A stretch of DNA of 64,000 nucleotides from Herbiconiux ginsengi. Its GTDB lineage: Bacteria; Actinomycetota; Actinomycetes; Actinomycetales; Microbacteriaceae. Location: positions 434,001 through 498,000 of the forward strand of contig NZ_FNPZ01000002.1 in the NCBI RefSeq assembly GCF_900107435.1, read 5' to 3'. A program made the position numbers and the translations under genes. The notes below the pieces were generated by a model. It did no database searches and was not told the DNA's origin. It was given only the letters and a program-made list of their open reading frames with translations. This document shows positions 1-64,000 of this stretch, piece after piece (position 1 is the stretch's first letter; each line of letters starts with the position of its first letter).

Positions 1-4
1 GTGC

Positions 5-619
5 TCAGCAGGAGTCGGCGAAGCTGCGCCGCGGATGCTCGGGGTCGGCCACGTCGATGATCGCGCTTGCTCCGAACCGCGGCCCGGCCTCGGCCTGGTA
101 GAGCTCGTCGGCGCCGATCACGGCGGGGTCGAGCCCGAACTGCCGGCCCTCGAGGTAGGCGGTGAAGTTGAACAGCCCGCGGAGCCCCGGCCGCTGCAGG
201 AAGGGACCGTCGAGCACGAGCACGGCGTCGGCGGGCGCGGTGATCCACTTCGACTCCCGTTCGACGTCGCGGGCGGCATCGAACGAGGCGGTCTGGAATC
301 CCGCGCTGCCGGCGAAGCGGAACGGCTCGATGAGCACCCGCTGCAGTGTCGAAAGGTCGTAGCGGTCGAAGTAGTAACCCTCGGGCGAGTCGGGCCCGCG
401 CAGTTCACGGGCGGCGCGGGGTCGCTGGAAGTCGTCGAGCGACGCACGCACCACGTTCACGTCGGCACGGCGGTAGGCGGCGGCCAATTCGTCGGCGAAG
501 GCACGAGTGCCCTCCACGCCGTCGACGGCCACGAGCACGCGGCCGAGCGCGTAGTTGTGCCGGATCTCCCCCATCAGGGCGTCGGCGAAGTCGCTCGCCG
601 GAGTAGCGGTCTGCACCAT
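5..619 (-). CDS. Uridine kinase-like P-loop protein with degenerate Walker A
   Basis: A 204-residue protein resembling actinobacterial uridine kinase / nucleoside kinase-like proteins. The diagnostic middle part (SLDDFQRPRAAR, then SPEGYYFDRYDLSTL at about residues 60-95) is well preserved, as is VLVLDGPFLQRPGLRG near residue 135. The P-loop at about residues 31-42 reads VDGVEGTRAFADEL, where relatives usually have a GxGKT element, so the phosphate-binding lysine appears to be missing. Phosphotransfer activity is therefore doubtful. The gene is complete, ending a few bases inside the window, and is divergent from mutY with only about 30 bases between the starts. Family assignment is from memory of conserved motifs; the substrate is unknown. 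Confidence 0.75.
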   Translation of the reverse strand: MVQTATPASDFADALMGEIRHNYALGRVLVAVDGVEGTRAFADELAAAYRRADVNVVRASLDDFQRPRAARELRGPDSPEGYYFDRYDLSTLQRVLIEPFRFAGSAGFQTASFDAARDVERESKWITAPADAVLVLDGPFLQRPGLRGLFNFTAYLEGRQFGLDPAVIGADELYQAEAGPRFGASAIIDVADPEHPRRSFADSC

Positions 620-650
620 GCTTCGAGTCTACGTTCCGTAGGGTGGATGG

Positions 651-1544
651 GTGCCTCTGCCGTCCATCGCTCGCTCAGACGAACTCGCCCCCCTCGTCGT
701 CGACTGGTTCGCGGTGCACGCCCGCGACCTGCCCTGGCGCCGCCCGGGCTTCCCGCCGTGGGGCACGCTGGTCAGCGAGTTCATGCTGCAGCAGACGCCG
801 GTCGTGCGCGTGATCCCCCGCCTCGACGAGTGGCTCACCCGCTGGCCGGAACCGGCCGATCTGGCCGCCGAGCCGGCAGGTGAAGCGGTGCGGGCCTGGC
901 AGTCGCTCGGTTACCCGCGCCGGGCGCTCAACCTGCATGCCTGCGCGGTGGTGATCACCGAGCGTTTCGGCGGCGCCGTTCCGAACGACGTCGACGCCCT
1001 GCTGTCCCTGCCCGGTGTCGGCGACTACACGGCGCGCGCGGTGGCAGTCTTCGCGTTCGGCTCCCGCCATCCGGTGGTCGACACGAACATCCGCCGCGTC
1101 ATCGCTCGCGCCGTCGATGGCCACCCGGATGCCTCGACCCCCAACGCCAAGCGTGACCTCCCGGCCATGACGGCCCTGCTCCCCGCCGACGACACCGCGG
1201 CCGCCCGCTTCAACGCCGGCATGATGGAACTGGGCGCCCTGATCTGCACGGCCCGCTCCCCCAAGTGCGAGGTCTGCCCCTTGGCGAACGTCTGCGCCTG
1301 GCGCGCCGCGGGCTACCCCGACGTGGAGATCACGCGCAAGCCGAAGCAGAAGAAGTACGAGGGTTCCGATCGCCAGGCCCGGGGCGCCATCATCCGCGTC
1401 CTCCGCGAATCCCCCGGGCCCGTTCCCGCCGCCCGCCTCGCCGAGGCAGTGACGGAGCCGGCTCAGTACTCACGAGCCCTCTCGGGTCTGCTCGCCGACG
1501 GCCTGCTGGTCGCGATCGACGACGACCTCTTCGCCCTGCCCTGA
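651..1544 (+). CDS. mutY: A/G-specific adenine glycosylase MutY
   Basis: Base-excision repair glycosylase that removes adenine mispaired with 8-oxoguanine. The 297-residue protein shows the family order. SEFMLQQTPV carries the catalytic glutamate near residue 43. The helix-hairpin-helix SLPGVGDYTARAV is followed by VVDTNIRRV, containing the catalytic aspartate. A C-terminal iron-sulfur cluster motif follows, with four cysteines in CTARSPKCEVCPLANVC (spacing C-x6-C-x2-C-x5-C). The start is a GTG, the first in frame after the divergent kinase-like gene. The C-terminal part is shorter than in E. coli MutY (about 350 residues), as is common in actinobacteria. It converges on rbfA across a long palindrome. 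Confidence 0.95.
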   Translation: MPLPSIARSDELAPLVVDWFAVHARDLPWRRPGFPPWGTLVSEFMLQQTPVVRVIPRLDEWLTRWPEPADLAAEPAGEAVRAWQSLGYPRRALNLHACAVVITERFGGAVPNDVDALLSLPGVGDYTARAVAVFAFGSRHPVVDTNIRRVIARAVDGHPDASTPNAKRDLPAMTALLPADDTAAARFNAGMMELGALICTARSPKCEVCPLANVCAWRAAGYPDVEITRKPKQKKYEGSDRQARGAIIRVLRESPGPVPAARLAEAVTEPAQYSRALSGLLADGLLVAIDDDLFALP

Positions 1545-1551
1545 CGGTTCC

Positions 1552-1614
1552 AAACCACAAACGTCGTGAGCTCCGACCTCCTATGAGGGGCGGAAGCCAC
1601 GACGTTTGCGGTTT
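1552..1614. terminator. Long imperfect palindrome between convergent mutY and rbfA
   Basis: The arms 1552-1568 and 1598-1614 are 17-base inverted repeats with a single A.C mismatch, and the 29-base interior can pair further (GCTCCG with CGGAAGC and CTCC with GGGG), so one hairpin of nearly 30 pairs can form on either strand. It fills the gap between two convergent genes, so a bidirectional terminator is the simplest reading. No strong U-tract follows. Confidence 0.6.
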
Positions 1615-1620
1615 CGAACG

Positions 1621-2058
1621 CTACTCGTCTTCGTCGATGACTCGCGGCTTGACGTACGGGTCTTCGTCGCCGGCGTACTGCGCCGTCTTCGCGAGACCCT
1701 CGACCTCGGCATCCCGCGCCCGCGCTTCGGCGAGCAGCCCCTCGAGCACCTGAGCGTTCTCGGGCAGCGCGTCGGCGATGAACTCGAGCGACGGCGTGAG
1801 CCGGGCGGTGATGTTCTTGCCGACTTCGCTCCGCAGCATCCCGGTTGCCGATTTGAGGGCGGCGGCCGAGTCGGCGCGCTCCTCATCGGTGCCGTAGACG
1901 GTGTAGAAGATGGAGGCGTGCTGCAGGTCGCCGGTCACCCGAACATCCGTGATGGTCACGAAGCCGAGGCGCGGATCCTTGATCCCCCGCTCCAGCCGCT
2001 TGGCCACGATCACTTTGATGCGGTCCGCCATCTTGGCGGCTCGAGCCGGATCAGCCAC
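1621..2058 (-). CDS. rbfA: 30S ribosome-binding factor RbfA
   Basis: Cold-shock and maturation factor that binds the 30S subunit during 16S rRNA processing. The 145-residue protein has the family signature: an N-terminal helix MADRIKVIVAKRLERG, then the KH-like core DPRLGFVTITDVRVTGDL with HASIFYTVYG. The acidic C-terminus ends in IDEDE. A GTG start at 2058 is preceded by AGGCAGGA. It lies downstream of infB on the same strand, in the classic nusA-infB-rbfA order, but a perfect hairpin separates it from infB. truB, often the next gene, is not present here. Confidence 0.95.
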   Translation of the reverse strand: MADPARAAKMADRIKVIVAKRLERGIKDPRLGFVTITDVRVTGDLQHASIFYTVYGTDEERADSAAALKSATGMLRSEVGKNITARLTPSLEFIADALPENAQVLEGLLAEARARDAEVEGLAKTAQYAGDEDPYVKPRVIDEDE

Positions 2059-2090
2059 GATCGTCCTGCCTTTCTGTCGATATCGAAGAA

Positions 2091-2120
2091 GGAGTGGTGA
2101 GACATCCGCCTCACCACTCC
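2091..2120 (-). terminator. Hairpin terminator between infB and rbfA
   Basis: Perfect 11-pair stem (2091-2101 with 2110-2120) with an 8-base loop, just after the infB stop codon. Read on the minus strand the stem is followed by a T-rich stretch, TTCTTCGAT. It would reduce read-through from the nusA-infB operon into rbfA. Confidence 0.6.
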
Positions 2121-2134
2121 TCCGTCAGCTCACG

Positions 2135-4978
2135 CTAGGCGCGCGGCTTCTCCTTCAGTTCGATCGTCTCGATCTCGTCGCCGATCTGGATGTCGTTGAA
2201 CTTGCCGAGGCCGATACCGGCTTCGAAGTCCGTGCGCACCTCGGTGACGTCGTCCTTGAATCGACGCAGCGACTCGATGGCGAGGTTGTCGCCCACGACG
2301 ACGCCCTCGCGGATGACCCGCGCCTTGGCGTTGCGCGTGATCGTTCCCGACCGCACGATGACACCCGCGATGTTCCCGAACTTGGAGGAACGGAAGATCT
2401 CGCGGATCTCGGCGACGCCCGACTGCACCTCTTCGAACTCGGGCTTGAGCATGCCCTTGAGCGAGTTCTCGATGTCGTCGAGAGCGTTGTAGATGACCGA
2501 GTAGAAGCGGATGTCCACGCCTTCTCGGGCAGCACGCTCGCGCGCCTTGGTGTCGGGCCGCACGTTGAACCCGATGATGATCGCGTTGTCCACGGTCGCC
2601 AGGTTGACGTCGGACTCGGTGACCGCACCCACACCGCGGTGGATGATGCGGAGCTGAACCGAGTCGTCGACCTCGATCTTGAGCAGCGATTCCTCGAGGG
2701 CCTCGACGGCACCCGAGACATCACCCTTGATGATGAGGTTGAGGGCTTCGACCTTGCCTTCTTCGAGGGCACGGGTGAAGTCTTCGAGCGAGATGCGCTT
2801 GCGGGCCTTGGCCAGCGACGCGTTGCGCTCGGCGGCTTCACGCTTCTCAGCGATCTGACGCGCGGTGCGATCCTCCTCGGTGACGAGGAAGGTGTCGCCG
2901 GCGCGGGGCACGGTCGACAGACCCTGCACCTGTACCGGACGCGACGGGGTCGCCTCGGTGACGGTGTCGCCGTTCTCGTCGACCATGGCACGAACGCGCC
3001 CGTAGGCGGTTCCGGCCACGATCGCGTCTCCGACGCGCAGCGTTCCCGACTGGATGAGCACGGTTGCGACCGCACCACGACCCTTGTCGAGCTTGGCTTC
3101 GATCGCCACCCCGCGGGCATCCTTGTTCGGGTTGGCCCGCAGGTCGAGACCGGCGTCGGCGGTGAGGAGCACGGCGTCGAGGAGATCCTGGATGCCGATG
3201 TCGTTGCGCGCCGACACGTCGACGAACATGACGTCTCCACCGTATTCTTCGGCCACGAGGCCGAACTCGGTGAGCTGCTGACGCACCTTCGCCGGGTTGG
3301 CGTCGGGCTTGTCGATCTTGTTGACCGCCACCACGATCGGCACGTTGGCCGCCTGGGCGTGGTTCAGAGCCTCGATCGTCTGCGGCATGATGCCGTCGTC
3401 GGCCGCCACCACGAGAATCGCGATGTCGGTGACCTGCGCACCACGAGCACGCATGGCGGTGAACGCCTCGTGACCCGGGGTGTCGATGAAGGTGATCGGG
3501 CGCTCGATGCCCTCGTGCTCCGTGACGACCTGGTAGGCACCGATGTGCTGGGTGATGCCACCCGCCTCACCGGCCACCACGTTCGCGTTACGGATCGCGT
3601 CGAGCAGTCGCGTCTTACCGTGGTCGACGTGACCCATGACGGTGACGACCGGGGGACGGATCTCCAGGTCTTCGTCGGTCTCGTCTTCCAGCTCCTGGTC
3701 GAGATCGATGTCGAAGCCTTCGAGCAGCTCGCGGTCTTCCTCTTCGGGAGAGACGACCATGATCTTGTAGCCGAGCTCTTCGCCGAGCACCTGGAAGGTG
3801 GCCTCGTCGAGCGACTCCGTCGCCGTCGCCATCTCACCGAGGTGGAACAGCACGGTCACCAGGTTGCCGGGGCTCGCGTCGATCTTGTCGGCGAAGTCGG
3901 TGATGGAGGCGCCACGACGCAGCCGCACGACGGTGTTGCCGTCGCCGCGGGGTACGCTCACGCCACCCAGCGACGGGGCCTCGCGCAGTTCGAATTCTGC
4001 TCTCTTCGTGCGCTTCGACTTGCGCGCCTTGCTCTTGCCGCCACCGCGACCGAACGCACCGGCGGTTCCACCACCGGGGCCACGGCCACGACCACCCGCA
4101 CCGGGACGAGGTGCGAAGCCACCACCGGGCGCGCCGCCCGGACGGTAACCGGGTGTGCCGGGGGCGGGACGAGCGCCGCCACCCTGAGCCGCGCCGGGGC
4201 GGAAGCCACCGGCTCCGGCTCCGCCGGGACGGAAGCCGCCCGGGCCGCCGGGACGCGGGGCACCAGGGCGGGGAGCACCCGGACGCGGAGCGCCGGGACG
4301 GGGAGCACCGGGACGCGGGATGGCGGAGTTGCCGCCCGTGCCTCCGCTGGCGCCGCCGCGCTGCATGCCCTGCTGGCTGGCGAAGGGGTTGTTGCCCGGG
4401 CGTGGTGCGCCGGGGCGCTGCATGCCCTGCTGGCTCGAGAAGGGGTTGTTGCCGGGGCGCGGGATGCCCGGACGCGGTGCACCCGGACGGGGCGCGGCCG
4501 AATCGGACGAGCCGGAAGCGGCAGCCGGAGCTGCAGCTGGGGTCGCCGGAGCGGCCGGAGCCTCCGCCGGAGCGTCGGCCTTGGCAGCGGCGGGTGCCGC
4601 TGCGGGTGCCGCAGCCTCGGGTGCCTTCGGCGCGGTGGGTGCAGCAGGTGCAACCGGTGCACTGGCGGCAGGTGCCGCGACAGCGGGTGCCGGAGCCGAC
4701 GATGCGGGCGCCGGTGCCGGTGCACCCGGGCGAGCGCCCGGACGCGGGCCCGACGAGGTCGAGCGTGGCGCCGCAGCCGCGGGTGCCGCGGCGGGCGCGC
4801 CGGAGCCGACCGCACCATCGGCGATCAGTCGTTCCTTCAAGCGTCGGGCCACGGGGGGCTCGATGCTCGACGACGGGCCCTTGACGAACTGGCCCATCTC
4901 TTTGAGGGTTGCAAGGGCGACCTTGCTGTCGACGCCGAGCTCGGCGGCGACTTCATGTACACGTGGTTTTGCAGCCAC
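2135..4978 (-). CDS. infB: Translation initiation factor IF-2
   Basis: GTPase that places fMet-tRNA on the 30S subunit and promotes subunit joining. 947 residues. An N-terminal IF2N-like segment ([23 protein letters not shown]) is followed by about 300 residues of Ala/Pro-rich and then Gly/Arg/Pro-rich low-complexity sequence with tandem PGAPR units and a duplicated [14 protein letters not shown] block. The GTPase domain comes next ([31 protein letters not shown]), then domains II, III and the fMet-tRNA-binding C-domain ending IELKEKPRA. The GTG start at 4978 is preceded by AGGAG. The gene follows ylxR, as in most bacteria. The long disordered N-terminus is typical of high-GC actinobacteria. 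Confidence 0.97.
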
Positions 4979-5063
4979 AATTCTCCTGTCTGAGGTCTAC
5001 CCCAGACAGGGCAGACCGCTAAAAACGGACGGGTCTCATTTCGAGCCGCTCATCAGTTGTCAC

Positions 5064-5351
5064 TCATGGGTTCACGGTGCCGTTCAGCCTGTTCTCTAAT
5101 GTTGTCGTGTCGAGCACACCCTCAACGCGGAGCGCACGCCCGAAAGCACGACGCGTGACCGCGGTGTGAAAGCACTCGCGTGAGGGATGCAACCATGCGC
5201 CTCGCCCGGGAAGAGTGGCCGACTCGTCGACGACCAGAGCACGTCCCTCAGGAACACCGTCCTCAGGAATAACTTCCTTGGCAACGACCCTCAGAAGAGA
5301 GGACCGCGTGGCGCGCGCACGACATCCGACGCACGTTCTAACGGGTTCCAT
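5064..5351 (-). CDS. YlxR family RNA-binding protein (DUF448)
   Basis: Small basic protein of about 95 residues encoded between nusA and infB, its conserved location. EPVRTCVGCRARATRSSLLRVV is the N-terminal YlxR signature. The middle GRGAWLHPSRECF and the end RRAFGRALR also match the family, which is associated with RNA/nucleoid binding and nusA-infB operon regulation. The ATG at 5351 was chosen because GGAG lies 5 bases upstream; an in-frame GTG at 5390 would add 13 residues. Confidence 0.88.
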   Translation of the reverse strand: MEPVRTCVGCRARATRSSLLRVVAKEVIPEDGVPEGRALVVDESATLPGRGAWLHPSRECFHTAVTRRAFGRALRVEGVLDTTTLENRLNGTVNP

Positions 5352-5403
5352 GTTACTCCATATTCCCTGAGCGCCCGTCTCACGGCGCACCGGGGCGGGG
5401 GTG

Positions 5404-6402
5404 TCAGTCGCCGTCGAGGATCGAATCCGGCTGGATGTCGATCTTCGCGCCCGTCAGTTTGGCGGCCAGGCGGGCGTTCTGCCCCTCCTTGCCGATGGCC
5501 AGCGAGAGCTGGTAGTCGGGCACCAGCGCGCGAACCGCCTTCAGCGATTCATCGATCACGAAGGCGCTGGACACCTTCGCGGGCGAGAGCGCGTTGGCCA
5601 CGAAGGTCGGCAGGTCGTCGGAGTAGTCGACGATGTCGATCTTCTCGTTGCCGAGCTCTGCGGTGACCGCGCGCACGCGCTGCCCGAGCTCGCCGATGCA
5701 GGCGCCCTTGGCGTTCACGCCGGGCTCGGTGGCCCGCACGGCGATCTTCGTGCGGTGGCCGGCTTCGCGGGCCAGAGAGACGATCTCCACCACACCCGAC
5801 GCGATCTCCGGAACCTCGAGGGCGAAGAGCTTGCGCACGAGCGAGGGGTGGGTGCGCGACACGGTGATCGACGGGCCCTTCGGCCCCTTGGCCACGCTCG
5901 TCACGTAGACCCGGATGCGCGAGCCGTGCGCGTAGTTCTCGCCCGGCACCTGCTCTTCAGGAGGCAGGATGGCCTCGATCGTGCCGAGGTCGACGTGCAC
6001 CATCCGGGGGTTCGGACCCTGCTGGATGACACCGGCGATGATGTCGCCCTCGCGCCCCTTGAATTCGCCGAGCACATGGTCGTCGGCGATGTCGCGCAGA
6101 CGCTGGTTGATGACCTGCTTCGCCGCGAACGCCGCGATGCGACCGAAGTCGCTCGGGTTCTCCTCGGCTTCGCCGATCAGCACGCCGTCTTCGTCGTATT
6201 CCGGCACGAAGATGCCGATGTGTCCCGTCTTGCGATCGAGGTGCACGCGGGCAGCAGGGGTGCCGTCTTCGGTCGTCGCCGGTCGATCGGTGTGCTTGAG
6301 GAATGCCGTCAGGATGGCCTGCTCGATGATTCCCACGAGTTCCTCAAAGGGAATCTCTCGCTCGCGTTCCAAGAGACGTAAGACGCTGAGGTCGATGTCC
6401 AT
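5404..6402 (-). CDS. nusA: Transcription termination/antitermination factor NusA
   Basis: RNA polymerase-associated factor controlling pausing, termination and antitermination. The 332-residue protein has the N-terminal polymerase-binding domain (IDLSVLRLLEREREIP, then LVGIIEQAILTAF), an S1 domain around residues 110-180 and two KH domains (GACIGELGQRVRAVTAELG and IGKEGQNARLAAKLTGAKI). It ends soon after the second KH domain, lacking the acidic repeats of proteobacterial NusA, as is normal in actinobacteria. The usual upstream gene rimP is absent: proS ends only 59 bases upstream. Confidence 0.96.
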   Translation of the reverse strand: MDIDLSVLRLLEREREIPFEELVGIIEQAILTAFLKHTDRPATTEDGTPAARVHLDRKTGHIGIFVPEYDEDGVLIGEAEENPSDFGRIAAFAAKQVINQRLRDIADDHVLGEFKGREGDIIAGVIQQGPNPRMVHVDLGTIEAILPPEEQVPGENYAHGSRIRVYVTSVAKGPKGPSITVSRTHPSLVRKLFALEVPEIASGVVEIVSLAREAGHRTKIAVRATEPGVNAKGACIGELGQRVRAVTAELGNEKIDIVDYSDDLPTFVANALSPAKVSSAFVIDESLKAVRALVPDYQLSLAIGKEGQNARLAAKLTGAKIDIQPDSILDGD

Positions 6403-6461
6403 TTCCGGCCTCCTCTGTTCAGATCTCAGGTGCCGAAAACTCCGGCAGTCAAACGCTCAGA

Positions 6462-8225
6462 CTACCCGAAGCTCGCGGCGACGGCATCCAGAGCGACCTG
6501 CGTTCGCTCTCCGCTTGCGCGATCCCACAGTTCCACGACCCCGTCGACCACCCCACGGCCGACGATCACGATCTTCGGAACGCCGATCAGTTCGGCGTCG
6601 CCGAACTTCACTCCGGGCGACACCTTGGGCCGGTCGTCGAACAGCACGTCGAGGCCCTGCGCCTCGAGATCGGCCACCACACGTTCGGCCGCGGCATAGA
6701 TGTCGGGGTCTTTGCCCGTGGCGATCACGTGCACGTCGAAGGGCGCGACGGCCGGGGGCCAGATCAGCCCCTTGTCGTCATTGTTGAGCTCGGCGATGAT
6801 GGCGAGGATGCGCGTGACCCCGATGCCGTACGACCCCATGGTCACCGTGACCAGCTTGCCGTTCTCGTCGAGCACCTTGAGGCCGAGCGCCTCGGCGTAC
6901 TTGCGGCCGAGCTGGAAGACGTGGCCGATCTCCATGCCGCGAGCGAGCTCGACCGGCCCGGATCCGTCCGGTGCCGGGTCGCCCGCGAGAACCTCGGCGG
7001 CCTCGACCGTGCCGTCGGCCTGGAAGTCGCGGCCGGCGACCAGGCCGAACACGTGTTTGCCGTGCACGTTGGAGCCGGTGATCCAGCCGCTGCCGTCGGA
7101 GACTCGAGGGTCGACGAGGTAGCGGATGCCGGTGCTCGACTTCTCGCCGAGCACCGCGCCCTCGGGTGACCACGGGCCGATGTACCCCTTCACCAGACCG
7201 GGGTTCTTCGCGAAGTCGGCGTCCGTCGCCGGTTCGATCTCGGCCGGTGCGAAAGCGACCTCGGCGCGCTTCATGTCGACCTCACGGTCGCCGGGCAGGC
7301 CCACCGCCACGAGCTCGCGCGTGCCGTCGAGGTGGGTGAGTGCGAGCACCACGTTCTTGAGCGTGTCGGCGGCCGTCCAGAGCCTTCCGTCGGGTCGCGG
7401 ATGCGCGGCGTTGGCCCGGTCGACGAGCGTCTGGATCGTCGGGGTGTCGGGGGTGTCCAGCACCTCGGCGGGCGTCAGGTTCTCGTAGGAGCGGGGCGCG
7501 GGCGCGATCGTGGTGAAGGCCTCGACATTCGCGGCGTAGCCACCGGCCGAACGCACGAAGGTGTCTTCGCCGACCGGTGTGGGGTGCAGGAACTCCTCGC
7601 TCTTCGAGCCGCCCATGGCGCCGGCGTCGGCCTTCACGATGACGTACTCGAGGCCCAGGCGCTGGAAGATGCGCTCGTAGGCGTCGCGCTGCGCCTGGTA
7701 GGACGCGTCGAGTCCGGCATCCGTGGCGTCGAAGGAATAGGCGTCTTTCATCGTGAACTCGCGGCCACGCAGCAGTCCCGCACGGGGCCGCGCCTCGTCG
7801 CGGTACTTGTCCTGGATCTGGTAGATCGTGAGCGGCAGGTCTTTGTAGCTCGAGTAGAGGTCTTTCACGAGCAGTGTGAAGACTTCCTCATGCGTGGGGG
7901 CGAGCACGAGGCCCGCGTCTTTGCGGTCGGAGAGCCGGAACATCCCGGGACCGTATTCTTCATAGCGCCCGGTCACCTCGTAGGGCTCCTTGGGCAGCAG
8001 CGCCGGGAAATGCACCTCGAAGGCGCCGGCCGCCGCCATCTCCTCCCGCACGATCGCCTCGATCTTCGCCTTCACCCGGAGGCCCAACGGCAGCCAGGCG
8101 AAGATGCCCGGTGCCTGGCGGCGGATGTAGCCCGCGCGCACCAGGAGGATGTGGCTGGTCACCTCCGCGTCGGAGGGCACGTCTCGGAGGGTTCGGAGGA
8201 AGTAGTTCGACAGGCGAGTAGGCAC
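6462..8225 (-). CDS. proS: Proline--tRNA ligase ProS
   Basis: Charges tRNA-Pro. The 587-residue class II synthetase begins [20 protein letters not shown], a standard ProS N-terminus, so the GTG at 8225 was taken as start; a longer frame to 8363 would run into the divergent ogt gene. Motif 1 and 2 regions ([18 protein letters not shown], then [17 protein letters not shown]) are visible. The editing insertion lies in the middle (residues about 220-400), so this is the bacterial-type enzyme. The anticodon-binding domain is at the end ([17 protein letters not shown] onward). It is upstream of nusA on the same strand. Confidence 0.96.
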
Positions 8226-8349
8226 GAGAACGAGTTTAGCCAGCCCGCTCGACCTGTCTTCTCCTCCCGGTTCTCGGGCGTGCCCGGAATCGTCCACAGA
8301 TTCACTGGCGGTCTCGGCGTCGTGTCGGCCTTCCCCTACCGTCGGGGCC

Positions 8350-8862
8350 ATGGACACTCTCACTCAACTCCGCTCGGCGTCGCCGTACCTGCAACGCTGC
8401 GACACCCCGATCGGGCGCATCGAGGTCGCCAGCGACGGCGACGCGATCACCGCGGTGGCGATCGAGCACAACGGGTCTCTGCCGCACGACGGATTGGCCT
8501 ATGACTCCAACGCCGTCGCCGACGAGGCGATCGCGCAGTTGCTCGACTACTTCGAGGGGTACCGGCGCGGGTTCTCGGTGCCCGTCGCCCATCGCGGCAC
8601 GCCGTTCCAGCTGGCGGTGTGGCAGCAGCTCGCGCGCTTGCGCTGGGGGCAGGTCACCACCTACGGCGCGATCGCAGCGGCCGTCGGCAAGACCGGATCG
8701 GGGCGTGCCGTCGGAGGCGCGATCGCCTCGAACCCCACTCCGCTGCTCGTCGGCTGTCACCGCGTGCTCTCGGCCACCGGTCGCATCACCGGATACAGCT
8801 GGGGCGAAGGGGTGAAGACGAAGGCCTGGCTGCTCGATCACGAGAGCATCGGCCATGCCTGA
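8350..8862 (+). CDS. ogt: Methylated-DNA--[protein]-cysteine S-methyltransferase
   Basis: Suicide repair protein removing the methyl group from O6-methylguanine. 170 residues with the C-terminal catalytic domain: [23 protein letters not shown], then the [14 protein letters not shown] and the active-site loop [18 protein letters not shown]. The usual loop is PCHRV; here the residue before the catalytic cysteine is glycine. The rest of the active site looks intact, and the protein ends with the normal KxxLLxxE segment. It is divergent from proS and convergent with yaaA. Confidence 0.92.
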
Positions 8863-8910
8863 GCAGGCCGGCCTCACAGACACTCGGGAGGATTCCGCAT
8901 CCCGAAACCC

Positions 8911-8961
8911 GCTCGGGAGGACCCGAACTCCTCCCGAACGACCGAACTCCTCCCGAACGAC
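8911..8961. repeat. Hairpin and two tandem 19-base repeats between ogt and yaaA
   Basis: Two exact tandem copies of a 19-base unit (8924-8942 and 8943-8961), each containing CTCCTCCCG. The first copy pairs with CGGGAGGA just upstream to make an 8-pair stem. The element sits between convergent genes and is probably a bidirectional terminator, but the tandem duplication is unusual for one. Confidence 0.6.
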
Positions 8962-8987
8962 CGCACAGCCGCCGGGGAGAACGGAGG

Positions 8988-9734
8988 TCAGACCTCGAGC
9001 AGGAGTTCGCCGTTCGGGGCGACGGACAGGCGGTGTCCGGATGCGCGGGCCCACGTGTGCAGGGCGTCGATGTCGGCGAAGTCCTCGCCGTGCTCCGCGA
9101 TCGCACGCACCAAGGCGCCCTTGCCGTGCTTGTTGAAGTGGTTGAGCGCGCGCTGCACGCCGTCGGCGCCCGTCGTCACGACGCGCAGGAAGTACGACGG
9201 CGTGGTGGGCGGGATCGGGCCGAGAGCCACGTACGACTCCGAGCGCAGATCGAGCACGAGTTCCCCGCGGTGCGCCGCGAACTCCTTCGACACCGCGGCG
9301 CTCCAGGTTGCCTTGAGCGAATCTCCGTCCAGACGAGTGCTGGACGAGAGGCGGTAGGCCGGAATGGGATCGCCCGCGCCCAGGAGCCCGAAGAGCGCGG
9401 AATGGATGCGCACATGCTCCGCCGCGAACGCGCGCGCCGCGGGGTCGAGGCTCGGTGCGTCGAGGGCCTCGTAGAGCACACCGGTATAGCGGTCCATCGC
9501 CGCCATGGTCGGCGCCGTGACGAGGGCGCGATTGCGCTCGACTTCGAACGCGAGCTTGGGGCCGAGTTTCAGCCGCGCCATCATCTCGTCGGGCGTGCGG
9601 GCAAGGGCTCGCACCCGGCGCACGAGTTGTCGACGCGCTCGGGTGAGGCCCGGGTGCGACAGGGCCGCGAAGTCGAGAGGTGCGCCCTCTCCCCCGTCGC
9701 GCTTCGTCTCGGAGGGAGGCAGAACAATCAGCAC
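8988..9734 (-). CDS. yaaA: YaaA family peroxide-stress protein (UPF0246)
   Basis: The 248-residue protein starts MLIVLPPSETKRDGG, the hallmark of YaaA/UPF0246 (LxPxKT/SETK). It contains the conserved middle RYTGVLYEALDA, SALFGLLGAGDPIPAYRLS and the C-terminal NHFNKHGKGALVRAI. E. coli YaaA lowers intracellular unincorporated iron under hydrogen peroxide stress and binds DNA. GTG start. It lies just downstream of the atpC terminator but is transcribed as a separate unit, convergent with ogt. Confidence 0.9.
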   Translation of the reverse strand: MLIVLPPSETKRDGGEGAPLDFAALSHPGLTRARRQLVRRVRALARTPDEMMARLKLGPKLAFEVERNRALVTAPTMAAMDRYTGVLYEALDAPSLDPAARAFAAEHVRIHSALFGLLGAGDPIPAYRLSSSTRLDGDSLKATWSAAVSKEFAAHRGELVLDLRSESYVALGPIPPTTPSYFLRVVTTGADGVQRALNHFNKHGKGALVRAIAEHGEDFADIDALHTWARASGHRLSVAPNGELLLEV

Positions 9735-9757
9735 GGGACATCGCCTTTCACGACGAA

Positions 9758-9795
9758 GACCGCCGCACCGGCTCCGAAGAGCGGATGCGGCGGTC
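9758..9795 (-). terminator. Terminator of the ATP synthase operon
   Basis: Perfect 10-pair stem (9758-9767 with 9786-9795, GACCGCCGCA and its complement) with an 18-base loop that can pair further. It starts 12 bases beyond the atpC stop codon and is followed on the minus strand by TTCGTCGT. It separates atpC from yaaA. Confidence 0.7.
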
Positions 9796-9807
9796 AGAAG
9801 ACGTCGA

Positions 9808-10074
9808 CTACTTGATCAGTTCCGCGTCGCGGGCCACGATCGTGACGGTGTCGTTCTCGACCGAGAGGAACCCGTCGTCGGCGCGCGCCACCAGGCGCTC
9901 GCCGCTTGTCGTGCTCACCCGCACCTCACCGGCGGCGAGGATCGCGAGCAGCGGCTCGTGGCCGGCGAGGATACCGATCTCGCCCTCCACGGTCTTCGCG
10001 ATCACCATCGACGCTTCGCCCGACCAGATCTCCTGGTCGGCCGCGACGACGCTCACGTTCAGCGGAGCAGCCAT
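9808..10074 (-). CDS. atpC: ATP synthase F1 epsilon subunit (short form)
   Basis: Central-stalk subunit of F1. The 88-residue protein begins MAAPLNVSVVAADQEIWSG and contains GEIGILAGHEPLLAILAAGEV, the conserved beta-sandwich signature. It ends at ARDAELIK, directly after the sandwich, so the C-terminal two-helix inhibitory domain found in E. coli-type epsilon (about 130 residues) is absent. The ATG at 10074 sits two bases beyond the atpD stop, implying translational coupling; an upstream extension would overlap atpD. Last gene of the operon. Confidence 0.93.
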   Translation of the reverse strand: MAAPLNVSVVAADQEIWSGEASMVIAKTVEGEIGILAGHEPLLAILAAGEVRVSTTSGERLVARADDGFLSVENDTVTIVARDAELIK

Positions 10075-10076
10075 GA

Positions 10077-11561
<1,485 letters not shown>

Positions 11562-12461
11562 TTACTTCTTGGCGGAGGCCAGTGCGTCGGCCCCACCCAC
11601 GATCTCGGAAATCTGCTGCGTGATCTCGCTCTGGCGAGCGTTGTTCGCCAGTCGGGTGTAGTCACGGATCAGGTTGTCGGCGTTGTCGCTCGCCGACTTC
11701 ATCGCCTTCTGGCGGGCAGCGTGCTCGGCCGCGGCCGACTGCAGCATCGCGTTGAAGATGCGGCTCTCGACATAGATCGGCAGCAGTGCGTCGAGCACGG
11801 TCTCGGCATCGGGCTCGAACTCGTAGAGCGGGAACACCTCACCCGTCGACGGCTCCTCCCCCTCCACGATCTCGAGCGGCAGCAGACGCACGACCTCGGG
11901 AACCTGGGTGACCATGCTCACGAAGCGGTTGTAGACCAGGTGGATCTCGTCGACCCCGCCCTCTTCGTCATCGAGGTTGTAGGCCGTGACGACCGCATCC
12001 GCGATCTCCTTGGCCGTCTCGAAGACGGGCTGGTCGGTTCCGCCGGTCCACGACTTCTCGCTCTCGCGACGGCGGAAACTGAAGTAGCCGACAGCCTTAC
12101 GACCCACCAGGAAGTAGACGACCTTCTTGCCTTCGCTGCGCAGCAGCTCGGCGAGGCTCTCGGCTTCCTTGAGGATCGACGACGAGAACGCGCCCGCGAG
12201 ACCGCGATCGGAGGTGAAGATGACGATCGCAGCGGTGTCGAGCTTCTCGCGCTCGGTCGTCAGCGGGTGCTCCACGTTGGAGTACGTCGCCACGGCCGAC
12301 ACGGCGCGGGTGATCGCCTGCGAATACGGAGTCGACTGCTTCACCCGCGTCTGCGCCTTCTGGATGCGCGACGCGGAGATCAGCTCCATCGCCCTCGTGA
12401 TCTTCTTGGTCGTCTGGGCCGACTTGATCTTCGACCGGTAGACCCTGAGCTGTGCGCCCAT
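11562..12461 (-). CDS. atpG: ATP synthase F1 gamma subunit
   Basis: Rotor shaft of F1. 299 residues: N-terminal coiled-coil helix [28 protein letters not shown], the central Rossmann-like region ([17 protein letters not shown]) and the C-terminal helix [21 protein letters not shown]. The sequence [15 protein letters not shown] around residue 175 follows a short acidic insertion commonly seen in actinobacterial gamma subunits. The start lies 3 bases after atpA ends. Confidence 0.97.
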
Positions 12462-12464
12462 GGC

Positions 12465-14102
12465 TTAGCGGCGACCCTTCACGATCTTCTCCTGGCCGAC
12501 GTTCTCGGGGTCGGTGGCGACGAACTCCTCGCGGCCCACCGAGGCGAGCGGCTTGCCCTCGCCCGTCTGGAACTCGAGCTTGAAGTCGTCGACCGCCTTC
12601 TCGAGGGCCTCGACCGTCTCGTCGGAGAGCACGTTCGTGTCGCGGAGGGTGGTGAGGATCTCGGTGTTGCGGCCGAGGAAGTCATGGAACTCCGCCTCGA
12701 AGCGCAGGATGTCGTCGACCGGAACCTCGTCGAGCTTGCCGTTCGTGCCGGCCCAGATCGACACGACCTGGTTCTCGACCGGGAACGGCGAGTACTGCGG
12801 CTGCTTGAGCAGTTCGGTGAGGCGGGCGCCCCGGGCGAGCTGACGACGCGAAGCCGCGTCGAGGTCGGACGCGAACATCGCGAAGGCCTCCAGCGAGCGG
12901 TACTGCGCGAGTTCGAGCTTCAGCGTTCCGGAGACCTTCTTGATCGACTTCACCTGCGCGTCGCCGCCGACTCGCGACACCGAGATGCCGACGTCGACCG
13001 CGGGGCGCTGGTTGGCGTTGAAGAGGTCGGACTGCAGGAAGATCTGGCCGTCGGTGATCGAGATCACGTTGGTCGGGATGTAGGCCGACACGTCGTTCGC
13101 CTTGGTCTCGATGATCGGAAGACCGGTCATCGAACCGGCGCCCAGCTCGTCGGAGAGCTTCGCGCAACGCTCGAGCAGACGCGAGTGCAGGTAGAACACG
13201 TCACCGGGGTACGCCTCGCGTCCCGGCGGGCGGCGGAGCAGCAGCGACACGGCACGGTAGGCCTCGGCCTGCTTCGACAGGTCGTCGAAGATGATCAGCA
13301 CGTGCTTGCCGCCGTACATCCAGTGCTGGCCGATGGCCGAGCCGGTGTAGGGGGCGAGGTACTTGAAGCCGGCCGGGTCGGAGGCGGGCGACGCCACGAT
13401 GGTGGTGTACTCCATCGCTCCGGCGTCTTCCAGCGCGCCCTTGACGGAGGCGATGGTGGAGCCCTTCTGGCCGATGGCGACGTAGATGCAGCGAACCTGC
13501 TTGTTCTCGTCGCCCGACTCCCAGTTGGCCTTCTGGTTGATGATCGTGTCGATCGCGATGGCGGTCTTGCCGGTCTGGCGGTCGCCGATGATCAGCTGGC
13601 GCTGGCCGCGGCCGATCGGGATCATCGCGTCGATCGCCTTGATGCCGGTCTGCATCGGCTCATGCACGCTCTTGCGGGCCATGACGCCGGGGGCCTGGAG
13701 CTCGAGCTCACGACGACCTTCGGTGGCGATGTCGCCCAGTCCGTCGATCGGGTTGCCCAGCGGGTCGACGACGCGCCCGAGGTAGCCGTCGCCGACCGGA
13801 ACGGACAGCACCTCACCGGTGCGGGTGACTTCCTGGCCCTCTTCGATGCCGGTGAACTCACCGAGCACCACGACGCCGATCTCGTCTTCGTCGAGGTTCT
13901 GGGCCAGGCCCAGCGTGCCGTCGGAGAAGCGGATCAGCTCGTTGGCCATGACACCGGGGAGGCCCTCGACGTGCGCGATGCCGTCGGCGGCGTCGATGAC
14001 GTAACCCACCTCGGTGGTCGCGGCCTTGCCGGGCTCGTAGGCCGCGACGAAGTCCTTGAGAGCGTCGCGGATCTCATCGGGGCGGATCGTAAGTTCAGCC
14101 AT
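12465..14102 (-). CDS. atpA: ATP synthase F1 alpha subunit
   Basis: Non-catalytic nucleotide-binding subunit of F1. 545 residues from the ATG at 14102 ([18 protein letters not shown]). The P-loop [27 protein letters not shown] and the signature [14 protein letters not shown] are clear. The frame remains open upstream of this start through atpH in another register; that extension is not coding. A 53-base spacer separates it from atpH. Confidence 0.97.
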
Positions 14103-14155
14103 CGTTTTCCCTTTTCTGATGGGGTATGCCCCCAGTGTGTTCCTGTGCCCGCCGA

Positions 14156-14953
14156 TTAGCCAGCGAGCTGAAGTCTCAAATCGTTGATACGCGTGGCGAC
14201 GCTTCCGTCGATGACGTCGTCGCCGATCTGGATGCGGATGCCGCCGATCACCGAGGCGTCGATCACCTGGTTCAGCTGCACCCGGCGGCCGTACTGGGCC
14301 GCCAGCGTGGTCTGCAGCCGCTGCACCTGAGCCGGAGCGAGCGGCGCCGCCGTGGTCACGGTGGCGACCGCCGAACCCGACTGGTCGGCGACGATCGTCG
14401 AGGCGAAGCGGATGAGCTCGCCGATCCGCCGGCCGCGCGGCTGGGTGACCAGCTGACGTGCGATGGCGACGGTCTGCGCCGAGGCCCGACCGCCGAGCAG
14501 ACGCTCGACGAGGCCGCGCTTCTGATCGGTGGAGCCGAGCTTGGACCCGAGGGCCAGCTCCAGCTTCGCGTCGCTGGTGATCGCACGGCCGAACTCGAAC
14601 AACTCGGCGTCGATCGCGGCCGACGCCGGCGCGGAGCTCGCGACGGCGCGGATGCCGATCTCCTCGATGCCGGCCAGCAGATCGGTGTGACTCGACCACC
14701 GGCTCGACGCGATTCCCGACAGCAGCTCCACCGTGGTGGGGCCGTAGCCGGGCGCGAACAGCTGCTTGACGAGCGCCACCTTGATCGCGGCCTCGACTCC
14801 GGGGTCCGAAAGAGCACCGAGCAGGTGTGTCGAATCTCCGATGATCCGGCCCGCGGCGAAGAGCTCTTCTCCCGTGGCCAGATCGACCTGGGAACCGAGG
14901 CTCGACAAGCGAGCCTTGGCCTCCCCGAGGGCTACTCTGGTCGCGCTACCCAT
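14156..14953 (-). CDS. atpH: ATP synthase F1 delta subunit
   Basis: Peripheral-stalk subunit linking the b dimer to F1. The 265-residue protein is of the long actinobacterial type (E. coli delta is about 177), with the delta core near the C-terminus: [18 protein letters not shown], then [21 protein letters not shown], the OSCP/delta signature. The N-terminal part matches the extra domain of actinobacterial delta proteins. It starts 6 bases after the end of atpF. Confidence 0.94.
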
Positions 14954-14959
14954 GCGTGA

Positions 14960-15514
14960 TTACTTCTTTCCCGCTGTGTCGGATGCTTCCAGGTCGGCCA
15001 GGAATCGGTCGACGAGCGCCGTGGCCTTCTTGTCGTCGGAGAGCGACTCCCCGATGACGCCCGACGCGAGGTCGATGGCGAGGCTGCCCACCTCGGTGCG
15101 CAGCGAGACGAGCGCCGACTGGCGATCGGCCTCGATGGCGACCTGGGCGTTGGCCTTCACACGCTCGGCGTCGCTCTGGGCCTGGGCCTGGATCTCCGCG
15201 CCGATGCGCTGGGCGTCGACACGGGCCTGCTCACGGATCTTGCCGGCTTCGGCGCGAGCCTCGGCGAGCTGAGCCGTGTACTGCTCGAGAGCAGCTTCGG
15301 CTTCACGCTGCGCTTCGTCGGCCTTCTCCATGTTGCCTTCGATGGCGGCGGAGCGCTCGTCGAGCAGCTTCTTCATGCGCGGCAGCACGAGCCGCCAGAA
15401 GAAGAAGAGGATGACGACGAAGCAGACCAGCGACCAGATGATGTCGTAGGGCTCCGGAAGCAACGGGTTCGGCTGTGCTTCTTCGGTGGCTGCTACAAGA
15501 ATGGTCTGAAGCAT
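14960..15514 (-). CDS. atpF: ATP synthase Fo b subunit
   Basis: Peripheral stalk. 184 residues: one N-terminal transmembrane helix (IIWSLVCFVVILFFFWRLVL, about residues 25-44) followed by a long charged coiled coil of Ala/Glu/Arg heptads (EKADEAQREAEAALEQ onward) and the C-terminal dimer region. Position between atpE and atpH confirms it. Confidence 0.96.
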   Translation of the reverse strand: MLQTILVAATEEAQPNPLLPEPYDIIWSLVCFVVILFFFWRLVLPRMKKLLDERSAAIEGNMEKADEAQREAEAALEQYTAQLAEARAEAGKIREQARVDAQRIGAEIQAQAQSDAERVKANAQVAIEADRQSALVSLRTEVGSLAIDLASGVIGESLSDDKKATALVDRFLADLEASDTAGKK

Positions 15515-15543
15515 GGCGCCTCCTTCCTAGGGTGAAAGAGGGT

Positions 15544-15828
<285 letters not shown>

Positions 15829-16638
15829 TTAGTGTTCGTCAGCCAGCGCGAGCTGGATGTAGACCGTGGTGAGCAGTGCGAAGACGTAAGCCTGCAGCAC
15901 GGCCACCAAGACCTCGAAGAGCGTGAAGACGAAGCCGAAGGCCAACGTTCCCACTCCGAACAGACCGTAGAAGATGCTGGTCTGAGTGGCGGTGAAGAGG
16001 AAGAACTGCGTGGCCGAGAAGAACAGCACCAGCAGCAGGTGGCCGACGAGCATGTTCATCAGGAGTCGCAGCGTCAGCGTGATCGGCCGGAGGATGAAGG
16101 TCGAGACGAACTCGATCGGCGTGACGATGATGTAGAGCGGCCACGGCACTCCAGGCGGGAACAGCGCGTTCTTGAAGAACGCCCCCGGATGCTTCTTGAG
16201 ACCGGCGTACATGAACGCGAGCCAGGCCACCACGGCGAGCACCAGCGGCATGCCGATGATGGCGTTCGACGAGATGTTCAGGAACGGGATGATGCCCGTC
16301 AGGTTCGCGAACAGCACCACGAAGAAGATCGTCGTGATCAGCGGGAGGAACCGGCGGCCGTCTTTCTTGCCGAGCAGGTCTTCGGCGATGTTCACCCGGG
16401 CGAAGTCCAGGCCCATCTCGACGACGCTCTGGAAGCGGCCGGGCACGACCTTCATGCGGCGCGTGCCGATCCAGAAGATCAGGATGATGGCCAGCATCGC
16501 GAGGAAGCGGATGAGGATGATTCGATTGATTTCGAACGGCGTGCCAGCGAAGAAAATGGCCTCGGGGAAGAACTCCTCGATCGACGGACCGTGGAAACCA
16601 CCATCGTCGGAGGTTGCCATTGGGGCTAGCAGGTTCAC
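15829..16638 (-). CDS. atpB: ATP synthase Fo a subunit
   Basis: Membrane stator channel for protons. About 269 residues with five to six hydrophobic helices. The essential arginine lies in the RLLMNMLVGHLLL helix, and the C-terminal helix VLQAYVFALLTTVYIQLAL is typical. Start uncertain: the GTG at 16638 gives an N-terminus NLLAPMATSDDGG like relatives, and ATG 16620 is an alternative six codons later; neither has a strong ribosome-binding site. It is the first structural gene after the promoter at 16722-16750. Confidence 0.93.
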   Translation of the reverse strand: MNLLAPMATSDDGGFHGPSIEEFFPEAIFFAGTPFEINRIILIRFLAMLAIILIFWIGTRRMKVVPGRFQSVVEMGLDFARVNIAEDLLGKKDGRRFLPLITTIFFVVLFANLTGIIPFLNISSNAIIGMPLVLAVVAWLAFMYAGLKKHPGAFFKNALFPPGVPWPLYIIVTPIEFVSTFILRPITLTLRLLMNMLVGHLLLVLFFSATQFFLFTATQTSIFYGLFGVGTLAFGFVFTLFEVLVAVLQAYVFALLTTVYIQLALADEH

Positions 16639-16721
16639 AGCGTTAGCTATCAGCGCTATCTCCTGTTTCGGGGCGTGGAACTTTTCACAGTTCTCGCGAC
16701 GACGAACGGTTGGGGGTGTGC

Positions 16722-16750
16722 TGTATACAAGCCTCGACGGCATTGCTCAA
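16722..16750 (-). promoter_or_regulatory. Probable sigma-70 type promoter for atpBEFHAGDC
   Basis: On the minus strand TTGAGC (16750-16745) and TATACA (16727-16722) are separated by exactly 17 bases, a good match to the vegetative consensus. It lies in the 173-base gap between the atpI-like gene and atpB, giving a 5' leader of roughly 75-80 bases before atpB. Prediction from sequence only. Confidence 0.55.
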
Positions 16751-16811
16751 CAGCGGAACGATCGTCATAACCCTATCAATACTCAGGGCATCCTGACGAA
16801 TCGTAGTGGTC

Positions 16812-17300
16812 TCACTCCCCGCTGGGAAGCTTCACATCGGAGACGTACGACATCCGCGTTCGGGCGACCACGACGACGTCGACCACGAGGGTTCCGATGA
16901 CCGCTGCGACGATGCTCAGGAAGAGCACCGTGCCGTTGGTCCAGGGCTGTCCGCGCAAGAGCAGCACGATCACGATGAACAGCACGAACTTGAGCATCCA
17001 GGAGCCCAGCACGATCACGAAGAACAGCGTCGTGTAGAGCGGCGATGCCGTGAACCGATTGGCCACCAGGATGCTCGCCACGGTGATGCCGGCGAACACC
17101 AGCACCAGGGCCGTGCCGATGAGCGCACTGATCGCGCCGGGCCAGCCGTCGACGAGGTAGCCGATCACTCCCCCGATGACGGCGATCGCGACGGCGAGGA
17201 TGATGTCCCAGCGCAGGATGGTCGAGAAGACCTTGTTGGAGGACGGCGTCGGGTAGTTCCCGCGGATCACCGGGTCGGTGCCGTTCACAGGCTCGGTCAC
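16812..17300 (-). CDS. AtpI-like membrane protein
   Basis: A 162-residue protein with four predicted transmembrane helices (ILAVAIAVIGGVIGYLV, ALIGTALVLVFAGITVASIL, a long third helix ending VIVLLLRG, and SIVAAVIGTLVVDVVVVART). It sits between wecA and atpB, the place of Rv1303 in Mycobacterium, whose members are treated as AtpI-like assembly factors. The GTG at 17300 was chosen because AGGAG lies about 9 bases upstream and it starts just after the wecA stop. Function inferred from position and topology. Confidence 0.8.
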   Translation of the reverse strand: MTEPVNGTDPVIRGNYPTPSSNKVFSTILRWDIILAVAIAVIGGVIGYLVDGWPGAISALIGTALVLVFAGITVASILVANRFTASPLYTTLFFVIVLGSWMLKFVLFIVIVLLLRGQPWTNGTVLFLSIVAAVIGTLVVDVVVVARTRMSYVSDVKLPSGE

Positions 17301-17304
17301 GTGT

Positions 17305-18501
17305 CTAGGACTCCTTGATTTCGTCGGCGGCCGCGTCGAGCGGGTCGTCACCGGCTTTCACTTCGGCTTCGAGGGTACCCGCATCGGCTGACTGCGCCTC
17401 GATCTCGCGGCGTTTCTCCCGGCTCAGCGGGCTCAGCGTGACGGCGGTGCAGACCACGAGACCGACGCCGAGGAAGATGAAGGCCAGCCAGTAGGGCTGC
17501 AGCACGAAGAACAGCAGGCAGCCGATGGAGATCACCGCCGTCCAGGCGTAGAAGATCAGCACGGCCTGCAGGTGTGAGTGTCCCATGTCGAGCAGCCGGT
17601 GGTGAAGGTGCTTGCGGTCGGCGCTGAACGGGCTCTTGCCCGCGCGCAGCCGGCGGAACACCGCGAGTCCGAAGTCGAGCAGCGGGATCACGAGGATGGC
17701 GAAGGGCAGCAGGATCGGGATGAACGCGGGGAAAAGCTGCGAACGGCCGAGCTGCGCCGGGTCGACCTGACCGGTGACGGCGATGGCGCTGGTGGCCATC
17801 AGGAGGCCCACCAGGAGCGCGCCCGCGTCGCCCATGAACAACTTCGCCGGGTGGAAGTTCAGCGGCAGGAAGCCGGCGCAGGCGCCGATCAGCACCGCGG
17901 TGATGAGCGAGGCGAGGTTGAAGTAGTCGAAGGGCGAGGTGTCCTGCACCAGCAGGTAGCTGTAGATGAAGAACACGCCGTTGGCGATCAGCGCGACCCC
18001 GGCCACCAAGCCGTCCAGCCCGTCGATGAAGTTGATGGCGTTCATCACGAGTACGACGGCCAGGATGGTGATCACGAGCGACATCCCGCTCGATCCGATG
18101 GTCAGCCCGCCGATCGGCAGCGACACGATCTGCACGCCCTGCCAGGCCAGCAGCCCCGCCGCGATGATCTGCCCGGCCAGTTTCGTGAGCCAGTCCAGGT
18201 CCCAGATGTCGTCGGCCACGCCGATCAGCACGATGATGAGCGCCGCGCCGAGGATGGCCCACACCTTGCCGGGCTCGGCGAACACCAGCCGGAACCAGCT
18301 GATCTGCGAGGCGACGGCGAACGCCACCACCACGCCGATGAACATCGCGATGCCGCCGAGCCGCGGGGTGGGCCGGGTGTGCACGTCGCGCTCACGGATC
18401 TTCGGGTACAGCCGGTATCGGTGGCTGAGCTTGTAGATCACCCAGGTCAACCCGAAGGTGACGACGGCGGAGACGAGGGCGACGAGGAGATAGAACCGCA
18501 T
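17305..18501 (-). CDS. Undecaprenyl-phosphate sugar-1-phosphate transferase (WecA/Rfe/TagO family)
   Basis: Polytopic membrane enzyme of the MraY/WecA superfamily that transfers a UDP-sugar-1-phosphate (usually GlcNAc) onto decaprenyl/undecaprenyl phosphate, starting cell-wall polymer or linkage synthesis. 398 residues, about 11 membrane helices. Family motifs are present: GVADDIWDLD, NFIDGLDGLVAG, LFMGDAGAL and the HLHHRLLDMGH loop. The C-terminal tail (residues about 350-398) is charged and disordered. The gene sits between tsaC and the atpI-like gene, the same place as rfe (Rv1302) in Mycobacterium. Confidence 0.9.
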   Translation of the reverse strand: MRFYLLVALVSAVVTFGLTWVIYKLSHRYRLYPKIRERDVHTRPTPRLGGIAMFIGVVVAFAVASQISWFRLVFAEPGKVWAILGAALIIVLIGVADDIWDLDWLTKLAGQIIAAGLLAWQGVQIVSLPIGGLTIGSSGMSLVITILAVVLVMNAINFIDGLDGLVAGVALIANGVFFIYSYLLVQDTSPFDYFNLASLITAVLIGACAGFLPLNFHPAKLFMGDAGALLVGLLMATSAIAVTGQVDPAQLGRSQLFPAFIPILLPFAILVIPLLDFGLAVFRRLRAGKSPFSADRKHLHHRLLDMGHSHLQAVLIFYAWTAVISIGCLLFFVLQPYWLAFIFLGVGLVVCTAVTLSPLSREKRREIEAQSADAGTLEAEVKAGDDPLDAAADEIKES

Positions 18502-18504
18502 GCG

Positions 18505-19167
18505 TCAGGCGCTGGTTTCCGGCGGCAGGAGGTCGCCCACCACGTCGCGGATGCGCTCGGCCGACACGGCGCCGAGCCGGACGATCGTGATGCGTCCACC
18601 GGGATCGGTGGCGTCGACGATGGTGGACGCGACCGCCTCAGGGCGCTCCCCGCCGTCGAGGTACACCTCGACGCTGTCGCCGAGCATGTCGAAGGCCGCC
18701 GCCGCGGTGGTCGCGGCCGGCTGACCGGTGAGGTTGGCACTGGAGACGGCCAGCGGGCCGGTCTCGGCGAGGAGCTCGAGAGCGAGCGGGTCGTTCGGCA
18801 TGCGGAGGGCGACGGTACCGCCGGTCTCGCCCAGGTCCCACATCAGCGACGGCGTGGCGCGCAGGATGACGGTGAGACCACCCGGCCAGAACTCAGCCAC
18901 CAGGGCGCGCACGGAATCGGGGATGTCCGTGGCCAAGGCGTCGAGCGTCGACAGGTTGGGGATCAGCACCGGCGGCGGCGACTGCCGGGTGCGGCCCTTC
19001 GCGTCGAGCAGACGCTGCACGGCGGCAGGGTCGAAGGCGTCGGCCGCGAGGCCGTAGACGGTGTCGGTCGGCAGCACCACCAGTTCGCCCTTGCCGAGCG
19101 CCGCCCGCGCGAGCCGCATTCCGGTGAGAAGCTCCGTCGGCGCAGAGCAGTCGTAAATGGCAGCCAT
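18505..19167 (-). CDS. tsaC: Threonylcarbamoyl-AMP synthase (TsaC/Sua5 family)
   Basis: Makes threonylcarbamoyl-AMP for the t6A modification of ANN-decoding tRNAs. The 220-residue protein has the YrdC fold signatures: ELVVLPTDTVYGLAADAFDP, KGRTRQSPPPVLI and SSANLTGQPAAT. No C-terminal Sua5 domain, so it is the short TsaC-type. It is 3 bases upstream of wecA on the same strand, the conserved actinobacterial order. Confidence 0.93.
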   Translation of the reverse strand: MAAIYDCSAPTELLTGMRLARAALGKGELVVLPTDTVYGLAADAFDPAAVQRLLDAKGRTRQSPPPVLIPNLSTLDALATDIPDSVRALVAEFWPGGLTVILRATPSLMWDLGETGGTVALRMPNDPLALELLAETGPLAVSSANLTGQPAATTAAAAFDMLGDSVEVYLDGGERPEAVASTIVDATDPGGRITIVRLGAVSAERIRDVVGDLLPPETSA

Positions 19168-19198
19168 CTCGCCCTAATGATAGCGGGGGTCGGGGTCG

Positions 19199-19387
19199 CT
19201 ACTTGGAGACCCGGCCGCGACCGAAGACAAGCCACAGGATCGAGCCGAGGATCGACAGGAAGAACGCCACCGCCATCCACAGCAGCTTGCCGAAGAACCC
19301 GTGGTTCGGGTTGTTCGCGATCGAGATCACGGTGATGACGAAGATCACCAGCGCGACGATGCCGATTCCGAGGCTGATCGGGTCCAT
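19199..19387 (-). CDS. Small PLDc_N-domain membrane protein
   Basis: A 62-residue protein with two hydrophobic helices (IGIVALVIFVITVISIA and LWMAVAFFLSILGSILWLVFG) and the NPNHGFFGKLLW turn between them. This matches the phospholipase D N-terminal membrane domain (PLDc_N), often a stand-alone short protein in actinobacteria. No catalytic domain. It lies between prmC and tsaC, an addition to the otherwise conserved cluster; role unknown. Confidence 0.75.
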   Translation of the reverse strand: MDPISLGIGIVALVIFVITVISIANNPNHGFFGKLLWMAVAFFLSILGSILWLVFGRGRVSK

Positions 19388-19409
19388 GAATGCTCCTAGC
19401 GGTGGCGGA

Positions 19410-20303
19410 TTAGCGGATGGCCGTGGTCGCGCGGTCGCGCCCGGTGAGGTCGCGGTGGGTGGCGGCGGCGCGCCAGCCCTCCGCCGTCAGGAGAGCGCGC
19501 ATCTCCGCCCCCTGCAGATCGCCGTGCTCGACCACCAGGCTGCCCCCGGGGCGGAGCAGTCGCCGCGCCGTGGCGGAGACGCTCCGCACCACCTCGAGGC
19601 CGTCCTCGCCCCCGTAGAGCGCGTGCTCGGGGTCGTGCAGCCGCACCTCGGGGTCGCGCGGAACGGCACCGGCCGGGATGTAGGGCGGGTTCGACACCAC
19701 GACGTCGACGGTTCCGTCGAGCTCGGGCAACGCGTCGGCCAGATCGATGAACACCAGACGGGCGTTCTCGACGCCCACCGTACGGAGGTTCTGCTTGGCC
19801 CAGATGAACGCGGCGGTCGAGTTCTCGACGGCCACCACCTCGGCGTGCGGCACCTCCGTGGCCAGGGAGAGGGCGATGGCCCCGCTCCCGGTGCCGAGGT
19901 CGACGGCGAGCGGTCGCGCATCCGGAGCCGCCACGACGGCACGCAGGGAGTCGATGGCGAGCCCCGCGACGAACTCGGTCTCAGGCCGGGGCACGAAGAC
20001 GCCGGGCCCGACCGCCAGTTCGAGCGAGCGGAACCAGGCGACGCCCGTGATGTGCTGCAGCGGTTCCCGCGCGGCGCGACGCTCGACCGCCTCGACGATC
20101 GCGAGCGTGTCCTCGACGCCGAGCGGCGCATCCGTGACCGCGAGGGACTGCACGCGGCCGCGCGAGGCGCCGAGCACGTGCCCGATCAGGAGTTCCGCGT
20201 CGACCTGCGGGTCGGCGATGCCGCTGGAAGCCAGGATCGCCACGGAGCGTTCGTAGAGCGAACGCACGGTGACGGGCCGCTCGGCGGTGTCGATGGTGGT
20301 CAT
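19410..20303 (-). CDS. prmC: Release factor glutamine methyltransferase PrmC
   Basis: Methylates the GGQ glutamine of RF1 and RF2. 297 residues: an N-terminal helical domain (DAELLIGHVLGASRGRVQSL), the SAM-binding motif LAVDLGTGSGAIALSLA, and the catalytic NPPYIPAGAVPRDPEVRLHDP followed by ALYGGEDGLEVVRS. It lies directly downstream of its substrate gene prfA with about 50 bases between them. Confidence 0.95.
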   Translation of the reverse strand: MTTIDTAERPVTVRSLYERSVAILASSGIADPQVDAELLIGHVLGASRGRVQSLAVTDAPLGVEDTLAIVEAVERRAAREPLQHITGVAWFRSLELAVGPGVFVPRPETEFVAGLAIDSLRAVVAAPDARPLAVDLGTGSGAIALSLATEVPHAEVVAVENSTAAFIWAKQNLRTVGVENARLVFIDLADALPELDGTVDVVVSNPPYIPAGAVPRDPEVRLHDPEHALYGGEDGLEVVRSVSATARRLLRPGGSLVVEHGDLQGAEMRALLTAEGWRAAATHRDLTGRDRATTAIR

Positions 20304-20354
20304 GGGCGGTTCTGCCTTTCACGCAGCGGGTGACTGCGCTGGGAGCGGGGAACG

Positions 20355-21434
20355 CTACGCGTCGTTGCCGACGGCGGCGAGACGGCTCTCCTCGTCGGCC
20401 GTGATGGCCGACTGGATGATCGGCTCGAGCGCGCCGTCCATGACCTGATCGAGGTTGTAGGCCTTGTACCCGGTGCGGTGGTCGGCGATGCGGTTCTCGG
20501 GGAAGTTGTAGGTGCGGATGCGCTCGGAACGGTCGACCGTGCGGATCTGGCTCTTGCGAGCGGCGGATGCTTCGGCGTCGAGTTCCTCCTGCTGCTTCGC
20601 CAGGATGCGGGCACGCAGCACGCGCATGCCGGCCTCACGGTTCTGCAGCTGGCTCTTCTCGTTCTGCATCGACACCACGATCCCGGTGGGGAGGTGGGTG
20701 ATGCGCACGGCGGAGTCGGTGGTGTTGACCGACTGGCCGCCGGGACCGGAGGAACGGAAGACGTCGATCTTGAGGTCGTTGGGGTTGATCTCGACCTCTT
20801 CGGGCTCGTCGACCTCGGGGAAGACGAGCACGCCGGCCGCGGAGGTGTGGATGCGCCCCTGCGACTCCGTGGCCGGCACACGCTGCACGCGGTGCACGCC
20901 ACCTTCGTACTTGAGGTGCGCCCAGACACCCTCGGCGGGGTCGGTCGACTTGCCCTTCACCGCGACCTGCACGTCCTTGTAGCCGCCGAGATCGCTCTCG
21001 GTGCGCTCGAGGAGCTCGGTCTTCCAACCCTTCGACTCGGCGTAGTGCAGGTACATGCGCAGGAGGTCGGCAACGAAGAGCATGCTCTCGGCACCGCCCT
21101 CCCCCGCCTTGATCTCCATGATCACGTCGCGCGCGTCATCCGGATCCCGCGGGATCAGGAGCCGCCGGAGCTTCTCCTCCGACTCCGCGAGACTCTCCTC
21201 GAGCGCCGGGACCTCCTCGGCGAACGACTCGTCGTCCTTCGCCAGTTCCCGCGCGGCCTCGAGGTCTTCGACCCCCTGCTTCCAGGCGGCGTGCGCGGCG
21301 ACGATACGGCTCAACTCGGCGTAACGCCGGTTGACCCGCTTCGACCGCGCGGGGTCGCTGTGGAGCTCGGGATCGGAGAGTTGCTGCTGCAGGTCGTCGT
21401 GTTCGGCCAGCAGCGTGCTGACGGACTCGAACAT
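20355..21434 (-). CDS. prfA: Peptide chain release factor 1
   Basis: Recognises UAA and UAG and triggers peptide release. 359 residues. The catalytic loop [18 protein letters not shown] contains [18 protein letters not shown] and [17 protein letters not shown] are RF1 signatures, and an N-terminal coiled-coil domain is present. Its start codon shares one base with the rho stop (TGATG), so translation is probably coupled. rpmE, which lies between rho and prfA in Mycobacterium, is missing here. Confidence 0.97.
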
Positions 21435-23674
21435 CAGTCGGCCTTGTGACCGTTGTGGCCGTTCTGCGCGGGCGTGGGCATCGACTTCTGCACCTGCATG
21501 AGGAACTCCACGTTCGAGGAGGTCTCCTTGAGCCGGCCCAGCACGATCTCGAGCGCCTGCTGCTGGTCGACACCCGCGAGGGCGCGACGCAGCTTCCAGG
21601 TGATCTTGGTCTCGTCGGCGCCCATCAGCAGCTCTTCACGACGGGTGCTCGACGCATTGACGTCGACCGCCGGGAAGATGCGCTTGTCGGCCAGCTGACG
21701 CGAGAGGCGGAGCTCCGAGTTGCCGGTGCCCTTGAACTCTTCGAAGATCACCTCGTCCATCTTCGATCCGGTCTCGACCAGCGCGGTGGCGAGGATGGTG
21801 AGCGATCCGCCGTTCTCGATGTTGCGCGCGGCTCCGAAGAAGCGCTTCGGCGGGTACAGCGCCGAGGCGTCGACACCGCCCGAGAGGATGCGGCCCGAGG
21901 CCGGCGACGCCAGGTTGTAGGCGCGGCCGAGGCGGGTGATCGAGTCGAGCAGCACCACCACGTCGTGACCGAGCTCCACCAGGCGCTTGGCGCGCTCGAT
22001 GGCGAGCTCGGCGACCGTGGTGTGGTCTTCGGCGGGGCGGTCGAAGGTGGAGGCGATGACCTCGCCCTTCACGGTGCGCTGCATGTCGGTGACCTCTTCG
22101 GGCCGCTCGTCGACGAGCACGACCATGAGGTGCACCTCGGGGTTGTTCGTCGAGATCGCGTTGGCGATCTGCTGCAACACGATGGTCTTACCGGCCTTGG
22201 GCGGCGCGACGATGAGGCCGCGCTGGCCCTTGCCGATGGGGGCGACGAGGTCGATGATGCGCTGGGTCAGCTTGCCCGGCTCGGTCTCGAGACGCAGACG
22301 CTCCTGCGGGTAGAGCGGGGTGAGCTTGCCGAACTCGACGCGGTTCAGCGCCTCTTCGACGGGCAGACCGTTGATCGACTCGATGCGCACGATCGCGTTG
22401 TACTTCTGGCGGCCGCTCTGGTCGCCCTCGCGCGGCTGGCGGATCGAGCCGACGACGGCGTCGCCCTTGCGCAGGTTGTACTTCTTCACCTGGCCGAGCG
22501 AGACGTAGACGTCGCTGTTGCCCGGCAGGTAGCCACTGGTGCGCACGAAGGCGTAGTTGTCGAGGATGTCGAGGATGCCGGCGACGGGGATGAGCACGTC
22601 GTCTTCGCTGATCTCGGGCTCGATCTCGTCGCCGCCGCCCTGGCCGCGACGCTTGCGGTCGCGGTAGCGGTTGCGGGCGCCCCGCTCGCTGCGGTCGTCG
22701 TCTCCGGCGCCGCGCTGGTTCTGACCCTGACCGCGGTCGCCCTGCTGCGCCTCCTGCTTGGCCGCGTCGCTGTTCTGCTGCGCGCGCTCGCTCTGGCTGG
22801 AACGGTCGTTCTGGGTGGTGCGCTCGCCCTGGCCGCGCTCGTTCTGCGCGCCCCGGTCGCCGCGGTCGTTCTGGTTCTGGTTCTGGTTGCCGCGCTGGCC
22901 CTGGCCGTTCTGGCCGTTGCCGGCCGGCGCCTCGCCGGCGTTGCCGCCCTGCTGGCCGCCCTCGGTGTTCTGGTTGCGATTGCGGCGGTTGCGGTTGCGA
23001 CCGCCCCGGCCTTCGGATCGCTCGCTCTGCTCGGCCTGGCCGTCGACGCCGGCCTCGGCCGGGGCATCCGTCTGCTCGGGGGCGGTGGTCGTGGAGTCGG
23101 TGGTCGGCGCGGCGAAGTCGTCTGCGGTGGGCAGCAGCGGCGCCTCGGCGGCGCCGTCGGTGTTCACGTGCGAGGCGGCCGACACGCGGCTCCCGGTCGA
23201 ACGACCGTTGCTTCGCTCGATGGCGATGCCGCCGTCGACCGAGGTGACCCGGCGGGATCCGCGGCGCTTGGGCGACACGGGGCCTTCGGGGAGCTCGATG
23301 ACGATCGGCTCCTTCGGCTGGGTGTGGGTGACCGGCGCGGCGAGCAGCAGCTCATCGGGCACGATCGGGCCCACCGCATCCGGAGTGGCTTCGACAGTCG
23401 GAGTCTCGGCAGCGGTCGGCGCGGCCTCGGCGGCCGGGGTCTCGACCACGGGAACCGGGGCATCCGCTGCCGGAACAGCCGGTGCGGCGTCGAAGTCGAG
23501 CGTGGGCAGCTCGGCAGGCAGCCCGGTGGCCCCTGCCTGGGCCTGGCGGATGGCCTCGACCAGGTCACCCTTGCGGAGTTTGGAGGCGCCGGCCATTCCG
23601 AGCTGAGCCGCGATGGCCTGCAGTTCGGAGACCTTCAAGGTCGAGAGGTCGGCTTGGGTGTTGACGTCAGTCAC
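21434..23674 (-). CDS. rho: Transcription termination factor Rho
   Basis: Hexameric RNA helicase that ends transcription. About 746 residues from the GTG at 23674. The N-terminal SAP-like Rho_N domain ([19 protein letters not shown]) is followed by roughly 300 residues of low-complexity sequence, first Ala/Pro/Glu-rich and then Asn/Gln/Arg/Gly-rich. The cold-shock RNA-binding domain ([20 protein letters not shown]) and the RecA-like ATPase follow, with [16 protein letters not shown] as Walker A and [16 protein letters not shown] as Walker B. The large disordered insertion is typical of actinobacterial Rho. The start was chosen because [14 protein letters not shown] is the family N-terminus; upstream in-frame sequence is leader. 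Confidence 0.95.
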
Positions 23675-23883
23675 GGAGATTGTGTCCTTCCCCTGTCGGC
23701 TACGAAAAGCCAGGCAGAGAACTGTCCACGGACGGGAACGCACCAGGATGTGGCTCTCCACGCGGAGAACCGGGGCCGGATACGTCTCTGCACGCGGCAG
23801 GAAATGAGTTGGAAGAAATGCGACCGGGACGGGATTCGAAGCAGTTCAGGTGGTGCTGCGGTGTTTCAGAGCAAACCTGAGGG
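23675..23883 (-). other. thrB-rho intergenic leader
   Basis: This 209-base stretch separates thrB from rho within an otherwise tightly packed cluster and is the only sizeable gap on this strand between lysA and prfA. Rho genes are commonly autoregulated through long leaders, so a promoter or attenuation site may be here. I see no convincing -35/-10 pair, riboswitch or terminator in it. Confidence 0.35.
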
Positions 23884-24840
23884 CTACTTGACTTCGTCCG
23901 GGTGCAGCACCACTGTAGCACCTTTGAAGTCCACCGCCAGAACCAGCGCTTGCCAGGGTGTCGCGGCCCGCGACCCCACCAGTTCGGCGGCGGCCAGGCG
24001 CTGACCCGGGTCGCTGCAGAGCACCAGGATGCTCGGGCCTGCGCCCGAGACGACGGCCGGGAACCCGGCGGCGCGCAGCTCCTGGATCAATCGGTCGGTC
24101 TCGGGCATCGCGCTCGCGCGGTAGCTCTGGTGCAGCTTGTCCTCGGTGGCCGCGAGCAGCAGTTCGGGGCTCTGGATGAGAGCGGCGATCAGGAGCGTCG
24201 ACCGCGAGACGTTGAAGATCGCGTCGGCGTGCGGCACCGATTCGGGCTGCAGGCTACGGGCCAGCGCCGTCGACATGGTCTCCTGCGGCACGAGCACGAG
24301 CGGCGAGACGCCGCGGTGCACGATCAGCTTCTTGAACTGCGGGCCGTCGGGCGTCGTCCAGGCGATGGTGAGGCCCCCGAAGAGCGCCGGCGCCACGTTG
24401 TCGGGGTGACCCTCGAGCTCGGTCGCCCGGGCGAGCAGCCCCAACGGATCGATCTCGACGATGCCTTCGAGCAGGCCTTTCGCGGCCATGACGCCGGACA
24501 CGATCGCCGCGCCCGACGAGCCGAGGCCGCGCCCGTGTGGGATCGCGTTCTTCGCCACCAGGTGCAGACCCGGGAGCTCCTGGCCGTAGGCGGCGAAGGT
24601 GTGGGCGATGGAGCGCACGACGAGGTTCGTCTCATCGGTCGGCACCTCGCCCTCGCCCACGCCGTGCACCTCGACGAAGGCACCGGGCTCGTCGCGCACC
24701 GAGACCGTCAGCTCGTCGTAGAGCGCCAGCGCGAGGCCGAGGGTGTCGAAGCCCGGACCGAGGTTCGCCGTGGTGCCCGGAACGCGCACCGTGACGGTGC
24801 GGCCGGCCGGCGACACCGACGACGAGGACGTGTCGGTCAC
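23884..24840 (-). CDS. thrB: Homoserine kinase
   Basis: Phosphorylates homoserine to O-phosphohomoserine for threonine synthesis. The 318-residue GHMP kinase has the N-terminal [20 protein letters not shown], the ATP-binding loop [16 protein letters not shown] and the C-terminal GAGPSILVL. Its GTG start overlaps the thrC stop by four bases (GTGA), so the two are translationally coupled. Frames extending upstream across thrC are not coding. Confidence 0.96.
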
Positions 24841-25943
24841 GAGGTGGCTTTCGAGAGTCCGAGCACGCTCGCGATCTCGCCCGCGTCGACCGGCACGACG
24901 ATGGGCTCGACCTCGGAGCCGTCCTCCGAGCGCAGGGCCCACTGCGGGTCTTTCAGGCCGTGGCCCGTGACCGTCAGCACCACGGTCGATCCGGCCGGGA
25001 TGACCCCGGCCTCGGAGCGCTCGAGGAGTCCGGCCACGCTGATCGCCGAGGCGGGCTCGACGAAGATGCCGACCTCGGCCGAGAGGATGCGGTGGGCGGC
25101 AAGGATGTGCTCGTCGCTGATGGCGCCGAAATAGCCCGAAGTGGCGTCGCGGGCGGCGAGGGCGAGCTCCCAGGAGGCCGGGTTGCCGATGCGGATGGCG
25201 CTCGCGATGGTCTCGGGGTGCGCCACCGGGTGCCCGAGCACGATCGGGGCGGAGCCGGCGGCCTGGAAGCCGAACATGCGGGGCAGCTTCGTGGTGGCAC
25301 CCCGCTCGAGCTCCTCGGTGTAGCCGCGGGTGTACGCGGTGTAGTTGCCCGCGTTCCCCACCGGCACGATGTGGAAGTCGGGCGCATCCTGCAGCACCTC
25401 GACCACCTCGAAGGCGGCCGTCTTCTGGCCCGCGATGCGGTCGGGGTTCACGGAGTTGACCAGGTGCACCGGGTAGTTGGCGGCGAGGTCGCGCGCGAGG
25501 TCGAGACAGTCGTCGAAGTTGCCCTGCACCTGGATGAGCTGCGCGTTGTGCGCGATGGCCTGGCTGAGCTTGCCCATGGCGATCTTGCCTTCGGGCACGA
25601 GCACGGCGGCCGTGATGCCGGCGTGGGTCGCGTAGGCCGCGGCGGAGGCCGAGGTGTTTCCGGTGGAGGCGCAGATGACGGCCTTCGCACCGTGCTCGAG
25701 GGCCTTGGAGATCGCCATCGTCATCCCGCGGTCTTTGAAGGAGCCGGTGGGGTTCATCCCCTCGAACTTCACGAAGACGTTCGCGCCAGTGCGGGCCGAC
25801 AGGGCCGGCGCCGGGATGAGCGGCGTGCCGCCCTCGCCGAGGGTGACGATCGGGGTCGCGTCGGAGATGTCGAGGCGGTCGGCGTATTCGCGCAGAACCC
25901 CGCGCCACTGGCGGGAGGGGATGCGGGGGGTGGTGTCGGCCAC
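24837..25943 (-). CDS. thrC: Threonine synthase
   Basis: PLP enzyme converting O-phosphohomoserine to threonine. 368 residues. The PLP lysine is in [14 protein letters not shown]; the phosphate-binding loop is [15 protein letters not shown], and [16 protein letters not shown] is conserved. Shorter monomeric type usual in actinobacteria. Its GTG start shares one base with the hom stop codon. Confidence 0.96.
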
Positions 25944-27280
25944 TAGGGCGTGTCTCCTTCAACTCGTAGGACTGATTCGACCCGGACGACGGCGTCGTTC
26001 GAGGAAACAGCCGCCACCGTCGCCGACAAGGCGGCTTCGGGGGCTTCGTGCGTGACAATGACAAGGGTAGCGGTGAGTGCTTCGCCCGGTGACCGCCCGG
26101 GCTCGGCCGACGCCACGGTCTGCTGCACCGCCTCCACCGACACGCTGTGCTCGCTGAACAGCCCGGCGACCTGGGCGAGCACGCCCGGCTTGTCGGTGAC
26201 CTGCAGCGTGATCTGGTAGCGCGTGTTGACCGCGCCGATGCCGAAGATCGGCAGGTTGGCGTGGGTCGACTCCCCCACGCCCGGGCCCCCGGCGACGTGC
26301 CGCCGGGCGGCGGAGACGAGGTCGCCGAGCACGGCGGAGGCCGTCTCCAGCCCGCCCGCGCCGGCGCCGTAGAACATGAGGTCGCCGGCCGCCTCGGCCT
26401 GCACGAACACCGCGTTCTTCGCCCCGTGCACGGCGGCCAGCGGATGCAGTCGGCTGATCAGGGCGGGATGCACGCGCACCGACACACCCTCGACACCGGT
26501 CTGCGCATCCGTCAGCCGCTCGCAGATGGCGAGCAGTTTCACCACGAAGCCGGCCCGCTTGGCCGCTTCGACCTCACCCGCCGTGATCGAAGTGATGCCC
26601 TCGCGGTGCACGGCCTCGACCGGCACCGCGGTGTGGAAGGCGAGGCTGGCCAGGATCGCGGCCTTCTGCGCGGCATCGTAGCCCTCGACGTCGGCAGTGG
26701 GGTCGGCCTCGGCGTACCCCAGCGCGGTCGCCGTGGCCAGCGCGCTCTCGAAGGTGTCGCCCTCGGTGTCCATCCGGTCGAGGATGAAGTTCGTGGTGCC
26801 GTTGACGATGCCCATCACGCGGCGCACCCGGTCGCCCGCGAGGCTGTCGCGGAGCGGACGGATGATCGGGATGGCACCGCCGGCGGCGGCCTCGTAGTAG
26901 AGCTGCGCGCCCACCTGAGCGGCGGCGTCGAAGAGCTCGGGCCCGTGGGTGGCGAGCAGCGCCTTGTTGCCGGTGACGACGTCGGCACCGGAGTTGATGG
27001 CGAGCAGGATGTATTCCCGGGCCGGCTCGATGCCGCCCATCAGCTCGATCACGACATCGGCCGACTGGATGAGCGTGCGGGCATCCGTGGTGAACAGCTC
27101 GCGTGGCAGATCGGCGTCGCGCGGGGCGTCGACGTCGCGCACGGCGATGCCGATCAGTTCGAGTCCCGCGCCTACCCGGGAGGCGAGTTCCTCGCCCTGC
27201 TCGAGCAGCAGGCGCGCCACCTGCGAGCCGACCGAGCCGGCGCCGAGCAGGGCGATGCGGAGGTTGCGGTATTCGATCAT
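25943..27280 (-). CDS. hom: Homoserine dehydrogenase
   Basis: Reduces aspartate semialdehyde to homoserine, the branch to threonine and methionine. 445 residues: N-terminal NAD(P) fold ([19 protein letters not shown]), catalytic region [14 protein letters not shown] and [19 protein letters not shown], and a C-terminal ACT domain ([19 protein letters not shown]), suggesting threonine feedback control. The start overlaps the lysA stop by 4 bases. It feeds thrB and thrC in the same operon and metX/metY at 51-54 kb. Confidence 0.97.
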
Positions 27281-28710
27281 CGTGGTTCTCCGACTCGTGC
27301 TTCGGGGTAGGCGGCGTCGCGGGCGAGCAGGTCGTGCTCGGTCTCGCGGCGCACGATCAGGCGGGCCCGTCCATCGGCGACCGCGACGACGGCGGGGCGG
27401 CCGAGGTAGTTGTAGTTGCTCGCCAGCGACCAGCAGTAGGCGCCGGTGGCGGGCACCGCCACCAGGTCGCCGGGCGCGACGTCGCCCGGCAGGTAGTCGG
27501 CGTAGACCACGATGTCACCGCTCTCGCAATGCTTTCCGGCGATGCGGACGAGCGCCGGATCGGCCTCCGACACCCGGCCGGCGAGGCGCACGGAGTAGTC
27601 GGCGCCGTAGAGCGCGGGGCGTGCGTTGTCGCTCATCCCGCCGTCGACGCTGACGTACTTGCGCACCAGGTCGGCCGCCTCGCCATTCTCCCCCGGCACG
27701 CTCACCAGCACGTCTTTGACCGTGCCGACCTCGTAGAGAGTGGTGCCGGCGGTGCCGATGATCGCCCGGCCCGGCTCGAAGGCGAGCGCCGGAACCGGGA
27801 TGCCGAGGCGAGTGCACTCCCCCGCCACCGCGTCGACGATGGCCGCCGCGAGGTCGGCGATGGGCGTGGGATCGTCGGCGGTGGTGTAGGCGATGCCGAA
27901 GCCCCCGCCGAGGTTGAGCTCGGGCACCTCCCCCCCGGCGAGCAGCCCTGCGTGGGCCTCGAGCAGACGCGCGGCCGACTCGGCGAAGCCCTCGGAGCCG
28001 AAGATCTGCGAGCCGATGTGGCAGTGCAGGCCGAGGAAGCGGAGTTCCGGATGCGAGCGGATGGCCGCCGCGAACTCCGCCGCCTGGTCGAGCCGCACAC
28101 CGAACTTCTGGTCTTCGTGCGCGGTGGCCAGGAAGTCGTGGGTGTGCGCGTGCACGCCGCTGTTGACCCGCACCCGCACCGGCTGCACGCGACCGTGCCG
28201 AGCCGCGGCATCCGCCACCCGCTCGACCTCGACGGCGCTGTCGATCACGATCACACCGACGCCCACGCTCACCGCGCGGTCGATCTCGGCCAGCGACTTG
28301 TTGTTGCCGTGCAGTCCGATCGTGGCCGGGTCGACTCCCGCCGCCAGCGCGACGGCGAGCTCGCCTCCGCTGCAGACGTCGATCGCGAGGCCCTCGGCCG
28401 CCATCCAGCGCGCGACCTCGATGCTGAGGAAGGCCTTGCCGGCGTAGTAGATCTTCGCCGTGGTGCCGACGCGCCCGGCTTCGGTGGCGAACGCGTCGCG
28501 GAGCTCACGGGCACGGGAGCGGGCATCCGACTCGTCGACGACGTAGAGCGGGGTGCCGAACTCGGCGGCGAGGGCGCCGGCGGAGACACCGCCGATCTCG
28601 AGCTCGCCGGCCACCGTGCGGGCCGCGGTGCGCGACCAGATCGGGGCGGGCAGCGCGTTCGCGTCAGCGGGGTGGGCGAGCCACGCAGGGGCCAGCGGGC
28701 TGGACGTCAT
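27277..28710 (-). CDS. lysA: Diaminopimelate decarboxylase
   Basis: Last step of lysine biosynthesis. 477 residues. The PLP lysine is in KIYYAGKAFLSIEV; HCHIGSQIFGSEGF, NLGGGFGIAYT and the C-terminal catalytic CESGDIVVYADYLPG are all in place. The ATG at 28710 (MTSSPLAPAWLAHPADAN) was taken as start; an in-frame TTG further up is possible but lacks support. The gene heads a lysA-hom-thrC-thrB operon with overlapping stops and starts, preceded by a good -10 box at 28822-28827. Confidence 0.96.
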   Translation of the reverse strand: MTSSPLAPAWLAHPADANALPAPIWSRTAARTVAGELEIGGVSAGALAAEFGTPLYVVDESDARSRARELRDAFATEAGRVGTTAKIYYAGKAFLSIEVARWMAAEGLAIDVCSGGELAVALAAGVDPATIGLHGNNKSLAEIDRAVSVGVGVIVIDSAVEVERVADAAARHGRVQPVRVRVNSGVHAHTHDFLATAHEDQKFGVRLDQAAEFAAAIRSHPELRFLGLHCHIGSQIFGSEGFAESAARLLEAHAGLLAGGEVPELNLGGGFGIAYTTADDPTPIADLAAAIVDAVAGECTRLGIPVPALAFEPGRAIIGTAGTTLYEVGTVKDVLVSVPGENGEAADLVRKYVSVDGGMSDNARPALYGADYSVRLAGRVSEADPALVRIAGKHCESGDIVVYADYLPGDVAPGDLVAVPATGAYCWSLASNYNYLGRPAVVAVADGRARLIVRRETEHDLLARDAAYPEARVGEPR

Positions 28711-28821
28711 GGGGAATCCCTCTGATGTGTCGTCGCCCGGCTGGGCTCGACGGATTGGCACAAGGGGGCGAGCGGACCCGGATTGGTCCCTGAAGCCGTC
28801 CGAACACTCGGAGATGACAAA

Positions 28822-28827
28822 ATTCTA
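28822..28827 (-). promoter_or_regulatory. Probable -10 element for lysA-hom-thrC-thrB
   Basis: TAGAAT on the minus strand, in the 161-base gap between the LmeA-like gene and lysA; no good -35 hexamer is seen at 16-18 bases. It would give a leader of about 105 bases. GGACC and GGGTCC in the leader can pair, but no leader peptide or known riboswitch is recognised. Confidence 0.35.
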
Positions 28828-28871
28828 CCGGGTGTGTCGCGCGTGTTACGCGGGGTGCCCGTCTGGCCCCC

Positions 28872-29654
28872 TCAGGGGCAGGTGCCGAGGTTCTTGAGGC
28901 TGTCGTCGCTCAGCACGAAGTCGCGCGCGGTGAGGTGCGCCGTGGCGCGCCCGGCGGTGATCTCGAGCGAATCGACCTCGGCGCCTTGCGGCAGGTACTG
29001 CGCCACGCAGACCGTGATCGGATCTTTCGTGAGACCGCCGAGGATGGATCCCAGGTCGACGTCGACGTCGTTCGAGCCCTGGGTCAGAGTGGCGTTCTGC
29101 GGCTGGATCACGACGTCGGTTCCGGAGGCGGTCACGTCGCCGGTGACGCGGTAGCCCAGTTCGATGCCGAAGATCGCCACCGTGCCCTCGTAGGACACGC
29201 CCTCGTCGCCGAGCACGAGCGTCGCGTCGCCCGGCAGATCGACGATGCCGTTCACCGCATCCTGATCGAGCGAAACCGCCGCCTCGATGTCGCCGACCGG
29301 CTGGCTGAGATCGGTGGGCACGTCGCGGGCGACCACGTGCGCCGAAATGGGCACGCCGTTCACGGTCAGCGCGGGCGCGTCCAACTGCACTTCGCCGAAG
29401 CTGCCGGCGAGGAGCTGGCCGAGAAAGGAGAAGCCGCCGATCTGCACGGTCACGTCGCCCTGCACCGTGTCGGGCAGCTGCGACTCGATCTCCGACTCGG
29501 CCTGCCCTTCGGCGTAGGCACGGATGGCGACGTCCGCCACCACGACCAGCACCGCGAGCACCACCACGATGCCGATCAGCCACCACAGCCAGCGCATCGA
29601 GTGCCGCCTCGGGGCGGCGGGCTCGGTCGGGGCCACGTGGAACTCAGTGCTCAT
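28872..29654 (-). CDS. LmeA-family phospholipid-binding protein (DUF2993)
   Basis: A 260-residue envelope protein: a short cytoplasmic N-terminus, one transmembrane/signal helix (WLWWLIGIVVVLAVLVVVAD, about residues 23-42), then a DUF2993 domain (AEGQAESEIESQLP, VQIGGFSFLGQLLAGSF, VNGVPISAHVVARDVP). Mycobacterial LmeA is a periplasmic phospholipid-binding protein that supports lipomannan elongation. Here the gene lies between argS and lysA, which are adjacent in Mycobacterium, so it is an addition to that cluster. Function by family only. Confidence 0.8.
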   Translation of the reverse strand: MSTEFHVAPTEPAAPRRHSMRWLWWLIGIVVVLAVLVVVADVAIRAYAEGQAESEIESQLPDTVQGDVTVQIGGFSFLGQLLAGSFGEVQLDAPALTVNGVPISAHVVARDVPTDLSQPVGDIEAAVSLDQDAVNGIVDLPGDATLVLGDEGVSYEGTVAIFGIELGYRVTGDVTASGTDVVIQPQNATLTQGSNDVDVDLGSILGGLTKDPITVCVAQYLPQGAEVDSLEITAGRATAHLTARDFVLSDDSLKNLGTCP

Positions 29655-29719
29655 GCCCCTATCCTGCCGCCTCCGGGCCGTCGGCGGCGGGTTCGCGGGC
29701 GATCAGCGCGGCGTGCGAC

Positions 29720-31378
29720 TCACATCCGGTCAGGAGCGGAGACGCCGATCAGGGCCAGTCCGTTGCGGATGACCTGACCGGTGGCGTCGTTCAGCCACAG
29801 CCGGGTGCCGTGAATGGCCGAGATCGGCTCCTCACCGAAGGGCAGCACACGGGTGGCGTCGTACCAGCGGTGGTAATACCCGGCGAGCTCCTCGAGGTAG
29901 CGGGCGACACGGTGCGGTTCGCGGAGCTCCGCGGCGTGCGCCACGATCCGCGGGAATTCCTGGAGCACTCCGATCAGAGCCGTCTCCGTGGGGTGCACGA
30001 GCAGCGCGGGCTCGAAGACGTCGCGGGTGACCCCGGCGTCGGCTGCGTTCCGCGCCACCGACCGGGTGCGGGCATGCGCGTACTGCACGTAGAACACGGG
30101 GTTGTCGTTGGTGCGCGACCGCAGCTTCTCGCCGTCGAGCGCGAGCGGCGAGTCGGCCGGATAGCGGGCGAGCCAGTAGCGCAGGGCGTCGGCGCCGAGC
30201 CAATCGAGCAGGTCGTCGAGCTCGATGATGTTGCCGGCGCGCTTGGAGAGCTTCGCGCCGTTGAGGTTCACCAGCTGGCCGATCAGCACCGAGAGCCCGG
30301 TGTCGGGGTCGTCGCCGGCGGCCGCCGCGAGAGCCTTCAGGCGCCCGACGTAGCCGTGGTGATCGGCGCCGAGCAGATAGATCTTCTCGGGGAAGCCGCG
30401 ATCCTTCTTGCTCAGGTAGTAGGCCGCGTCGGCCGCGAAATAGGTGACGACGCCGTTGCCGCGGGTGAGCACGCGGTCTTTGTCGTCGCCGAAGTCGGTG
30501 GTGCGCACCCACACGGCGTCGTCGGCCTCGTAGACGTGGCCCTGGGCGCGCAGGCGTTCCTCGGCGTCGTCGATGGCCGTCTTGCCCGTGACCGCATCCG
30601 GAGCGTGCAGGGTGCGCTCGGAGAAGAACACGTCGAAGTGCACGTGGAAGTTGGCCAGCGACTGCTTGATCTCGGCCAGCTGGTAGTCGTAGGCGAGGTC
30701 GCGGGCGATCGCGACCGCCTCCTCCTCGGGCTTGTCGAGCAGGTCGGGCACCGCGGCGAGCACGCGCTGCGCCAGCTCCTGGATGTAGGGGCCCGGATAG
30801 CCCTTCTCGGGTGTCGGCAGGCCCTTGGCGGCGTGCAGCACCGAGAGGCCGAAGACGTCCATCTGACTGCCGGCGTCGTTGATGTAGTACTCGGTGGTGA
30901 CCTGGGCTCCGGATGCCTTCAGCACCCGGGCGATGGAGTCGCCGAGCGCCGCCCAGCGGGTGTGGCCGATGTGCAAGGGGCCGGTGGGGTTGGCCGAGAC
31001 GAATTCCATGTTGATGGTGTGCCCGGCGAGCACCGCGTTGTGGCCGTAGCCGTCGCCGGCCTCCACGATGGTGCGGGCGATCTCGGCAGCCGCGGCGGTC
31101 TCGAGGGTGATGTTGATGAACCCGGGGCCCGCGACATCCACCGCGGCGACGCCGTCGATGGCCTGGATCAGCGGAGCGAGCTCACCGGCGAACTCCCGCG
31201 GGTTCGTTCCGATGCGCTTGGCCAGCTTCATCGCGATGTTCGAGGCCCAGTCCCCGTGGTCGCGGTTGCGCGGACGCTCGAGCGCGACATCCGACTCGGT
31301 GATCGTGACGCCGTCGACTGCGGCGAGGCGGTCGGTCACGATGGTGAACAGAGCGGCGGAGAGGTCTTCGGGAGTCAC
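29720..31378 (-). CDS. argS: Arginine--tRNA ligase
   Basis: Charges tRNA-Arg. 552 residues from the GTG at 31378 (VTPEDLSAALFTIVTDRL). The N-terminal Add1 domain, the HIGH motif NPTGPLHIGHTRWAALGDS, the KMSKS-like GAKLSKRAGNIIELDDLLDWL and the anticodon-binding C-terminus ending GVSAPDRM are visible. A tRNA-Arg gene lies about 930 bases away on the other strand. Frames extending further upstream run antisense to other sequence and are not coding. Confidence 0.97.
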   Translation of the reverse strand: MTPEDLSAALFTIVTDRLAAVDGVTITESDVALERPRNRDHGDWASNIAMKLAKRIGTNPREFAGELAPLIQAIDGVAAVDVAGPGFINITLETAAAAEIARTIVEAGDGYGHNAVLAGHTINMEFVSANPTGPLHIGHTRWAALGDSIARVLKASGAQVTTEYYINDAGSQMDVFGLSVLHAAKGLPTPEKGYPGPYIQELAQRVLAAVPDLLDKPEEEAVAIARDLAYDYQLAEIKQSLANFHVHFDVFFSERTLHAPDAVTGKTAIDDAEERLRAQGHVYEADDAVWVRTTDFGDDKDRVLTRGNGVVTYFAADAAYYLSKKDRGFPEKIYLLGADHHGYVGRLKALAAAAGDDPDTGLSVLIGQLVNLNGAKLSKRAGNIIELDDLLDWLGADALRYWLARYPADSPLALDGEKLRSRTNDNPVFYVQYAHARTRSVARNAADAGVTRDVFEPALLVHPTETALIGVLQEFPRIVAHAAELREPHRVARYLEELAGYYHRWYDATRVLPFGEEPISAIHGTRLWLNDATGQVIRNGLALIGVSAPDRM

Positions 31379-31421
31379 GGCGGACAAGCCTATCGCGCGC
31401 ACCTGGAGGCGGGCGACGCGG

Positions 31422-32216
31422 TCAGCGCAGGCGCACCAGCTGGGTGATGTCGTCGTTCGGCAGCACGTCGACCACGGCGGAGACCTCGAGGCGGTCGAGC
31501 ACGAGGTTGCCGCCGTGATTGGTGAGGAAGGCGGTGTCGGCCGCGTCGCGGCCCGTCGCGATGCGCACGAGCGACTGGCGAGGCGCCAGCGTGGTGGCGT
31601 CGACGACGTGCCAGGCGCCTTCGACGAAGGCCTCCGCGACGGCGTGGAAGTCCATCGGCGAGAGCCCCGGCGCATACACCGAGACCAGGCGTGCCGGCAC
31701 GTCGAGGGCGCGCAGCAACGCGATCACGAGGTGGGCGTAGTCGCGGCAGACGCCCTTGCGCAGCAGCAGGGTCTGCACCGCGCCGTCGGTGGGGAGGCTC
31801 GAGCCGGGCACGTAGCTGAGCTCCGAGCCCACCCAGGAGCTCACGGCCTCGAGCAGGTCGCGGTCGAACAGACCCCGGAACTCCCCCAGCGCCGTGGGCA
31901 TCAGCGTGTCGGACTCGCAGTAGCGACTCGGCCGGAGATACCGGATGAGGTCGACCGGCTCCACCGGAGCCTCCATCGCGCGGCCGTCGATCGTCGCCTC
32001 GTAGACCGCGGTGAAACGGCCCGGCAGCACGTCGAACTGGTGCAGCCGGGTGCCGTGCGCATCCGTGATCTCGAACGGTTCGATCGGCTTGCCGTCGACC
32101 CGGAAATCCAGCACTTCATGGGCGAACGCCGCACCGGGAGCGGCGGCGATCGAGAACACGACGGTGGTCGCCTGGTCGACGGTCGCGCCGATGTGGGCGG
32201 TGACGGATCGCTGCAT
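31422..32216 (-). CDS. Transglutaminase-like cysteine protease family protein
   Basis: The 264-residue protein has the transglutaminase core in its C-terminal half: the catalytic cysteine in RKGVCRDYAHLVIALLRAL, the histidine in PMDFHAVAEAFV and the aspartate in WHVVDATTLAPRQSLVRIATGRDAAD. The N-terminal half is a beta-rich domain as in bacterial transglutaminase/protease-like proteins. Such proteins are usually peptidases or amidases rather than cross-linkers. Substrate unknown. It is divergent from the tRNA-Arg gene. Confidence 0.85.
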   Translation of the reverse strand: MQRSVTAHIGATVDQATTVVFSIAAAPGAAFAHEVLDFRVDGKPIEPFEITDAHGTRLHQFDVLPGRFTAVYEATIDGRAMEAPVEPVDLIRYLRPSRYCESDTLMPTALGEFRGLFDRDLLEAVSSWVGSELSYVPGSSLPTDGAVQTLLLRKGVCRDYAHLVIALLRALDVPARLVSVYAPGLSPMDFHAVAEAFVEGAWHVVDATTLAPRQSLVRIATGRDAADTAFLTNHGGNLVLDRLEVSAVVDVLPNDDITQLVRLR

Positions 32217-32312
32217 GATCTCGATCCTGTCACGGTTGCGACGCGATCGACGACGGGCCTCGGCATGACCTTCGGGGGCCCGACATCCTGCTAACCTAGT
32301 CAGGCACCCCGG

Positions 32313-32385
32313 GCCCCCATAGCTCAGGGGATAGAGCGTCTGCCTCCGGAGCAGAAGGCCGTAGGTTCAAATCCTACTGGGGGCA
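32313..32385 (+). tRNA. tRNA-Arg (anticodon CCG)
   Basis: 73-base cloverleaf: acceptor stem GCCCCCA (32313-32319) with TGGGGGC (32378-32384) and discriminator A. The D arm is AGCTC..GAGC; the anticodon stem is TCTGC/GCAGA around loop CTCCGGA, so the anticodon is CCG reading CGG. The T arm contains GGTTCAAATCC. CCA is not encoded. Confidence 0.97.
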
Positions 32386-32401
32386 CATTCTTCCGCCCGC
32401 C

Positions 32402-32548
32402 TTAGTCGGCGGGGCCGCCCGAGGCGGTGTCCTCCTCGGTCTCCGCGTCGTGGTGCTTCTGCTGCGAGGGCTCGGCGTCGGTGCCCGAACCGTCGGCCAG
32501 CTCGTCGGGGTCGGTGGCGGGCTTGGTGGAATCGCTCTGATCGCTCAT
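32402..32548 (-). CDS. Small acidic disordered hypothetical protein
   Basis: A 48-residue frame starting MSDQSDSTKPATDPDELADG and ending ASGGPAD. It is rich in Asp, Glu, Ser and Thr with no hydrophobic segment, so it would be intrinsically disordered. The start at 32548 separates it from the NlpC/P60 gene by 40 bases; a longer frame would invade that gene. Its coding status rests on codon pattern and fit between neighbours only. Function unknown. Confidence 0.5.
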   Translation of the reverse strand: MSDQSDSTKPATDPDELADGSGTDAEPSQQKHHDAETEEDTASGGPAD

Positions 32549-32588
32549 GCCGTGCACGCTACGCCCGAAGGCCGCCGGCCGGTAGCGA

Positions 32589-33866
32589 TCAGAGGATGCG
32601 CACGAAGTAGTAACTGCCCCAGAGGCCCGGGTTGTGCGTGACGTAGCGGCCCCAGTCGGGCGAGTGGATGACGCCGCCGTGGCCGTCGTAGATGCCGATG
32701 TGAGCACCCGGCCACACGACGAGGTCGCCTGGCAATGCGTCCTGCGGCGAGACCTGCACGCCCATCGCGGCCTGGCGGCTCACCAAGCGGGGCAGCTGGA
32801 TGCCGAACTGCCCGTAGACGTACTGGGTCAGGCCGTCGCAACCGAAGCTGTCGTTGGGGTCGGCGCCGTAGCCGTAGGGCACCACGCCGACGAACTGCTC
32901 GGCGAACGCGACGACCGCATCGCCGCTGATCGACTGCGAGGGAGGCGTGACGACGATGCCGCCGCCACCGCCTGAGTCGCCGCCGCCGTCGTTCGACCCT
33001 CCACCGCCCGAGTCCCCGCCGTCCCCGCCGTCGTTCGCCGCGGCCGCGGCCTCGGCACGGGCCCGCGCATCCTGCTCGTCCTGCAACCGCTGCTTCTCCG
33101 CTGCGATCGCCTGTCCGGTGTTGAAATCGGCCAGCGTCTGCACCGAATTCTGCTGCAGCGCGGCCAGCTGCACGGTGAGTTCGGCCTGGTGCGCCTCCTG
33201 GTCGAGCAGCGCACCCTGCACCACCTTCTGGGCGTCGCGCGCGGCCTGCAGCGAGGCATCCGCCGCCGCCGCGAGGCTCTCGAGCTCCGACTTCGCCACG
33301 ACCGCCTGACGGCTGAGCGAATCAGCGGTGTTCGCATCCTGCTTCGCCTTGTCGAAGACGCCCTGGCTGGTCTCGCTGAGCTTGCTCATGGTGCCGAGCT
33401 GGTAGAGCAGGTCGTCGCTGTCACCGCCGGACACGATGAGGTGCGAGGTGAGATCGTTGCCCGCGCTGCGGGCGAACTGGGCGGCGAGGCCGGCTGCGCG
33501 CTTGCTCGACTGCTCCGAAGCGACCTTCGCGGCGTCGGCCTGGGTCTGCAGCGAGTTCGCTTTGGCGGTGCCTTCGGCGAGAGCCTTCTGGGCCACCTGG
33601 TCGGCTTCCCAAGCCTTCTGCGCCACCGCCTGGGCTTCGTCGACCTGAGCCTGGAGACCCGAGATCAGGCCCTGGATCTCGGCGATCTGACTCTGCTTGG
33701 CCCCCTCGTTCGCCTGAGCGGCGACCACGTCGTCCCACGAGGGATAGTCGGTCGCGGCGGCGGGTGAGGTGACGAGCAGCGTGGCCGCCAGCGCCATCGC
33801 CGACACCAGCGCAGCGGCACCCAGACCGCGCTTACCGCTGAACGTGCTTGACGCGGTGACCCGCAT
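32589..33866 (-). CDS. Secreted NlpC/P60 peptidoglycan endopeptidase (RipA-like)
   Basis: Cell-wall hydrolase of 425 residues. A signal peptide ends about residue 38 (TLLVTSPAAATDYPSW), followed by a long Ala/Gln coiled coil (residues about 45-265), a Gly/Ser/Asp linker and a C-terminal NlpC/P60 domain. The catalytic cysteine lies in SFGCDGLTQYVYGQFG, and histidines in PGAHIGIYDGHGGVIHSPDWG. The family motif is usually DCSG, so the residues flanking the cysteine differ (GCDG). The architecture resembles RipA/PcsB-type division hydrolases whose coiled coil restrains the catalytic domain. Confidence 0.9.
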   Translation of the reverse strand: MRVTASSTFSGKRGLGAAALVSAMALAATLLVTSPAAATDYPSWDDVVAAQANEGAKQSQIAEIQGLISGLQAQVDEAQAVAQKAWEADQVAQKALAEGTAKANSLQTQADAAKVASEQSSKRAAGLAAQFARSAGNDLTSHLIVSGGDSDDLLYQLGTMSKLSETSQGVFDKAKQDANTADSLSRQAVVAKSELESLAAAADASLQAARDAQKVVQGALLDQEAHQAELTVQLAALQQNSVQTLADFNTGQAIAAEKQRLQDEQDARARAEAAAAANDGGDGGDSGGGGSNDGGGDSGGGGGIVVTPPSQSISGDAVVAFAEQFVGVVPYGYGADPNDSFGCDGLTQYVYGQFGIQLPRLVSRQAAMGVQVSPQDALPGDLVVWPGAHIGIYDGHGGVIHSPDWGRYVTHNPGLWGSYYFVRIL

Positions 33867-34114
33867 GACTCCCCCGACCGTTCGGTGACGCGGCCCTGAT
33901 TCACTTCAGTCACACGCGTAACAGCAACAACGCTGATCACAATAGCAACTCGCCGGCGTTTCTAACAGCCGGATGCGCGCGGGCAGAGTTATAGTCAGCG
34001 CCCTCGATCGAGTGCGGGGTCGCACAAACCGCGCGAAACGCCGCGTGGGGCAGCCCATTCGCGCTACCCGGGCACGCTGGCCGCGAGGTCGGACCGCCGA
34101 GTCAGACCGGGAGG

Positions 34115-34849
34115 TCAGGCCGCGAGGGCGACCGGCACCGCGAGCGTGCCGAGCAGAGCGGCGAGCTGGCCACGGGGTGCGCCCGGGTCTTCAGGGTGCC
34201 ACTGCACGCCGAGCACCGGCGCGGTCACGTGCTCGATTCCTTCGATCAGGCCGTCGGATGCGCGAGCCGCGACGACGAGCCCGTCACCCAGGCGGTCAAC
34301 GGCCTGGTGGTGGGCGCTGCGCGTCTGCGCGACCGCGCCGAGTCCCTCGAACAGCCGGCTGCGCGCATCCACGTGCACCGCGTGGTCGGACATGACCCGC
34401 TCGATCGGAACGTCGTCGTGACGGTGTGTCGAGCCTTCGCCGAGGTCTTGGAGCAGAGTGCCGCCCAGCGCGACATCGATGATCTGGTGGCCGCGGCAGA
34501 CACCGAGCAGCGGTGTGCCCCGGCGCACGGCGCGGTGCACGAGCGCGATCTGCGCCTCGTCGGCCCGCTCCGCGTGCGCTCCCTCGCCGCGGTACCCGCG
34601 CGCGGCACCGTAGAACTCCGGCGCGATGTCCTCGCCGCCGAGAATGACGAGGGCGCCGGAATCGTCGGTGCGCCGCAGCGTCTCGTGGCGACCCTCGTCC
34701 TGCGCTGCGACCACGTCGACCTGCCAGCCGGCCCGGGTCGCCGCCGCGACGGCACGTCCGACGAGCAGGCTCGAGTAGGCGTGGTACTCCGGAGCGTACG
34801 GGCGCTCACGCGTCACGATGACGACGCTGAGGCGGGCTGCGGAGGACAC
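34115..34849 (-). CDS. Gamma-glutamyl-gamma-aminobutyrate hydrolase / class I glutamine amidotransferase-like protein
   Basis: The 244-residue protein has the PuuD-type class I amidotransferase fold. The nucleophile elbow is GTPLLGVCRGHQIIDVALGG, the catalytic His-Glu pair is in VLGVQWHPEDP, and LVILGGEDIAPEFYG is the conserved early motif. PuuD-type enzymes hydrolyse gamma-glutamylated amines during polyamine breakdown. No polyamine genes are nearby, so the substrate is uncertain. The GTG at 34849 was chosen over in-frame extensions reaching toward the divergent TPM gene. Confidence 0.85.
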   Translation of the reverse strand: MSSAARLSVVIVTRERPYAPEYHAYSSLLVGRAVAAATRAGWQVDVVAAQDEGRHETLRRTDDSGALVILGGEDIAPEFYGAARGYRGEGAHAERADEAQIALVHRAVRRGTPLLGVCRGHQIIDVALGGTLLQDLGEGSTHRHDDVPIERVMSDHAVHVDARSRLFEGLGAVAQTRSAHHQAVDRLGDGLVVAARASDGLIEGIEHVTAPVLGVQWHPEDPGAPRGQLAALLGTLAVPVALAA

Positions 34850-35020
34850 CCCTTCATCCTGCCCATGCCGGTCGGGCAGTGCATCCGGCCGCGTAACGGA
34901 GCGACACATGCCGCGGCGCGCATCCGATCGTCGCGCTGCCTGCACGACTCCCGGGAATCGTCGGGGCAACATCCAGTTTGCATAGACGGCCCTGGCTTCG
35001 CTCTCCTAGAATCTGGGTCA

Positions 35021-37078
35021 ATGAGACACCCGCACCGGAATCGCCGAGCGGCGACGCTCCGCTCCCTGTTCGCCGTCGTCGTCGCCGCGATCGGGCTCTC
35101 CGTGCTGGCCCCCGCGCTCCCCGCATTCGCGGGCGATCCGGTCGATCTGAACGGCGCCTACATCGTCGACGAATCGGGCGTGCTCGGTTCGGATCAGGTG
35201 GCCTTGCAGAACGCTCTCGACACGCTGTCGACCGAGCACGGCGTGAACCTCTTCGTGGTCTACACCGACAGCTTCACCAATCCCTCCGACCGGCAGGAGT
35301 GGGCGAACGACGTCGCGACGATGAATCAGTTCGGCACGAACGACGTGCTGCTCGCCGTGGCCACCGATGACCGGGTCTACCAGCTCTCGGTCGACAAGGA
35401 CTTCCCGCTGAGCGACGACCAGCTCGCCGCCATCGAGACCGACGACATCGTGCCGGCGCTCCGCGACAACGACTGGGCGGGTGCCGGCATCGGCGCGGCC
35501 AAGGGCATCGGCGACGCCCTCGGGGGCGGAGGCGGCTCAGGCGGTGGGGGCGCCGTGCTCGCCTGGGTGATCGCGATCGTGGTCATCGTCGCGGCGGCGG
35601 TGCTGCTCATCGTGTTCCTCGTGCGGCGGCGCAAGAAGGTCGATGCGGGAGTGAATGCGAACGCCGCAGCCGCCGGACCCACGCAGAAGGAGCTCGACCG
35701 CCAGGTGGGGGCCGTGCTCGTCGACCTCGACGACGCCGTGACCTCGAGCGAAGAAGAGCTCGGCTTCGCCGTGGCGCAATTCGGGGCCGAAGCCACGAAG
35801 ACCTTCTCCGATGTGCTCAGCGGGGCGAAGGGCAAGCTCTCCGAGGCCTTCGCCCTCAAGCAGAGGCTCGACGACGCGGAGCCCGACACCGACGAAGAGC
35901 GCCGCGCCTGGTCGCAGCAGATCATCGCGATCTGCGACCAGGCCTCCGATGAGCTCGACGCGCAGAAAGATTCCTTCGCAGCCCTGCGGGATGTGGAGCG
36001 TGATCCCGCATCCGCGCTGCAAACCGCCAAGACCGAGCTGGCCGCTCTCGCCGGCAGCGGAACGGATGCGCGCGAGCGGCTCGGCCGCCTCACCCAGCAG
36101 TACGACCCGCCTGCACTCACCACGGCGGGCGGCAGCATCGAGCAGGCCGACCAGCTGCGCACCTTCGCCGACGCCCAGCTCACCGCCGCAGCCACTGCGA
36201 TCACCGCGGGCGACACGGCGCAGGCCGCTCTCAGCATCAGCGCGGCACGGCAGGCCGTGGCCCAGGCCGGCACGCTGGTGACCTCGATCGCGACCCTGGA
36301 GAGCGATCTCCAGACGGCGGGTGCCGGTCTCGCCGCCGCGATCGCCGACGCTCAGCAGGACATCACGGAGGCGGCGCGGATCCAGGCCTCCGGCACGTCG
36401 CCCGATCCGAACCTCCCCTCGCTCGCCGCCTCGCTCGGCGTCGAGGTGCACCGTGCGCAGACCGCGGGGGCGCGCGATCCGCTGAACGCCCGGATCGCCC
36501 TCGAAGCGGCGAACACTCCCCTCGACCAGGCCCTCGCCTCCGCGCGCACCGAACAAGAACGAGTCGCGCGGCTGATCGCCCAGCGCGACCGGGCGATCGC
36601 CACCGCGCAGAGCGAGGTCGCGGCCGCGGCGAGCTACCTGCAGACCCGGCGCGGTGCGGTGGGTCCGGATGCGCGCACCCGGCTCTCCGAGGCCCAGCGC
36701 CACCTCGACCAGTCGCTCAGTCTGGCCACCACCGATCCGGAGGCCTCGCTGCGGGAGGCCTCGACCGCGGCGAACCTCGCCTCGCGGGCCACCGCATCCG
36801 CGCAACAGGACGTCAGCTGGGCGCAGAGCTCGGGCGACCAGGGCATGCCGACGGGCGGAGGCGGAGGCGACTTCAGCGGCGCTCTGCTCGGCGGAATCCT
36901 CGGCGGCCTGCTCAGCGGCGGCGGTGGCGGCCGTTCCAGCGGCGGCTTCGGCGGTTGGGGCGGGGGCAGCCGTTCGGGCGGTTGGGGCGGCGGCAGCCGC
37001 GGGGGCGGAGGCTTCTCCGGAGGTCGCTCCAGCGGTGGCAGCTCCGGAGGCCGGCGCGGCGGAGGAGGCCGATTCTGA
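35021..37078 (+). CDS. TPM-domain membrane protein with Gly/Ser/Arg-rich tail
   Basis: 685 residues. A signal peptide (LFAVVVAAIGLSVLAPALP) is followed by an extracytoplasmic TPM_phosphatase domain (VDLNGAYIVDESGVLG, VNLFVVYTDSFTNPSDRQEW, NDVLLAVATDDRVYQL). A Gly-rich linker and one transmembrane helix (VLAWVIAIVVIVAAAVLLIV, about residues 180-200) lead into a long Ala/Gln/Glu helical cytoplasmic part and a C-terminus of Gly, Ser, Trp and Arg. TPM proteins are tied to membrane-protein and photosystem repair; in actinobacteria their role is not established. The next gene on the same strand encodes PspA, suggesting an envelope-stress unit. Confidence 0.85.
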   Translation: MRHPHRNRRAATLRSLFAVVVAAIGLSVLAPALPAFAGDPVDLNGAYIVDESGVLGSDQVALQNALDTLSTEHGVNLFVVYTDSFTNPSDRQEWANDVATMNQFGTNDVLLAVATDDRVYQLSVDKDFPLSDDQLAAIETDDIVPALRDNDWAGAGIGAAKGIGDALGGGGGSGGGGAVLAWVIAIVVIVAAAVLLIVFLVRRRKKVDAGVNANAAAAGPTQKELDRQVGAVLVDLDDAVTSSEEELGFAVAQFGAEATKTFSDVLSGAKGKLSEAFALKQRLDDAEPDTDEERRAWSQQIIAICDQASDELDAQKDSFAALRDVERDPASALQTAKTELAALAGSGTDARERLGRLTQQYDPPALTTAGGSIEQADQLRTFADAQLTAAATAITAGDTAQAALSISAARQAVAQAGTLVTSIATLESDLQTAGAGLAAAIADAQQDITEAARIQASGTSPDPNLPSLAASLGVEVHRAQTAGARDPLNARIALEAANTPLDQALASARTEQERVARLIAQRDRAIATAQSEVAAAASYLQTRRGAVGPDARTRLSEAQRHLDQSLSLATTDPEASLREASTAANLASRATASAQQDVSWAQSSGDQGMPTGGGGGDFSGALLGGILGGLLSGGGGGRSSGGFGGWGGGSRSGGWGGGSRGGGGFSGGRSSGGSSGGRRGGGGRF

Positions 37079-37162
37079 CCCGCCCGACACCCGCCGACGC
37101 CCCCGCCTTCCCACCCGGATCCACGACAGCACCTCGAAAAGCCAGTACAGAAGGAGATCACG

Positions 37163-37909
37163 ATGTCCAGTAAGCAGTCCATCTTCGGTCGTATCGCCCA
37201 GCTCGCCAAGGCCAACATCAACGCCTTGATCGATCAGGCCGAAGACCCCCAGCTCATGCTCGACCAGCTCGTGCGCGACTACACGGAGAACATCGCCGAC
37301 GCCGAGAGCGCGATCGCCCAGACCATCGGCAACCTCCGCCTGCTCGAAGACGACCACCGCGAAGACGTGGCGGCCGCAGAAGACTGGGGTCGCAAGGCGC
37401 TCGCCGCCAGCACCAAGGCCGACGAGTACCGCGCGGCCGGCAACACGGTCGACGCCGACAAGTTCGATGCCCTCGCGAAGGTGGCTCTGACCCGTCAGCT
37501 GCAGTCCGAGAACGAGGCGAAGGACGCCGAGCCGTCGATCGCGTCGCAGACCGAGTCGGTCGACAAGCTGAAGTCGGGCCTGGCGTCGATGAAGGAGAAG
37601 CTCAACCAGCTGAAGTCCAGGCGCGACAACCTGGTCGCCCGCGCCAAGACCGCCCAGGCGCAGGGCCAGGTTCAGGATGCGCTGAAGAACATCGACGTGC
37701 TCGACCCCACGAGCGACCTCGGCCGCTTCGAAGACAAGATCCGCCGTGAAGAAGCTCGTGTGCGTGGCCAGGAGGAGCTCAACGCCTCCAGCCTCGACGC
37801 GCAGTTCGAGAGCCTCGACGACATCGGCGAGCTGACCGAGGTCGAGGCGCGACTCGCCGCCCTGAAGTCGGGCTCGAGCCCGGTCAAGTCCGTCACCAGC
37901 GGCGACTAG
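37163..37909 (+). CDS. PspA/IM30 family membrane-stress protein
   Basis: The 248-residue, almost entirely helical protein matches the PspA/IM30 (ESCRT-III-like) family. The N-terminal amphipathic helix MSSKQSIFGRIAQLAKANIN is followed by EDPQLMLDQLVRDYTENIADAESAI and the long coiled-coil hairpin (SVDKLKSGLASMKEKLNQL). PspA coats damaged membranes. It begins 84 bases after the TPM-domain gene with AGAAGGAG upstream of the ATG, so co-expression is likely. Confidence 0.93.
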   Translation: MSSKQSIFGRIAQLAKANINALIDQAEDPQLMLDQLVRDYTENIADAESAIAQTIGNLRLLEDDHREDVAAAEDWGRKALAASTKADEYRAAGNTVDADKFDALAKVALTRQLQSENEAKDAEPSIASQTESVDKLKSGLASMKEKLNQLKSRRDNLVARAKTAQAQGQVQDALKNIDVLDPTSDLGRFEDKIRREEARVRGQEELNASSLDAQFESLDDIGELTEVEARLAALKSGSSPVKSVTSGD

Positions 37910-37921
37910 GCGCGGCGCACG

Positions 37922-38749
37922 GTGTCCGCGACCTTCGTCGTCGTTCCCGAATGGCAGGGCTCCGGATCGAGCCGCGCCATGCGACTGATCGACGGAGCCG
38001 AGGCGATCCGCGGCGACCTGCCCTCGACGGCCACGCGTCTGGTCGACGTTCCGGCGGGAGCCGGTGAGTCCCTGGAGACGGGGGTTCACCGGTTCTCGTC
38101 GATCAGCCTGATCGCCGAAGCCGCCGCGCTGGCGCTCGGCGAGGTGCCCGACGTGGCCGTCGTGATCGGAGGCGACTGCGGGGTGGAGTTCGCGGCCATC
38201 CGGCACGCCGTGCAGCGCTCCACGGGTCCTGTCGCCGTGGTCTGGTTCGACGCCCACGCCGACCTGAACACGCCCGACTCGTCGCCGTCGGGCGCCTTCC
38301 ACGGCATGGTGCTGCGCACCCTGCTCGGCGGTGGCCCGGCCGAACTCGCGCCTGAACCACTCCTCGATCCGGGCCTCGTGGTGCTCGCGGGCAGCCGCGC
38401 GCTCGACGACGCCGAAGCCGACTACGCCGAGGCGGCGGGCATCGCCCTGCTCTCCCCCGACCGCTTCGACACCGCGGAAGCCGTCATCGCCGCTCTGCGC
38501 GACACCGGAGCCACCGAGGTGTACCTGCACGTGGATCTCGACGTGCTCGATCCGAGCGAGATCGAGGGCGTCGCCTTTCCGGAACCCTTCGGTGTGACCA
38601 CCGCCCAGCTCACCACGGCCATCCGCGCCATCCGCGAAGAGTTCACCGTGGTGGGCGCGGGCATCACCGAATTCGCCCCTTCCACGCCCGACGCGGCGGT
38701 GGAGGACCTGCCGACCATCCTCCGGATCGTGTCGGCGCTCGTACGATGA
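37922..38749 (+). CDS. Arginase/agmatinase (ureohydrolase) family protein
   Basis: 275 residues with the ureohydrolase manganese motifs: VVWFDAHADLNTP, the C-terminal HVDLDVLDPSEI and the serine/phenylalanine-rich loop SSPSGAFHGM. The first metal ligand is normally the histidine of GGDHS; here the motif is VIGGDCGVEFAAI, with cysteine at that place. Whether it hydrolyses arginine, agmatine or formiminoglutamate cannot be told. GTG start 12 bases after the PspA gene, possibly co-transcribed. Confidence 0.82.
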   Translation: MSATFVVVPEWQGSGSSRAMRLIDGAEAIRGDLPSTATRLVDVPAGAGESLETGVHRFSSISLIAEAAALALGEVPDVAVVIGGDCGVEFAAIRHAVQRSTGPVAVVWFDAHADLNTPDSSPSGAFHGMVLRTLLGGGPAELAPEPLLDPGLVVLAGSRALDDAEADYAEAAGIALLSPDRFDTAEAVIAALRDTGATEVYLHVDLDVLDPSEIEGVAFPEPFGVTTAQLTTAIRAIREEFTVVGAGITEFAPSTPDAAVEDLPTILRIVSALVR

Positions 38750-38793
38750 ACAGCACAGGCCCGCACCCGGACCACGGCAGCTAGGAGGCCACA

Positions 38794-40251
38794 ATGAGCA
38801 CGGACGTCAAGGAGTACGACCTCATCGTCATCGGTGCCGGAGCGATCGGTGAGAACGTCGCCGACCGGGCCGTGCAGGGCGGGCTCAGCGCCCTGCTGGT
38901 CGAAGCCGAACTCGTGGGCGGTGAGTGCTCCTACTGGGCTTGCATGCCGTCGAAGGCGCTGCTGCGTCCGGCCGAGGCGGTGCACTCCGCGCAGCATGTC
39001 AACGGTGCGAAGCAGGCGGTGACCGGAGAGATCGACGTCGAGGCCGTTCTGAAACGCCGCGACTCCTTCACCAGCAACTGGGACGATTCGGGCCAGGTCG
39101 CGTGGGTGAAGGGTGCCGGCATCGAGCTGCTGCGCGGGCACGCCGTGTTCACCGGCGTGAAAGAGCTCCAGGTCACCACTCCCGACGGAGAGACCGTGCG
39201 GCTCCGGGCCCGCCACGCCGTCACGGCCTCCACCGGATCGACCTCCCTGCTCCCCGACATCCCGGGGCTCGCCGACGCCCGGCCATGGACGAGCCGTGAG
39301 GCGACCAGCGCGAAGTCGGTGCCCGCCCGTCTGGTGATCATCGGAGGCGGTGTGGTCGCGGCCGAGATGGCCACCGCCTACAGCTCCTTCGGTACCCGGG
39401 TGACCATCCTGTCGCGCAGCAAGCTGCTCGCGAAGGAGGAGGACTTCGCGAGCCTCGCGGTCACCGAGTCGCTGCGCGAACTCGGCGTCGACCTGCGGAT
39501 CGGCGAGTCGGCGACCGAGGTGCACCGCGACGCGGAGGGCATCGTGCACACCACCCTGCGAGACGGCACGGTGCTCGACTCCGAGGAGATCCTGGTGGCC
39601 GCCGGCCGGCTTCCACGCACCGGCGACCTGGGGCTCGAGGCCATCGGATTGACACCCCACCAGTGGCTCGAGACCGACGACACCCTGCTCGTGCTGGGCG
39701 ACGACGGCAAGCCGCTGCCGGGCGAGTGGCTCTACGCCACCGGCGACGTCAATCACCGGGTGCTGCTCACCCACCAGGGCAAATACCAGGCCCGCGCGGC
39801 CGGCGACGTCATCGCCGCGCGCGCCACCGGCCAGGCCGTCTCGGATGCCCCGTGGGGCCGCCATGTGGCGACCGCCGACCACCAGTCCGTGCCGCAGGTG
39901 ACCTTCACGGAGCCGCCCGTCGCATCCGTCGGCCTCACCTCCGTCGCGGCGGAGAAGGCGGGCTACCGCACCAAAGTGGTCGACTACGAGATCGGCTACG
40001 TCGCGGGGGCGAGCGTGCACATCGACGGCTACAAGGGTCATGCCCGGATGGTGGTCGACGAGGATCGCAAGGTGGTGCTCGGGGTGACCTTCGTGGGCCC
40101 CGACGTGCAGGAGTTGCTCACGTCGGCCACGATGGCGATCGTGGGTGAGATCCCGCTCGACCGGCTCTGGCACGTCGTGCCCGCCTACCCGACCATCAGC
40201 GAAGTGTGGCTGCGCCTGCTCGAGACCTACGGGCGGGACGCCAGCGCCTGA
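38794..40251 (+). CDS. Pyridine nucleotide-disulfide oxidoreductase (dihydrolipoamide dehydrogenase-like)
   Basis: A 485-residue class I flavoprotein reductase. FAD site EYDLIVIGAGAIGENVADRA; redox-active disulfide CSYWAC in GGECSYWACMPSKALLRP; NAD(P) site VIIGGGVVAAEMATAYSSFG; second FAD motif YATGDVNHRVLLTHQGK. The C-terminal His/Glu of the interface domain lies in HVVPAYPTISEVW. The cysteine spacing CxxxxC is standard but the intervening residues differ from Lpd (usually CxNxGC), so it is an Lpd-like oxidoreductase of unknown electron acceptor. Its stop overlaps the next gene's start. Confidence 0.9.
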   Translation: MSTDVKEYDLIVIGAGAIGENVADRAVQGGLSALLVEAELVGGECSYWACMPSKALLRPAEAVHSAQHVNGAKQAVTGEIDVEAVLKRRDSFTSNWDDSGQVAWVKGAGIELLRGHAVFTGVKELQVTTPDGETVRLRARHAVTASTGSTSLLPDIPGLADARPWTSREATSAKSVPARLVIIGGGVVAAEMATAYSSFGTRVTILSRSKLLAKEEDFASLAVTESLRELGVDLRIGESATEVHRDAEGIVHTTLRDGTVLDSEEILVAAGRLPRTGDLGLEAIGLTPHQWLETDDTLLVLGDDGKPLPGEWLYATGDVNHRVLLTHQGKYQARAAGDVIAARATGQAVSDAPWGRHVATADHQSVPQVTFTEPPVASVGLTSVAAEKAGYRTKVVDYEIGYVAGASVHIDGYKGHARMVVDEDRKVVLGVTFVGPDVQELLTSATMAIVGEIPLDRLWHVVPAYPTISEVWLRLLETYGRDASA

Positions 40252-40628
40252 TGGAGCGGCTCCGTCGCCTCCTCTACGCACCGCCCGTCGCCCGCGCCGG
40301 CTACCTCTACGCCACCGCCGTCGGGCTGACGCTCGGTGTGCTCTTCAGCACCGGGCGCATCCGGCGCGTCGAGGGGTTGTTCGTCTGCGCCGGGATGCCG
40401 CGCTGGGCGTTCCGGCGCGGCGGAACCTGTGTGGGCGGCGTGTACCTCACCGACACGAACGACGGGCCGGCGGTGCTGCGGCACGAGGCCGTGCACCGGC
40501 GGCAGTGGCAGGAGTACGGGATGATGTTCCCGTTGCTCTACTGGCTGGCCGGACAGGATCCGCTGCAGAACCACTTCGAGATCGAAGCGGGGCTGGAAGA
40601 CGGCAACTACCTGCCACGCAAGCGCTGA
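40251..40628 (+). CDS. Small HExxH-containing protein
   Basis: A 125-residue protein whose ATG shares one base with the preceding stop (TGATG), so it is probably co-translated with the disulfide oxidoreductase. It carries an HEAVH motif in VLRHEAVHRRQWQEYG, then LYWLAGQDPLQNHFEIEAGLEDGNY. HExxH with acidic residues about 25-35 positions downstream suggests a zinc-binding site of metallopeptidase type. An N-terminal hydrophobic stretch (ATAVGLTLGVLF) could contact the membrane. Homologues exist in related actinobacteria, often with vague names; function unknown. Confidence 0.75.
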   Translation: MERLRRLLYAPPVARAGYLYATAVGLTLGVLFSTGRIRRVEGLFVCAGMPRWAFRRGGTCVGGVYLTDTNDGPAVLRHEAVHRRQWQEYGMMFPLLYWLAGQDPLQNHFEIEAGLEDGNYLPRKR

Positions 40629-40657
40629 CCGGTCGCGCCAGGGGTTGTGAAACCGGG

Positions 40658-41044
40658 TCAGACGGTGGCGAAGTCGTTCGGCACGTCGCCGCCGACCCAG
40701 ACGCATACCGCGTCGCCGTCGATCTCGGCGTCGCCGGTCGACATCTCGCCCATCCAGGCACGCACGGCGCGGCCCACGGCCTGGCCGGGCGCGCACGCGA
40801 GACCGGAACCCATGTCGCCCGATCGCACGTCGCGAGGCAACCAGGTCACCGTCACGCACTCGGGCGTGGCGATCGGATCGATCTCGGCCGCCGACGGCAC
40901 CTCGACGAAGATCTGGCCCCGGGCCCTCTCGGTGAGCGTCGCGACGATCGCGCGGATCTCGTCGAGATTCGCTTCCGTGCCGGCGAGCAGAACGCGGCCG
41001 ACGGCACGGGAGACGAGGGTGGCGTCGGAGGCGATCACATACAT
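40658..41044 (-). CDS. Stand-alone SIP-domain protein (siderophore-interacting protein-like)
   Basis: 128 residues beginning MYVIASDATLVSRAVGRVLLAG, with LDEIRAIVATLTERARGQIFVEVP and CVWVGGDVPNDF. This corresponds to the C-terminal NAD(P)H-binding SIP half of siderophore-interacting ferric reductases; the FAD-binding half is absent, and relatives of this short form occur in actinobacteria. Two iron-box-like sequences cover its promoter, supporting a role in iron acquisition. The -10 box ends 9 bases before the ATG, so the transcript may be leaderless. Confidence 0.75.
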   Translation of the reverse strand: MYVIASDATLVSRAVGRVLLAGTEANLDEIRAIVATLTERARGQIFVEVPSAAEIDPIATPECVTVTWLPRDVRSGDMGSGLACAPGQAVGRAVRAWMGEMSTGDAEIDGDAVCVWVGGDVPNDFATV

Positions 41045-41051
41045 GGTGAGG

Positions 41052-41090
41052 CAAGTATAGGCATACCTAACTTAGGATTGCCATACCAAT
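41052..41090 (-). promoter_or_regulatory. Pair of DtxR/IdeR-like iron boxes over the SIP gene promoter
   Basis: Read on the minus strand, 41070-41052 is TTAGGTATGCCTATACTTG, matching 14 of 19 positions of the DtxR/IdeR consensus TTAGGTTAGSCTAACCTAA. A weaker box lies on the plus strand at 41072-41090, starting TTAGG and containing TACC. The first box contains the presumed -10 TATACT (41059-41054). Paired adjacent boxes are typical of DtxR-family operators; binding under iron-replete conditions would block transcription. Confidence 0.65.
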
Positions 41091-41106
41091 CACCACCCTG
41101 TACCAA

Positions 41107-42531
41107 TCACCACTGAGCGGGATGCACCCGGTCCCAGCGCACCCGCCGCTCGAGTTGGCGGCCCAGCGCGAGCAGCGTCGCCTCGCCGCCCGGGCGCCCG
41201 ATGAGCTGGGCGCCCATCGGCAGCCCCTCGACGGTGCGGTGCACCGGGAGGGTGATCGCGGGTAGGCCCGCCACGTTCACGAACGACGTGAAGGGCGTGT
41301 ACTGCACCTGCTGGGCGAAGTTGCGATCGCCGTCTTCCTGGTCGTACCAGCCGAGAGGGCGTGGTGTCATCGCGAGCGTCGGCATGAGCACGGCGTCGTA
41401 GCCGTCGAACTGCCGGATGATCGACCGCTCGTAGGCCGACAACGTCGCCAGAGCGCGTGCCAGTTCCGACGCCGGGATCGAGCGCCCCTCGTGCACCAGC
41501 CACCGCGTGAGCGGCTCGAGCAGGTCCTCTCCCTCGTCGTCGACCGGGATCTGCGACGCGCCCACCTGCCAGATCACCCGGAACGCCTCCGCATACTGCG
41601 GCGCCGGCTCGAGCGTGAACTCCTCCATGCCGTGCCCCAGCGCCACCAGTGCGTCGCGGGCGGCGTCGAGCGCATCCCGCGCCTCCGGGGCGAGGGTGAT
41701 GTCGTAGGCCGTCTCCCACGGCGACCCCGTGGTCACCCCGATCTGGAACCGCCCCTCCCCACGCACGGCCGCCGCGAGGAACTGCCCGCCGTCGCTCGGC
41801 GCCCGAAGCGTGTGGTGGTGCAGGATGCGGTCCCCTCGACGCGCGATCATGCCGTCGAGCAGCAGCGCGGCATCCCCCACCGTGCGAGCCAGCGGACCGG
41901 CCACGGGAAGCCCGGCCAGCGAATCCTGCCCTGAGCCGGCGGGCACGAGGCCGCGTGAGGGCTTCAGCCCGACGAGACCGCAGGCCGCGGCGGGGATGCG
42001 GATCGAACCCCCGCCGTCCGAGCCCGGCGCGAAGGGCAGCATCCCGGCTGCCACCGCCACCGCCGCTCCCCCGCTGGAGCCGCCGGCGCCGCGCGTGAGA
42101 TCGTAGGGATCCCGCGCGGGCGGCGCCACCAGGTTCTCGGTGTAGCTCGGCAGTCCGAACTCCGGCGTCGCCGTCTTGCCGAGACTGATCGCGCCGGCCT
42201 GGTCGAGCAGCAGCGGCAGTTCGTCTGACTCATCCGGCACGAACTCGGCGAACAGCCGCGAGCCGAACGTCGTGCGCACCCCCGCCCGACGCACCAGGTC
42301 TTTGTCGGCGTAGGCGAGCCCCCAGAGCGCCGCGGTGCGGGGAACGGATGTCTCCACGTCGGCCGCACGCGCCCGCGCGGCATCCGGGGTCACGGTGTGG
42401 AACGCGCCGAGCTCGGGGTTCAGTCGCTCGATCCGCTCGAGATAGTGCTCGACGACCTCGGTGACCCGGAGCTCGCCCTTCTGGAGGAGCCGGTACTGTT
42501 CGAGCGCGGTGAGGTCGTGGATCTCGGTCAT
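41107..42531 (-). CDS. Amidase (amidase-signature family)
   Basis: A 474-residue amidase-signature hydrolase. The Ser-cisSer-Lys triad is visible: lysine in [12 protein letters not shown], cis-serine and nucleophile serine around [18 protein letters not shown] and [16 protein letters not shown]. The C-terminus has the conserved [19 protein letters not shown]. Substrate cannot be assigned (6-aminohexanoate-cyclic-dimer hydrolase/acylamidase types look alike). The ATG at 42531 ([19 protein letters not shown]) gives the usual N-terminus; extensions run into the divergent SMR promoter region. Confidence 0.9.
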
Positions 42532-42598
42532 GAGACGAGACGATACCGGTAACGTCTCCTCGGGGTGCCCGAGCGGGCAGCGTCCGGAGGGAGCAATC

Positions 42599-42955
42599 GT
42601 GGGGTATCTGTATCTGTCCGTGGCGATCGTCGCCGAAGTGATCGCCACCACCTTCCTCAAGGTGGCCTCGGGCGAAGGCTCGAAGTGGTGGGCCTACCTC
42701 ATCGTCGCGGCCGGCTACCTGCTGGCCTTCACCATGCTGAGTCTCACCCTGGGCGCCGGCGTTCCACTCGGCATCGCCTACGCGGTCTGGGCGGGTGCCG
42801 GGGTCGTGCTCGTGGCCGTGGTGAGCTGGCTCGCGTTCGGGGAGCTGCTCACCTGGCAGCAACTCGTCGGGATAGCCCTCGTGGTGGGCGGCGTGCTGCT
42901 GCTCGAGCTCGGTGGCAACCACGGAGACGCCGCTGCCGCCGGCAAGGCCTCCTGA
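42599..42955 (+). CDS. Small multidrug resistance (SMR) efflux protein
   Basis: A 118-residue, four-helix proton-coupled exporter of the EmrE/QacE family. The essential membrane glutamate is residue 13 in LSVAIVAEVIATTFLKVASG. The signature AYAVWAGAGVVLVAVVSWLAF and the C-terminal helix GIALVVGGVLLLELGG are typical. The GTG start at 42599 is preceded by GGAGGGAG. A single gene, so probably a homodimer exporting quaternary cations or guanidinium. Divergent from the amidase gene. Confidence 0.92.
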   Translation: MGYLYLSVAIVAEVIATTFLKVASGEGSKWWAYLIVAAGYLLAFTMLSLTLGAGVPLGIAYAVWAGAGVVLVAVVSWLAFGELLTWQQLVGIALVVGGVLLLELGGNHGDAAAAGKAS

Positions 42956-42970
42956 GTCAGCAGCATCCGC

Positions 42971-43561
42971 TCACTTGAGCGACTTCTGCAGCAGCACCGT
43001 GCCGAGCCAGTGGCCGAACTTGAACCCCACCCGGCCCAGTCGGCCCACCTCCTTGAATCCGAAGCTCTCGTGCAGCTTGATCGAGGCTTCCGCGCCCTGA
43101 TCGGCGATGACGGCGAGGATCTCCTTGATGCCGGCCTCCCGAGACCGCTCGATCAGTTCGCCGAGCAGCACGCGCCCGAGGCCCTTGCCGGTGGCCGCCG
43201 GCCCGAGGTAGATCGAGTTCTCGACGGTGCGGCGGTAGGCCGCCTTCTGCTTCCAGGCCGACACGTAGGCGAATCCGAGCAGGGTTCCGCTCGGCGACAG
43301 GGCGACCAGGAAGGGATACTTCTGCTTCTGCGTCCAGGCGAACTTGTGGCGCCACTCCTTGAGGGTCATCGCGTCTTCGTCGAAGGTCACCACCGTGTTG
43401 GCCACGTAGTGGTTGTAGATCTCGCGGATGTAGGGCAGATCGGTCTCGGTCGCGTCGCGGATGGTGTATTCGAACGGCACCTCCAGCGGAGGGTGCTCCG
43501 CCGGCACCGGGCGCAACTCCCGGGGCAGTTTGCGGCGCGGCTGATACTCCTCTTCCAACAT
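42971..43561 (-). CDS. GNAT N-acetyltransferase (phosphinothricin acetyltransferase-like)
   Basis: 196 residues. After a 30-residue Pro/Glu/Arg-rich lead, the GNAT domain resembles phosphinothricin/methionine sulfoximine acetyltransferases: IRDATETDLPYIREIYNHYV, FAYVSAWKQKAAYRRTVENSIYL and the acetyl-CoA loop GKGLGRVLLGELIERS, then LHESFGFKEVGRLGRVGFKFG. Likely role is acetylation of small amines or amino-acid analogues; the substrate is inferred from family. Confidence 0.87.
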   Translation of the reverse strand: MLEEEYQPRRKLPRELRPVPAEHPPLEVPFEYTIRDATETDLPYIREIYNHYVANTVVTFDEDAMTLKEWRHKFAWTQKQKYPFLVALSPSGTLLGFAYVSAWKQKAAYRRTVENSIYLGPAATGKGLGRVLLGELIERSREAGIKEILAVIADQGAEASIKLHESFGFKEVGRLGRVGFKFGHWLGTVLLQKSLK

Positions 43562-43585
43562 GACTTCAGCCTACCGATCGGCGGG

Positions 43586-44278
43586 TCACGACACGGTCCA
43601 GTCGACCGGCGCCGCGCCCTGGGCGACGAACAGGTCGTTGGCCCGGCTGAACGGCTTCGATCCGAAGAAGCCGCGGCTCGCCGACAGCGGGCTCGGATGC
43701 GCCGAGGTGATCGACGGCACCCGACCCAGCATCGGCACGAGCCCCGCGGCATCCCGGCCCCACAGGATGGCGACGAGGGGGGCGTCCCGCTCCACCAGCA
43801 CCCGGATGGCGTGCTCGGTCACCTGTTCCCAGCCCTTTCCGCGATGCGACGCCGGCGTGCCTGGGCGTACCGTGAGCAGGCGGTTCAGCAGCATCACGCC
43901 GTGCGCGCCCCACGATGAGAGGTCGCCGTGCTCCGCGGGCGGGATGCCGAGGTCGTCGTTCAGCTCGCGGTAGATGTTCGAGAGGCTCCGCGGCAACGGT
44001 CGCACGTGACGCTCCACGGCGAAGGAGAGGCCGATCGGATGTCCCGGTGTCGGATACGGATCCTGCCCCACGATCAGCACCCGCACATCCTGGAGCGGCG
44101 CTCCGAAGGCCCGGAGCACGTTCTGCCCCGCCGGCAGGTAGCCGCGCCCGGCGGCGGTCTCGGCCCGCAGGAAGTCGCCGAGCTGCGCGATGGTGCCGGC
44201 CACCGGCTCGAGGGCCGTCGCCCAGCCGTGATCGATCAGGCCGTTCGCGGCCAGTTCGGGAAGCGAGAGAGCAGCCAT
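43586..44278 (-). CDS. ung: Uracil-DNA glycosylase
   Basis: Removes uracil from DNA. 230 residues, family 1. The catalytic-water loop [20 protein letters not shown] has the Asp of [26 protein letters not shown] carries the catalytic histidine and the Leu-loop equivalent. The residue after GQDPY is Pro instead of His, as in many actinobacterial Ung proteins. Its ATG at 44278 follows the S51-like gene stop by two bases; an upstream extension would overlap that gene. Confidence 0.95.
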
Positions 44279-44280
44279 CC

Positions 44281-45012
44281 TCAGCTCGCGTCGGCGCCTG
44301 CCGTCGACACGCGCACGCTGCCCGAGTCGGGGGTGACCTTCCACACGCTGCCCCGCCCGGCGACCCGGAGCGGGCCGTCGCCCACGATCAGTGCCGTGTG
44401 CTCGTCGATCGCGACGCCACCGTCGACGACGCCGGCCTCCACCGCGGCGATCAGTCGCGAGACCGAGCCCCACTGCGCCGCGTGCACGTCGACGGCGAGG
44501 TCGATCAGACCGATCCCCTGCTCGACGGTGAGCTGCTCGAGGTCTTCAGAGGCGTCTTCGGTGCCGATCTCGACCGCGTCGATCTTCCAGCCGCCCACGA
44601 TCGCGTGTTCGGCGGCGATGGCCGCGCCGGCCGAGAAACCGAGATACGGCACCCCGGATGCGACCTGTCGCCGGATCTCACCGAACGACGGTTCCAGGGA
44701 CTGCCGGTAGGCGGGAGTCAGGCCACCCCAGACGACGATGCCGTCGGCATCCGCGAACACGGACGGCTCGATCGGGCGCCCCTCCGCCGAGATGACCGGG
44801 ACGGGCACGATCTTGGCGAGTTGCTCGTAGGCGGTCACGATCTCCGCGTATTTCTGCGGTCCGTCGCCGTCGCGAACGAGCACGAGCACCAGGCGGGCGC
44901 CATCGAGCTTGCCGGCCGTCTCGGCGTGTGCGGTGACCTCGTCGAAGAACGGCCGGTAGACGGCTCCCTCGTCGACCAGCGGCCACCCGCCGCCGACCAG
45001 GTGGATGCTCAC
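44281..45012 (-). CDS. Peptidase S51 / type 1 glutamine amidotransferase-like protein
   Basis: A 243-residue protein with the peptidase E/cyanophycinase-like fold: N-terminal [15 protein letters not shown], the nucleophile serine in [16 protein letters not shown] and [19 protein letters not shown]. Relatives cleave Asp-X dipeptides or cyanophycin; no cyanophycin genes are near. The GTG at 45012 overlaps the stop of the upstream phosphoribosyltransferase by four bases, forming a coupled PRTase-S51-ung operon. Confidence 0.83.
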
Positions 45013-45545
45013 GCTTCGGTCGGCAGGTCGTCGCTCACCGGCGGATGCGCCGACCACGGGAACACGATCCAGCGATCGGTGACCTTCCAGTGGAAGTCGG
45101 GCGCGATGACCGAGCGCGGCTTGAGGAAGAGGGTGGCCGACTTCACCGTGATGTCGACCTTCTCGAGCAGCTCCACGACGAGTGCGAGCGTGCGGCCGGA
45201 GTCGGCGACGTCGTCGACCAGCAGCACGTTCTTGCCGATCAACGGTTCGTTGTCGAGGAGCGGGGGAAGGATGATGGGCTCGGGCAGCGTCTCCTCGATG
45301 TCGGAGTAGAACTCCACGTTGAGACTGCCGCAGCTCTTGACGCCCAGCGCGTATGCGAGGGCGCCGCCCGGGATGAGGCCGCCGCGCGCGATCGCGATCA
45401 CGAAGTCGGGCTCGAACCCCGACTCCACGATGTCACGGGCGAGTGCCCGGGAGGCGTCGCCGAACTCGAGCCAGCCGAGTACCTCCCGCTCCGGCGCCAC
45501 CGGCGCGTCTTCCACAGTGTCTACGTCGTTCGCGCCGGAATTCAT
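45009..45545 (-). CDS. Phosphoribosyltransferase family protein
   Basis: 178 residues. The PRPP-binding signature NVLLVDDVADSGRTLALVV is clear, with DFVIAIARGGLIPGGALAYALG as the hood/early motif and WIVFPW near the end, as in xanthine/hypoxanthine-guanine PRTase-like proteins. The acidic N-terminus (GANDVDTVEDAP) is extra. Substrate base not determinable from sequence. First gene of a three-gene operon with the S51-like protein and ung. Confidence 0.87.
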   Translation of the reverse strand: MNSGANDVDTVEDAPVAPEREVLGWLEFGDASRALARDIVESGFEPDFVIAIARGGLIPGGALAYALGVKSCGSLNVEFYSDIEETLPEPIILPPLLDNEPLIGKNVLLVDDVADSGRTLALVVELLEKVDITVKSATLFLKPRSVIAPDFHWKVTDRWIVFPWSAHPPVSDDLPTEA

Positions 45546-46066
45546 GCAGGCAACGCTACCGGATGCGCGGCCGTCGCAACTGTCCCCTGCGCGGCGAAGG
45601 CCTCGTGGGGCAATGCTCCCTGCGCATGACCATTCCGTTGCGGTGTGTGCCCATGCGCCTTGGAGCCTCGGAAGCCTGCTGCTCCTCGGGCGTGTTCATG
45701 CGCGGCCCGGATGCCGATGTGGTGAACGTGTCCCGTGCGCTGATCTGGGTGGCCCGCCACCCGCCGCCCGCCGCGGTCTACCCATCGGCAAGCGCGGGTG
45801 GGGTACGGCCCGGATGCCGGTGTGGCGAACGTGCCCCGCAGGCAGAATTGCGCGGCCGCCCGCCCGCTCGCACGTGGGGTGGGCGCTTGCGACGCCCCGA
45901 GGTCTACCCATCGGCGGGGTGGGTGGGGGTGTGGTGGTGTGTTGGCGTCCGTGGGGGCTGCGCCAGTTGAGGTGGCGGGGCTTGTCGGGGTGGGGTTGGA
46001 CGGTCCAGCGGGACTCGTGTTTCAGGTGGTGGTGGCGGGGGCAGGTGCACCGCCCGACCCCGAGGT
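45546..46066 (-). pseudogene. Array of decayed 3' ends of a DUF222/HNH gene
   Basis: This 521-base gene-free stretch holds broken copies of the 3' end of the adjacent HNH gene. About 45897-46047 repeats 46060-46211 with an offset of 163-164 bases; read on the minus strand it still encodes HHHLKHESRWTVQPHP and LNWRSPHGRQHTT in place of HHHLKHNTRWTVESDP and the identical tail of the intact protein. A third stop-codon region (GATGGGTAGACC) recurs near 45779. A separate unit, starting GCCCGGATGCCG, occurs at about 45706 and 45808. No intact frame remains. Confidence 0.7.
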
Positions 46067-46211
46067 CTACCCGTCGGCGGGGGCGCCTGGTGGTGCGGTG
46101 GTGTGTTGGCGTCCGTGGGGGCTGCGCCAGTTGAGGTGGCGGGGCCTGTCGGGGTCGGATTCGACGGTCCAGCGGGTGTTGTGTTTGAGGTGGTGGTGCC
46201 GGGAGCAGAGG
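45897..46211. repeat. 164-base tandem duplication of the HNH gene 3' end
   Basis: Two units, 45897-46060 and 46060-46211 onward, share about 110 bases of high identity (45935-46047 against 46099-46211) plus a shared segment containing GAGGTCTACCC. The second unit is the last part of the intact HNH gene including its stop codon; the first is a diverged copy lying downstream of it. Confidence 0.8.
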
Positions 46212-47407
46212 TAGGTGAGGTTCTCGGGGGTGGTGGTGCCGCCGTGGGCCCAGTCCATGGTGTGGTCGAGTTCGCATCGGTTGGCGCGTCGGCTGCAGCC
46301 GGGGAATCGGCAGGTCTGGTCGATGGCGGCGAGCACGAGGCGGAGTTCGGGTGCGGCGCTGTACCGTTCCCGCTCGGTGGTCTCGCGGTCGTCGGTGCCG
46401 CCGGTGGGGCCGGTGCCGCTGGTGGGGTGGTGGGCGCGGGTGGGGTGGTGGTCGGCGACCGGACGGCCGCGGTGTCGGGTGACCATGGTCGGTTCCCGAG
46501 TTGTCGGGTGGGTGAGGACCCGGAGGAAGGTGGGTGCCGTCGCCGCGATCTGACGGGCGGTGTCGGGGTCGATGGGCCCGTACCCGTGGAGGTCGCCGGG
46601 CTGGTCGGTGGTTCCGGCGATGGTGGTGGCGGGCACGGTGACGAGCACGTTCGCGGTGATCGATGCGGGCCGGGCGGGGTTGTCGGGGGTGAGGATCAGG
46701 CGGGTGAGGGCGTCGGCGCGGCGCTGCAGATGGGTGCGGGGATCCGTATCGGAGCGTTCACTCCTCGCGATTTTGTCGAGGAGGTCATCGACAGCGACCG
46801 CGTCGACCGCGGGCAGGTGATGGGTGAGGGTCGCCATCCCGTCACACTCCGGCGACAACCACACGCTCCGTTCCTCCCGGGCCTGCCGGTGACGGACCGT
46901 GATCGAGTCCGGGTGGGCGGTCTCCCGCAGACGACGCGCCCGCTCCGCGAACCGGTGCGCCGGCAGCACCGCCGCCTCCGCAAGCAACCGTGCCTCGAAC
47001 CCGGGTCGCGCCTGGGCGGGCAGGGTGGCGGCGTGAGCGATCAGGTGCCGGGCATGCAACCCGGACACCCTGCCCTCGGACAGCGCAGCCAGGGTGGCGG
47101 GGTAGTCGTGGACGAGTTGTTCGGCGTCGTTGATCATCCGCGCCACGGTCCGCTCGGACCGCAGCGTGGCGGTCGCGATCTCCACCGCGACCAGCCGCCG
47201 TTCGCCCTCCCGCGCCTCCGACAACCCGCGCCCGGTCGGGGAGGCAAGCGCGGCCCGCTCGTCCGCGATCCGCCCCACCGCGGCCAGACACCGGGCCCGG
47301 CGCGCATCCAACCCGGCGGTGGCGAGGTCGATGTCGTGGAGTTCATCGATCTCCGCATCCAGGCGCGCGTCGAGTTCCTCGATGCGGGTCACAACCAAAC
47401 TCTTCAT
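46067..47407 (-). CDS. DUF222 / HNH endonuclease (13E12 repeat family)
   Basis: 446 residues. The N-terminal three quarters is the helical DUF222 domain (TATLRSERTVARMINDAEQL, SEGRVSGLHARHLIAHAATL). The C-terminus is an HNH nuclease with zinc-type cysteines: CRFPGCSRRANRCELDHTMD, WAHGGTTTPENLTYLCSRHH, HLKH. This is the architecture of the 13E12 repeat family, multicopy in Mycobacterium and Microbacteriaceae; function unsettled, possibly a mobile or defence-linked nuclease. The region before HNH has a His/Thr/Gly-rich variable linker (residues about 315-345). Downstream lie eroded copies of its 3' end. Confidence 0.9.
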   Translation of the reverse strand: MKSLVVTRIEELDARLDAEIDELHDIDLATAGLDARRARCLAAVGRIADERAALASPTGRGLSEAREGERRLVAVEIATATLRSERTVARMINDAEQLVHDYPATLAALSEGRVSGLHARHLIAHAATLPAQARPGFEARLLAEAAVLPAHRFAERARRLRETAHPDSITVRHRQAREERSVWLSPECDGMATLTHHLPAVDAVAVDDLLDKIARSERSDTDPRTHLQRRADALTRLILTPDNPARPASITANVLVTVPATTIAGTTDQPGDLHGYGPIDPDTARQIAATAPTFLRVLTHPTTREPTMVTRHRGRPVADHHPTRAHHPTSGTGPTGGTDDRETTERERYSAAPELRLVLAAIDQTCRFPGCSRRANRCELDHTMDWAHGGTTTPENLTYLCSRHHHLKHNTRWTVESDPDRPRHLNWRSPHGRQHTTAPPGAPADG

Positions 47408-47679
47408 GAGGTTTATTCAAACACCAGCCACCGACATTGAACCCGCCGAGCCGGACCGGCTGCCGCGCGCTCCGCGCTTGCCGAAAAGGAACCATGGCTA
47501 GGTCGAACAGACGGTCACCGGAATCCAGACCAACCGCATCCGTCACGATCTCAGAAAACCCGGGCAGTACCCCTCGTCGGCAAGCGCCCAGCGCCCGGCA
47601 GCAACAGCAACTCACCGCCGCCACACCCAGTTCCGCATGCCGCTCCCCCGATGCCGCCCCCAGCCGCTAGCATCCGTTC
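47408..47679. other. Gap between the HNH gene and the MFS gene
   Basis: 272 bases between divergent starts. No conserved small frame, tRNA or hairpin terminator was recognised. Both upstream regions lack a strong Shine-Dalgarno sequence near the HNH ATG. Promoters for both genes should be here but none is convincing. Confidence 0.4.
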
Positions 47680-49176
47680 ATGACTTCGTCGTCGACCGGG
47701 CTGCCCGGATTCCGCACCGGGGCAATCGGGGTCACCGCCTCGCTCATCGGTTTCCTCTTTCTCGTCGAGATCACGAGCGGAATCATCCAGGGCTACTACG
47801 TTCCCCTGATTCCCGACCTCGTGCAGCATCTCGGCATCCACGACGCCGACTTCAACTGGTTCGAGGCCGCACAGTTGCTGCTCTCCGCCATCGTGGTGCC
47901 CGTGCTCGCCAAGCTCGGCGACATGGTGGGCCACAAGCGGATGCTTCTCATCTCGACGGTGCTCACCGCGGCGGCGAGCTGGTGGCTGGTGGCCGCCGGC
48001 GACTTCACGAGCTTCCTCATCGCCTGGGCACTGCAGGGCTTCTACGTGGTGTGGCTGCCGCTCGAGGTGGCGTTGATCTTCGACCGCGGCCGTCGCACCG
48101 GGCGGGCCGCCTCCCAGACCCGCCGCGCAGCGGGACTGCTCGTGGTGGCGCTCGAGGCGGGAGCGATCATCGGCGCGCTCTCCAGCGGCATCCTGTTCGA
48201 CGTGTTCGGCAAGAACGTGCCGCTCACGATGGCGGTGCCCGCTGTGGCGGTGACCCTGGTCTTCTTCGCCATCCTGTTCGGGGTGCCCGAATCGTCGCCG
48301 GTGCCGGGACGGAAGCTCGACGTGGTGGGCTTCACCATCCTCACGCTCGGCCTCCTGCTCATCACGAGCGGCCTGACCTTCCTGCGCATCAACGGACCGG
48401 AGACCTGGTGGGTCTGGCTGCTCGTGGTCATCGGCGCGCTGGTGTTCGTACCGTTCGGGTTCTACGAGCTGCGGCAGCCCGACCCGGCGATCGACCTCCG
48501 CGTGCTGCGGCAGCCGAGCATGTGGCCCGTGCAGGTGACCGCAGCACTCATCGGCATCAGCCTGCTCGGCGCGCAGGCCCCGCTGAGCACCTTCGCGGGC
48601 ACCGACCCGGTCAACGGCTACGGTCTGGGCCTCGGGTCATCGAGCCGCAGCATTCTGATCGGCGTCTACCTGCTGTCGATGATCGTCGGCGCCCTGCTCT
48701 TCCCGCTGTTCTCACGCCGGTCGAGTCCTCGGGTCGCGCTCATCGGCGCGACCTTCCTCGTGGCGCTCGGCTACGCCCTGTTCCTGCCCTTCCACGCCGA
48801 GACCTGGCAGGTGTTCGTCAACATGTTCATCGCGGGCATCGGATCGGGCGCCCTCGTCGGTGCACTCCCCGCCGCGGCCGCCGCCGCCGCTCCTCGGGGC
48901 CAGACCGGTATCGCCGCCGGTCTCACGAACACCACCAAGACCATCGGCGGCTCCTTCGCCTCGGCCGTCTTCGGCGTGGTTCTGTTCCAGGGCGCATCGG
49001 CGGCCGTCACGGCGACCGCATCCAGTCTCTCCGGCTACATGACGGTGTGGGCGATCTGCGCCGGCGGCGCGCTGGTGGCCGGCGTGCTGCTGTTCTTCGT
49101 GCCGAAGCTCGCCTTCGCCGACGCGACGGTGCCGGTCGAACCGGCACCCGCGCCGCTGCCTACTCCGCCGCTCTGA
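47680..49176 (+). CDS. MFS drug-exporter family protein (DHA2-like)
   Basis: 498 residues with about 14 predicted membrane helices. The loop 2-3 signature KLGDMVGHKRMLLIS and the motif-C-like VALEAGAIIGALSSGILFDVFG match drug:H+ antiporters; AAGLTNTTKTIGGSFASAVFG near the C-terminus is typical of DHA2 proteins. No linked regulator, so the substrate is unknown. Its 3' end overlaps the convergent SDR gene by 17 bases. Confidence 0.88.
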   Translation: MTSSSTGLPGFRTGAIGVTASLIGFLFLVEITSGIIQGYYVPLIPDLVQHLGIHDADFNWFEAAQLLLSAIVVPVLAKLGDMVGHKRMLLISTVLTAAASWWLVAAGDFTSFLIAWALQGFYVVWLPLEVALIFDRGRRTGRAASQTRRAAGLLVVALEAGAIIGALSSGILFDVFGKNVPLTMAVPAVAVTLVFFAILFGVPESSPVPGRKLDVVGFTILTLGLLLITSGLTFLRINGPETWWVWLLVVIGALVFVPFGFYELRQPDPAIDLRVLRQPSMWPVQVTAALIGISLLGAQAPLSTFAGTDPVNGYGLGLGSSSRSILIGVYLLSMIVGALLFPLFSRRSSPRVALIGATFLVALGYALFLPFHAETWQVFVNMFIAGIGSGALVGALPAAAAAAAPRGQTGIAAGLTNTTKTIGGSFASAVFGVVLFQGASAAVTATASSLSGYMTVWAICAGGALVAGVLLFFVPKLAFADATVPVEPAPAPLPTPPL

Positions 49177-49942
49177 CCTTCAGCGCGCCACGCGCCACCT
49201 TGTAGGCCGCCGACTGGGCCACCGGCTTGATCACCACCAGGTCGAGGCTCACGTGCGGCGGCAGCTCGAGGGTCGACACGATGGTGCGCGCCACGTCCTC
49301 GGCCGAGAGCGGATCGGGCACGTTGTCGTAGACCTTGTCGGCCCGCGCCTGGTCGCCCTTGAAGCGGTTGAGCGAGAACTCCTCGGTCTTCACCATGCCC
49401 GGCGCGATCTCCAGCACCCGGATGGGCTCGCCGCTCAGTTCGAGCCGCAAGACGTCGACCATCGCGTGCACCGCGAACTTCGACGCGTTGTATCCGCCAC
49501 CGCCCTCGTAGGCGATGTGGCCGGCGATCGACGACACGGTCATGATGTCGGCCGATCCACCCGGCTCGACGGATGCGCGCAGGAGCGGCAGCAAGGCGGC
49601 GGTCACGCGTTGCACCGCCAGCACGTTCACGTCGAACATGGCCTGCCAGTCGTCGGGATCGGCGGATTCGACGGAGTCGAGCCCCACCGCACCGCCCGCA
49701 TTGTTGACCAGGGTGCTGACACCACCCGTGGCGGCCAGGTGGTCGCGCAGGGCGTCGACGTCGGCCTGCTTCGTGAGGTCGGCCACATAGACCTCGGCGC
49801 CGGTCTCCGACGCGAGCCGCTCCAGGCGCTCGACCCGGCGCGCCACGCCGACGACCTCCCAACCGTGTTCGCGCAGCAGCCGCACGGTCGCTGCCCCGAT
49901 CCCCGAACTCGCTCCTGTCACCACTGCACGCTTCATCCGCAT
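49160..49942 (-). CDS. Short-chain dehydrogenase/reductase
   Basis: Classical SDR of 260 residues: cofactor loop VVTGASSGIGAATVRLL, acidic/basic specificity strand VVGVARRVERLERL (suggesting NADP), NNAGGAVG, catalytic serine in MTVSSIAGHIA and the YNASK catalytic Tyr/Lys. Close in pattern to YdfG-like serine/3-hydroxy acid dehydrogenases. ATG 49942 or 49936 could start it. Convergent with the MFS gene. Confidence 0.9.
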   Translation of the reverse strand: MRMKRAVVTGASSGIGAATVRLLREHGWEVVGVARRVERLERLASETGAEVYVADLTKQADVDALRDHLAATGGVSTLVNNAGGAVGLDSVESADPDDWQAMFDVNVLAVQRVTAALLPLLRASVEPGGSADIMTVSSIAGHIAYEGGGGYNASKFAVHAMVDVLRLELSGEPIRVLEIAPGMVKTEEFSLNRFKGDQARADKVYDNVPDPLSAEDVARTIVSTLELPPHVSLDLVVIKPVAQSAAYKVARGALKVRAAE

Positions 49943-50000
49943 CCTCTCGCCGCCCGGGCTCGCCCGGTGCCGTTCGTCTCTTCAAAGGTAGTGTGGAACG

Positions 50001-51059
50001 ATGTCCCGCCCGGCCACTCCCGCGGTCGCCCGACCCGCAGCGGGCACCCGGGTGCCGATGTGGGACAACGCGCGTTTCATCGCGATCACGCTCGTCGTGG
50101 TCGGCCACGCCATCCTGAAGCTGATCGCCGAATCCGACACCGCCTACGGGGTCTACCTCTTCGTCTACGCCTTCCACGTGCCGGTCTTCGTGGCCGTGGC
50201 CGGCTATTTCGCCAAGGCGAACCCACCCGGCGTCAAGCAGCTGAAACGCATCGTCACCGACCTGGTGCTGCCCTACTTCATCTTCGAGGCGATCTGGTCG
50301 GCCATCCACAGCATCCGGACCGGCTGGCTGTCGGTCGACTTCGTGAGCCCGTCGTGGACCCTGTGGTTCCTCCTCGCGCTGATCGTCTGGCGGGTGACAC
50401 TCCCCTACCTGGCGCTGCTGCGCTTCCCGTTCCTCATCTCGGTGGCCGTGTCGGTGGCCTGCGGCTACCTGCCCGGCGTGGGCGGCGACTTCGCCCTCAA
50501 CCGCACGCTCGCTCTGCTGCCGTTCTTCGTGCTCGGCTGGAAACTGCGCCAGCTTCCCTTCACGGCGATCTGGCTGCGCGCCTCCACCCGCGTGGTGTGG
50601 GTCGTGCGGGCCGGGGCGATCGCGATCTTCGGTGTGCTCGCCCTCGTCATCGCCCTCGACGTGCCGCTCTGGCGCGACCTGAAGGTGCGGCGCGTGTTGC
50701 TCTACGAACAGGCGTATCCCGAGTTCGGCTACGACCAGTGGTGGGCCGGGGCGCTCCGGCTGGCGGCGATCGCGCTCGCCGTGGTGCTGATCGTCGCGTT
50801 CCTCACCCTCGTGCCGCGGCGCACCACCTGGTTCTCGCCGCTCGGCCGGGCCACGATGTACGTCTACCTGCTGCACACCTTCGTGCTCTACCCGATTCGG
50901 GAGTCCGGCCTGCTCGACGGCCCGCAGTCCGACCTGCTGCTGGTGGCGATGATCCTGCTCAGCGTCCTCATCGCCATCGTGCTCTCGCAGCCGATCGTGC
51001 GCCGGATCTTCCGGCCGTTGGTCGAACCCCGGGCACGCTGGCTGTTCGCCGAACGTTGA
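50001..51059 (+). CDS. Acyltransferase-3 family membrane protein (fucose 4-O-acetylase-like)
   Basis: 352 residues with about ten membrane helices. N-terminal MWDNARFIAITLVVVGHAIL holds the conserved Arg and catalytic His of acyltransferase-3; FVYAFHVPVFVAVAGYFAK and MYVYLLHTFVLYPIRESG also fit. Such proteins O-acetylate extracellular polysaccharides. No glycan cluster is adjacent, so the acceptor is unknown. It is followed by a palindrome and then metY. Confidence 0.87.
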   Translation: MSRPATPAVARPAAGTRVPMWDNARFIAITLVVVGHAILKLIAESDTAYGVYLFVYAFHVPVFVAVAGYFAKANPPGVKQLKRIVTDLVLPYFIFEAIWSAIHSIRTGWLSVDFVSPSWTLWFLLALIVWRVTLPYLALLRFPFLISVAVSVACGYLPGVGGDFALNRTLALLPFFVLGWKLRQLPFTAIWLRASTRVVWVVRAGAIAIFGVLALVIALDVPLWRDLKVRRVLLYEQAYPEFGYDQWWAGALRLAAIALAVVLIVAFLTLVPRRTTWFSPLGRATMYVYLLHTFVLYPIRESGLLDGPQSDLLLVAMILLSVLIAIVLSQPIVRRIFRPLVEPRARWLFAER

Positions 51060-51061
51060 GT

Positions 51062-51102
51062 TACGCCGCATGTCGGGGCGATTGACCCCGCATCGCGGCG
51101 TA
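51062..51102 (+). terminator. Palindrome between the acyltransferase gene and metY
   Basis: Arms 51062-51078 and 51086-51102: eight outer pairs (TACGCCGC/GCGGCGTA), a 4-base symmetric internal loop, five inner G-C pairs and a 7-base loop. It begins 3 bases after the acyltransferase stop and ends 43 bases before metY, so it probably terminates the upstream transcript. Confidence 0.55.
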
Positions 51103-51145
51103 TCTAGGCTTCCAGCAGCAACCCACCGACTTTGAGGATGAACCC

Positions 51146-52471
51146 ATGAGCGACAACGCTGCGAACTGGAAGTTCGAGACCAAGCAGATCCACACCGGCG
51201 CCCAGCCCGACCCGGTGACCAACGCCCGCGCGACGCCGATCTACCAGACCACGTCGTATGTGTTCAACAACTCGCAGCACGCGCAGAACCTGTTCGCGCT
51301 GGCCGAGTTCGGCAACATCTACACGCGCATCCAGAACCCCACGCAGAACGTGGTCGAAGAGCGCGTCGCGGCACTCGAAGGCGGAACAGCAGCGCTGCTG
51401 GTCGCCTCCGGCCAGGCCGCGGAGACCTTCGCCGTGCTGAACATCGCGCAGGCCGGCGACCACATCGTGTCGTCGTCGTCGATCTACGGCGGCACCTACA
51501 ACCTGTTCAAGTACACCCTGGCGAAGCTCGGAATCGAGACCACCTTCGTGGAGAACCAGGACGACGCCGACGAGTGGCGCCGCGCGGTCCGCCCCAACAC
51601 GAAGCTGTTCTTCGGCGAGACCATCGGCAACCCGAAGATCAACATCCTCGACATCCAGCTCGTGGCAGACGTCGCGCACGAGAACGGCGTGCCGCTGATC
51701 GTCGACAACACCATCGCGACGCCCTACCTCATCCGCCCCTTCGAGCACGGCGCCGACATCGTGGTGCACTCGGCGACGAAGTTCCTCGGCGGCCACGGCA
51801 CCGTCATCGGCGGCATCATCGTCGACGGCGGAAAGTTCGAGTGGTCGAAGAACGTCGAGAAGTTCCCCGGCCTCACCGAGCCCGACCCCTCGTACCACGG
51901 CGCGAGCTACACCGGCGTGCTGGGCGACGGCATCGCCTACATCATCAAGGCGCGCGTGCAGCTGCTGCGCGACCTGGGCTCGTCGATCGCGCCGGCCAGC
52001 GCCTGGCAGCTCATCCAGGGCATCGAGACGCTCTCGCTGCGTGTCGAGCGCCACGTGCAGAACGCCCAGGAGATCGCCGAGTGGCTGGATGCCCACGACG
52101 ACATCGCCACGGTCTACTACGCGGGGCTCCCGTCGAGCCCCTGGTACGCGGCCGCCAACAAATACGCCCCCAAGGGCGTCGGCGCCGTGCTCTCGTTCGA
52201 GCTGAAGGGCGGTGTGGATGCGGGCCGCACCTTCGTCGACAGCCTCAGCCTGTTCAGTCACCTGGCCAACATCGGCGACGTGCGCTCGCTCGTCATCCAC
52301 CCGGCGTCGACCACGCACTCGCAGCTCACCCCCGAGCAGCAGCTGACCGCGGGCGTGACGCCCGGCCTGGTGCGCCTCTCCGTGGGCCTGGAGAACATCG
52401 ACGACCTCAAGGCCGACCTCGAGGCCGGCCTCGCGGCGGCCCGTGAGACGGTGCGGGCGAACGCGCTCTAG
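51146..52471 (+). CDS. metY: O-acetylhomoserine/O-acetylserine sulfhydrylase
   Basis: PLP enzyme making homocysteine from O-acetylhomoserine and sulfide. 441 residues, usual length for the OAH/OAS sulfhydrylase family. The PLP lysine is in [18 protein letters not shown], with [23 protein letters not shown] and the C-terminal [20 protein letters not shown]. It lies upstream of metX, which supplies its substrate, so the two form the direct sulfhydrylation route to methionine. A 309-base spacer with a terminator and a repeat element separates them. Confidence 0.95.
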
Positions 52472-52478
52472 CTGAACA

Positions 52479-52538
52479 CCGAATCGCCAAAACACGCCGC
52501 TACGAAGAGTCTGGTAGCGGCGTGTTTTGGCGTCTCGG
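52479..52538 (+). terminator. Perfect 19-pair palindrome after metY
   Basis: Arms 52485-52503 and 52514-52532 are perfectly complementary (CGCCAAAACACGCCGCTAC) around a 10-base loop, and CCGA/TCGG extend the stem after two mismatches. It starts about a dozen bases after the metY stop. The A-run on the left arm and T-run on the right arm would allow termination in either direction. Confidence 0.7.
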
Positions 52539-52551
52539 CGACCAAACACTG

Positions 52552-52705
52552 GGGAAACGAGATCGAAAGCCGCGGGCCGCGCTGAGACGACCCAGGGTGA
52601 CGGCGAGGCCGCGTCAGCGACCTCACCGGAACATGTCGCCTCGCGCCGCAGAAGCGGCGGCGCGAGCAAAGAGCGACGCGCGACCGCAGGCCGCGCCTCG
52701 CGGGA
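52552..52705 (+). repeat. Modular palindromic repeat element, copy 1
   Basis: Lies between metY and metX. Block 1 (52552-52600) and block 2 (52629-52677) recur near 61.9 kb on the other strand. Block 2 contains a 10-pair hairpin (52640-52649 with 52657-52666) with loop AGAAGCG. A further hairpin follows (GCGCG, loop ACCGCAGGC, CGCGC). The conserved frame through it is probably incidental. The rest of the 52472-52780 gap holds the metY palindrome and presumably the metX promoter; no other gene is seen. Confidence 0.75.
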
Positions 52706-52780
52706 AGCGGCGAGGCAGCACCCAGCGGCCTTCGTAACAATTCACGGCTGCGTGGTTCGGCAGGCCAGAATCGTAGAGAC

Positions 52781-53986
52781 ATGGACTGGCAGACGAACGA
52801 AGACACCGTACCCAGTGGGTTCATCACCGAAGCGCAGATTCGGTCGGTGCTGGGCAAACCGCCCGCATCGGGGGCCTGGCGGGAGGGCGACCCCGTGGGG
52901 CGCCGTCGGTTCGCGAACATCGGGGACTTCGCGTTCGAGAACGGCGGCTCGGTGCCGCACACCCACATCGCCTACGAGACGTACGGCACACTCTCGCCGG
53001 CGCGGGACAACGCGATCCTGGTGCTGCACGCGCTCACGGGCGACAGCAACCTGAACCACCCGGCCGAGCCCGGTCATCCGACCGACGGCTGGTGGCCCGG
53101 TCTCGTGGGCCCCGGCCTGCCGATCGACACCGACCGCTGGTTCGTGGTGGCCCCCAACATGCTGGGCAGCTGCCAAGGAAGCACGGGCCCCTCCTCGATG
53201 GCGCCCGACGGCGCCGAATGGGCGGCCCGCTTCCCTTACACCACCATCTCCGACCAAGTGCGGGCCCAGCACGGCCTCGCTGACGCGCTCGGCATCGACC
53301 GCTGGTTCGCCGTGGTCGGCGGCTCGATGGGCGGGATGCAGGTGCTCGAGTGGGGCGCCCGCTATCCCGACGAGGTGGCCCGGATGGCCGTGATCGCGGC
53401 GCCCGCCACCAGTTCGGCCGACCAGATCGCGTTGAACTCGGTGCAGATCCAGGCGATCCGCGCCGATCCGCTCTTCCACGGCGGCGACTACTATGACGCG
53501 CCCGACGGCGAGGGCCCACATCAGGGCCTCGCTCTGGCCCGCCGGATGGCGCTGCTCAACTACCGCAGCCCGTCGGAGCTCAACGACCGCTTCCAGCGAA
53601 GCTGGCAGAGCGGCATCAGCCCGCTCGGCGGTGGTGGCCGCTTCGCGGTGGAGTCGTATCTCGACTTCCACGGCAACAAGTTCACCCGCCGTTTCGACGC
53701 GAACAGCTACATCACCCTGGTCGAGGCGATGAACTCGCACGACATCGGGCGAGGACGCGCGGGCGTCATCCCGGCGCTCGAATCGATCACGGCTCAGACG
53801 CTCGTGATCGGCATCGACAGCGACCGGCTGTTCCCGGTGCCCGACCAGGAGCTGATCGCGCGGCATCTGCCGAACAACATCGACGGAGACGTTCCCGTGG
53901 TGATCGAGTCGAACTTCGGCCACGACGGATTCCTGATCGAATTCGACGCCGTGGGCCGAGAGATCTCGCGCCTGCTGACGCTCTGA
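52781..53986 (+). CDS. metX: Homoserine O-acetyltransferase
   Basis: Acetylates homoserine from acetyl-CoA, the committed step to methionine in actinobacteria. The 401-residue alpha/beta hydrolase-fold enzyme has the nucleophile serine in AVVGGSMGGMQVLEW, aspartate in IDSDRLFPVPDQ and histidine in SNFGHDGFLIE. HIAYETYGTLSPARDNAILV and HALTGDSNL are family motifs. Pairs with metY upstream. Confidence 0.95.
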   Translation: MDWQTNEDTVPSGFITEAQIRSVLGKPPASGAWREGDPVGRRRFANIGDFAFENGGSVPHTHIAYETYGTLSPARDNAILVLHALTGDSNLNHPAEPGHPTDGWWPGLVGPGLPIDTDRWFVVAPNMLGSCQGSTGPSSMAPDGAEWAARFPYTTISDQVRAQHGLADALGIDRWFAVVGGSMGGMQVLEWGARYPDEVARMAVIAAPATSSADQIALNSVQIQAIRADPLFHGGDYYDAPDGEGPHQGLALARRMALLNYRSPSELNDRFQRSWQSGISPLGGGGRFAVESYLDFHGNKFTRRFDANSYITLVEAMNSHDIGRGRAGVIPALESITAQTLVIGIDSDRLFPVPDQELIARHLPNNIDGDVPVVIESNFGHDGFLIEFDAVGREISRLLTL

Positions 53987-54016
53987 TCCGGCCTGATCCG
54001 GTCGTACGAAAAATGA

Positions 54017-54051
54017 GGCCGGGGAACCGCCTTGCCAACGGTTCCCCGGCC
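54017..54051 (+). terminator. Terminator after metX
   Basis: Perfect 13-pair stem GGCCGGGGAACCG (54017-54029) with 54039-54051 and a 9-base loop, about 30 bases beyond the metX stop. No uridine run follows directly. Confidence 0.7.
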
Positions 54052-54199
54052 AATTCCCCCCAAGATCTGTTTTCGAGGCTACTGACACCTGTTGATATCC
54101 ACGCTCCCCAGTTCAGGGGGTACGGCGCCGCTGTATCATGCAGACTGTGTTGCTGCACCGTCGATGGAGTCCTGACCTCGCTGGTCTGCAGGAGGCCTG

Positions 54200-55363
54200 A
54201 TGCCGAGAACGGATCGTGAACGCCGAAAGCTCCTCACGCGTTCGACGCGCAATCTGGGAATGATGTTCACCGGCGCCGCGGTGCTGACCGTCGCCGTGCC
54301 GAACCTCGGTCAGCTGGCGGGATTCGCGCCGAGTCTCACCCTCATGGTGCTGACCGGCGCCGGGTTCTACCTCGTCGGAGAATCCCGCTCGCTGCTCTGG
54401 ACCGCGGTCACCTATCTGCTGGCGCTCGCGGCGCTCGCCGCCTTCCTCCTGCCCGGCACACCCGCCGTCGACGCCCTCACCGCGAGCGGCATCACCTTCT
54501 TCGCGGCAACCGCCGTCCCCTCCCTCATCGCCACGCTCGCCACCTCGCCCCGCCTGCACCTCCTGGTGCTGGCCGGCTACGTTCCGGTGCTCGCACTCAC
54601 GACGCTCGCCACTTGGCCCTCCGGCCGCGCGGCGGTCGTCATCCTCGCCCTCGCGGTCGGCTGGATCGCGCTCTTCGTGGCCGCCGCCTGGATCTCGGCG
54701 AGCCTCCGCCGTGCCTTCGACGGCATGGCGAGACTCGGCCGGGCGCACGCCGTCGAGCGGCAGGCCAGCGAGTTGGAGGCACAGCGCCGCCAGGGTGCGC
54801 GGTTGCTGCACGACACCGTGCTCGCCACGCTCACACTGCTCGCCCACTCCGGCATCGGTGTGAATCCGGATGCGCTGCGCAACCAGGCGGGCGAGGATGC
54901 GCGCCTGCTCCGCCAGCTGCGGCTCGGTGGCACACCGATGCCGCGCTCCTCGGGCGGTTACACCCTCGAACCCGTGGAGACCGGTGATCTCGGCCACACG
55001 CTGGAGTCGGTGAAGCAGCGCTTCGGCCGCATGGGTCTCCAGGTCGCCTGGCACGGCGCCGGCCAGATCCTCCTCCCGAGCCACGTGCTCGACGCCTTTC
55101 TGCTCTCGCTCTCCGAATGCCTGGAGAACGTGCGGAGGCACGCCGAGGTCGGCTCGGCCGACGTCACCATCACCCAAGACGATGTGACCGTGCGCGCCAT
55201 GGTCACCGACTCCGGCGTCGGCTTCGACCTCGAGGCCGTGGACGTCGGGCGGTTGGGGCTCGCCGAATCGGTGATCGCGCGCATCCGCGACGTCGGCGGC
55301 AAGGTGCGCCTGTTCTCCGCGCCGGGGTCGGGCACCACCGTGGTGCTGGAGGTGCCGAAGTGA
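54200..55363 (+). CDS. Sensor histidine kinase (HisKA_3 / NarL-partner type)
   Basis: 387 residues. Four to six N-terminal membrane helices, with no extracytoplasmic sensor domain of size, are followed by a short coiled coil. The H-box is QGARLLHDTVLATLTLL, with phospho-acceptor His as in LytS/HisKA_3 kinases. The HATPase_c domain has N-box LSECLENVRRHA, G1 VTDSGVGFDLEAV, G2 LGLAESVIARIRDVGG and the end GSGTTVVLEVPK. It is the first of three coupled genes with a kinase-like protein lacking clear catalytic motifs and a response regulator. Signal unknown; intramembrane sensing is plausible. Confidence 0.88.
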   Translation: MPRTDRERRKLLTRSTRNLGMMFTGAAVLTVAVPNLGQLAGFAPSLTLMVLTGAGFYLVGESRSLLWTAVTYLLALAALAAFLLPGTPAVDALTASGITFFAATAVPSLIATLATSPRLHLLVLAGYVPVLALTTLATWPSGRAAVVILALAVGWIALFVAAAWISASLRRAFDGMARLGRAHAVERQASELEAQRRQGARLLHDTVLATLTLLAHSGIGVNPDALRNQAGEDARLLRQLRLGGTPMPRSSGGYTLEPVETGDLGHTLESVKQRFGRMGLQVAWHGAGQILLPSHVLDAFLLSLSECLENVRRHAEVGSADVTITQDDVTVRAMVTDSGVGFDLEAVDVGRLGLAESVIARIRDVGGKVRLFSAPGSGTTVVLEVPK

Positions 55364-56619
55364 GCGGCGCGGGTCGCAGTCGCGCCCGCACGCCCGATGG
55401 CGGCGTGCTCACCCAACTGGTGCGCGCCCGCCGCATCGGGCCGCGTGCCGTCGACGCGGTGCGCCAGGACATCGAGCGCGACTCACGCCTCGGCCTCGGC
55501 TATCTCGGCATCGGCGCGGTCATCGTCGGCGTCATGCTGCTCATCCGTGGGCTGGTGTCGTTCGCCTGGACCTGGACGGCGAACGACTGGCGCCTGCTCA
55601 CCGTGGTGGCCTGGCTGATCGTCATCGGCGCCTTCGCGGTGGCCGTGCTGATGGCCCGGCGCAGCCGCGGCGTTCTCGCGCCCTGGGCGTTCCGCTCCCT
55701 GCTCGCCGTCGACGCCGTGGCGCTGGGGCTCGACTACACCGCTCTGCTGCTCGCCGACGACCCGGCGAACTACGTCACCATCGGCATCGGCGTGGGCGCC
55801 ACCCTGCTGGCCTGCGTCACCTTCCGACCCCTCGGGTCGATCCTCACCTCGACAATCGCCCTGACCGCGATCTCGCTGGCCTTCCTGGCGTGGCAATCGG
55901 TCACCGATCCGGAGAACGCCGCTTTCGGCTTCGCCCAGCTGGTGCTCACCGTCATGCCCGCGTTCGCCGGCATCGTCATCGTGCGCTCGTTCGGGCAACT
56001 GGTGCAACGCGAGCTCGACCGCACGGTGATCGAGAGCACGATCGACGCTCCGCGCTTCGGCCTGGGCCTGCTCGCATCGTCTGAACTCGCCCGTCTCGAC
56101 CTCGCCGCCGAGGAACTGCTGCAAGATGTGGCGACCGGCCGCGTCGACCTGCCGCTCGACCGCGACCTCGCCTCGACGGCCTCCTCCCTCGCCACCGACC
56201 TGCGGCGCACCCTGGTCGCGGGCCGGCGCGAGACCTGGCTGCACCACGCGATCACCGAGTCGGAGTACCTCGCCCCGGCCGTGACGCTGAGCGACCCGGG
56301 CGGCCTCGCCGGCTACCTCGAACCCGTGCAGCGCGACGGCTTGCTCTCGGCGATCTGGCTGATCGTCGACGAATCCGGCCGGTCGAATCCCACCATCGAC
56401 CTCTCGGTCGACGACCAGGGTGTTCCGAGCAGATCGACGGCTGACGATAGGATGGGGCTCCCGATAGTCATGTCGGTCGGCGGAATACCCCGACGCCGCA
56501 TCGACCCGGCTGTCTGGTCGGCTCTTTCCCGTGTCGGTCAGTACTCTGTGGATGCCCGTGCCGGTCGCCTGCGGGTCAGTGTCGACGCACACGTTGTCGT
56601 TCCGGATGCCTCACGGTGA
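55360..56619 (+). CDS. Membrane protein, possible catalytically inactive kinase-like partner
   Basis: 419 residues from a GTG that overlaps the histidine kinase stop (GTGA). Four to five hydrophobic helices (about residues 45-205) are followed by a cytoplasmic region of about 200 residues. The topology and length resemble the neighbouring kinase. I find no H-box histidine motif and no N/G boxes; RTLVAGRRETWLHHAI and DGLLSAIWLIVDES occupy the corresponding places. It could be a pseudokinase or an accessory sensor. The family is not recognised. Confidence 0.7.
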   Translation: MSGAGRSRARTPDGGVLTQLVRARRIGPRAVDAVRQDIERDSRLGLGYLGIGAVIVGVMLLIRGLVSFAWTWTANDWRLLTVVAWLIVIGAFAVAVLMARRSRGVLAPWAFRSLLAVDAVALGLDYTALLLADDPANYVTIGIGVGATLLACVTFRPLGSILTSTIALTAISLAFLAWQSVTDPENAAFGFAQLVLTVMPAFAGIVIVRSFGQLVQRELDRTVIESTIDAPRFGLGLLASSELARLDLAAEELLQDVATGRVDLPLDRDLASTASSLATDLRRTLVAGRRETWLHHAITESEYLAPAVTLSDPGGLAGYLEPVQRDGLLSAIWLIVDESGRSNPTIDLSVDDQGVPSRSTADDRMGLPIVMSVGGIPRRRIDPAVWSALSRVGQYSVDARAGRLRVSVDAHVVVPDASR

Positions 56620-56639
56620 TCCGGACGAAAGGAGAACAG

Positions 56640-57347
56640 GTGACGATCACCCGCGAACCGATCCGTCTGGCCATCGTCGACGACCACCGCATGCTGCTCG
56701 GTGCGTTGACCGAATGGATCCGTGGAGCCGCCGACGACATCAGCATGGTCGCGGCGGTGACGACCTGGCCCGATCTGCTGACGCATCCGGAGTTCCCGGT
56801 CGACGTGGTGCTGCTCGACCTCGACTTGAAGGACAACCTGCCGGTGTCGGTGAAGCTGCGCGCGCTGAAGTCGGCCGGGGTGAAGACGGTGCTGATGAGC
56901 ACCTACTCCGAACCCGTGGTGGTGCGCGAGGCGATCGCCGCCGGGGCCCTCGGCTACCTCGTGAAGAGCGAGGAGGCCGACATGATCGTCGAAGCCATCC
57001 GAGCGGCATCCTCGGGCGACAGCTTCATCTCCACCGAGCTCGACCTGGCCCTCGCGGCCGATGATCTCGAGTCGTCGCCGCGTCTCTCGGCGCAGGAGCG
57101 CCGTGTGATGGCCCTCTACGGCGGCGGCGAGCCGGTGAAGCAGGTGGCGAAGGCCCTCGACATCTCCGAGGAGACGGCGAAGTCGTATCTCAAGCGCATC
57201 CGCGAGAAGTACCGGCTGGTGGGCATCGACGTGGGCACGAAGGTGGCTCTGCGCAAGCGCGCCATCCAAGACGGCCTGCTCCCCCGCGACGAATACCTCG
57301 GCAATCAGACCGCCGACACCTTCGAAGACGACGTGCTGCCCAGCTGA
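56640..57347 (+). CDS. NarL/LuxR-type response regulator
   Basis: 235 residues. N-terminal receiver domain: acidic pocket IRLAIVDDHRMLLG, phospho-acceptor aspartate in VVLLDLDLKDN, threonine/serine in VLMSTYS and lysine in GYLVKSEEA. The C-terminal LuxR-type HTH is LSAQERRVMALYGGGEPVKQVAKALDISEETAKSYLKRI, somewhat divergent in the recognition helix. The GTG at 56640 is preceded by AAAGGAGA. Output partner of the two upstream membrane proteins; target genes unknown. Confidence 0.9.
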   Translation: MTITREPIRLAIVDDHRMLLGALTEWIRGAADDISMVAAVTTWPDLLTHPEFPVDVVLLDLDLKDNLPVSVKLRALKSAGVKTVLMSTYSEPVVVREAIAAGALGYLVKSEEADMIVEAIRAASSGDSFISTELDLALAADDLESSPRLSAQERRVMALYGGGEPVKQVAKALDISEETAKSYLKRIREKYRLVGIDVGTKVALRKRAIQDGLLPRDEYLGNQTADTFEDDVLPS

Positions 57348-57349
57348 CC

Positions 57350-57661
57350 CTATGAGTCGCGCCGTTCCAGAGCAGCTTCCAACCGCTCCACCTTGCCGGT
57401 GAGCTCTCCGGTGTGACCGGGGCGGATGTCGGCCTTCAGCACGAGGGAGACGCGCGGGCCGAACGCCTGCACCGCCTCGGTGGCGCGCTTGACGACGTCG
57501 AAGACCTCGTCCCACTCTCCCTCGATCGTGGTGAACATCGAGTCGGTGGAGTTCGGCAGACCGGATGCGCGCACCACGGCGACCGCGGCGGCGACCGCGT
57601 CGTGCACGCTAGCGCCCGGCGACGGTCCCCCGGAAGGTGCTACGGAAAAGGCCACCAGCAT
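57350..57661 (-). CDS. MTH1187-family thiamine-binding protein
   Basis: A 103-residue YkoF/MTH1187-like protein: MLVAFSVAPSGG at the start, NSTDSMFTTIEGEWDEVFDVVKRA in the middle and VSLVLKADIRPGHTG toward the end, the signatures of this ferredoxin-like thiamine-binding family. Its first 53 bases overlap the 3' end of the GT87-like gene on the same strand in another frame, so the two are probably translationally linked. No TPP riboswitch or thi genes are near. Confidence 0.85.
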   Translation of the reverse strand: MLVAFSVAPSGGPSPGASVHDAVAAAVAVVRASGLPNSTDSMFTTIEGEWDEVFDVVKRATEAVQAFGPRVSLVLKADIRPGHTGELTGKVERLEAALERRDS

Positions 57662-58892
57662 CTTCGACCACCTCTCTCGATGTCTTCCTACTCTGCCACA
57701 GCATCATCACGGCGAGCACGAGCAGGCAGACGGTCAGGAGGTTGCGCAGGGTGAGCACGGTGAGCATGAGCGGATCGAGTCCGAGCACCTCGTCATAGGC
57801 GATCGGGTAGATGATCTGAGTGAGCCCCGCCATCACGAAGGCGGTGATCGCGGGCACGAAGAAGCGCCGACCCTGGGTCACGATGCCGAGGATGATCGGC
57901 GCCGAGAGCCACACCATGAACTGCGGCGACCCCACCTTGTTGAACACGATCAGGGCGGTCACGAGCGCGAGCGCGAGCGGCGGCAGCACCACGGTCGACG
58001 CGGCGCCGGACCGCACCACGAAGAAGGCCAGCACGAGGATGGCGGCGACCGCCACCACCAGCAGCGGCGTCATCAGCTTGGCGGCGAGAGCGCTGCCCGG
58101 GCCGGTGACCTGGAAGGTGAGGATCTCGTGGTCGTAGTACACCCGGGAGTGGTCGCCGGCGAAGGCGAGCCACATCCACAGGCTCGAGGCCGGCGACTCC
58201 ACCTGCATACCGCGGCCGGTCTGCTCGCTCACGAAGCTGAAGGCGTTCATCCCTGCACCGAAGGCCAGGGCCCCCGCGGCGACGCCGACCAGGGTGATCA
58301 CGGCGCCCACGGCCACCCGGAGACGACGGCGCATCGCGATGATACCCGCGGCGATCAGAGCGGCGGGCCACACCTTCACCCAGGTGGCGAGACCGAGCAG
58401 CACCCCGGCGACAGCGGGCCGGTTGCGGATGACGAGGAGCCCCGCGATCACGAGATCGACCGTGAAGATGTCGATCCGCCCCACCGAGACCGGGCCGAGC
58501 AGCAGGAGGAAGGCCAGCCACCACCAGGCGGCGGTGAGGCGCAGCTCGCCGTCAGCGGTTCCCGGCCGGGAGCGGGTGATCAGGAACGCGAAGATCGCCG
58601 CGTTCGCGATGGTGACCATGATCATCCAGCCGATGCCGTACAGGCCCGGGCCGAGCACCATCGAGGCCAGCATCGGCAGGAATGCGAGGATCGGGTACAC
58701 CCACGGGCCGTCGATGCCGAGACGGAACCCGTCGAGCGACTGCTGCACCCAGGGCAGGTACACGTTCGTGACGTCGCCGAAGGGCAGATTCGGGTGGGTG
58801 AGGCCCACATACCCGAGCCACAGATGAGTGGCGAGGAATGCGGCCCAGAGGACGACAGGCCTGGCCGCGAGTCGTCGTACGCGTATCAGCAC
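57609..58892 (-). CDS. GT87-family polyprenol-phosphate mannosyltransferase-like membrane protein (DUF2029)
   Basis: 427 residues, about 11 membrane helices. The first extracytoplasmic loop FGDVTNVYLPWVQQSLDG carries the catalytic-type aspartate of GT-C enzymes. GRIDIFTVDLVIAGLLVIRNRPAVAGVLLG and GLATWVKVWPAALI are characteristic of DUF2029/GT87 proteins. These transfer mannose or arabinose from polyprenyl phosphate to cell-wall glycolipids. Acceptor not determinable. GTG start. Confidence 0.8.
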   Translation of the reverse strand: MLIRVRRLAARPVVLWAAFLATHLWLGYVGLTHPNLPFGDVTNVYLPWVQQSLDGFRLGIDGPWVYPILAFLPMLASMVLGPGLYGIGWMIMVTIANAAIFAFLITRSRPGTADGELRLTAAWWWLAFLLLLGPVSVGRIDIFTVDLVIAGLLVIRNRPAVAGVLLGLATWVKVWPAALIAAGIIAMRRRLRVAVGAVITLVGVAAGALAFGAGMNAFSFVSEQTGRGMQVESPASSLWMWLAFAGDHSRVYYDHEILTFQVTGPGSALAAKLMTPLLVVAVAAILVLAFFVVRSGAASTVVLPPLALALVTALIVFNKVGSPQFMVWLSAPIILGIVTQGRRFFVPAITAFVMAGLTQIIYPIAYDEVLGLDPLMLTVLTLRNLLTVCLLVLAVMMLWQSRKTSREVVEDAGGLFRSTFRGTVAGR

Positions 58893-58994
58893 GCGTCGAT
58901 CCTATTCTGCGCAGTCTGAAAGGACGGTGACGAATGATTCAGGTGCCGTTCCGCCCGCTCTCAGCCGCCGAACACCTTCGCTTGGTTGACTGTG

Positions 58995-59723
58995 ATGTCC
59001 GATCCGAACCGGAAGTCCCCCGTGAACAGCACAGCCAAGTACGCGCTCGCCCTCGTGGCGGGAGTCGCCGCCGTCGGCGTCGTGGCGGTCGTCGCGCTGC
59101 CCATCGTGAGCCGCGGCGTCACCCTCGACCCGGGCGCTTCCCTGCAACAGGTGGTGCCCACCGTGTTCGACTCGCCCGAGCAGGGCGACGACGGTGACGG
59201 CGAATCGCAGACCTGGCACCTGGACTCCGCCTCCACCGTGGGCTACCGCATCTCGTCGGGCGACGAGGTGGTGAGCGGCCAGACCTCCGAACTCTCCGGC
59301 GTCATCATGATGAGCGGCGACCGATTGACCGACGCCGAGTTCATGGTCGATCTCTCGACCCTCGACAGCGACCACGGCCGACTGGATGCGCTGCTGCAGA
59401 CCCTGATCCTGGCCGGCGGCGGGTCGACGGCCTCGTTCGTGCTCACGAAGCCCGTCGACCTCGGCGAGGCGATCGATGCGGCCTCCGACGTGGAACCCGC
59501 TCCCCGCACCGTCTCGATCGTCGGCGCACTCACGGTGCGCGGCATCACGAACCCGGTGGAGGCCGAGGTGTCACTCTCCTTCGACGGCGACTCCGGCGTC
59601 ATGACGGGGAGCATCCCGGTCGATCTCGCCTCCTACGGCATCGACGTGCCCGATCTCGGAGTGCTCGATCTCGACGACACGGCCTACATCGACGTCGACC
59701 TCGTCGCGTCTCCCGCGGGCTGA
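58995..59723 (+). CDS. YceI-family lipid-binding protein, membrane-anchored
   Basis: 242 residues. One N-terminal transmembrane/signal helix (YALALVAGVAAVGVVAVVALP) precedes an acidic linker and a YceI lipocalin-like domain: WHLDSASTVGYRISS, GVIMMSGDRLTDAEFMVDLSTLDSDHGRLD, GALTVRGITNPVEAEVSLSF and DLGVLDLDDTAYIDVDLV. YceI proteins bind isoprenoid-like ligands. ATG 58995 chosen; GTG 58992 and TTG 58986 are in frame just upstream. Divergent from the GT87-like gene. Confidence 0.87.
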   Translation: MSDPNRKSPVNSTAKYALALVAGVAAVGVVAVVALPIVSRGVTLDPGASLQQVVPTVFDSPEQGDDGDGESQTWHLDSASTVGYRISSGDEVVSGQTSELSGVIMMSGDRLTDAEFMVDLSTLDSDHGRLDALLQTLILAGGGSTASFVLTKPVDLGEAIDAASDVEPAPRTVSIVGALTVRGITNPVEAEVSLSFDGDSGVMTGSIPVDLASYGIDVPDLGVLDLDDTAYIDVDLVASPAG

Positions 59724-59731
59724 GAAGCCCG

Positions 59732-60646
59732 TCAGTCGCGGGTGCCGCTGGCGAGCCGCGCAATGACGCGGGGTACAGCGTGCGCGATGTCGAGGGCCGC
59801 GATCGGACCTTTGTCGGAGGCCCGTTCGGCCGCCCAGGCGTGCACATAGGCGCCGGTGGCGGCGAGGGCGACGAGTCGTTCGGCGATGCCGGCGTCGTCG
59901 AGCTCCGCCAGCGCGGACGCGTTGGTGGCCACGATCGCGCCCACGATGCCGCCCAAGACGTCGCCCGAACCGGCCGTGGCCGCCCAGCTCGACGGCGCCT
60001 CGACGCGCACGGCGACGCGCCCCCGGCCGTTGCGCGCCGGCGCACACACGTGGGTCAGGCGCCCCTTCAGCAGAACGACGTGGCCCGTGGCGTCGGCTGC
60101 GACGGCGGCCCAGTGCTCCGGATGCCCCGCGACGGCCGACCGATCGACCTCCGTCCCGTACGCCTTCAGCAGCGTCACCAGCTCGCCGGCGTGCGGCGTG
60201 AGCACGGCCGGGGCGCTGATGCGGTCGCTGAGGTCGAGCGCCCCCGCGTCGACCACGAGAGGCGCACCGTCATCGAGGGCGTGGTCGAGCAGCTGGGCGG
60301 CGGCGGCACTGCGGGTCGACGCATCCATGCCCGATCCGAGGAGCCAGGCCTGCACGCGCCCCGCCATCGTCACCACTTCGGGCCGGGCCTGCAGCACGAG
60401 CCGGCTCGGCCGGCCAGGACCGAGGTAGCGCACCATGCCGAGGCCGGTGCGGACGGCGGCCTCGGCCCCGAGCACGGCGGCTCCCGGGAACTCGGCCGAA
60501 CCGGTGACCATCCCGAGCACCCCCCGGGAGTACTTGTCGTCGGCCGCGCCGGGCACCACGACGCACCGTGCCGCGTCGAGTTCGGTCCAATCGCGCCACG
60601 GGGATCCGGTGGTGGTGTCGCTGGTGTCGTGCGCATCCGTCGTCAT
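59732..60646 (-). CDS. ADP-dependent NAD(P)H-hydrate dehydratase
   Basis: Repairs hydrated NAD(P)H. The 304-residue protein is only the ribokinase-like dehydratase (NnrD) domain, with no fused epimerase. Visible: DDKYSRGVLGMVTGSAEFPGA, PLVVDAGALDL, VLTPHAGELVTLL, HVVLLKGRLTHV and the catalytic TAGSGDVLGGIVGA with its aspartate. An NnrE epimerase gene is not in the window. The start MTTDAHDTSDTTTG at 60646 is supported by the length of relatives. Confidence 0.92.
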   Translation of the reverse strand: MTTDAHDTSDTTTGSPWRDWTELDAARCVVVPGAADDKYSRGVLGMVTGSAEFPGAAVLGAEAAVRTGLGMVRYLGPGRPSRLVLQARPEVVTMAGRVQAWLLGSGMDASTRSAAAAQLLDHALDDGAPLVVDAGALDLSDRISAPAVLTPHAGELVTLLKAYGTEVDRSAVAGHPEHWAAVAADATGHVVLLKGRLTHVCAPARNGRGRVAVRVEAPSSWAATAGSGDVLGGIVGAIVATNASALAELDDAGIAERLVALAATGAYVHAWAAERASDKGPIAALDIAHAVPRVIARLASGTRD

Positions 60647-60740
60647 GCTGTCCACGATAGGACGCCGCGGCGTCGCCGCACGGGGCGATAATCGAAGAGT
60701 CGGCGACGGTCTGCCGAACTCCCTCCGTGAAAGGTCGTCC

Positions 60741-61823
60741 GTGCCCGCCTCTGCGCTCTTCGCCCCCCTCGACATCCGCTCGGTCACCGTTCGCAATCGC
60801 ATCTGGGTGGCGCCGATGTGCCAGTACTCCGCCGAGGATCGCGACGGCGTGCCGACGGACTGGCACCTCGTGCACCTCGGCTCGTTCGCCACGGGCGGCG
60901 CGGGGCTGGTGTTCACGGAGGCGACCGCGGTGAGTCCGGAGGGCCGGATCGCTCCGCAGGATCTCGGACTCTGGAACGACACGCAGCGCGACGCCTTCGT
61001 GCGCATCACCGCGTTCATCCGCTCGCAGGGTGCGGTTCCGGGCATCCAGCTCGCCCACGCCGGGCGGAAGGCGTCGACGTTCCGGCCGTGGGAGAGCCGA
61101 CGCGGTACCGTTCCGGCGACGGAGGGCGGGTGGCCTACCGTCGGGCCGTCGGCTCTCGCGTTCGGCGACTACGCCACGCCCCGGGCGCTGACGGTCGAGG
61201 AGATCCACGAGCTGGTCGCGGCGTTCGCGGCAGCCGCGCGCCGGGCCGTCGACGCCGGATTCGCGGTGCTCGAACTGCACGCGGCGCACGGCTACCTCCT
61301 GCACCAGTTCCTCTCGCCACTGTCGAACGTGCGCACCGACGAGTACGGCGGGTCGCTCCAGAACCGGGCGCGCTTCCTGCTCGAGACGGTGCGCGCGGTG
61401 CGGTCGGAGATCGGCGAAGACCTCCCGCTCTTCGTGCGGTTCTCGGCGACCGACTGGACCGAGGGCGGCTGGAACGAGGAGCAGACCGCCGTCGTGGCCG
61501 GATGGGCACGGGATGCGGGAGCCGACGTCTTCGACGTGTCGAGCGGCGGAAACGTGGCCGGTGCGCGCATCCCGCTGGGCCCGCTCTACCAGGTGCCCTT
61601 CGCCTCGGAGGTGAAGTCGCGGGCCGGCGTGCGCGTGTCGGCCGTGGGGCTGATCACGACACCCGAGGAGGCCGACGACGTCATCGCGAGCGGCCGGGCC
61701 GACGCGGTCATGATGGCGCGCGAACTCCTGCGCGACCCGCACTTCCCCCTGCGGGCCGCGCACGCGCTCGGCGTCGACATCGACTACTGGCCCCCGCAGT
61801 ACCTCCGCGCCCGTTGGCAGTAG
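60741..61823 (+). CDS. NADH:flavin oxidoreductase, Old Yellow Enzyme family (YqjM-like)
   Basis: A 360-residue FMN-dependent ene-reductase. YqjM-class features: regulatory cysteine in WVAPMCQYSAEDRDG, substrate-binding histidine pair in ELHAAHGYLLHQFLSPLSN, RTDEYGGSLQNRARFLLE and the FMN phosphate loop ending in ADAVMMARELLRDPHFPLRAA. Likely reduces activated alkenes with NAD(P)H; the physiological substrate is unknown. GTG start. Confidence 0.93.
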   Translation: MPASALFAPLDIRSVTVRNRIWVAPMCQYSAEDRDGVPTDWHLVHLGSFATGGAGLVFTEATAVSPEGRIAPQDLGLWNDTQRDAFVRITAFIRSQGAVPGIQLAHAGRKASTFRPWESRRGTVPATEGGWPTVGPSALAFGDYATPRALTVEEIHELVAAFAAAARRAVDAGFAVLELHAAHGYLLHQFLSPLSNVRTDEYGGSLQNRARFLLETVRAVRSEIGEDLPLFVRFSATDWTEGGWNEEQTAVVAGWARDAGADVFDVSSGGNVAGARIPLGPLYQVPFASEVKSRAGVRVSAVGLITTPEEADDVIASGRADAVMMARELLRDPHFPLRAAHALGVDIDYWPPQYLRARWQ

Positions 61824-61826
61824 GTT

Positions 61827-62012
61827 TCGCCCATTCCCGCGACCGGCCGGCCGAAGGCCGGTCGGTCGCTCGTTGCCGGCGCCGCCGCTTCTGCGGCGCC
61901 GGGCGACATGTTCGCGTGCGGTCGGAGGGCCCGGCCTGCGGTCGAGCCCTCCGGCCGCGCGCTCACCCTGGGTCGTCGAGCGCGGCCCGCGGCCTGCGAT
62001 CTCGTTTCCCAA
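61827..62012 (-). repeat. Modular palindromic repeat element, copy 2
   Basis: On the minus strand, block 1 (62010-61963) and block 2 (61913-61865) repeat those at 52.6 kb. Block 2 keeps the hairpin, loop AGAAGCG, with two adjacent base pairs changed on both sides. Between the blocks is a second hairpin (GGAGGGC with GCCCTCC) whose loop holds GACCGCAGGCC. A third palindrome, GACCGGCCGGCCGAAGGCC with its partner, lies at 61841-61867. Fills most of the 61824-62054 gap; no gene is seen there. Confidence 0.75.
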
Positions 62013-62054
62013 TAGCTCGGGACGTGAAATGTCAGCAGCGAGCCCGCACGGTAG

Positions 62055-63089
62055 CTAACGCCTGGTCGCGTCCTGCACCTCGCCGACCAGCTCCTCGATG
62101 ATGTCCTCCAAGAAGAGCACGCCCTTCGTGAGGCCCGACTCGGTGAAGGATCGGGCCAGGTGCGCGCCCGTGCGCCGCATCGAGGCGAGCGCATCCTCCA
62201 GGTCGGTCTTCTCGAAGATCGACGGCAGCTGACGGATGCGCTTGGCCGGGATCGGATCGTCGAACTCGTCGTCGTCGAGGTCGATCACGTCTTTCAGGTG
62301 CACGTACCCGGCCGGCAGTCCTTCACCGTCGAGCACGACGTAACGCGAGAAGCCGTACTTGGCCACCGCACGCTCCACATCGGCGGGGGTCGCCGACGCG
62401 GGCAGACTCACCAGCGACTCGAGCGGCACCGCGACCTCCGACACCGTCTTCGCGGTGAATTCGAATGCGGCCGAGAGCGTTCCGGTGCGGTCGGAGAGCA
62501 CGCCCTCCCGCGTCGACTGCGCCACGATGGTCGACACCTCGTCGAGGGTGAAGGCGCTCGCCGCCTCGCTCTTGGGTTCGACCCGGAACAGCCGCAGCAC
62601 CCCGTTCGCCGTGGAGTTGAGCGCCACGATGATGAACTTGAAGATGCGCGCGATTCCCACGAGCGGCGGCGCGAGCATCAGCACCGCGCGGTCGGGCATC
62701 GAGAACGAGAGGTTCTTCGGCACCATCTCGCCGAACACGACGTGCAGGAAGGACACCAGCACCAGCGTGATGATGAACGCGACGGTGCCGATCACCTCCT
62801 CCGGCAGACCGGTGAGGTGCAACGGCACCTCGAGCAGATGGTGGATGGCGGGCTCCGACACGTTCAGGATGAGCAGCGAGCACACGGTGATGCCCAACTG
62901 GCTGGTCGCCAGCATGAGCGTCGCGTGCTCCATGGCCCACAAGGCCGTCTTCGCACTCGACCGACCCTGTTCGGCGAGCGGTTCGATCTGCGAGCGGCGC
63001 GCGGAGATCACGGCGAATTCCGCCGCGACGAAGAAGGCGTTGCCGGCCAGCAGCACGACGAGCCAGACGATTCCGAGCCAATCAGCCAC
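62055..63089 (-). CDS. CNNM/DUF21-CBS domain membrane protein
   Basis: 344 residues. An N-terminal DUF21/CNNM transmembrane domain ([57 protein letters not shown]) is followed by a cytoplasmic CBS pair (residues about 200-330) ending FLEDIIEELVGEVQDATRR. There is no C-terminal CorC_HlyC domain. CNNM proteins are linked to magnesium export; many are mislabelled hemolysins. The GTG start at 63089 overlaps the upstream paralogue by 8 bases, so the pair is co-translated. Confidence 0.88.
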   Translation of the reverse strand: MADWLGIVWLVVLLAGNAFFVAAEFAVISARRSQIEPLAEQGRSSAKTALWAMEHATLMLATSQLGITVCSLLILNVSEPAIHHLLEVPLHLTGLPEEVIGTVAFIITLVLVSFLHVVFGEMVPKNLSFSMPDRAVLMLAPPLVGIARIFKFIIVALNSTANGVLRLFRVEPKSEAASAFTLDEVSTIVAQSTREGVLSDRTGTLSAAFEFTAKTVSEVAVPLESLVSLPASATPADVERAVAKYGFSRYVVLDGEGLPAGYVHLKDVIDLDDDEFDDPIPAKRIRQLPSIFEKTDLEDALASMRRTGAHLARSFTESGLTKGVLFLEDIIEELVGEVQDATRR

Positions 63090-64000
63090 GGGTCGCCTCC
63101 TTCCACTCGTCGTCGCGGTCTCGGTCGGCGGTGCGCGTCTCCTCGTTCGCAAGGCGACCCCGGGCGGCGTCCTCGGCGGTCTGCTCCGAACCGTCCGGAG
63201 ACGGGATGAACCGCAGCCGATCGATCCGGCGCCCGTCGAGCCGCTCCACCCGCAAGGCCCCCTCCGGGAGCGACACCGTGTCGCCCACGACGGGCAGCCG
63301 GCCGAGCTCGCTCATCACGAACCCGGCGACCGTCTCGTAGGGGCCGTCCTCGGGCACGCGGATGCCGGCCTGATCGGCCAGCTCGTCGGGCCGCAGCATG
63401 CCCGGGAACGTCGTGGCGCCACGCGAGCGCACGACACCCGCTCGGGTGCGGTCGTGCTCGTCGGCGAGGTCGCCCACCAGCTCCTCGACGAGGTCTTCGA
63501 GGGTCACCACGCCCGCGGTTCCACCGTATTCGTCGACCACGACGGCCATCTGGTAGCCCCGGCCGCGCAGTTCGCCGAGCAGCACGTCGAGCATCATCGT
63601 CTCCGGAACCCGAACCGTGTCGGTGAGGATCGCCGCGACCGGCACCTCCGCGCGCCGCTCCCGCGGGATGGCCACGGCCTGCTTCACGTGCACGAGCCCC
63701 ACCACGTCGTCGATGTCCTCGTCGATGACCGGAAAACGGGAGTGGCCGGTCGAGCGCGCGAGGTCGAGCACGGCCGTGGCGGAGTCGCTGCGCTTGACGC
63801 TCGCGATCCGGGGTCGCGGGGTCATCGCATCCGATGCGGTGTGCGACGAGAACAACAGGGTGCGGTTCAGGAGGGTCGCCGTGTCCTCGTCGAGGCTGCC
63901 CTGCAGGGCCGACCGGCGCACCAGCGAGGAGAGCTCCTCGGCCGTGCGGGCGCCCGAGAGCTCCTCTTTCGGCTCGATGCCCACCAGCCGCAACAGCGCA
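63082..64000 (-). CDS. CNNM/CBS-CorC_HlyC domain protein, 5' part outside the window
   Basis: C-terminal part of a larger gene that continues past the right edge. Visible from the edge: linker [15 protein letters not shown], then [22 protein letters not shown]. The CBS pair follows ([19 protein letters not shown], then [33 protein letters not shown]), and a CorC_HlyC domain ([24 protein letters not shown]). A charged tail ends KEATRG. The membrane domain lies outside. Paralogue of the next gene; together they probably form a heteromeric divalent-cation transporter. Confidence 0.87.

Follow-up and report, generated by a model that had tools for sequence, protein, structure and literature searches.

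Two copies of a dispersed structured element lie in the window, by which the whole 64,000-nt stretch of Herbiconiux ginsengi DNA that was analysed is meant. Copy 1 occupies the gap between metY (O-acetylhomoserine sulfhydrylase, 51146-52471) and metX (52781-53986), the neighbours that a sequence-only reading of this DNA had named for it, and both encoded proteins score above the curated cut-offs. Copy 2 lies between an old-yellow-enzyme-like gene, whose TAG stop (61821-61823) is covered by the first bases of the copy, and a convergently oriented gene whose match to a PaeA-type export family falls well short of the cut-off. The features of the two gaps are:

52479..52538, plus strand: separate inverted repeat outside the element, directly 3' of metY, 25 bp, terminator-like
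52558..52722, minus strand (the structured strand): copy 1, covariance-model match of 152.9 bits
52588..52638, minus strand: proposed P5 of copy 1, with 52588-52591 paired to 52635-52638 (4 bp) around P2 and the conserved internal loop (AUGUUC / UCACCCUGG)
52601..52628, minus strand: P2 of copy 1, a stem of 12 bp in which two U.G pairs are conserved
52640..52666, minus strand: P3 of copy 1, the hairpin of the sequence-only reading; its tip on the structured strand is GCGCCGCCGCTTCTGCGGCGC
52673..52701, minus strand: P4 of copy 1, the first hairpin on the structured strand, with one G.G mismatch and TCTTTG directly after it
61818..62004, plus strand (the structured strand): copy 2, covariance-model match of 139.3 bits, P2 extended
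61839..61869, plus strand: P4 of copy 2, arm sequences mostly unlike those of copy 1
61876..61902, plus strand: P3 of copy 2, CG/CG variant
61914..61962, plus strand: P2 of copy 2, extended form

The arms of the inverted repeat at 52479-52538 contain the 13-mer CCAAAACACGCCG, which is found as an inverted pair in locus L027 and singly in L026, L116 and L143; this structure may be a second dispersed hairpin. Elsewhere in the window, at 45703-46208, there are nearby direct repeats of 129, 62 and 34 nt (families D1, D4 and D3).

The sequence-only reading had described two conserved blocks of 49 bases each that recur in inverse orientation near 61.9 kb. The inverse recurrence was confirmed, while the block size proved approximate only: a repeat search returned the inverted pairs 52618-52677/61865-61924 (60 nt, 87%), 52552-52583/61979-62010 (32 nt, 94%) and 52586-52611/61952-61977 (26 nt, 88%). 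The hairpin placed in the second block, with the stem 52640-52649/52657-52666 and the loop AGAAGCG (52650-52656), is present exactly as claimed, and the T-A pair 52641:52665 and the C-G pair 52642:52664 are indeed replaced by C-G and G-C in the inverse copy. The noted hairpin is thus real, yet it is only one among several helices.

A BLAST search of the own genome with copy 1 gave at least 56 matches at E<=1, self included, among the 40 of 151 candidates that were scored. The 33 full-length sequences among 59 profile matches in the fetched loci, picked for completeness, were aligned (A1, A2) and used to build the covariance model R1, which has 166 positions and 39 pairs. With this model at least 75 matches at E<=0.01 were obtained in the own genome, among 150 scored of 11737 candidates. 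In view of these numbers the likeness of the two copies goes far beyond chance. Matches to the model occur in 14 of 16 Herbiconiux genomes, from at least one to at least 89 in each, the highest count being that of the relative G001, and two genomes have none. The covariance-model search that the sequence-only reading had proposed therefore yielded many more copies in the genome and in the genus, and neither of the outcomes named there as contrary was found: further copies exist, and changes in the stems are mostly compensated. The family is a non-coding multi-hairpin element of about 165 nt, dispersed in tens of copies through Herbiconiux genomes.

An exact pattern was found in 15 stretches of four assemblies when named genomes were searched, namely Herbiconiux solani, a Herbiconiux MAG, 'Corynebacterium-like bacterium B27' and 'Microbacteriaceae bacterium 3FA27C10'. 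A scan of 299 genomes of the family with the covariance model, nine candidates being scored per genome, returned six matching Herbiconiux genomes and six weak matches in other genera. The latter were not counted as copies, as a residue-by-residue reading showed that they share mainly the hairpin P3. A phage or plasmid origin found no support, blastn giving no match in phages or plasmids, and viral contigs held no match to one exact pattern from the element. The absence of a named family, which the earlier reading had also noted, agrees with Rfam: the only match at gathering score in the window is a tRNA at 32313-32385, and none falls on the element. At E<=5, six loci gave nine matches below gathering score, one of which (mir-486, E 0.15) lies inside a copy. 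No description of the element is contained in the literature found, in a coverage without preprints and most subscription papers.

On the structured strand the helices follow in the order leader, P4, P3, P2, whose foot carries a conserved internal loop, and P1. Folding of single copies is less telling than the copy number of the family. On the strand of the sequence-only reading, copy 1 folds with a z of -2.36 (equalled or surpassed by 4 of 200 shuffles) and copy 2 with a z of -4.79 (none of 200 as good). In the 33 full-length copies (A2), 99.1% of the 1278 pair cells are paired, compared with 86.7% in shuffles, and pairing falls to about 35% when the partners are slid by one column. Changes on both sides were observed at 15 of 39 pairs, in 133 cells, and P4 stands at 8 of 14 pairs so changed. 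Four of five covariation measures were reached by none of 500 shuffles; the fifth, further pair types, was not above shuffles on this alignment (reached by 122 of 500). In an alignment of 132 copies from two species (A5), which contains the 33 and was fitted to the structure, 97.8% of cells are paired, two-sided changes affect 24 of 39 pairs (772 cells), and none of 500 shuffles reaches any of the measures, further pair types included. The selection on structure that had been proposed from two adjacent compensatory changes is thereby borne out. Going by this preservation of pairs, the folded strand itself must matter. A protein-coding explanation was ruled out by the compensatory changes, the length-variable helices and the intergenic placement.

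The strand that folds is the opposite of the one assumed in the earlier reading, being the minus strand for copy 1 and the plus strand for copy 2. The RNAalifold consensus reaches -87.4 kcal/mol on the structured strand versus -62.7 kcal/mol on the other, and the four named helices comprise 1139 Watson-Crick, 128 G.U, 6 A.C and 5 other cells on the structured strand. What look like C.A mismatches on the strand first proposed are G.U pairs on its opposite, which identifies the structured strand; energy and G.U versus A.C together rule out the other. One U.G pair of P2 is present in all 33 copies. Since G.T pairs are favoured in single-stranded DNA too and leave the same mark, these wobble pairs do not prove RNA.

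The helix P5 is a proposal. In A2, 97.0% of its cells are paired, with four G.U and four A.C cells, and no pair is changed on both sides in either the 33-copy or the 132-copy alignment, so that it stands without covariation support. A second form of the element, type II, has another leader, another P4 and mostly another P3 loop, and keeps P2 and the internal loop. Its own alignment (A6, 33 rows picked by eye, of which at least two, L153 and L155, have the type I P3 loop) shows changes on both sides at 20 of 39 predicted pairs.

The position of the copies relative to genes was assessed with gene calls from a codon model trained on the window. Counted were 131 copies, 68 from the own genome (G000; 72 matches minus four partial or weak ones, L040:1575, L026:1671, L119 and L042 minus strand) and 63 from 40 fetched stretches of G001. 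They lie in 82 convergent, 44 tandem and 4 divergent gaps and at one locus edge, and 7 of 57 gaps in the window background are convergent. A smaller first set of 49 copies was distributed similarly (32 convergent, 11 sense, 6 antisense, none divergent). The sequence-only reading had allowed for an mRNA leader; as a rule this does not hold, 110 of the 131 copies instead following the 3' end of a sense gene, and in 97 of these the start lies between -45 and +60 nt relative to the stop codon of that gene. For 35 copies the match begins before the upstream sense gene has ended, and 31 of these include the entire stop codon. Copy 1 is one of 17 copies antisense to both neighbouring genes; the tandem gaps hold 27 sense copies against these 17, an excess that is not significant (p 0.17). 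An orientation of the element towards the gene is suggested: in convergent gaps with a single copy the 5' end is nearer to a stop in 23 of 29 cases (G000) and 13 of 18 (G001), a closeness that disappears (15 of 29 and 11 of 18) once the 3' side is credited with 25 nt for a hairpin that may stand there.

Copies at most 400 nt apart are arranged tail to tail in 20 of 21 pairs, and 13 of the 15 close pairs of G001 have a spacer of 116-128 nt. The G001 spacers hold another palindromic repeat with the core ACTCCGTCGTTTCG, seen in seven paired loci (L121, L123, L130, L137, L144, L145 and L148) and also beside single copies in L132 and L151. Between two facing copies, L100:1718-1972 contains about three units of some 80 nt that resemble the 3' end of the element from P1 onward. 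In G002, two inverse copies in the gap of copy 2 (L182:358-1508) flank a long stretch of repeated GAGAAGTCAC motifs, possibly yet another repeat family.

We consider it rather probable that the element is a high-copy, dispersed, non-autonomous palindromic repeat of the REP/BIME kind, which is mobilised, is kept or tolerated after stop codons and serves as a folded RNA block in the 3' part of mRNAs. Copies would spread through a mobilising activity, would be tolerated or kept just past stop codons and would then form the 3' end of the mRNA of the upstream gene, where they could act as folded RNA. P4, followed in some copies by a U-rich tail, may help to end transcription, and the stack of hairpins might shield the transcript from 3' exonucleases. 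A protein, be it the mobilising enzyme or an RNA-binding host factor, would recognise the folded strand, as the conserved internal loop, the near-invariant P3 tip and the fixed U.G pairs suggest.

An alternative that we regard as doubtful is that the structure is kept to serve mobility alone: a transposase or reverse transcriptase would act on the folded single strand, either DNA or an RNA template, and the placement after genes would reflect harmless insertion. Such a view is favoured by the tail-to-tail arrangement of 20 of 21 close neighbours and by the history of the sites. Where both genomes have a single copy at an orthologous site (15 sites), the orientation is reversed in 8 cases, which means that copies turn over, and the orthologous copy is the closest of the 63 G001 copies in just 5 of 17 comparisons (4 of 9 in the same orientation, 1 of 8 in the opposite one). 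Copies are gained and lost between species. Of 15 species, 9 have one or two copies in the metY-metX gap, with both orientations represented and with weak matches in G006 and G014, and 6 have none there; the gap of copy 2 has copies in 2 of 14 species, G001 holding a truncated remnant in inverse orientation; empty sites and the remnant likewise fit mobility. For 23 copies of G000 the flanks could be aligned to G001 loci, where 22 of the sites hold a copy and one does not, a ratio biased by the fact that the G001 loci were fetched for holding copies. Where orientation is shared, each comparison of two copies shows between 0 and 5 compensated pairs and between 0 and 3 broken ones; L032 and L134, 95% identical, differ by one compensated pair and no broken one.

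Against mobility as the only reason for the structure speaks the distribution of candidate enzymes. The Y1 transposase (PF01797) is absent from the own genome and present in one of 16 Herbiconiux genomes, one that has no copies, while the control search was positive in 5 of 14 genomes, E. coli among them. The reverse transcriptase domain RVT_1 was found in 3 of 16, two of them without copies. When set against copy number, these distributions leave both a Y1/RAYT transposase and a reverse transcriptase unsupported as drivers. Moreover, no target-site duplication was visible by eye at two filled/empty sites, the flanks of which have diverged. Many copies, fast turnover at orthologous gene ends and a genome without a Y1/RAYT transposase make the mobility of the element a puzzle in its own right.

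It appears unlikely that the family is in essence an intrinsic transcription terminator module for gene ends that was spread by recombination. Convergent placement (82 of 131) would suit a terminator, as would the single terminator-like match in copy 1 (shuffle mean 0.4) and the presence, in 59 of 132 copies, of at least four T among the 8 nt that follow P4, a feature never seen after P3 or P2; a termination role is thus possible for part of the family. The other 73 copies have no such tail, however, and copy 1 already sits behind another hairpin after metY. Termination at P4 would also leave the rest of the element untranscribed, yet conservation is higher in this rest, to which P3, P2 and the internal loop belong, none of them needed in a terminator; this argues against a termination step. 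Termination leaves unexplained the strong conservation of what lies downstream of P4, the AUGUUC/UCACCCUGG loop included, which suggests that a protein may recognise the folded strand. That the element is a regulatory RNA, ligand-binding or sRNA-like, with a tie to particular genes, for instance those of methionine metabolism, is highly improbable, for although the conserved unpaired loop could be a binding pocket, the metY-metX gap is without the element in 6 of 15 species, copies stand beside many other genes and mostly follow gene ends rather than precede genes, and Rfam gave no match for the element at gathering score in the window; the link to metY and metX is thus not a special one.

One known system close to the element is that of the REP sequences (GTAG and CGTC super-families) and BIMEs. 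As far as the available text describes them, REPs are palindromes of 20-40 bp with a GTAG or CGTC tag, mainly from gamma- and alpha-Proteobacteria, which lie in convergent or unidirectional gaps near gene ends, some copies supplying stop codons, and for which roles in mRNA stabilisation, termination and supercoiling have been proposed (PMC3733652). None of six actinobacterial terms is present in that text (PMC3733652). In its layout the Herbiconiux element resembles the REPs and BIMEs so described, as the sequence-only reading had suggested: it is present in high copy number, intergenic, found in convergent or unidirectional gaps near gene 3' ends (82 convergent and 44 tandem of 131), supplies the stop codon in some copies and forms inverted dimers. 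The inverted-pair and mosaic organisation of REPs, BIMEs and REPINs recurs as well, 20 of 21 close pairs being inverted and an extra repeat lying in the G001 spacers. The resemblance ends with size, tag and enzyme. The unit measures about 165 nt, with 166 model positions, 39 pairs and several helices, and only the P3 tip alone (21 nt) has the size of a REP. No GTAG or CGTC tag was seen beside the hairpins when A2 and A6 were read by eye; a CGTC string does occur inside GGGUCGUC, but its GUCG falls in proposed P5. In contrast to RAYT-mobilised REPs, there is no Y1 transposase in the own genome. By size, tag and RAYT the element is therefore not a member of the REPs, though by analogy it works like a REP/BIME, and it is longer, multi-helical and strand-specific.

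A REPIN consists of two inverted palindromic units and a spacer that behave as one unit. The close pairs of G001, 13 of 15 of which have a spacer of 116-128 nt, are similar in this respect, but the Herbiconiux units are much longer and solo copies are common. Another parallel is offered by bcr1 of the Bacillus cereus group (bcr1-bcr18), for which the accessible parts of two papers give a length of 147-167 and a conserved structure; a number of bcr families are predicted to act as functional RNAs, with expression, e.g. in UTRs, seen for about half of the copies, and bcr1-3 are described as MITE-like (PMC3446304, PMC2267715). Length and conserved structure are alike in bcr1 and the present element by these descriptions, whereas MITE-like bcr1-3 differ in that no duplication was seen here at the two sites examined. 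With the structured RNAs of Rfam 15 the element shares a covarying multi-helix structure, while at gathering score the window matched no family but a tRNA elsewhere.

As a rule, repeats dispersed in bacterial genomes are handled as simple palindromes. In this case one genome offers tens of natural variants that reveal the architecture, the strand and the fixed wobble pairs, so that the function of the fold becomes directly testable. It is conceivable, and offered tentatively, that the element represents a new class of mobile structured non-coding elements in Actinobacteria. It would be RNA or single-stranded DNA, multi-helical and strand-specific, would spread without a RAYT transposase, would have been built in Herbiconiux around a hairpin that many genera of Microbacteriaceae have, and would re-colonise the same gene ends time and again in either orientation.

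The hairpin P3 has a wider distribution than the element. Its tip, GCGCCGCCGCTNCTGCGGCGC, is found in 40 of 299 genomes of the family, from 20 of 85 genera with the own genus included, while the reversed control matched once in each of two of these 299 genomes. In a sample of 345 genomes of the class, the tip occurs in three, the own genome and two outside the family with one match each, and the control once in each of six; the control being the commoner, the tip is at chance level outside the family. Searches for P3 in other genera returned 25 loci with 26 hairpins, in which the sequence of the lower stem varies and, judged by eye, usually still pairs. A sense gene lies upstream of 19 of the 26, at no more than 40 nt in 11 cases, and two hairpins fall inside called genes. 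The motif TG[AT]G[CT]T is present within 28 nt upstream of 6 of the 26 and downstream of none, with a background of 1.2%; as the motif was picked after inspection of the sequences, a leader common to these hairpins and the type II copies was not adopted and is kept as a lead. Judging from these sequences, the Herbiconiux element may have been built around the P3 hairpin, and the tip provides a handle on what the fold is for in other genera of Microbacteriaceae. In three genomes of other genera, G024, G246 and G080 (L224), the P3 hairpin occurs in short tandem arrays with a spacing of about 70-74 nt.
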